Assembly: GCA_002440765.1 (NCBI GenBank)
Contig: DJVC01000132.1
Coordinates: forward strand, 1 to 18,215
Source of the DNA: a bacterium UBP3_UBA6266
Lineage (GTDB): Bacteria > Auribacterota > UBA6266
Length of the DNA stretch: 18,215 nucleotides
Direction of reading: 5' to 3'
Both the position numbers and the translations under genes were made by a program. Shown here piece by piece: positions 1-18,215 of this stretch. The stretch's first letter is position 1, and the number at the start of each line of letters is the position of its first letter. Below the pieces are notes generated by a model. It was given only the letters and a program-made list of their open reading frames with translations. It did no database searches and was not told the origin of the DNA.

Positions 1-604
1 TATTAAGCATAAAAGCCGCAATAATAACGGCTATTTCCATATGTCTTTTGTCTTTCTTTCTTAACCGTTCCATCAGCATTGCCAGAAGGACGGGAAGGGT
101 AATTAAAAATATATTCGATAAGAATAAAGTGTTTCCGAAAAATATTTTAACTCTCCACGGGTGCTCAAAAATTACAACCGCCAGACTGCAAACGGCAAGA
201 AGCGTCGCGGAAATAACCAGGGCTTTTATAAATAACAACCTGCTTTCCGAAAAAGATACAAAAATATACCTGAAATAAAAATAAAACAACATCAGGATAA
301 AGGAAGTAACACAGCCCCTGACGGCATAACCTCCATACACTGAAAATAAGCTGCTAAGACCGAGAAAAAAAACATAAACCATAATAAGAACATCATTCCC
401 AATAAATAAAACCGGACTTCTTCCATGGTAAATCTGCGACAAAATACGGAGTGAAAATAATACAAGGATTATCTCACCCAAATAAAGTTTTCCCATAAAG
501 GGATTGAGCAGACCCGGTATGACAAGAAACGGGAATAATAGCAGATATAACAGCGCTGATTTCAGGGATAGTTCATATCTATGGGGAAGCGTTAATGATT
601 TCAT
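1..604 (-). CDS. O-antigen ligase-like (Wzy_C-type) polytopic membrane protein, C-terminus cut by window edge
   Basis: I translated this frame by hand: it opens with ATG at 604 and stays open for 201 codons to base 2, so the gene runs off the window. The product is very hydrophobic, with membrane segments at about residues 15-35, 42-58, 70-90, 100-118, 125-145, 160-178 and 188-201. The stretch at 157-172 (FGNTLFLSNIFLITLP) aligns with residues 157-172 of the ligase at 1383-3200 (PGNPIFFASYILISFP), and the general layout agrees, so I infer a second member of the same O-antigen ligase / O-oligosaccharyltransferase-like group. The catalytic loop lies outside the window, so family membership is provisional. 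No in-frame start lies upstream before a TAA, and there is no Shine-Dalgarno; a TATACT hexamer ends 6 nt before the ATG. It follows the pilin gene at 708-1217 and its terminator. Confidence 0.72.
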   Translation of the reverse strand, partial: MKSLTLPHRYELSLKSALLYLLLFPFLVIPGLLNPFMGKLYLGEIILVLFSLRILSQIYHGRSPVLFIGNDVLIMVYVFFLGLSSLFSVYGGYAVRGCVTSFILMLFYFYFRYIFVSFSESRLLFIKALVISATLLAVCSLAVVIFEHPWRVKIFFGNTLFLSNIFLITLPVLLAMLMERLRKKDKRHMEIAVIIAAFMLN

Positions 605-647
605 ACGATAAGTATAATGGACATAAATACTATTACACAATATTAAA

Positions 648-679
648 TAAAAAAAACCCGGAAAAAGACATACCGGGCT
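648..679 (-). terminator. Intrinsic terminator of the pilin-like gene 708-1217
   Basis: On the minus strand a 7-bp stem (AGCCCGG paired with CCGGGTT, one G-T wobble) with an 11-nt loop is followed at once by a run of eight T. It starts about 30 nt after the pilin stop codon. This is the classical rho-independent layout and separates the pilin transcript from the ligase-like gene at 1-604. Confidence 0.8.
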
Positions 680-707
680 CTCTCGGATTTTATATTAAAT
701 AAATATA

Positions 708-1217
708 TTATTTTAAGGTATCGCCCCTCGGACACCACCTTGCGTCATTTCCCACATAAAGGCAGTTTACACCGTCATACTGATGGTTGCTGGGCTGAGA
801 ATCCCAGACTAACGCGATGTTCGCATCACCTGTTTCTTTCATACCCTTGATATACCTGTAACTCATGGCATTTGTATCATTGGTCGGATAGGTTCTTGTA
901 AGTCCGGTGGAATCCAATACCGTATGTCTTGTGCTCGGACATTCAAAAATGTCAAAGCTCTCCATATACCCGTAATCATACAACGGATTCAGATTATCGG
1001 TATTTTCACCGGTTCCCGCGTTGACAAACCATTCGCCGTACTCCTGCGCGTAAATATGCAGAGAAACGCCTATCTGCTTAAGATTCGACAGGCAAACTGT
1101 TCTTTTCCCCTTTTCCCTGGCTTTTGAAAGGGCGGGAAGAAGAATACTTGCCATAATCGACATTATGGCTATTACCACAAGAAGTTCTATCAGCGTAAAA
1201 GCTCTACACCTTCTCAC
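708..1217 (-). CDS. Prepilin-like protein with N-terminal methylation motif (type II secretion/type IV pilin superfamily)
   Basis: The 169-aa product starts with a short basic leader (MRRCRA), then [12 protein letters not shown] with the conserved Glu five residues after the cleavage point, then a hydrophobic helix to about residue 30. This marks it as a prepilin processed by a PilD-type peptidase and inserted by a type IV pilus or type II secretion machine. The residue before the cleavage site is Ala instead of the usual Gly. The globular part has Cys42, Cys93, Cys152 and Cys162, all also present in the paralogue at 3300-3821, and ends [12 protein letters not shown]. His145 followed nine residues later by Val-Gly is a variant of the H-X9-DG motif of PVC-type pilin-like proteins. 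The start is GTG at 1217 with a GGGGG Shine-Dalgarno 5 nt upstream. It has its own promoter and terminator. The filament it belongs to is unknown. Confidence 0.9.
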
Positions 1218-1272
1218 TCTATCCCCCTTTATAAAGGATAAACATGAACCTTCTCATATAATCCCTATACTA

Positions 1273-1301
1273 AGTAAACCATATTTTAACGTTTTTTTCA
1301 A
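1273..1301 (-). promoter_or_regulatory. Extended -10 promoter of pilin-like gene 708-1217
   Basis: Minus-strand reading gives -35 TTGAAA (1296-1301), a 17-bp spacer, then TTTACT (1273-1278) preceded by TGG, an extended -10. Expected transcription start is near 1266, leaving a leader of about 50 nt. The other pilin gene has the same TTGAAA, spacer length and TGG-TTTA element, which supports function. Confidence 0.65.
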
Positions 1302-1310
1302 CAAATTACA

Positions 1311-1325
1311 GCGTTATTATAACGC
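1311..1325. repeat. Perfect inverted repeat upstream of pilin promoter (operator candidate)
   Basis: GCGTTAT-T-ATAACGC is a perfect palindrome with 7-bp arms and a single central base. It ends 9 bp upstream of the -35 element of the pilin promoter, a typical place for an activator site. The paralogous pilin promoter has a different inverted repeat in the equivalent place. The protein that would bind is not known. Confidence 0.5.
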
Positions 1326-1382
1326 AAAAAAACCGCAGAAAACACATACTTCATAACTTCTTTAAATACAGGTAGTTATGTA

Positions 1383-3200
1383 TTACAACATATTAACTTT
1401 CAGTTTTTTATCCGAAAAAACTTTAATAATATTCTGTTTTACAACACCCTCTGTATCAAGAAAATAGGCATCCCTGAAATATCTCCCGCTTTTAGATTCC
1501 ATACCCAAATTTTCAGCGGCTAAAGCGGCGTTAAAATAAGCTTCCGGATTATAAGGATTAATAAATATTTCATCTTCAAAAAACTTTAAGGCGGAAGCAT
1601 AATCCCCTGTTCTCAGATAACATATGCCAAGCCCGAAATTGATATTAGCAAAATAAGGCGCTCGCCTCTTTATCTTCAAATAATCATTAATGGCTTCTTT
1701 ATAATTTCCCAAATAAAAATACCCATAAGCCCGATAAAAAAGAGCCATGTTATCTTCCGGAGCAAGCCTGAGAGCTTTCTCATAATAGATTACCGAAGCG
1801 CTATAACGCCCCAATTCATCGCTGGTAACAGCCTTTCTCATGACATAATTATAGCAGGTTTTTGAATAAATGTGTTTTAACGGGCAGAACAGCAAAAACA
1901 ACACTGCCGCATATGAGAATGTTTTTCTCAGCGTATTATTTAAATATAAAACCCTGTCGGTTCTTGCGGTTATACCGGCAAAAAACCAGAAAAACGCGCC
2001 CAAAAACGTGATGTTATACACATTGGAAAAAAGCATCATCATAAAAATACAAAAACAGGCGGAGGAACAGCAGATATAAAAATATTTGAGACGCAGCCCG
2101 GTATAATTTCCGGAAGATAAGTCGGCACAGATAAAAACGCCGAAGATCAATATCGAAAATGAGGCAAAACCCAAAACCCCCGTCTCAGCTAAAACATGCA
2201 GAAACTCATTATGCGCATGGTCCGAAAGTTTCTGCATCTTTGTCTGTTCCACAATACTCTTATCTTTATATTCCGGGAAAAATATAAAAAAGGAACCCGG
2301 ACCCTTGCCGACCAGCGGGTCCGAAATAAACATGCCCAGCGCCCCGGACCAAAGATAATAACGGTTTGAGATATCCGTAATATTATTTAAATAATCCCGC
2401 TCTTTAAACAAATTGCCTGTTCCTTCATCGGTTACAAGATATATAACCCCCAGCAAAACAATAATGCATATTAAAACAGGCAGAAACTTTCTTGTTTTCT
2501 CCCATCCGAAATATGCTGAAAGGAAATACAAAGTGATAAACAGCAGCGCTATCTGGCTGCCCCTGCTCATAGCCATTGAAAACATAAAAACCGACAATAG
2601 AACCAGCGCCAGCATCAAAACCCCGATTAGCAACCTGTTATTCTGTTTTTCTGACTTCGATACATACAGGATGGCGCACAAACTAAAAGGAAAAGAAATA
2701 AGAATATATGAAGCGAAAAAAATCGGATTTCCCGGCAGGGAAGGGATCCTGATAAAAAACCCGGATGTATCGGGGAAAACTTCGGGGATTATAAAAAACA
2801 TCTGGTAAAACCCGTATATAACAGATATTAACAAACCTAAAATAAACGCGGAGAATATAAAAAATTCTGTTTTTTCCATTTTCCTTATATGAACCGCGAA
2901 CCTGAAACACAGATAATACAGCAATACCTTATATAAAAAATCAACGGCAGGATACCTGTATCTCGAAAAAAACATGCTTACAAGAGATACAGAAATAAAA
3001 AGGACAAACAAGAGATCAAGATACCCATAACGCACAAGCCCGTCAATCTTGATTTTAAATAATAAATAGACGCAGAATAAAAAAACTGAAGTCCATAATA
3101 TAATATCTTTAATAAAAGTATGATCCAGAAAACCGTAAAAGATTACGGACGGTGAGATAAAAAAAACGAAAATAAGGAGTATAATAAATCTTCTGCCCAT
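1383..3200 (-). CDS. O-antigen ligase / O-oligosaccharyltransferase-like Wzy_C membrane protein with C-terminal TPRs
   Basis: The 605-aa protein has about eleven hydrophobic segments up to residue 410, one more near 428-440, and then a soluble tail. Wzy_C hallmarks are Ser-Arg-Gly at 212-214 (MSRGSQ), a large loop with DPLVGKGPGSF (294-304), and HAHNEFLHVLAETG (328-341), whose His and Glu match the conserved loop of WaaL/PglL-type enzymes. Residues about 465-583 form three TPR-like repeats. Such enzymes transfer undecaprenyl-linked glycans to lipid A core or to proteins at the outer face of the inner membrane. Because pilin-like genes lie on both sides, transfer to a pilin, as done by PglL/TfpO, is a reasonable inference but not shown. 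The start at 3200 is ATG without a Shine-Dalgarno; TATAAT ends 7 nt before it. A polymerase or lipid A ligase role remains possible. Confidence 0.87.
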   Translation of the reverse strand: MGRRFIILLIFVFFISPSVIFYGFLDHTFIKDIILWTSVFLFCVYLLFKIKIDGLVRYGYLDLLFVLFISVSLVSMFFSRYRYPAVDFLYKVLLYYLCFRFAVHIRKMEKTEFFIFSAFILGLLISVIYGFYQMFFIIPEVFPDTSGFFIRIPSLPGNPIFFASYILISFPFSLCAILYVSKSEKQNNRLLIGVLMLALVLLSVFMFSMAMSRGSQIALLFITLYFLSAYFGWEKTRKFLPVLICIIVLLGVIYLVTDEGTGNLFKERDYLNNITDISNRYYLWSGALGMFISDPLVGKGPGSFFIFFPEYKDKSIVEQTKMQKLSDHAHNEFLHVLAETGVLGFASFSILIFGVFICADLSSGNYTGLRLKYFYICCSSACFCIFMMMLFSNVYNITFLGAFFWFFAGITARTDRVLYLNNTLRKTFSYAAVLFLLFCPLKHIYSKTCYNYVMRKAVTSDELGRYSASVIYYEKALRLAPEDNMALFYRAYGYFYLGNYKEAINDYLKIKRRAPYFANINFGLGICYLRTGDYASALKFFEDEIFINPYNPEAYFNAALAAENLGMESKSGRYFRDAYFLDTEGVVKQNIIKVFSDKKLKVNML

Positions 3201-3207
3201 AAAACCA

Positions 3208-3213
3208 ATTATA
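3208..3213 (-). promoter_or_regulatory. Consensus -10 hexamer just upstream of ligase start
   Basis: TATAAT lies 7 nt before the ATG at 3200, so initiation at the usual distance would fall at or next to the start codon, giving a leaderless or nearly leaderless mRNA. No good -35 is visible, and chance occurrence in this AT-rich gap is possible. Confidence 0.35.
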
Positions 3214-3234
3214 CTTCAATACAGAAATTTATAT

Positions 3235-3270
3235 ATAAAAAAGCGCCCGCTCGTACCCGAACGGACGCTT
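3235..3270 (-). terminator. Strong intrinsic terminator of pilin-like gene 3300-3821
   Basis: On the minus strand a 13-bp stem with a 4-nt loop (arms 3258-3270 and 3241-3253, two G-T wobbles, otherwise paired) is followed directly by six T. It lies 29 nt after the pilin stop codon. This is the clearest terminator in the window and shows that the pilin mRNA ends before the ligase gene. Confidence 0.92.
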
Positions 3271-3299
3271 TCAATCCTCAAACAAGCCCAAAGAAAAGG

Positions 3300-3821
3300 T
3301 TATTTAACAGTATTTCCTCTTGGGCACCATCTTGCATCACTTCCGATATAGACGCAGTTTCCACCGTCATCGGAGTGGTTCTGCACTCTTTCCCAAACAA
3401 CCCCGGAATCAGCAGGGTCAGATTCTTTCTTTCCCCTTCTATATACATAGCTCATCGCATTGGTATCACCACCGCTGACCGTATTAGTTGTATATGTCCT
3501 TGTCAGTCCTGTTGTCGAGTCACTAACCGAATCAGATGTGCTCGGACATACAAAAATACTTAAGCTTGTGGTATAACCGTCATACAACGGAGCCAGACTG
3601 TCGGTTGTAGCGGCAGTTCCGCTGTATACAAACCAGTCATCCCAATCCTGAGCATAGATATGAAGAGCTGTCCCGATCTGCTTGACATTCGAGAGGCAGT
3701 TTATTCTCCTTGCCTGTTCCCTTGCTCTCCCCAATGCAGGCAACAGCATACCGGCAAGAATGGCTATAATTGCGATAACAACGAGGAGTTCAATCAATGT
3801 GAAACCTTTCGCCTTTCTCAT
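3300..3821 (-). CDS. Prepilin-like protein with N-terminal methylation motif (paralogue of 708-1217)
   Basis: The 173-aa product has leader MRKAKG, then [18 protein letters not shown] with cleavage expected after Gly6 and Glu at mature position 5, then a helix with [12 protein letters not shown] and a globular domain. Four cysteines (42, 92, 156, 166) match the paralogue. The C-terminus [12 protein letters not shown] and His149 nine residues before Ile-Gly repeat the variant H-X9-DG motif. It is likely a major or minor subunit of a type IV pilus-like or type II secretion pseudopilus. The start codon ATG at 3821 follows a perfect anti-SD match. Own promoter, strong ribosome site and strong terminator point to an abundant monocistronic product. 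It is close to the paralogue over the first 60 residues and at the C-terminus; the middle differs. Confidence 0.92.
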
Positions 3822-3830
3822 ATCAGTTCG

Positions 3831-3839
3831 ACCTCCTTT
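3831..3839 (-). promoter_or_regulatory. Near-perfect ribosome binding site of pilin-like gene
   Basis: AAAGGAGGT complements the 16S rRNA anti-SD almost fully and lies 9 nt before the ATG at 3821. It is the strongest ribosome site seen in this window and fits high expression of a structural pilin. Confidence 0.85.
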
Positions 3840-3866
3840 CCCATTTTTATCTTTAACCTCATTCTA

Positions 3867-3895
3867 ATTAAACCACATTAACAACCTTATTTCAA
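3867..3895 (-). promoter_or_regulatory. Extended -10 promoter of pilin-like gene 3300-3821
   Basis: Minus-strand reading gives -35 TTGAAA (3890-3895), a 17-bp spacer, and TTTAAT (3867-3872) preceded by TGG, an extended -10. Expected start of transcription is near 3860, giving a leader of about 40 nt with the strong ribosome site. Element sequence and spacing agree with the promoter at 1273-1301. Confidence 0.75.
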
Positions 3896-3903
3896 TAAAT
3901 TCG

Positions 3904-3922
3904 TTGTGTGAAAATCACGCAA
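3904..3922. repeat. Imperfect inverted repeat upstream of pilin promoter (operator candidate)
   Basis: TTGTGTGA-AAA-TCACGCAA has 8-bp arms with one mismatch and ends 8 bp upstream of the -35. It lies between the stop codon of the regulator fragment and the pilin promoter. The half-site TGTGA/TCAC recalls CRP sites, but the 3-bp centre does not fit the usual 6-bp CRP spacing. A weak terminator for the upstream operon is less likely, as no T run follows. Confidence 0.45.
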
Positions 3923-3924
3923 TC

Positions 3925-4848
3925 TTAATCCTGCTTCTTTTGGCCTCCGAGCAGGCCCAGCTTCTGCATCTGATATCTAAGGGCATGCCTGCTTAATTTC
4001 AGTAATTGCGCGGTCTTGCTTATGCTGCCTCCGGACTTTCTCATAGCCAGTTCAATAAGTTCCTTTTCATAGTTTGAAACCTGCTCCTGATAATCAATCC
4101 CTTTCCCGGAAAAAACCTCTTTTGTATCATTACCCTTTACTTTGAAGGCGGGGACTTTAATCTGGCGCACCACACTGGGAACCGCCACGACATCCCTGTT
4201 CTCCATGGAAACTATTTTTTCAACGAGTTTTTCCAGTTCCAGAACATTTCCGCTCCATTCATGCTGCACAAGCAGGGTTTTAACATCATCATCAAAACCT
4301 TTTATGGCCTTTCCGGTCAAAGCGCTGTATTTATCAAGAAAATATTCAGCCAGCGGAATAATATCTTCCTTTCTTTCTCTTAAAGGCGGAATTTTAATAT
4401 TGATTATATTCACCCTGTAAAAAAGATCCTCCCTGAAAGTGCCTTTTTTAACTTCATGCTGCGCATTTTTTGTTGTTGATGAAATAATTCTCACATCTGT
4501 TATTCCTTCTGTCCCGGATTTTTTATTGTAATATCTGCTGTTTTTAAACACGCGAAGCAGCTGCTCCTGCAGGTTTAAGGGCATATCGCATATTTCATTT
4601 ATATAAAGGGTTCCGCCCCCGGCAACTTTAAAACAGCTGTTTTTCTCTTCCTGATTCTGGGCTTTCCCGCAGCCTGACAATTCTTTTCCGAGCAACTCGG
4701 ATGAAACGCCGGCGCAATTCAGGTAGTAAAAGGGCTTGTCTCTCCTGGCGCTGTGAAAATGCAATGCCCTCGCTATCAATTCCTTGCCTGTCCCTCTCTC
4801 CCCTTCTATCATCACCGGGGAGACCGTCGGAGCAACAGTATAAACCAA
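3925..4848 (-). CDS. AAA+ and Fis-type HTH part of an NtrC-family regulator, separated from its receiver by an in-frame stop
   Basis: The segment continues, in the same frame, the receiver gene at 4858-5331; only a TAA at 4858-4860 parts them. Counted from a TTG at 4848, Walker A is GERGTGKE (16-23), the arginine-finger region FREDLFYR (138-145) and PPLRER (154-159) are present, and a Fis-type HTH closes the protein (about 272-300, SKTAQLLKLSRHALRYQM). Key parts are altered. GAFTGA is replaced by a LSGCGKAQ-like stretch (57-64), Walker B reads TLYINE with Asn for Asp (84), sensor I Asn is Thr (126), and the GNVREL sensor II Arg is Leu (203). A sigma54-activating ATPase is therefore unlikely. 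It could be translated by readthrough, by restart at the weak TTG (no Shine-Dalgarno seen), or not at all. The HTH looks intact. Confidence 0.8.
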   Translation of the reverse strand: MVYTVAPTVSPVMIEGERGTGKELIARALHFHSARRDKPFYYLNCAGVSSELLGKELSGCGKAQNQEEKNSCFKVAGGGTLYINEICDMPLNLQEQLLRVFKNSRYYNKKSGTEGITDVRIISSTTKNAQHEVKKGTFREDLFYRVNIINIKIPPLRERKEDIIPLAEYFLDKYSALTGKAIKGFDDDVKTLLVQHEWSGNVLELEKLVEKIVSMENRDVVAVPSVVRQIKVPAFKVKGNDTKEVFSGKGIDYQEQVSNYEKELIELAMRKSGGSISKTAQLLKLSRHALRYQMQKLGLLGGQKKQD

Positions 4849-4857
4849 TTTACATAT

Positions 4858-4860
4858 TTA
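4858..4860 (-). other. In-frame TAA stop inside an otherwise continuous NtrC-type reading frame
   Basis: Reading frame: ...GKSPQIQ-stop-ICKLVYTVAPTV..., where NtrC relatives have an uninterrupted link into the AAA+ domain. Both sides are in the same frame. Read as one residue, the gene (3925-5331) would give 468 aa, the normal length of the family. A single base change, for example from AAA, would explain it. Confidence 0.9.
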
Positions 4861-5331
4861 CTGTATTTGCGGCGATTTTCCCACCACACCCCTCAATCCC
4901 TCCTCATTAGCCAGTGTCCCCATTAATTTCTTATTTTCAAGCACCAGCCGGTTATGCTCTAATGCCCTTTTAACGGTAAAAAGGAATTCATCAGGGTCAA
5001 AAGGTTTGGCTATATAGTCAAAAGCCCCTTCTTTTATCGCCTTTACGGCCAGCTTAGGGGTAGCATACGCCGTTATCATAATAAACTCTGTATAGGGAAA
5101 ATCTTTTTTTATAGATTCCATAAACTTAAATCCGTCTATTTTTTTCATTTTCGCGTCGGTCACTATAAGATTGAACTTTTCACTATTGCATATGGATACA
5201 GCCTGTTCGGCGCTCAGCGCCGTGACAACGCTGTATCCCTTTCTTCTCAATATGGTACAGAGCGACTCAGCCATGTTTTTTTCATCATCTACAATCAGTA
5301 TTCTTGTTTTTCCGGCCTTATTGATTTCCAT
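4858..5331 (-). CDS. Response regulator receiver domain (N-terminal part of a split NtrC-family regulator)
   Basis: The 157-aa product is a complete CheY-like receiver followed by a linker. Acidic pair in VDDE (residues 14-17), phosphoacceptor Asp in VTDAKM near residue 58, Thr in ITAYA and Lys in AKPF are all present, so phosphorylation should work. The tail GVVGKSPQIQ is the normal linker to an NtrC AAA+ domain, but an ochre stop follows. The start ATG at 5331 lies inside the 3' end of the histidine kinase gene (14-bp overlap), so translation is coupled and the kinase is almost surely its partner. As a truncated protein it could act as a phosphate sink or single-domain regulator; with readthrough it would be a full NtrC-type regulator. 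Confidence 0.93.
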   Translation of the reverse strand: MEINKAGKTRILIVDDEKNMAESLCTILRRKGYSVVTALSAEQAVSICNSEKFNLIVTDAKMKKIDGFKFMESIKKDFPYTEFIMITAYATPKLAVKAIKEGAFDYIAKPFDPDEFLFTVKRALEHNRLVLENKKLMGTLANEEGLRGVVGKSPQIQ

Positions 5332-6610
5332 TTTTTAAAATAGTCCTGATAGGAAGATTAACTTTCACTTCTGTCCCCGCCCCGGAACTTTTGATATTTA
5401 CGGATCCTCCGTATGTATCAACAATAGATTTTACTACAGATAATCCCAACCCTGTCCCTTTTTTCTTTGTCGTGACAAAAGGGTCAAAAACTTTGCCGAT
5501 CAGCCCGGGATCTATGCCTCTTCCGGTATCCTGAACAACAACCAATATATAGCCATCCGAAGAATAAGCTGTCTCTATGACTATTTCCCCTTTTTCTTCC
5601 ATCGCCTGTCTTGCATTTGTCACTATATTGTATATGATTTGCTTCATATGAAGGCTGTCAAAATATATTCTGGGAAGATCCGGACTGTATTTCCTTTCTA
5701 TTTTTATGTTTTTGAAAAACTCCGGACCCATATCATTAACGACCGCATCAATCGATTGATTAACATCTATTTTTTCTACCTTCCCTTCCACCAGCCGCGA
5801 ATAATTCAGAAGATCGGTTATGATACGGTCAGACCGCAATATTTCTTTTCTGACTATATCAAGATGTTTCCTGTTTTCAGGAGAAGTATTGCCGATTGAA
5901 TTTTCCAATATATAAACAGAGTTGATTATTATGCCGAACGGATTCTTCAGTTCATGCGCGATACTGGCGGCAAGTTTTCCCGCAAGAGATATTTTTTCCG
6001 CCCTCAAAGTCATCTCCTGCAGTTCTTCTTTTACTCTGGTTTTCCTCGATAAAAGAGTATATATACCCCAGCAGCAAATACCTACAAGGACCAGAACGGC
6101 AACCTTAAGCCAAAAAACCTGGTTGTGAAGGAAAACAGATGACTGGTCATGAAGATAAATAGCTATTACATAGAACATTATAAAGCTTAAATTCAAGGCT
6201 GACTGGCTCCTGATCTTCGGGAAGTTGACCGCGTTCCTTATCATAAGCCCGCAGTACAGCCAGTAGAATTCACTGTCAAGCCCGTTTGAAAAGTATATAA
6301 GAAAACTCAGAAACAGGTTGTCTATAACGGAAAGGAAAAACGCGGATAATTTTACTATTTTAAAATTTACTTTTCTCTGCCCGAGTTTTATAAGCGTAAA
6401 TATAAAAACCAGATTGCCGAGCAGATACATCCAGAACTGATATCTGTAAAAAACAAATTTGAATTCCGTTTCGCCTTTTACCTGCCAAAGAAAAATCGCC
6501 GAGGCAATCACCACTATCAGTTTGGCGGGAATCATTATGAATTTTTCAAGTATTACAATTCTTTTGAAATGTCTGATTTTCTCATCAGCGGGAATAATTG
6601 AATGGGCCAT
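5318..6610 (-). CDS. Membrane sensor histidine kinase (NtrB/AtoS-like transmitter)
   Basis: The 430-aa protein begins with a cytosolic leader, then about five to six membrane helices (about 22-43, 58-76, 86-106, 138-153, 165-187) with very short loops, so it may sense a membrane or internal signal; no PAS domain or large periplasmic sensor is seen. A linker coil (190-207) leads to the HisKA helix with SIAHELKNP, His219 being the phosphorylation site. The HATPase part has the N box (NIVTNARQA, Asn332), G1 (DTGRGI, 361-366), F box (FDPFVTTKKKGTG) and G2 (GTGLGLSVVK). All catalytic boxes look intact. The gene begins 6 nt after mlaF and overlaps the response regulator by 14 bp. Confidence 0.95.
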   Translation of the reverse strand: MAHSIIPADEKIRHFKRIVILEKFIMIPAKLIVVIASAIFLWQVKGETEFKFVFYRYQFWMYLLGNLVFIFTLIKLGQRKVNFKIVKLSAFFLSVIDNLFLSFLIYFSNGLDSEFYWLYCGLMIRNAVNFPKIRSQSALNLSFIMFYVIAIYLHDQSSVFLHNQVFWLKVAVLVLVGICCWGIYTLLSRKTRVKEELQEMTLRAEKISLAGKLAASIAHELKNPFGIIINSVYILENSIGNTSPENRKHLDIVRKEILRSDRIITDLLNYSRLVEGKVEKIDVNQSIDAVVNDMGPEFFKNIKIERKYSPDLPRIYFDSLHMKQIIYNIVTNARQAMEEKGEIVIETAYSSDGYILVVVQDTGRGIDPGLIGKVFDPFVTTKKKGTGLGLSVVKSIVDTYGGSVNIKSSGAGTEVKVNLPIRTILKNGNQ

Positions 6611-6616
6611 AAAAAA

Positions 6617-7414
6617 TCAGTTTCCTTCAACCAGGCTCTTTATATACTCCTCAGTTGAATCTTTAGCCGAGACGGAAGCGGCTTCAAGGGAGCCGCCAAT
6701 AAATTGCTGGACATAAGGGTTAGCGGAATTTTTTATCTCGTCAGGCGCCCCGCAGGCTATAACGCGGCCCTTAAACAGAACAGCCATTTTATCGGCTATC
6801 CGAAAAGCGCTTTTCATTTCATGTGTTACCACAACGGATGTCATGCCCAGCTTTTTGCTCAAATCCATTATCAAACGGTCTATTACGGCGGCTACTATCG
6901 GGTCAAGCCCGGCGCCGGGTTCATCATAGAATACAATTGACGGATCCAGCGCTATCGCTCTCGCCAGCGCGGCTCTTTTTTTCATGCCGCCGCTTAATTC
7001 CGACGGCATTTTCTTTTCAAAACCCGCCAGGCCGACCTGGGCTAATTTCATTTTAACCATTATATCGATAATCTTCTTATCAAGATGCGTGTGTTCTGTC
7101 AAAGGAAGCGCTACATTCTGCGCCAGAGTAAGGGAATTAAGCAACGCGCCGCCCTGATAAAGCATCCCGAATTTCAGGCGGACTCTATCCATTTCAGAAT
7201 CATTCAAATGGACTATTTCTTCTCCGTCGATAAAAACCTCTCCGCTGCCCGGCTTTAGCTGCCCTATCATAATTTTAAGCAATGTGCTCTTTCCGCAACC
7301 GCTGCCGCCCATTATCACCATAGTTTCGCCTTTTTCCACGGTGAGATTGACACCGTCAAGGACTTTACGGTTATCAAACACTTTTTGAACATCTTTTACT
7401 TCCAGTATCGACAT
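6617..7414 (-). CDS. mlaF: MlaF-type ABC transporter ATPase (phospholipid/lipid transport)
   Basis: The 265-aa protein carries Walker A GGSGCGKS (36-43), Q-loop near Gln87, ABC signature LSGGM (140-144), Walker B VFYDEP (161-166), D-loop GAGLDP and switch His198. The LYQGGALLNSLT and FYDEPGAGLDP segments are typical of the MlaF/Ttg2A/Mkl group, which energises MCE-type lipid transport across the envelope. It follows the MlaE-type permease by 8 nt with Shine-Dalgarno GGTGAG before the ATG, so the two are translated as a pair. The substrate-binding MCE protein (MlaD) normally encoded next is absent; the histidine kinase comes instead. Confidence 0.92.
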   Translation of the reverse strand: MSILEVKDVQKVFDNRKVLDGVNLTVEKGETMVIMGGSGCGKSTLLKIMIGQLKPGSGEVFIDGEEIVHLNDSEMDRVRLKFGMLYQGGALLNSLTLAQNVALPLTEHTHLDKKIIDIMVKMKLAQVGLAGFEKKMPSELSGGMKKRAALARAIALDPSIVFYDEPGAGLDPIVAAVIDRLIMDLSKKLGMTSVVVTHEMKSAFRIADKMAVLFKGRVIACGAPDEIKNSANPYVQQFIGGSLEAASVSAKDSTEEYIKSLVEGN

Positions 7415-7422
7415 AATCTCAC

Positions 7423-8214
7423 CTAAATAAAATAGAACCAGGCATTGAATAAACAGTCAATAATTATTATAAAAATTATAGACTGGACAACGGACTGCGT
7501 AGTTGAAATACCTACGCCGGCCGCTCCCCCCCTGACGGTCAATCCCTGATAACAACCTATCAGAGCAATCATCACGGCAAAAGCAACGCTTTTTAAAAGA
7601 CCCGTCCATATATCTTTAAAAACCATATAATCAAAAGTAAGTTTTATATAGAAGGAAGAATCAATATGAAGATTAAACCTTCCGATAACATATCCGCCTG
7701 CCATGCCTACGACATTAGCAACTACGGTTAAACACGGAAGCATTATCAAGAGAGCAATCAAACGCGGGGCAACGAGAAACCTGATCGGCTTAAGAGCCAT
7801 TGTTTCCAGAGCATCTATTTCCTCGGAAACCGTCATAGTGCCGATTTCGGCTGTGATTGCGGCTCCAACACGCGAAGCAACGACAATGGCCGCAAGGAAA
7901 GGTCCCAATTCTCTTGTAAATGATACTCCCACAAGGCCGGCCATCAACTCCTGACTGCCCACCTGTTTCAGCTGATAAGATGTAAGCATTGCCAGCGTAA
8001 TACCGAAAAAGAAATTTACCAGCGCAACTATGGGAACGGAACCTATTCCTATAAGATTCATCTGATCCGCAACATATTTCATTTTACACGGCTGGCCTTT
8101 AAAAGGGGCAATGAATATCCAATATAAGACTTCCCTGAAAATTTTCCAGACACTGCCCGTGTGCTTGGTAAAATTAATCGCGGACCGTCCGATCTTACCT
8201 GCAAATTCTCTCAT
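7423..8214 (-). CDS. mlaE: MlaE-type lipid ABC transporter permease
   Basis: The protein of 263 aa has an amphipathic N-terminal helix and about five membrane helices. Its hallmark stretch TRELGPFLAAIVVASRVGAA, followed by a conserved E-I-G-T-M loop and EIDALETM, defines the MlaE/YrbE family, inner membrane partner of MlaF. I place the start at ATG 8214: AAGGAG (8222-8227) lies 7 nt upstream, whereas the TTG one codon earlier would have only 4 nt. The Shine-Dalgarno overlaps the stop of the STAS gene, indicating coupled translation with it. In E. coli the STAS protein MlaB binds MlaF, so the STAS neighbour might belong to this transporter. Confidence 0.93.
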   Translation of the reverse strand: MREFAGKIGRSAINFTKHTGSVWKIFREVLYWIFIAPFKGQPCKMKYVADQMNLIGIGSVPIVALVNFFFGITLAMLTSYQLKQVGSQELMAGLVGVSFTRELGPFLAAIVVASRVGAAITAEIGTMTVSEEIDALETMALKPIRFLVAPRLIALLIMLPCLTVVANVVGMAGGYVIGRFNLHIDSSFYIKLTFDYMVFKDIWTGLLKSVAFAVMIALIGCYQGLTVRGGAAGVGISTTQSVVQSIIFIIIIDCLFNAWFYFI

Positions 8215-8221
8215 CAATCTG

Positions 8222-8227
8222 CTCCTT
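8222..8227 (-). promoter_or_regulatory. Ribosome binding site that sets the mlaE start
   Basis: AAGGAG spaced 7 nt before ATG 8214 and only 4 nt before TTG 8217 favours the ATG. It overlaps the TAA of the preceding STAS gene. Confidence 0.7.
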
Positions 8228-8564
8228 AGGAAGAGAATGACCTTACTGCTTCATCCCTTGTTTCATAAATAGCGAATATGGAATCCAGTTTGGCTATTTC
8301 AAAGATCCCTCTTGTCGTATCGTTCATACCGCACAACTTAAGGAATCCGCCATACCTGTGCATTTTTTGGAAGACTTCTATTAACGTCGCAAGCCCCGCG
8401 CTGCTTATATATTTTACATCCGCAAGGTCAACAACAAGCTTTTTATTTTCCTCTTTAAGAACACCCGCAAAAAAATCTCTGGCTTTAGGAGAAGTATGTG
8501 AATCCATATCACCTTTGAGCAGTACAAGTTCGATATCGCCTTCGGACTTTCTTTCAAATTCCAT
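8226..8564 (-). CDS. STAS-domain anti-sigma factor antagonist (RsbV/SpoIIAA-like; possibly MlaB-like)
   Basis: The 112-aa product is a single STAS domain: beta strand IELVLLKGDMD, then KLVVDLADVKYISSAGLATL, where Ser54/Ser55 sit at the phosphoacceptor position of RsbV/SpoIIAA proteins. In partner switching, the unphosphorylated antagonist captures the RsbW-type kinase and frees its sigma factor or other target; the PP2C phosphatase resets it. The kinase gene ends 31 nt upstream and the phosphatase precedes that, supporting this role. The mlaE start follows by 11 nt, so an alternative or added role as the MlaB subunit of the lipid transporter is open. Shine-Dalgarno GTGAGG precedes the ATG. 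Confidence 0.92.
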   Translation of the reverse strand: MEFERKSEGDIELVLLKGDMDSHTSPKARDFFAGVLKEENKKLVVDLADVKYISSAGLATLIEVFQKMHRYGGFLKLCGMNDTTRGIFEIAKLDSIFAIYETRDEAVRSFSS

Positions 8565-8595
8565 AGCAACCTCACAATGTTATAAAAACTATTTA

Positions 8596-9048
8596 TTAAT
8601 TTTTCTTTGCTTTACTGCCGCCGTTTTTTACATGCTTGACCATTATCAACTCGGTTCCGTCAGCATCATCACGGATAACATATTGTACACTATCCATTAT
8701 TTTTTTCATAAAGTAAATTCCGAGTCCGCCCGGTCTTATTTCGTCCAGCTCTCTACCCTTCATCTTTTCGGGATGGACTTTCCGCCCGTAATCCTTTAGA
8801 ACCACCTCTATCCCGTTATTGAGCAATGACAGCTTAATAAAAATATCTTTTGTGCTGTCTCCGTTATAGGCGTGTTTAATGATATTAGCACAGGCTTCGT
8901 CTACCGCAAGAACAATATCCGCGATATCATGTGAGGCAAAACCCGCGAGAGAAGATATCTCTTCCACCATCGTCCTCACGAGACGCAGATATTTATCGTC
9001 GCTCTTTATTTGCAGGAGAACCTGATTTTGTCCGATATTGACTTCCAT
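8596..9048 (-). CDS. RsbW/SpoIIAB-type serine kinase (anti-sigma factor HATPase)
   Basis: The 150-aa protein is a stand-alone GHKL ATPase. N box DEACANIIKHAY (50-61, Glu51 and Asn55), G1-like DYGRKV (86-91) and the G2 segment RPGGLGIYFMKKIMD (105-119) are visible. It ends with a short basic tail. Such kinases phosphorylate a STAS antagonist on Ser and bind a sigma factor or another effector. No sigma factor gene lies in this window, so its target may be encoded elsewhere. The gene sits between the phosphatase (24 nt upstream) and the STAS protein. No Shine-Dalgarno is seen before ATG 9048; a perfect 18-bp palindrome occupies that gap. Confidence 0.92.
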   Translation of the reverse strand: MEVNIGQNQVLLQIKSDDKYLRLVRTMVEEISSLAGFASHDIADIVLAVDEACANIIKHAYNGDSTKDIFIKLSLLNNGIEVVLKDYGRKVHPEKMKGRELDEIRPGGLGIYFMKKIMDSVQYVIRDDADGTELIMVKHVKNGGSKAKKN

Positions 9049-9050
9049 AG

Positions 9051-9068
9051 TTAATATAGCTATATTAA
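9051..9068. repeat. Perfect 18-bp palindrome in front of the kinase gene
   Basis: TTAATATAGCTATATTAA is its own reverse complement. It lies in the 24-nt gap between the phosphatase stop codon (9073) and the kinase ATG (9048), where the ribosome site should be. It could be a protein-binding site or an mRNA hairpin limiting kinase translation. Low complexity makes chance possible. Confidence 0.55.
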
Positions 9069-9072
9069 ATCT

Positions 9073-10362
9073 CTATTTAATTGTTGCCGCAATCAAAGTT
9101 AAATCATCGTGCTGCGGAACATCCCTGGAAAATGTTTTAACCTCATCAAGTATATATTGAATTATCTCGCCGGCGTCAAGTTTTTTATGTTTAATGAGAA
9201 CCTTCAGCTTTTCCTCTCCGAACTCATCTCCCTTTGCGTTTCTCGCTTCCGTTATCCCATCGGTATAACCTATGATTGTCTCTCCCGCATTGATTTTTGC
9301 AACGGACTGCTCATATTTGACTCCCGGCATTATTCCCGCCGGCAGCCCGGTCCGGCATAATAGTTCCCTGATTTCACCATCCGCTCCGCGAATGACAAAA
9401 GGGTGATGCCCCGCATTGGCGAAAGTAATTACTTTTTCCTTATAATCCAATATTCCTATCAAAAGAGTTATAAACATCCCAAGCATGCTCTGTTCGACAA
9501 GGGCATTATTTATTTCTTCCATAAGTTTCCCGACACCTTTAAAAAGCGAAGCGTGGAACCTTATTTCGCTCATTGCCCTAACCATAAAAAGAGCGGCGGG
9601 GACTCCTTTGCCGGAAACATCGCCTATAACCAGCCCAACTTTACCGCCGCCAAAATCCAGAAAATCGTAAAAGTCCCCTCCCAGTTCAAGAGCGGGAATA
9701 TTCCTTGCACTTAAAATAAGGTCTTCATATGAGGGAAATTCCGAAGGAAGAAAATTCTGCTGTATCTGATGGCCTATTTCAAGTTCATGTTCAACCCTCT
9801 GCCTTTCAAGAAGCCTCTTATGCATTCTGGCGTTTTCAACCGCTATCGCAACCATGCTTGAGAATGATTCGAGCAACTCCCTGTCTTCATCATCGAATCC
9901 TTCTTTCTCTATGGGATTTAATACCTGCAAAACCCCTATGGTTTTATCTTTGGCAGTTAAAGGGACACACAGTATAGCCCTGGTTTTAAATCCGGAATGC
10001 TCATCGGCGCCTTTAAAGTGTCTTGAATCATTTTCAACGTCATTAATTATAAGAGGCTTCTGTTCCTTGGCAACCCATCCTCCGATACCCTGCCCTTTCC
10101 GAAGCCTTATTTCCTTGATTTTTTCACCGGCATCTCCGTGCGCTATTTTAAAGACCAGTTCATCTGTCTTTTCATCGAGCAGCATCAATGCGCTTGCTTC
10201 GACATTCATTATGTTTTCCGCAACTTTCATGGCGCGGTCAAGAAGTTCATTGATATCAAGCGTTGAGTTAATTATGCCGCCGACAGTGATAAGCTTTTTC
10301 AGGTCGGATACCTTGCGCCGGAGTTTCTTTAATGAAGCGGATTCTTTGTCCTTGTCTTTCAA
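9073..10362 (-). CDS. GAF-domain PP2C-family serine phosphatase (RsbU/SpoIIE-type)
   Basis: The 429-aa protein has a charged coiled-coil start (1-25), a GAF domain (about 37-178), a linker helix, and a SpoIIE/RsbU-type PP2C domain (about 210-428). Metal-binding Asp residues lie in GGDFYD (230), IGDVSGKG (248), GYTDGITEA (368) and HDDLTLIA (419-420), so the enzyme looks active. Its role would be to dephosphorylate the STAS protein in response to a ligand sensed by GAF; GAF domains often bind cyclic nucleotides, and an adenylate cyclase is encoded directly upstream, but binding here is inference. The start is TTG at 10362, overlapping the cyclase stop (TTGA), without a clear Shine-Dalgarno, so it depends on coupling. 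Confidence 0.94.
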   Translation of the reverse strand: MKDKDKESASLKKLRRKVSDLKKLITVGGIINSTLDINELLDRAMKVAENIMNVEASALMLLDEKTDELVFKIAHGDAGEKIKEIRLRKGQGIGGWVAKEQKPLIINDVENDSRHFKGADEHSGFKTRAILCVPLTAKDKTIGVLQVLNPIEKEGFDDEDRELLESFSSMVAIAVENARMHKRLLERQRVEHELEIGHQIQQNFLPSEFPSYEDLILSARNIPALELGGDFYDFLDFGGGKVGLVIGDVSGKGVPAALFMVRAMSEIRFHASLFKGVGKLMEEINNALVEQSMLGMFITLLIGILDYKEKVITFANAGHHPFVIRGADGEIRELLCRTGLPAGIMPGVKYEQSVAKINAGETIIGYTDGITEARNAKGDEFGEEKLKVLIKHKKLDAGEIIQYILDEVKTFSRDVPQHDDLTLIAATIK

Positions 10363-12296
10363 CCTTTTATACCCTTTACACAGAAAATCTTTACCTTTTT
10401 GTCTTTTCCTTTAACCGCAACTTCATCTAAAAAGTCTACTTCAAATTCACCCTTAATACAATCATAAGTTGTCTCTGTGATAATTATGCCAAAAGGGTAT
10501 TTGCGCGTTAATCCCTCAACTCTGGATGCCAGGTTAACATTATCCCCTATAACGGTGTAATCATATATCTGGCTTGAGCCCATATTCCCTACCATCATGG
10601 GCCCCGTATTTATTCCGATACCCATATCAATGGTTTCCAGTCCTTTCTCGGAAAAATCGGTGTGCAGAAGTTTCAGCTCTTTCATCATATCCAATGCCGT
10701 CAGGATCGCAAGCCTGGCATGGTCTTTCTGCTCCACGGGAGCATTCCAAAAGGCCATAATCGCATCACCTATGTATTTGTCTACAGTCCCGTTACGGGAA
10801 ATTATCACCCTTGTCATGCGGTCAAGATACTCATTAAGCACCGGGACGACCTCATCCGGAGATCGTTTTTCACAGTAAGAGGTAAAGCCTCTTATGTCGG
10901 AAAAAAGGACCGTCATGTTTTTTCTTTCTCCGTGAAGCTTCAGTTTCGAGGGGTCCTTCAGAAGCATATCCATAATATTTTTTGATATATACCTTCCAAG
11001 AACCTTTTTTATATATCTTTTATCTTTTGTTTCAATCACATGTTTATAGACAACGGACCCGCCGAAACATATGCTCATTGCGGTATAAGGGATAACTGTA
11101 TTAACATAAATATTAAAATCGCTGAACAGGTAAAAAGAAAGCGCGACAAAAAAACATGCGCTCAGGACACTGAGAGGAACGTATATCCAGAACCGGTACG
11201 GGATATTGACAGCTCCGATTACAACAGCAAGCAGGAATGTTATCAAAACACCGTACAAAAACGGAGTCTTTACTATAAAATCCCGCTCTAAGACGGTATT
11301 CAAAGCATTGGCATGGACCAGAAGAAGAGGAACCTTATTTGAAGAAATGGGTATAAGACCCAAATCATCGCCGCCTGTTATGCCGGCGCCGTATATAATG
11401 ATTTTTTTAGAGTAATCCCCGGGGTAAACAACCGGCGGTATATTTTCGCTTAACTGGCTGTCCGCCTTAATGATCTGAATAGCCGGGTCACCTTTAAAAT
11501 CTTTCGTGGAACCCCTGAAATTAACCGGCATACAATATTTGTCATCCGTCGGAATCCTGACAGAAGTGCCCTTTATGGAAATAATATTGCCGGTAAGTTC
11601 AATGTCTTTGGAATTCCTGTTAAAATGTCTCAAGAGAATGGCAAGTATAAATGAAGGATATACTTTTCCCGAATAACTTATAAGCATGGGCAGCCTTCTT
11701 ACAATACCGTCCGAATCTTCGGGCGCGTTTACAAATCCCAAAAAGCCCGAACCGGCAATTTCAGTCACGGGAAGCTGCACGGCATCAGATTTAATTATAC
11801 CCCGAAGGGTTTCCTGCACGGCGTCAACAGCAAAGCCGCCGGTTAACAAATCATCTCCTTCCTCCACATAATCTCTGTAGAGAGAGATATCCATGTCCTT
11901 TTCAATCTTAAAATAATACGGCCAGACAACCCTGTTGTTTAAAAGTTTGGTAAAATAGATAATATTATCAAGACCGTATTTCTTTTTCTCATAGTATTCG
12001 AATCTTATATCAAAACCGACCGCCGACGGGTTTGTCCTGGACAGAAACTGGAGAACCTGGGCATGGTTGGTCCACGGCCACGGCCACTTGCTGTCCCCCA
12101 TCCGGATAGACTGGTCGTCTACAACTATCAGCCTTATCTTATCCGATATTCTTATACCCGCATTAACCCTCATTTTATAATCGTATATCCTGTTTTCCAG
12201 ACCTTTAATGGGTTCAAGCATACAGAAAAAATAAGCAAAAATACATGAAACAAGGGGAATAAAAAAACATAGGACAAGATATTTTTTTACGTTCAT
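10359..12296 (-). CDS. CHASE2-domain membrane class III adenylate cyclase
   Basis: The 645-aa protein has an N-terminal membrane helix (about 7-26), an extracytoplasmic CHASE2 sensor (about 30-335, with WPWPWTNHAQVL and GFDIRF), three membrane helices (about 345-362, 370-390, 397-415) and a C-terminal cyclase domain (about 455-642). Metal Asp467 (FSDIRGF) and Asp511 (GDAIMAFW), adenine-specifying Lys507 (TVDKYIGD) and Asp585 (TVIGDNVNLASR), and Asn588/Arg592 are all present, so ATP to cAMP is expected. It is the first gene of the long minus-strand operon and probably senses an envelope signal. TATAAT lies at 12326-12331, about 30 nt upstream of the ATG; no Shine-Dalgarno is evident. Confidence 0.94.
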   Translation of the reverse strand: MNVKKYLVLCFFIPLVSCIFAYFFCMLEPIKGLENRIYDYKMRVNAGIRISDKIRLIVVDDQSIRMGDSKWPWPWTNHAQVLQFLSRTNPSAVGFDIRFEYYEKKKYGLDNIIYFTKLLNNRVVWPYYFKIEKDMDISLYRDYVEEGDDLLTGGFAVDAVQETLRGIIKSDAVQLPVTEIAGSGFLGFVNAPEDSDGIVRRLPMLISYSGKVYPSFILAILLRHFNRNSKDIELTGNIISIKGTSVRIPTDDKYCMPVNFRGSTKDFKGDPAIQIIKADSQLSENIPPVVYPGDYSKKIIIYGAGITGGDDLGLIPISSNKVPLLLVHANALNTVLERDFIVKTPFLYGVLITFLLAVVIGAVNIPYRFWIYVPLSVLSACFFVALSFYLFSDFNIYVNTVIPYTAMSICFGGSVVYKHVIETKDKRYIKKVLGRYISKNIMDMLLKDPSKLKLHGERKNMTVLFSDIRGFTSYCEKRSPDEVVPVLNEYLDRMTRVIISRNGTVDKYIGDAIMAFWNAPVEQKDHARLAILTALDMMKELKLLHTDFSEKGLETIDMGIGINTGPMMVGNMGSSQIYDYTVIGDNVNLASRVEGLTRKYPFGIIITETTYDCIKGEFEVDFLDEVAVKGKDKKVKIFCVKGIKG

Positions 12297-12325
12297 ATTT
12301 CAAAAGAATATCACAGAAAAAGTCG

Positions 12326-12331
12326 ATTATA
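12326..12331 (-). promoter_or_regulatory. Candidate -10 of the cyclase operon
   Basis: A consensus TATAAT lies about 30 nt upstream of the cyclase ATG, in the divergent region. No convincing -35 was found at 16-18 bp, so an activator-dependent promoter or chance match are both possible. Confidence 0.4.
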
Positions 12332-12348
12332 CAGTTTTAATTAAATGC

Positions 12349-12377
12349 TTGTGGGAAATATATATTAAAGATATTAT
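12349..12377 (+). promoter_or_regulatory. Candidate promoter of the FecR-domain gene
   Basis: TTGTGG (12349-12354), a 17-bp spacer and TATTAT (12372-12377) form a fair sigma70-type promoter, with a start near 12384 and a leader of about 38 nt. The surrounding sequence is AT-rich with several TATA-like repeats, so the exact choice is uncertain. The 12297-12421 gap serves both divergent operons. Confidence 0.45.
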
Positions 12378-12421
12378 ATATACAATCAGTTTAACGCCGG
12401 GATTTTAATATTTTTCAGTTT

Positions 12422-13738
12422 ATGAAAAAAATCGCGTATACAACAATATTTATAATACTTTGCATGCCTGCATATGCCGGTATAAATGTAACCGGTGTTA
12501 CAGGAACAGTTAAGTCGCGCTTGCCTTCTTCCGAATCATGGGATATGCTGAAAAAGGGAAAAAGCATAACAAAGGGCGACATAATCAAAACAGAATCTTT
12601 ATCATTCACAGACTTGCTTTTCGAACAGGATAACCGTTTCAGAATAATGGAAAACACGGAAGTCGAAGTTTCCTCAATAAATGACCCTCAAGCCCTGGAA
12701 AACGGGAAGGTGATAAAACTTCTCAGCCTGAACCTGTACAACGGCGCCATCGGCGCGAAGCTTGATAAACTTCCCGAAAAGACAAGAGTAGATATAGAAA
12801 CGCCTTCGGCGGTGGCGGGAGCACTGGGCACCGGCTTCACAGTCAAAACGGAGAAAGAGACTTCCAACACCACTGTTTCCGTAATAGAAAACCGGGTATT
12901 AATCTCAAGCAGCGATTCTCCCGATAAGACAGTAACAGCGGATGCTTTCAGGCAGGTAAATGTATCCCCATGGAAATATACTAATCTGGCGGCAACAGGA
13001 ACGGGAATATTATCAGAATCCATTCTGGGAAAACAAAACGTGGAAAACATGAAAGGCGCCATTGTAATTAAATCATCCGGAACAGGAGTTGATGAAGCCG
13101 AAGCAAAAAGCATGGCTCTCATCGCTCTCTGTGAAAAGATATACTCAATAAAACTATCCGGTGAAAAAACGATATCTGATATTCTTTATCACGACCGGAA
13201 TGCCGCGCGAAAACTCCTTGAAGCCGTTTCCAACGCCGAAATCAAAGGATCTTCGGCTAACGGTAAAAACAGTTCTACTGTCTTTGCTGAAATACAGCTG
13301 GGAACAATAGAGAATATTGTCGGCCGGAAAATACCGTCTGTCCAGATGCCCGTTTATAAGATAACCTTAAAGGAATACGGTGACAAGTTCGGAGCGCTTG
13401 CAAGGGTTACAACAAGAAGGTCCGCTTTGGTTGACAGTTACAGGCGCCTGGCAGAAAAAATATACGGCACAGTAATAGATTCCAAAACAACACTGAATGA
13501 TTACGCAATATCGAATGACTCAATCAGACAGAAGGTGGAAGGCGTGGTAAAAGGAGCGGTTATAAACAAAGAAAGTTATTTTTCCGACGGCTCGGTAAGT
13601 ATCGCATGCGGTATAACAGGATTAAAGGTAGTCTCCGAAGTTAATTCCGTAAGCCCTGATGTAAACTTCGGGGAAAATTACGTCTCTTCTCCCGAAAATA
13701 TATCATATGAATCTTTTTCCGTTATATATAACTATTAA
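12422..13738 (+). CDS. Secreted FecR-domain protein with two LPP20/FlgT_N-like repeats
   Basis: The 438-aa protein starts with a signal peptide (MKKIAYTTIFIILCMPAYA, cut near residue 19). Residues about 22-165 form a FecR-type domain with the marker TPSAVAGALGTGF (128-140). Two LPP20/FlgT_N-like modules follow, at about 209-300 and 326-400. The second (DSYRRLAEKIYGTVIDSKTT, then a FSDGSVSI strand) closely parallels the protein at 17789-18215. Classic FecR proteins are membrane anti-sigma factors, but this one has a signal peptide and no inner-membrane helix or FecI partner, so it is better seen as a periplasmic scaffold or wall-linked protein; its exact role is unknown. No Shine-Dalgarno precedes the ATG. 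The DUF3307-like gene follows by 11 nt. Confidence 0.85.
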   Translation: MKKIAYTTIFIILCMPAYAGINVTGVTGTVKSRLPSSESWDMLKKGKSITKGDIIKTESLSFTDLLFEQDNRFRIMENTEVEVSSINDPQALENGKVIKLLSLNLYNGAIGAKLDKLPEKTRVDIETPSAVAGALGTGFTVKTEKETSNTTVSVIENRVLISSSDSPDKTVTADAFRQVNVSPWKYTNLAATGTGILSESILGKQNVENMKGAIVIKSSGTGVDEAEAKSMALIALCEKIYSIKLSGEKTISDILYHDRNAARKLLEAVSNAEIKGSSANGKNSSTVFAEIQLGTIENIVGRKIPSVQMPVYKITLKEYGDKFGALARVTTRRSALVDSYRRLAEKIYGTVIDSKTTLNDYAISNDSIRQKVEGVVKGAVINKESYFSDGSVSIACGITGLKVVSEVNSVSPDVNFGENYVSSPENISYESFSVIYNY

Positions 13739-13749
13739 ATGAGGAATAT

Positions 13750-14505
13750 ATGTTTATTTTTTTGAGATTGATTCTGGCCCATCTGCTGGCTGACTTTCCC
13801 TTCCAGACCTCGGAAATTTACAGGCTCAAAATAAGAAATTTCCAGGGCCAGGTCCTGCACGGCATGATAGTAGCTGTCGTTTCGCTTTTCATTCTGCTTC
13901 CTTTTGCGAACAATATATGGGTCTGGGCAATATGTTTTTTTATAGGCATTACTCACGCAATAACAGACTGGGCAAAAGTTCTCTGGACTAACAGGCAAAA
14001 AAATGGCAACCATTTCACGGGATTTATACTGGATCAGATAATACATATCTCAGTTAACTTTGCCGTTTTTGTCACGCCTCTTAAAACAATCACTTCCGCA
14101 AACACCCAAAGCATACTGTTCAATACAATCTACAACAACAATAACCATATTATTTATGCCATATCGTATGTAATCGTCACTTTCGGATTAACTTATTTTA
14201 TCGACACATTCAAAATGACATATTTCAAGGATACATATAAATCAATAAGCACAAAGGAAGAAATCACAGGACTGTCTTCGAGAGGCGTAATTCTGACATC
14301 CATCATTGTAACCGGTAACTTTTATCTTTTTATACCGCTGATTATTGCGGGTGAAATGTATTTAGTGAAGCCGATGGCGCTAAAGAACAGGATTGCCGAC
14401 CTTCTCCTTGGCACGGCGCCGACAATTTTTATCGGCATAATATTGCGCCATTGCCTGGAAGAAATCTCCACATGCGGGGTTTGCGGCATATTCAATGTCC
14501 TTTGA
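13750..14505 (+). CDS. DUF3307-like polytopic membrane protein
   Basis: The 251-aa protein opens with LILAHLLADFPFQTSEIYRL, the layout of the DUF3307 family (His, Asp and Gln in the first helix), followed by VLHGMI and THAITDWAKVLW. It has about six hydrophobic helices with conserved-looking His and Asp residues inside the membrane (His11, Asp15, His38, His and Asp near 70-75). No biochemical role is known for the family. Shine-Dalgarno GAGG lies 5 nt before the ATG, and the short gap after the FecR-domain gene suggests cotranscription. The gene ends only 2 bp from the end of the convergent CsgG-family gene. Confidence 0.75.
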   Translation: MFIFLRLILAHLLADFPFQTSEIYRLKIRNFQGQVLHGMIVAVVSLFILLPFANNIWVWAICFFIGITHAITDWAKVLWTNRQKNGNHFTGFILDQIIHISVNFAVFVTPLKTITSANTQSILFNTIYNNNNHIIYAISYVIVTFGLTYFIDTFKMTYFKDTYKSISTKEEITGLSSRGVILTSIIVTGNFYLFIPLIIAGEMYLVKPMALKNRIADLLLGTAPTIFIGIILRHCLEEISTCGVCGIFNVL

Positions 14506-14507
14506 AG

Positions 14508-15398
14508 TTATTCCTGCTTAATAAGAGATCCCCTGTCGAAATTGCCTCCGCTGATAGTGTTAGCTTTTGAAAATTTATCTTCTACGGCAAAAACCTGGAC
14601 TTTACCCGTTTTCTGTGTTTCGCTTCCCAGTGTAATTCCCGTGTCAGGATCAATTAATTCTTCTCCAACGGAAAATACGGAAAATTCATCGCCCACCATT
14701 ACTCCTGATTCCAGCCCGCAGTTCAAATACACGACATTATCCTTGACAGTAACTACTTTGCCCTGCCAGGGAACATTTCTCAGTTCGGCGCAGATCCAGG
14801 CTATAGCTTGATCGATTGCGGCCTGGGTAGCTTTGCCCAGGGGGGCTTTTTGAAAGTTTGATGTGCCGATTCCCCAGTCGGAGCGGCCGTAACCGATACT
14901 CATTCCGGAAGATTTCGCTTTTGCCTCACATCTCTTGGATGCAATCACCTGTCCCGTAGTTACGTCATACAACCTGATGTTAACGGCAACATGCGCATAT
15001 GAGCCTGAACCACCCAGAGAAAAACCTTTAACATTAAATCCCACGCCTCCGCCGGATGTCCTTTCGGCGAATTCAGTAACGGCTCCGCTGACAAGTATCT
15101 GGGCATTCAACAACCTTCCGGTCTGGGGAGCTCCGGCGGAAGTTGTCCGGCCGCTTTGCGCAAAATCCTGCTCCTCAAGAACACCTCTTATATTCTGGCG
15201 TTCAACAACAATGAACTTATCTGAATTAGTTAAAGAAGTGGTGAGCATTTCGGCCATCCCGTGCCCTAAATTCCACTCAGCGTTAAAGCCTGCTTTATTT
15301 TCAAAATCTGAAACCGCTATGGTCTTTTTGATTTCAGCATGAGACAATCCATATAAAAAAACAAAACAAATACAGAAAAACACCGACATCCTTTTCAT
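14508..15398 (-). CDS. CsgG-family envelope protein with FlgT_C-like tail (copy A)
   Basis: The 296-aa protein has a signal peptide (about 1-21, ending LSHA) without a lipobox, unlike E. coli CsgG. Residues about 22-205 are a CsgG domain: TIAVSDFENKAG, a helix with GHGMAEMLTTSL, FIVVERQNI, the ILVSGAVTEF strand, and the RLYDVTTGQVIASKR segment. A FlgT_C-like beta domain follows (about 214-294, VVYLNCGLESGVMVGDEF). CsgG proteins form outer membrane secretion pores (curli, HfaB holdfast) or FlgO-like flagellar envelope parts; which applies is unknown. The start overlaps the stop of the upstream paralogue (ATGA), with GGAGGG upstream. It is the last gene of the operon. Confidence 0.88.
   Translation of the reverse strand: MKRMSVFFCICFVFLYGLSHAEIKKTIAVSDFENKAGFNAEWNLGHGMAEMLTTSLTNSDKFIVVERQNIRGVLEEQDFAQSGRTTSAGAPQTGRLLNAQILVSGAVTEFAERTSGGGVGFNVKGFSLGGSGSYAHVAVNIRLYDVTTGQVIASKRCEAKAKSSGMSIGYGRSDWGIGTSNFQKAPLGKATQAAIDQAIAWICAELRNVPWQGKVVTVKDNVVYLNCGLESGVMVGDEFSVFSVGEELIDPDTGITLGSETQKTGKVQVFAVEDKFSKANTISGGNFDRGSLIKQE
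15079..15107. repeat. 29-bp exact repeat shared with the neighbouring CsgG paralogue
   Basis: Identical to 16032-16060. Both encode the same CsgG strand (NAQILVSGAVT), though the surrounding sequences have drifted apart. It fits a tandem gene duplication with local constraint or gene conversion. Confidence 0.9.
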
Positions 15399-16468
15399 AA
15401 TTTCTTTTTCCCTCCAATAATTGAACTGTCCTGCTCTGTTTCGACAGGCTGTACAGGAACCTCTATATATTTAATTATATCTCCTCTTGAGAAATTTCCT
15501 CCGGATACGGTTTCCGCAAGCGAAAATTTATCTTGAACTTCAACAACTCTGACCCTGCCCGATCTTTCTTTCTCAAAACCGAGAGATATTCCCGAATCAG
15601 GATCTACCAATTCATCCCCTTTGCGGAAAATTTCGAATTCATCTCCGATCTTTACGTTTGAATCGATACCGCAATTCAGATAAACTTTGTCTTTCTTTAC
15701 GGTAACAATACTTCCTCTCCACTGGACTTTCTGCATCTCCATGCATATAAAATATACTGCTTCATTTATTGCTTCCTGAGTGACTTTCCCCAGAGGGGAA
15801 GCTTTGAAATTATCAAAGTCCACGGCCCAGTCACTTTCTGAATATCCCACGCTCAGTCCGGAAACATTACCTTTGCCTTCAACCCTCTGCGAAGCGATAA
15901 CCTGACCTGTTGTAGTATCATACATCCTCAGATTAATAGCAACATAGGCAGTTGCTCCTCTGAGCCCGAGGGAAAAACCTTTATACTCAAACATACTGCC
16001 CGAATCATATATGCGCTGGGAAAATTCGGTGACGGCTCCGCTGACAAGTATCTGGGCATTTAAAAGCTTTCCTATTTTAGGGGCCCCGGCATTAACGGTT
16101 CTTCCGCTTAATGAAAAATCCTGCTCTTCGAGAATCTGGCCTATATTCCGGCGTTCAACAATGATAAACCTGTCTGTTTCCAAAAGAGCGGTCGTAAGCA
16201 TTTCCGCCATGCCGTCGCCCAAATTCCACTGGGCATTGGCACCTGCTTTGTTTTCAAAATCCGCGACTGCTACGGTTTTTTTAGGACCTGTAACCGGCGG
16301 GAGGTGGAATTCCCGAACTTTTTCCTGTTTTTTCTTTACGGGTTTTTCTCTCACGGACCTGTTTTCCTGTATCCGCCTGCGGGCAGCAAAAACAAAGTCA
16401 CCCGACAAAAAGAAAGAAACCGTTAAAAATATTATTAAGGGAAAAACCGCCTTTCTAAAAATGACCAT
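15395..16468 (-). CDS. CsgG-family envelope protein with FlgT_C-like tail (copy B)
   Basis: The 357-aa protein is a clear paralogue of copy A, with the same order: signal peptide (about 1-28), CsgG domain (about 62-245, TVAVADFENKAG to EAINEAVYFICMEM), FlgT_C-like tail (about 253-333, VYLNCGIDSNVKIGDEF). It differs by a basic, Lys/Arg-rich linker after the signal peptide (30-55) and a 25-residue extension at the C-terminus (VPVQPVETEQ onward, ending KKKL). The linker could bind peptidoglycan or nucleic acid-like polymers, but that is a guess. ATG 16468 lies 2 nt after the FlgT-like gene stop and the gene overlaps copy A by 4 bp, so the three are translated in series. Two copies may form a mixed ring. 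Confidence 0.88.
   Translation of the reverse strand: MVIFRKAVFPLIIFLTVSFFLSGDFVFAARRRIQENRSVREKPVKKKQEKVREFHLPPVTGPKKTVAVADFENKAGANAQWNLGDGMAEMLTTALLETDRFIIVERRNIGQILEEQDFSLSGRTVNAGAPKIGKLLNAQILVSGAVTEFSQRIYDSGSMFEYKGFSLGLRGATAYVAINLRMYDTTTGQVIASQRVEGKGNVSGLSVGYSESDWAVDFDNFKASPLGKVTQEAINEAVYFICMEMQKVQWRGSIVTVKKDKVYLNCGIDSNVKIGDEFEIFRKGDELVDPDSGISLGFEKERSGRVRVVEVQDKFSLAETVSGGNFSRGDIIKYIEVPVQPVETEQDSSIIGGKKKL
16032..16060. repeat. 29-bp exact repeat shared with the neighbouring CsgG paralogue
   Basis: Second copy of the segment at 15079-15107, in the same reading frame and same place of the CsgG domain. Confidence 0.9.
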
Positions 16469-16470
16469 GC

Positions 16471-17607
16471 CTAATTTCCCATAAATTCTATATCAATCCT
16501 GTTTTGCGTCCTGCCTTTCACTTCAATGTCGGTATCCGGAAGAGTGGTTATAATCTCCTCAAATCCTTTATATAATGAGCCGTCTATAGTGACATCTATA
16601 ACGACAACTCCTTTCGAAAAACTGCGTTCGTTAACGCTTTTAACTCCCCTGATTTCCTCAAGAGCTTTTTCAAAAGCAATCCTTTCGGATGAACCCGCAT
16701 TAAACCCTACTATCTGAATATCCGTCACATTATATACTTTTGATCTCCAGTTCTCAACGATCTGATCCATAATCTTCGACGCGAGCTCTACGCCGGATTT
16801 TTTCATGGATTCTCTCGCGGTCGGCACTCTTCCGCCGCCCCTGGACTGGGCCGATGTGCCGTCGCTGGCAATTACCTGGGCCGTATCCACATCTATTGCC
16901 TTTGCTGTCACCTGGGATTCATAAGCAAAAACAGAAACCCCGTACGGCTGACTCGAATCAATCAAATCGGCCGTTGCCTGCCCCACTATAACAACTTCCG
17001 CCCCAAATCTCCTTCCCAGAGAAGCGGCCTCAGCCGGATTTTCATAATATAAAGTCGCGTCCCTCATTTTTACGGCTTCCATCTGTGATTTATCTGTCAG
17101 TTTAAAACCGCCGGTCAGAAAACTTTTTTCCATGCCCGTCTGAACCGTCTCGCCCGGCTGGGTCATCCCGTCAATCATTTCGCTGAAGATAATCATAACA
17201 CGGGGTTTGTTAAGTTTCTCTTTAACTATGTTCAAAGCCTGAAGGTTTTTGCGTAAACGCCCCATGCTGACAACGGCCTTTACGGCAATTTGATATATAT
17301 CCCCGTCTCCGCCGTTGTCACTGATAATTTCGTAGTTCTTTACATACCCCTTCACTTCAGAATAAACCTGATCGTCAAGCAACTGGAAATTCTGCACCAT
17401 AGTCTCTGAATCGATCACACTTCCCACCGCCTGTTCCACCGCATTTCTTAACGCCCTGTTGAGAGCTTCATCCCTGGCCCGCAAAACACCATCGGCTCCC
17501 GAACCTCTTATCGCAGCCATACCTTTTGCGACAACCGTTTTTTCACCCTGGGCAACGCTCCAGGCCGATACCAGTATGAGAATAGATAAAATCAATATTC
17601 GTTTCAT
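16471..17607 (-). CDS. FlgT-like secreted protein (FlgT_N/LPP20-like plus CsgG/FlgO-like domain)
   Basis: From ATG 17607 the product has 378 aa with signal peptide MKRILILSILILVSAWSVAQ. This start is chosen over an upstream TTG (17631) because GGGGAG lies 7 nt before it and the signal peptide then begins the protein. Residues about 22-120 match the FlgT N-terminal/LPP20 fold (VAKGMAAIRGSG, ALNRALRNAVEQAVGSVID, VVSMGRL). Residues about 133-290 are CsgG/FlgO-like (KPRVMIIFSE, GAEVVIVGQA, DTAQVIAS). A further small domain (292-378, TDIQIVGF to IDIEFMG) resembles ferredoxin-like repeats of this group. In Vibrio, FlgT with FlgO/FlgP builds the outer membrane H-ring around the flagellum. No flagellar gene is seen here, so the machine it serves is unknown. 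Confidence 0.82.
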   Translation of the reverse strand: MKRILILSILILVSAWSVAQGEKTVVAKGMAAIRGSGADGVLRARDEALNRALRNAVEQAVGSVIDSETMVQNFQLLDDQVYSEVKGYVKNYEIISDNGGDGDIYQIAVKAVVSMGRLRKNLQALNIVKEKLNKPRVMIIFSEMIDGMTQPGETVQTGMEKSFLTGGFKLTDKSQMEAVKMRDATLYYENPAEAASLGRRFGAEVVIVGQATADLIDSSQPYGVSVFAYESQVTAKAIDVDTAQVIASDGTSAQSRGGGRVPTARESMKKSGVELASKIMDQIVENWRSKVYNVTDIQIVGFNAGSSERIAFEKALEEIRGVKSVNERSFSKGVVVIDVTIDGSLYKGFEEIITTLPDTDIEVKGRTQNRIDIEFMGN

Positions 17608-17614
17608 TCTAAAA

Positions 17615-17620
17615 CTCCCC
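17615..17620 (-). promoter_or_regulatory. Ribosome binding site that sets the FlgT-like start
   Basis: GGGGAG lies 7 nt upstream of ATG 17607 and, being downstream of the TTG at 17631, it cannot serve that codon. It therefore fixes the start. Confidence 0.75.
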
Positions 17621-17623
17621 GTG

Positions 17624-17749
17624 TTACTCAACCACTTCTCTTGTTTCCACGACTACCTGTTCTTTTACCACATACTTCTCAGTGCATCCCGACAAGACCA
17701 GAACAGCCAAACATAAAACAATAAGCATTGAAAAATTTGTTTTCTTCAT
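17624..17749 (-). CDS. Small lipoprotein, 41 aa
   Basis: Hand translation gives a 41-residue protein: MKKTNFSMLIVLCLAVLVLS followed by GCTEKY and a short Val/Glu-rich tail ending in Glu, then TAA. LSGC is a clear lipobox with Cys22 as the lipidated residue, leaving a mature peptide of only 20 residues. Shine-Dalgarno AGGGAG lies 5 nt before the ATG. It stands 16 nt ahead of the FlgT-like gene and 39 nt after the LPP20-like gene, well inside the operon. Its position recalls small outer membrane lipoproteins (FlgP neighbours, CsgG/CsgF partners), but sequence similarity to these cannot be seen. It may anchor or chaperone the FlgT/CsgG-like complex. Confidence 0.82.
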   Translation of the reverse strand: MKKTNFSMLIVLCLAVLVLSGCTEKYVVKEQVVVETREVVE

Positions 17750-17788
17750 ATTATCTCCCTATTCCAAATATTAGTTATAATCATATAA

Positions 17789-18215
17789 CTATCTGTAATT
17801 CCTCAAGGAATCCCATAAAGATTCCATTGGGAGAGACACTACTATCTCAACACTTCCGTCTTCAAGGTATGCGGGCTCACTCACCTCGGCCCCGGAAAGA
17901 AAAGCGCTTACTGAAGCATTAACCTCATCATTCTGAACCGCAAAATCTCTCACGGTTGTGTTTGCGCTTATTTTAACACCGTATACAAGTTCCGCAAGAT
18001 TCCTTTTTGCATCAACTTCAGCCGCTCTTACAGCATTAAGTTTTGCCACTGTCCCTGTTTCTCCTTCCCGCGGAACGCCATAACCTCTGGCCGAATAAGT
18101 TTCATAAGACCAGGATGGCCTCGACCGGGACCCGGACGGCAGTTGAGAAACGGGTTCTTTCTCAGTATATCTCTCCGGCGGCACACCAAAACCCGTAGCT
18201 TTGATAACTCTTACA
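17789..18215 (-). CDS. LPP20/FlgP-like envelope protein, N-terminus cut by window edge
   Basis: The frame is open from the TAG at 17789 to the window end, so the true start lies beyond 18215. The visible 141 residues begin VRVIKATGFGVPPE, then a Ser/Pro/Arg-rich linker, then a second related element ARGYGVPRE, and an LPP20-like domain: AVRAAEVDAKRNLAELVYGV, TTVRDFAVQND, and a C-terminal LEDGSVEIVVSLPMESLW. The pattern is typical of LPP20/FlgP-type proteins and matches the C-terminal module of the FecR-domain protein at 12422-13738. A GTG at 18184 could be taken as a start but has no ribosome site and would remove the conserved ATGFG element. Probably the first visible gene of the envelope operon. 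Confidence 0.8.
   Translation of the reverse strand, partial: VRVIKATGFGVPPERYTEKEPVSQLPSGSRSRPSWSYETYSARGYGVPREGETGTVAKLNAVRAAEVDAKRNLAELVYGVKISANTTVRDFAVQNDEVNASVSAFLSGAEVSEPAYLEDGSVEIVVSLPMESLWDSLRNYR

Follow-up and report, generated by a model that had tools for sequence, protein, structure and literature searches.

SiaABCD of Pseudomonas is a partner switch that does not act on a sigma factor; to our knowledge, neither its output nor that of SypA-SypE of Vibrio fischeri is an ABC transporter. SypA-SypE combines a STAS protein and a serine kinase, acting on a target other than a sigma factor (PMC10120452). In the RsbU-RsbV-RsbW system of Bacillus subtilis, which controls SigB, a PP2C phosphatase and the RsbW kinase share a STAS substrate, and RsbV Tyr53, Ser56 and Asp23 and RsbW Glu49 are contact residues between kinase and substrate (PMC7340262). 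The text of a STAS review (PMC8256260) mentions neither Mla nor ABC transport.

STAS proteins are also found in lipid transporters. E. coli MlaFEDB contains a permease, MlaE, an ATPase with a C-terminal tail, MlaF, and a STAS protein, MlaB, with a Ser/Thr residue at its contact with MlaF (PMC7367683, PMC5016091, PMC7784689). On the MlaF side, Met127 and also Lys128 contact MlaB (PMC7784689), as does the tail, with Tyr261, Leu265 and Leu266 (PMC7367683). Phosphorylation of MlaB at the MlaF-contacting residue was proposed and left open in 2016 (PMC5016091) and 2020 (PMC7367683), with no kinase named in the passages concerned. The MlaB substitution Thr52Glu weakens MlaF binding (PMC7367683); Thr52Ala protein binds MlaF yet is inactive (PMC5016091, PMC7367683), so the residue could be needed for activity even if it is never phosphorylated. 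Fusions of STAS to MlaE have also been noted (PMC5016091).

The DNA analysed here, a stretch of 18,215 nucleotides (the window), is one contig from the draft genome of an uncultured Candidatus Auribacterota bacterium. Positions 6617–10362 contain, on the minus strand, genes for PP2C, RsbW, STAS, MlaE and MlaF in that order, with gaps of 8–31 nt as read from the sequence. An earlier note on this DNA had described the same five-gene order, and Pfam matches in the five frames, all on the minus strand, confirm it. The first gene encodes a GAF-PP2C phosphatase of the SpoIIE/RsbU type (429 aa, TTG start; 9073–10362; Pfam SpoIIE/PP2C 152.1 bits, GAF 81 bits). It is followed after 24 nt by an RsbW-type serine kinase (150 aa; 8596–9048; HATPase_c_2 96.9 bits), which scored 89.9 bits with the PRK04069 RsbW model, below the model cut-off of 145. 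After a further 31 nt comes an RsbV-type STAS protein (112 aa; 8226–8564; Pfam STAS 67.5 bits), for which we propose the role of MlaB, with a predicted phosphorylation site at Ser55 (codon 8400–8402). Next is an MlaE-type lipid ABC permease (263 aa; 7423–8214; PF02405 257.6 bits, cut-off 22.5; TIGR00056 230 bits, cut-off 212.2) and, 8 nt beyond it, an MlaF-type ATPase (265 aa; 6617–7414; ABC_tran 110.1 bits). The solved structures closest to this ATPase are MlaF chains, and its best NCBIfam model is MlaF, at 239.6 bits, below the equivalog cut-off of 441. Its Met122 and Lys123 are the equivalents of E. coli Met127 and Lys128, and its C-terminal tail (6620–6697), with TEEYIKSLVEGN as last residues, is the counterpart of the MlaB-contacting E. 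coli tail by comparison with PMC7367683.

Coupled translation from STAS to MlaE, as claimed in the earlier note, is plausible although the two genes do not overlap: the STAS stop codon (8226–8228) is directly followed by GGAG (8222–8225, minus strand), a likely ribosome-binding site for MlaE, and the MlaE ATG is at 8214, 11 nt from the stop. The five genes are part of a longer run. A CHASE2-adenylate/guanylate cyclase (645 aa; 10359–12296, minus strand; Pfam CHASE2 133 bits, Guanylate_cyc 106 bits), a candidate extracytoplasmic sensor, precedes PP2C; with the TTG as PP2C start, 4 nt of the PP2C frame are shared with the end of the cyclase gene, at its stop codon. Such a cyclase also adjoins the module in L054, L055, L078 and L080. 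MlaF is followed on the same strand by a membrane sensor histidine kinase (5318–6610; HisKA and HATPase_c), which is next after MlaF in the window's family and is also present in L054, L055 and L056. Beyond it lies an NtrC-type response regulator (3925–5331, minus strand; receiver and sigma-54-activator frames), interrupted by an in-frame stop at 4858–4860; in L054 the regulator is one uninterrupted frame of 470 aa.

The locus has features of both described systems. It resembles the B. subtilis system in its phosphatase, kinase, STAS substrate and matching contact residues, but has MlaE and MlaF in place of a sigma factor. In contrast to E. coli MlaB, the module STAS protein is RsbV-like, has a longer C-terminal part absent from MlaB, is encoded upstream of MlaE and is accompanied by a kinase and a phosphatase.

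The order RsbW-STAS-MlaE-MlaF was found in 35 loci, and the grouping is therefore more than chance: 14 of them belong to the window's clade, and the other 21 come from 16 families outside the phylum. Co-occurrence across genomes, a check proposed in the earlier note, bears out the association. In at least 34 further genomes, the genes for a predicted kinase and its predicted small target, usually with a predicted phosphatase, directly adjoin those of a predicted lipid pump. The full PP2C-RsbW-STAS-MlaE-MlaF order was present in 11 of the 12 MlaE loci nearest to that of the window, and the contig of the twelfth starts at MlaE; nine of these loci (L074–L076, L079, L081–L085) are the same contigs as loci of the G genomes and were counted once. 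STAS immediately preceded MlaE in 37 loci, and RsbW in turn preceded STAS in all except L208, a STAS-MlaE-MlaF unit without visible RsbW, and L211, which lies at a contig edge. Phosphatase and kinase were fused into a single PP2C-RsbW polypeptide in nine loci, and, of the 21 loci from outside the phylum, six had no PP2C on the module's strand within 5 kb. None of the module was found at the 68 next-nearest MlaE loci, all from Verrucomicrobia, seven of which had less than 1.5 kb upstream of MlaE. In the MlaE tree, the verrucomicrobial proteins, which go without STAS, kinase, tail and hydrophobic site, were nested with the window's clade in a 26-row group (support 99/97). Among the best 30 RsbW matches, nine had no MlaE in flanks of up to 1.5 kb, seven of them within the phylum and beside a PP2C, and therefore this type of kinase also works without MlaEF.

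To compare the kinase-facing side of the STAS protein with RsbV, residues were matched to the B. subtilis contacts. STAS Tyr52, Ser55 and Asp21 and RsbW Glu51 match RsbV Tyr53, Ser56 and Asp23 and RsbW Glu49, respectively. Tyr52 and Ser55 were invariant in the 37 linked STAS proteins, Asp21 was kept in 35 of them, and the catalytic Glu51 of RsbW, like its Asn55, was kept in 35/35 kinases. The site of RsbV Arg84/Arg87 was not strictly basic: 28 of the 37 had Lys or Arg at site 85. Fused STAS-MlaE proteins without a kinase (L065–L073, L212, L213, L215, L216) provided a contrast: they too tie STAS to MlaE, and their MlaEs fall in the same 65-row tree group, but they have no adjoining RsbW and no MlaF tail, and Tyr52 was kept in only 1 of 12. 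The phosphorylation-site Ser was nevertheless kept in 11 of the 12 fused domains with an alignable site, several of which aligned weakly; three more fused rows (L071, L072, L219) gave no aligned Ser site and are outside the 12. As Ser is kept in these kinase-free fusions, conservation of Ser55 was ruled out as proof of phosphorylation.

The MlaF-facing side was compared at site 127, taken from PMC7784689 before the rows were inspected, and at the C-terminal tail. Site 127 was aliphatic in all 38 STAS-linked MlaFs, whereas no more than 4 of 91 STAS-less MlaFs had such a residue there (for the 27 STAS-less plain rows, which include the genome's own paralog, the eight commonest residues were listed, covering 26), and the Lys128 counterpart was kept in 38/38 STAS-linked proteins. 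A tail of the MlaB-contacting type was present in 36 of 38 STAS-linked MlaFs and in 0 of 102 STAS-less ones, using a pattern that was anchored past the ATPase core, allowed Val at the last place and was set after the tails had been seen. Two preceding patterns gave 34/37 versus 5/103 and then 35/38 versus 5/102, with the unlinked matches mostly within the ATPase core. L056, from the window's family, has a contig that starts at MlaE; it matched as unlinked with the first pattern and was thereafter counted as linked. The tail is atypical in L231 and L240. The tail counts cover 140 of 153 loci, two being without MlaE and 11 having no MlaF nearby or an open-ended MlaF frame, and close kinship links 63 of the 102 unlinked rows, all from Verrucomicrobia, so that the rows are not independent. 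The second, STAS-less MlaF of the window's own genome carries Glu at site 127 and lacks the tail.

These results argue for the suggestion of the earlier note that one STAS protein serves both the kinase and MlaF, given the gene order in many families and the conservation of both interfaces. A STAS interface that fits the kinase only, the opposite outcome, is contradicted indirectly, as MlaF keeps the MlaB contact site where the STAS protein is present. The GLAT-E motif of the module STAS proteins was ruled out as sole mark of MlaF binding, since it occurs away from MlaE too (L245). The predicted fold of the window STAS protein aligned best with SpoIIAA, and MlaB chains were not among its best 50 fold matches; this absence decides nothing, and fold comparison was set aside.

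The earlier note had also raised a separate MlaB, encoded elsewhere and paired with this MlaEF. Eight other STAS matches were found in the genome, none of them beside MlaE, MlaF or MlaD as far as the contigs show. Eight of the nine STAS proteins were scored with the curated MlaB model NF033618; that of the window was highest, at 25.8 bits, without reaching the cut-off of 90, and the other seven were all lower. A second MlaE is located at the end of contig C72, behind a gene that we take to be AsmA-like, and a second MlaF is followed by MlaD at the start of C123. As far as these contigs show, neither has a STAS gene beside it, and a separate MlaB serving the window MlaEF was rejected.

We conclude, with a probability of about 0.7, that a complete predicted partner-switching module is encoded directly upstream of a predicted MlaEF, with the STAS protein likely acting as the MlaB subunit, and that phosphorylation of Ser55 would turn transport off and dephosphorylation would turn it on. 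We infer STAS-MlaF binding, STAS phosphorylation and the direction in which the switch acts. The conserved contact sites suggest that the unphosphorylated STAS protein would bind one MlaF at its helical subdomain and the second MlaF at its C-terminal tail, and that the complex would thereby be assembled or activated, in the manner of MlaB in E. coli. RsbW would phosphorylate Ser55, by homology located at the MlaF contact, and so free the STAS protein from MlaF. As Ser55 and the region around it would be presented to RsbW and to MlaF alike, binding of one partner should preclude binding of the other. Since the STAS protein likely docks on the motor of the pump, its phosphorylation would switch lipid transport on or off. 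The CHASE2 cyclase and the GAF domain are no more than a hint of an envelope signal as input; this signal, perhaps cAMP made by the adjoining cyclase and sensed through GAF, would turn the phosphatase on.

It is unlikely that PP2C, RsbW and STAS control a sigma factor or other regulator elsewhere, with MlaEF merely a co-operonic envelope output. Rsb modules usually act on sigma factors (PMC7340262), four Sigma70_r2 matches lie on other contigs of the genome, and genomes of family f7 have cyclase-PP2C-RsbW (L244, L249) without adjoining MlaEF. However, the position of STAS directly upstream of MlaE is repeated throughout the 37 loci, and the MlaF contact site and tail are kept with STAS and not in STAS-less relatives. 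Moreover, no sigma factor was found on the window contig or, among the matches listed in 29 genomes, within about 29 kb of a module, the distance of the nearest Sigma70_r2 match.

The signal might also run in the reverse direction, from a transporter acting as sensor: MlaF would hold or free the STAS protein according to lipid load, and the RsbW switch would relay this to another target. The same two STAS interfaces would be needed, and in the window's family the downstream histidine kinase and NtrC-type regulator fit such a relay. We consider it quite unlikely, as no other RsbW target is visible in the conserved neighbourhood, and in E. coli the STAS subunit is required for transporter assembly and ATPase activity (PMC5016091), which points to the transporter as the controlled party. 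Invariance of the kinase-facing Tyr52 in linked STAS proteins, as against its loss from nearly all kinase-free fusions, together with the regular presence of RsbW ahead of STAS, makes it very improbable that the STAS protein acts purely as an MlaB-like subunit while the adjoining kinase has another STAS protein as its target, despite the eight other STAS matches in the genome and the kinase-free unit at L208.

The modules probably constitute an undescribed and widespread class of partner switch with an ABC transporter as output, in which a kinase-phosphatase pair would set the phosphorylation of the transporter's STAS subunit and so meter envelope lipid traffic post-translationally, without transcription. 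In the open-licence PMC literature we found no paper with both RsbW and MlaE, none with MlaB, STAS and partner switching together, and, by title or abstract, no description of an RsbW-STAS-MlaEF module. As the STAS protein beside MlaEF has its own likely kinase and phosphatase, the question of MlaB phosphorylation becomes testable with five genes. If the proposed switch is correct, RsbW would be the kinase missing from the MlaB phosphorylation hypothesis since 2016, and partner switching, best known for sigma factor control, would act directly on a membrane transporter, giving many uncultured bacteria fast, reversible control of envelope lipid traffic.

MlaC and MlaA, which belong to the full E. 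coli pathway, were each found in 0 of 9 genomes searched, while control matches were obtained in E. coli. MlaD is absent beside the window MlaEF, and the genome has two MlaD genes elsewhere, one of them alone on contig C106. The C106 protein was the best-matching query for the module-adjoining MlaD in seven of the eight loci of the phylum that have one, and this orphan MlaD is probably supplied in trans to the window MlaEF.

The window spans the entire contig C29, which belongs to a Candidatus Auribacterota draft genome of 1.84 Mb in 140 contigs, estimated to be 89.7% complete. Its minus strand carries, in order, genes for a CHASE2-cyclase, a GAF-PP2C phosphatase, RsbW, a STAS protein, MlaE, MlaF, a histidine kinase and an NtrC-type regulator, and the five genes from PP2C to MlaF (6617–10362), as named in the earlier note, were confirmed. 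The cyclase and PP2C frames share 4 nt if TTG is the PP2C start, the successive gaps from PP2C to the histidine kinase are 24, 31, 11, 8 and 6 nt, and the frames of the histidine kinase and the regulator share 14 nt. The regulator gene is interrupted by an in-frame stop at 4858–4860 (minus strand), giving separate receiver and activator frames; at locus L054 it is unbroken and encodes 470 aa.

In the GTDB contig collection, the 12 loci whose MlaE is closest to the window's family (L074–L085) include L074, the nearest relative, whose MlaE is 94% identical to that of the window. The order PP2C-RsbW-STAS-MlaE-MlaF was found in 11 of these, and the contig of the twelfth, L076, starts at MlaE. Neither STAS nor RsbW was found in the next 68 MlaE loci, which are labelled verrucomicrobial and seven of which have less than 1.5 kb upstream. 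Within the phylum, 12 of 44 genomes have an MlaE of the module kind, and a STAS profile (threshold 1e-25) matches 15, adjoining this MlaE in 11 and lying elsewhere in four (L245–L248). In one of the latter, L245, from a relative of the window, the stretch 2631–7282 carries a further RsbW-STAS pair close to a PP2C gene, and also a STAS protein with the GLAT-E motif of the module STAS, away from MlaE. At L243 the module MlaE is split over two overlapping frames (5189–6041), so that either the gene is broken or the assembly is wrong there.

The co-occurrence of these genes across genomes, proposed as a check in the earlier note, was borne out beyond the window's clade. RsbW matches from a sample of 384 genomes were crossed with the listed MlaE matches, and 39 loci outside the phylum were examined. 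RsbW-STAS-MlaE-MlaF was present in at least 21 of them, from at least 16 families, these being lower bounds drawn from the highest-ranking MlaE matches and the RsbW matches that coincide with them. Two further loci have STAS-MlaE-MlaF: L208, with no visible kinase, and L211, whose contig starts just before STAS. Among the best 30 RsbW matches, 21 adjoin STAS-MlaE and nine do not. All 14 window-clade loci that have RsbW also show a PP2C gene on the same strand at a distance of at most 5 kb, as do 15 of the 21 loci outside the phylum. PP2C and RsbW form one frame, followed by STAS, MlaE and MlaF, in nine loci (L210, L227, L233–L235, L237 and L240–L242), possibly encoding a bifunctional phosphatase-kinase. 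MlaD comes next in 33 of 38 STAS-linked loci; in the window's family no MlaD follows MlaF, and the two-component pair takes that place. Family f160 (L207 and L209) has an MlaE from the same broad group that follows an outer-membrane-efflux-like gene (named by eye), with no MlaF, STAS or MlaD beside it.

Extracts of PMC7784689 describe E. coli MlaB Thr52 and Gln22 contacting MlaF Lys128 and Thr114, and Tyr261, in the tail of the other MlaF subunit, packing with Met127 on MlaB. This tail, residues 247–269, is termed unique among structurally characterised ABC proteins in the available portion of PMC7367683. Window MlaF has Thr, Met and Lys at sites 114, 127 and 128, and its tail ends in TEEYIKSLVEGN. 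All 38 STAS-linked MlaFs have M, I, L or V at site 127. Plain STAS-less units have one of these residues there in 2 of 26 rows (26 of 27 rows being visible) and Glu in 14, verrucomicrobial MlaFs have one of them in 1 of 64 and Glu in 53, and MlaFs beside STAS-fused MlaE have one of them in 8 of 16 and Trp in three. The tail is present in 36 of 38 linked MlaFs, as against none of 102 others. Site 114 fails to distinguish the groups, Thr being present in 29/38 linked and 63/64 verrucomicrobial MlaFs, and these two groups share Lys128.

In a tree of 94 MlaE rows, all 37 STAS-linked rows fall inside one group of 65 (support 99/89), which also holds 15 rows with a STAS-MlaE fusion, one more STAS-less pair, and 11 rows sampled from the 68 verrucomicrobial loci; these 11 fall alongside the window's clade inside a group of 26 (99/97). 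The tree is midpoint-rooted with some long branches, and the linked label needs five changes. Read with an outside root, STAS would be early and would have been lost in Verrucomicrobia along with both the MlaF tail and the hydrophobic residue at site 127, and this joint loss would argue that the tie between STAS and MlaF is more than shared descent.

The best reading of the module, to which we give a probability of roughly 0.7 from its recurrence and the two conserved interfaces, is a phospho-switch. Unphosphorylated STAS would dock on MlaF like MlaB, making the complex competent; RsbW would phosphorylate the predicted site Ser55, the counterpart of Thr52, in the STAS-MlaF interface and so break it, and PP2C would reverse this. 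According to extracts of PMC7367683, the phosphomimetic Thr52Glu of E. coli MlaB reduces MlaF binding, which points to the likely sign of the switch; Thr52Ala binds MlaF yet is inactive, a warning that the site also serves activity. A CHASE2 cyclase gene adjoins the module in the window and at L054, L055, L078 and L080, which suggests an extracytoplasmic cue reaching the GAF domain via cAMP. Against this, L244 and L249 (family f7, same phylum) have CHASE2-cyclase, PP2C and RsbW in a row with no STAS or MlaEF beside them.

Both halves, partner switch and Mla transporter, are already known; what appears to be new is their joining. In the parts available, PMC5016091 puts forward MlaB phosphorylation as a hypothesis and notes STAS-MlaE fusions, and PMC7367683 reports no evidence yet for Thr52 phosphorylation and calls the control of MlaB an open question. 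The literature searched yielded no paper pairing RsbW with MlaE, or joining MlaB, STAS and partner switching; the module itself is real and, within the reach of these searches, undescribed.

The genome's second MlaE closes contig C72, and C123 opens with MlaF and MlaD; these look like a single MlaEFD unit split by assembly, their adjacency being inferred. The second MlaF has Met, Glu and Lys at sites 114, 127 and 128 and lacks the tail, and the second MlaD stands alone on C106. A separate MlaB was sought among the genome's nine STAS matches, which include the window STAS; none of the other eight adjoins a Mla gene within the visible extent of the contigs. Contig C136 carries a second partner-switching operon (L018, 3777–8462) of STAS, PP2C, STAS and RsbW, followed by genes that by eye resemble GrpE and DnaJ, so the window module is not the genome's only Rsb-type system. 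Elsewhere in the window, two small proteins that resemble each other and have type IV pilin-like N-termini (named by eye; 708–1217 and 3300–3821, minus strand) flank a gene for a 605-aa membrane protein (1383–3200). Two adjoining, similar envelope-type proteins, which we take to be CsgG-like, are encoded at 14508–15398 and 15395–16468 (minus strand) and are likely a tandem duplication.
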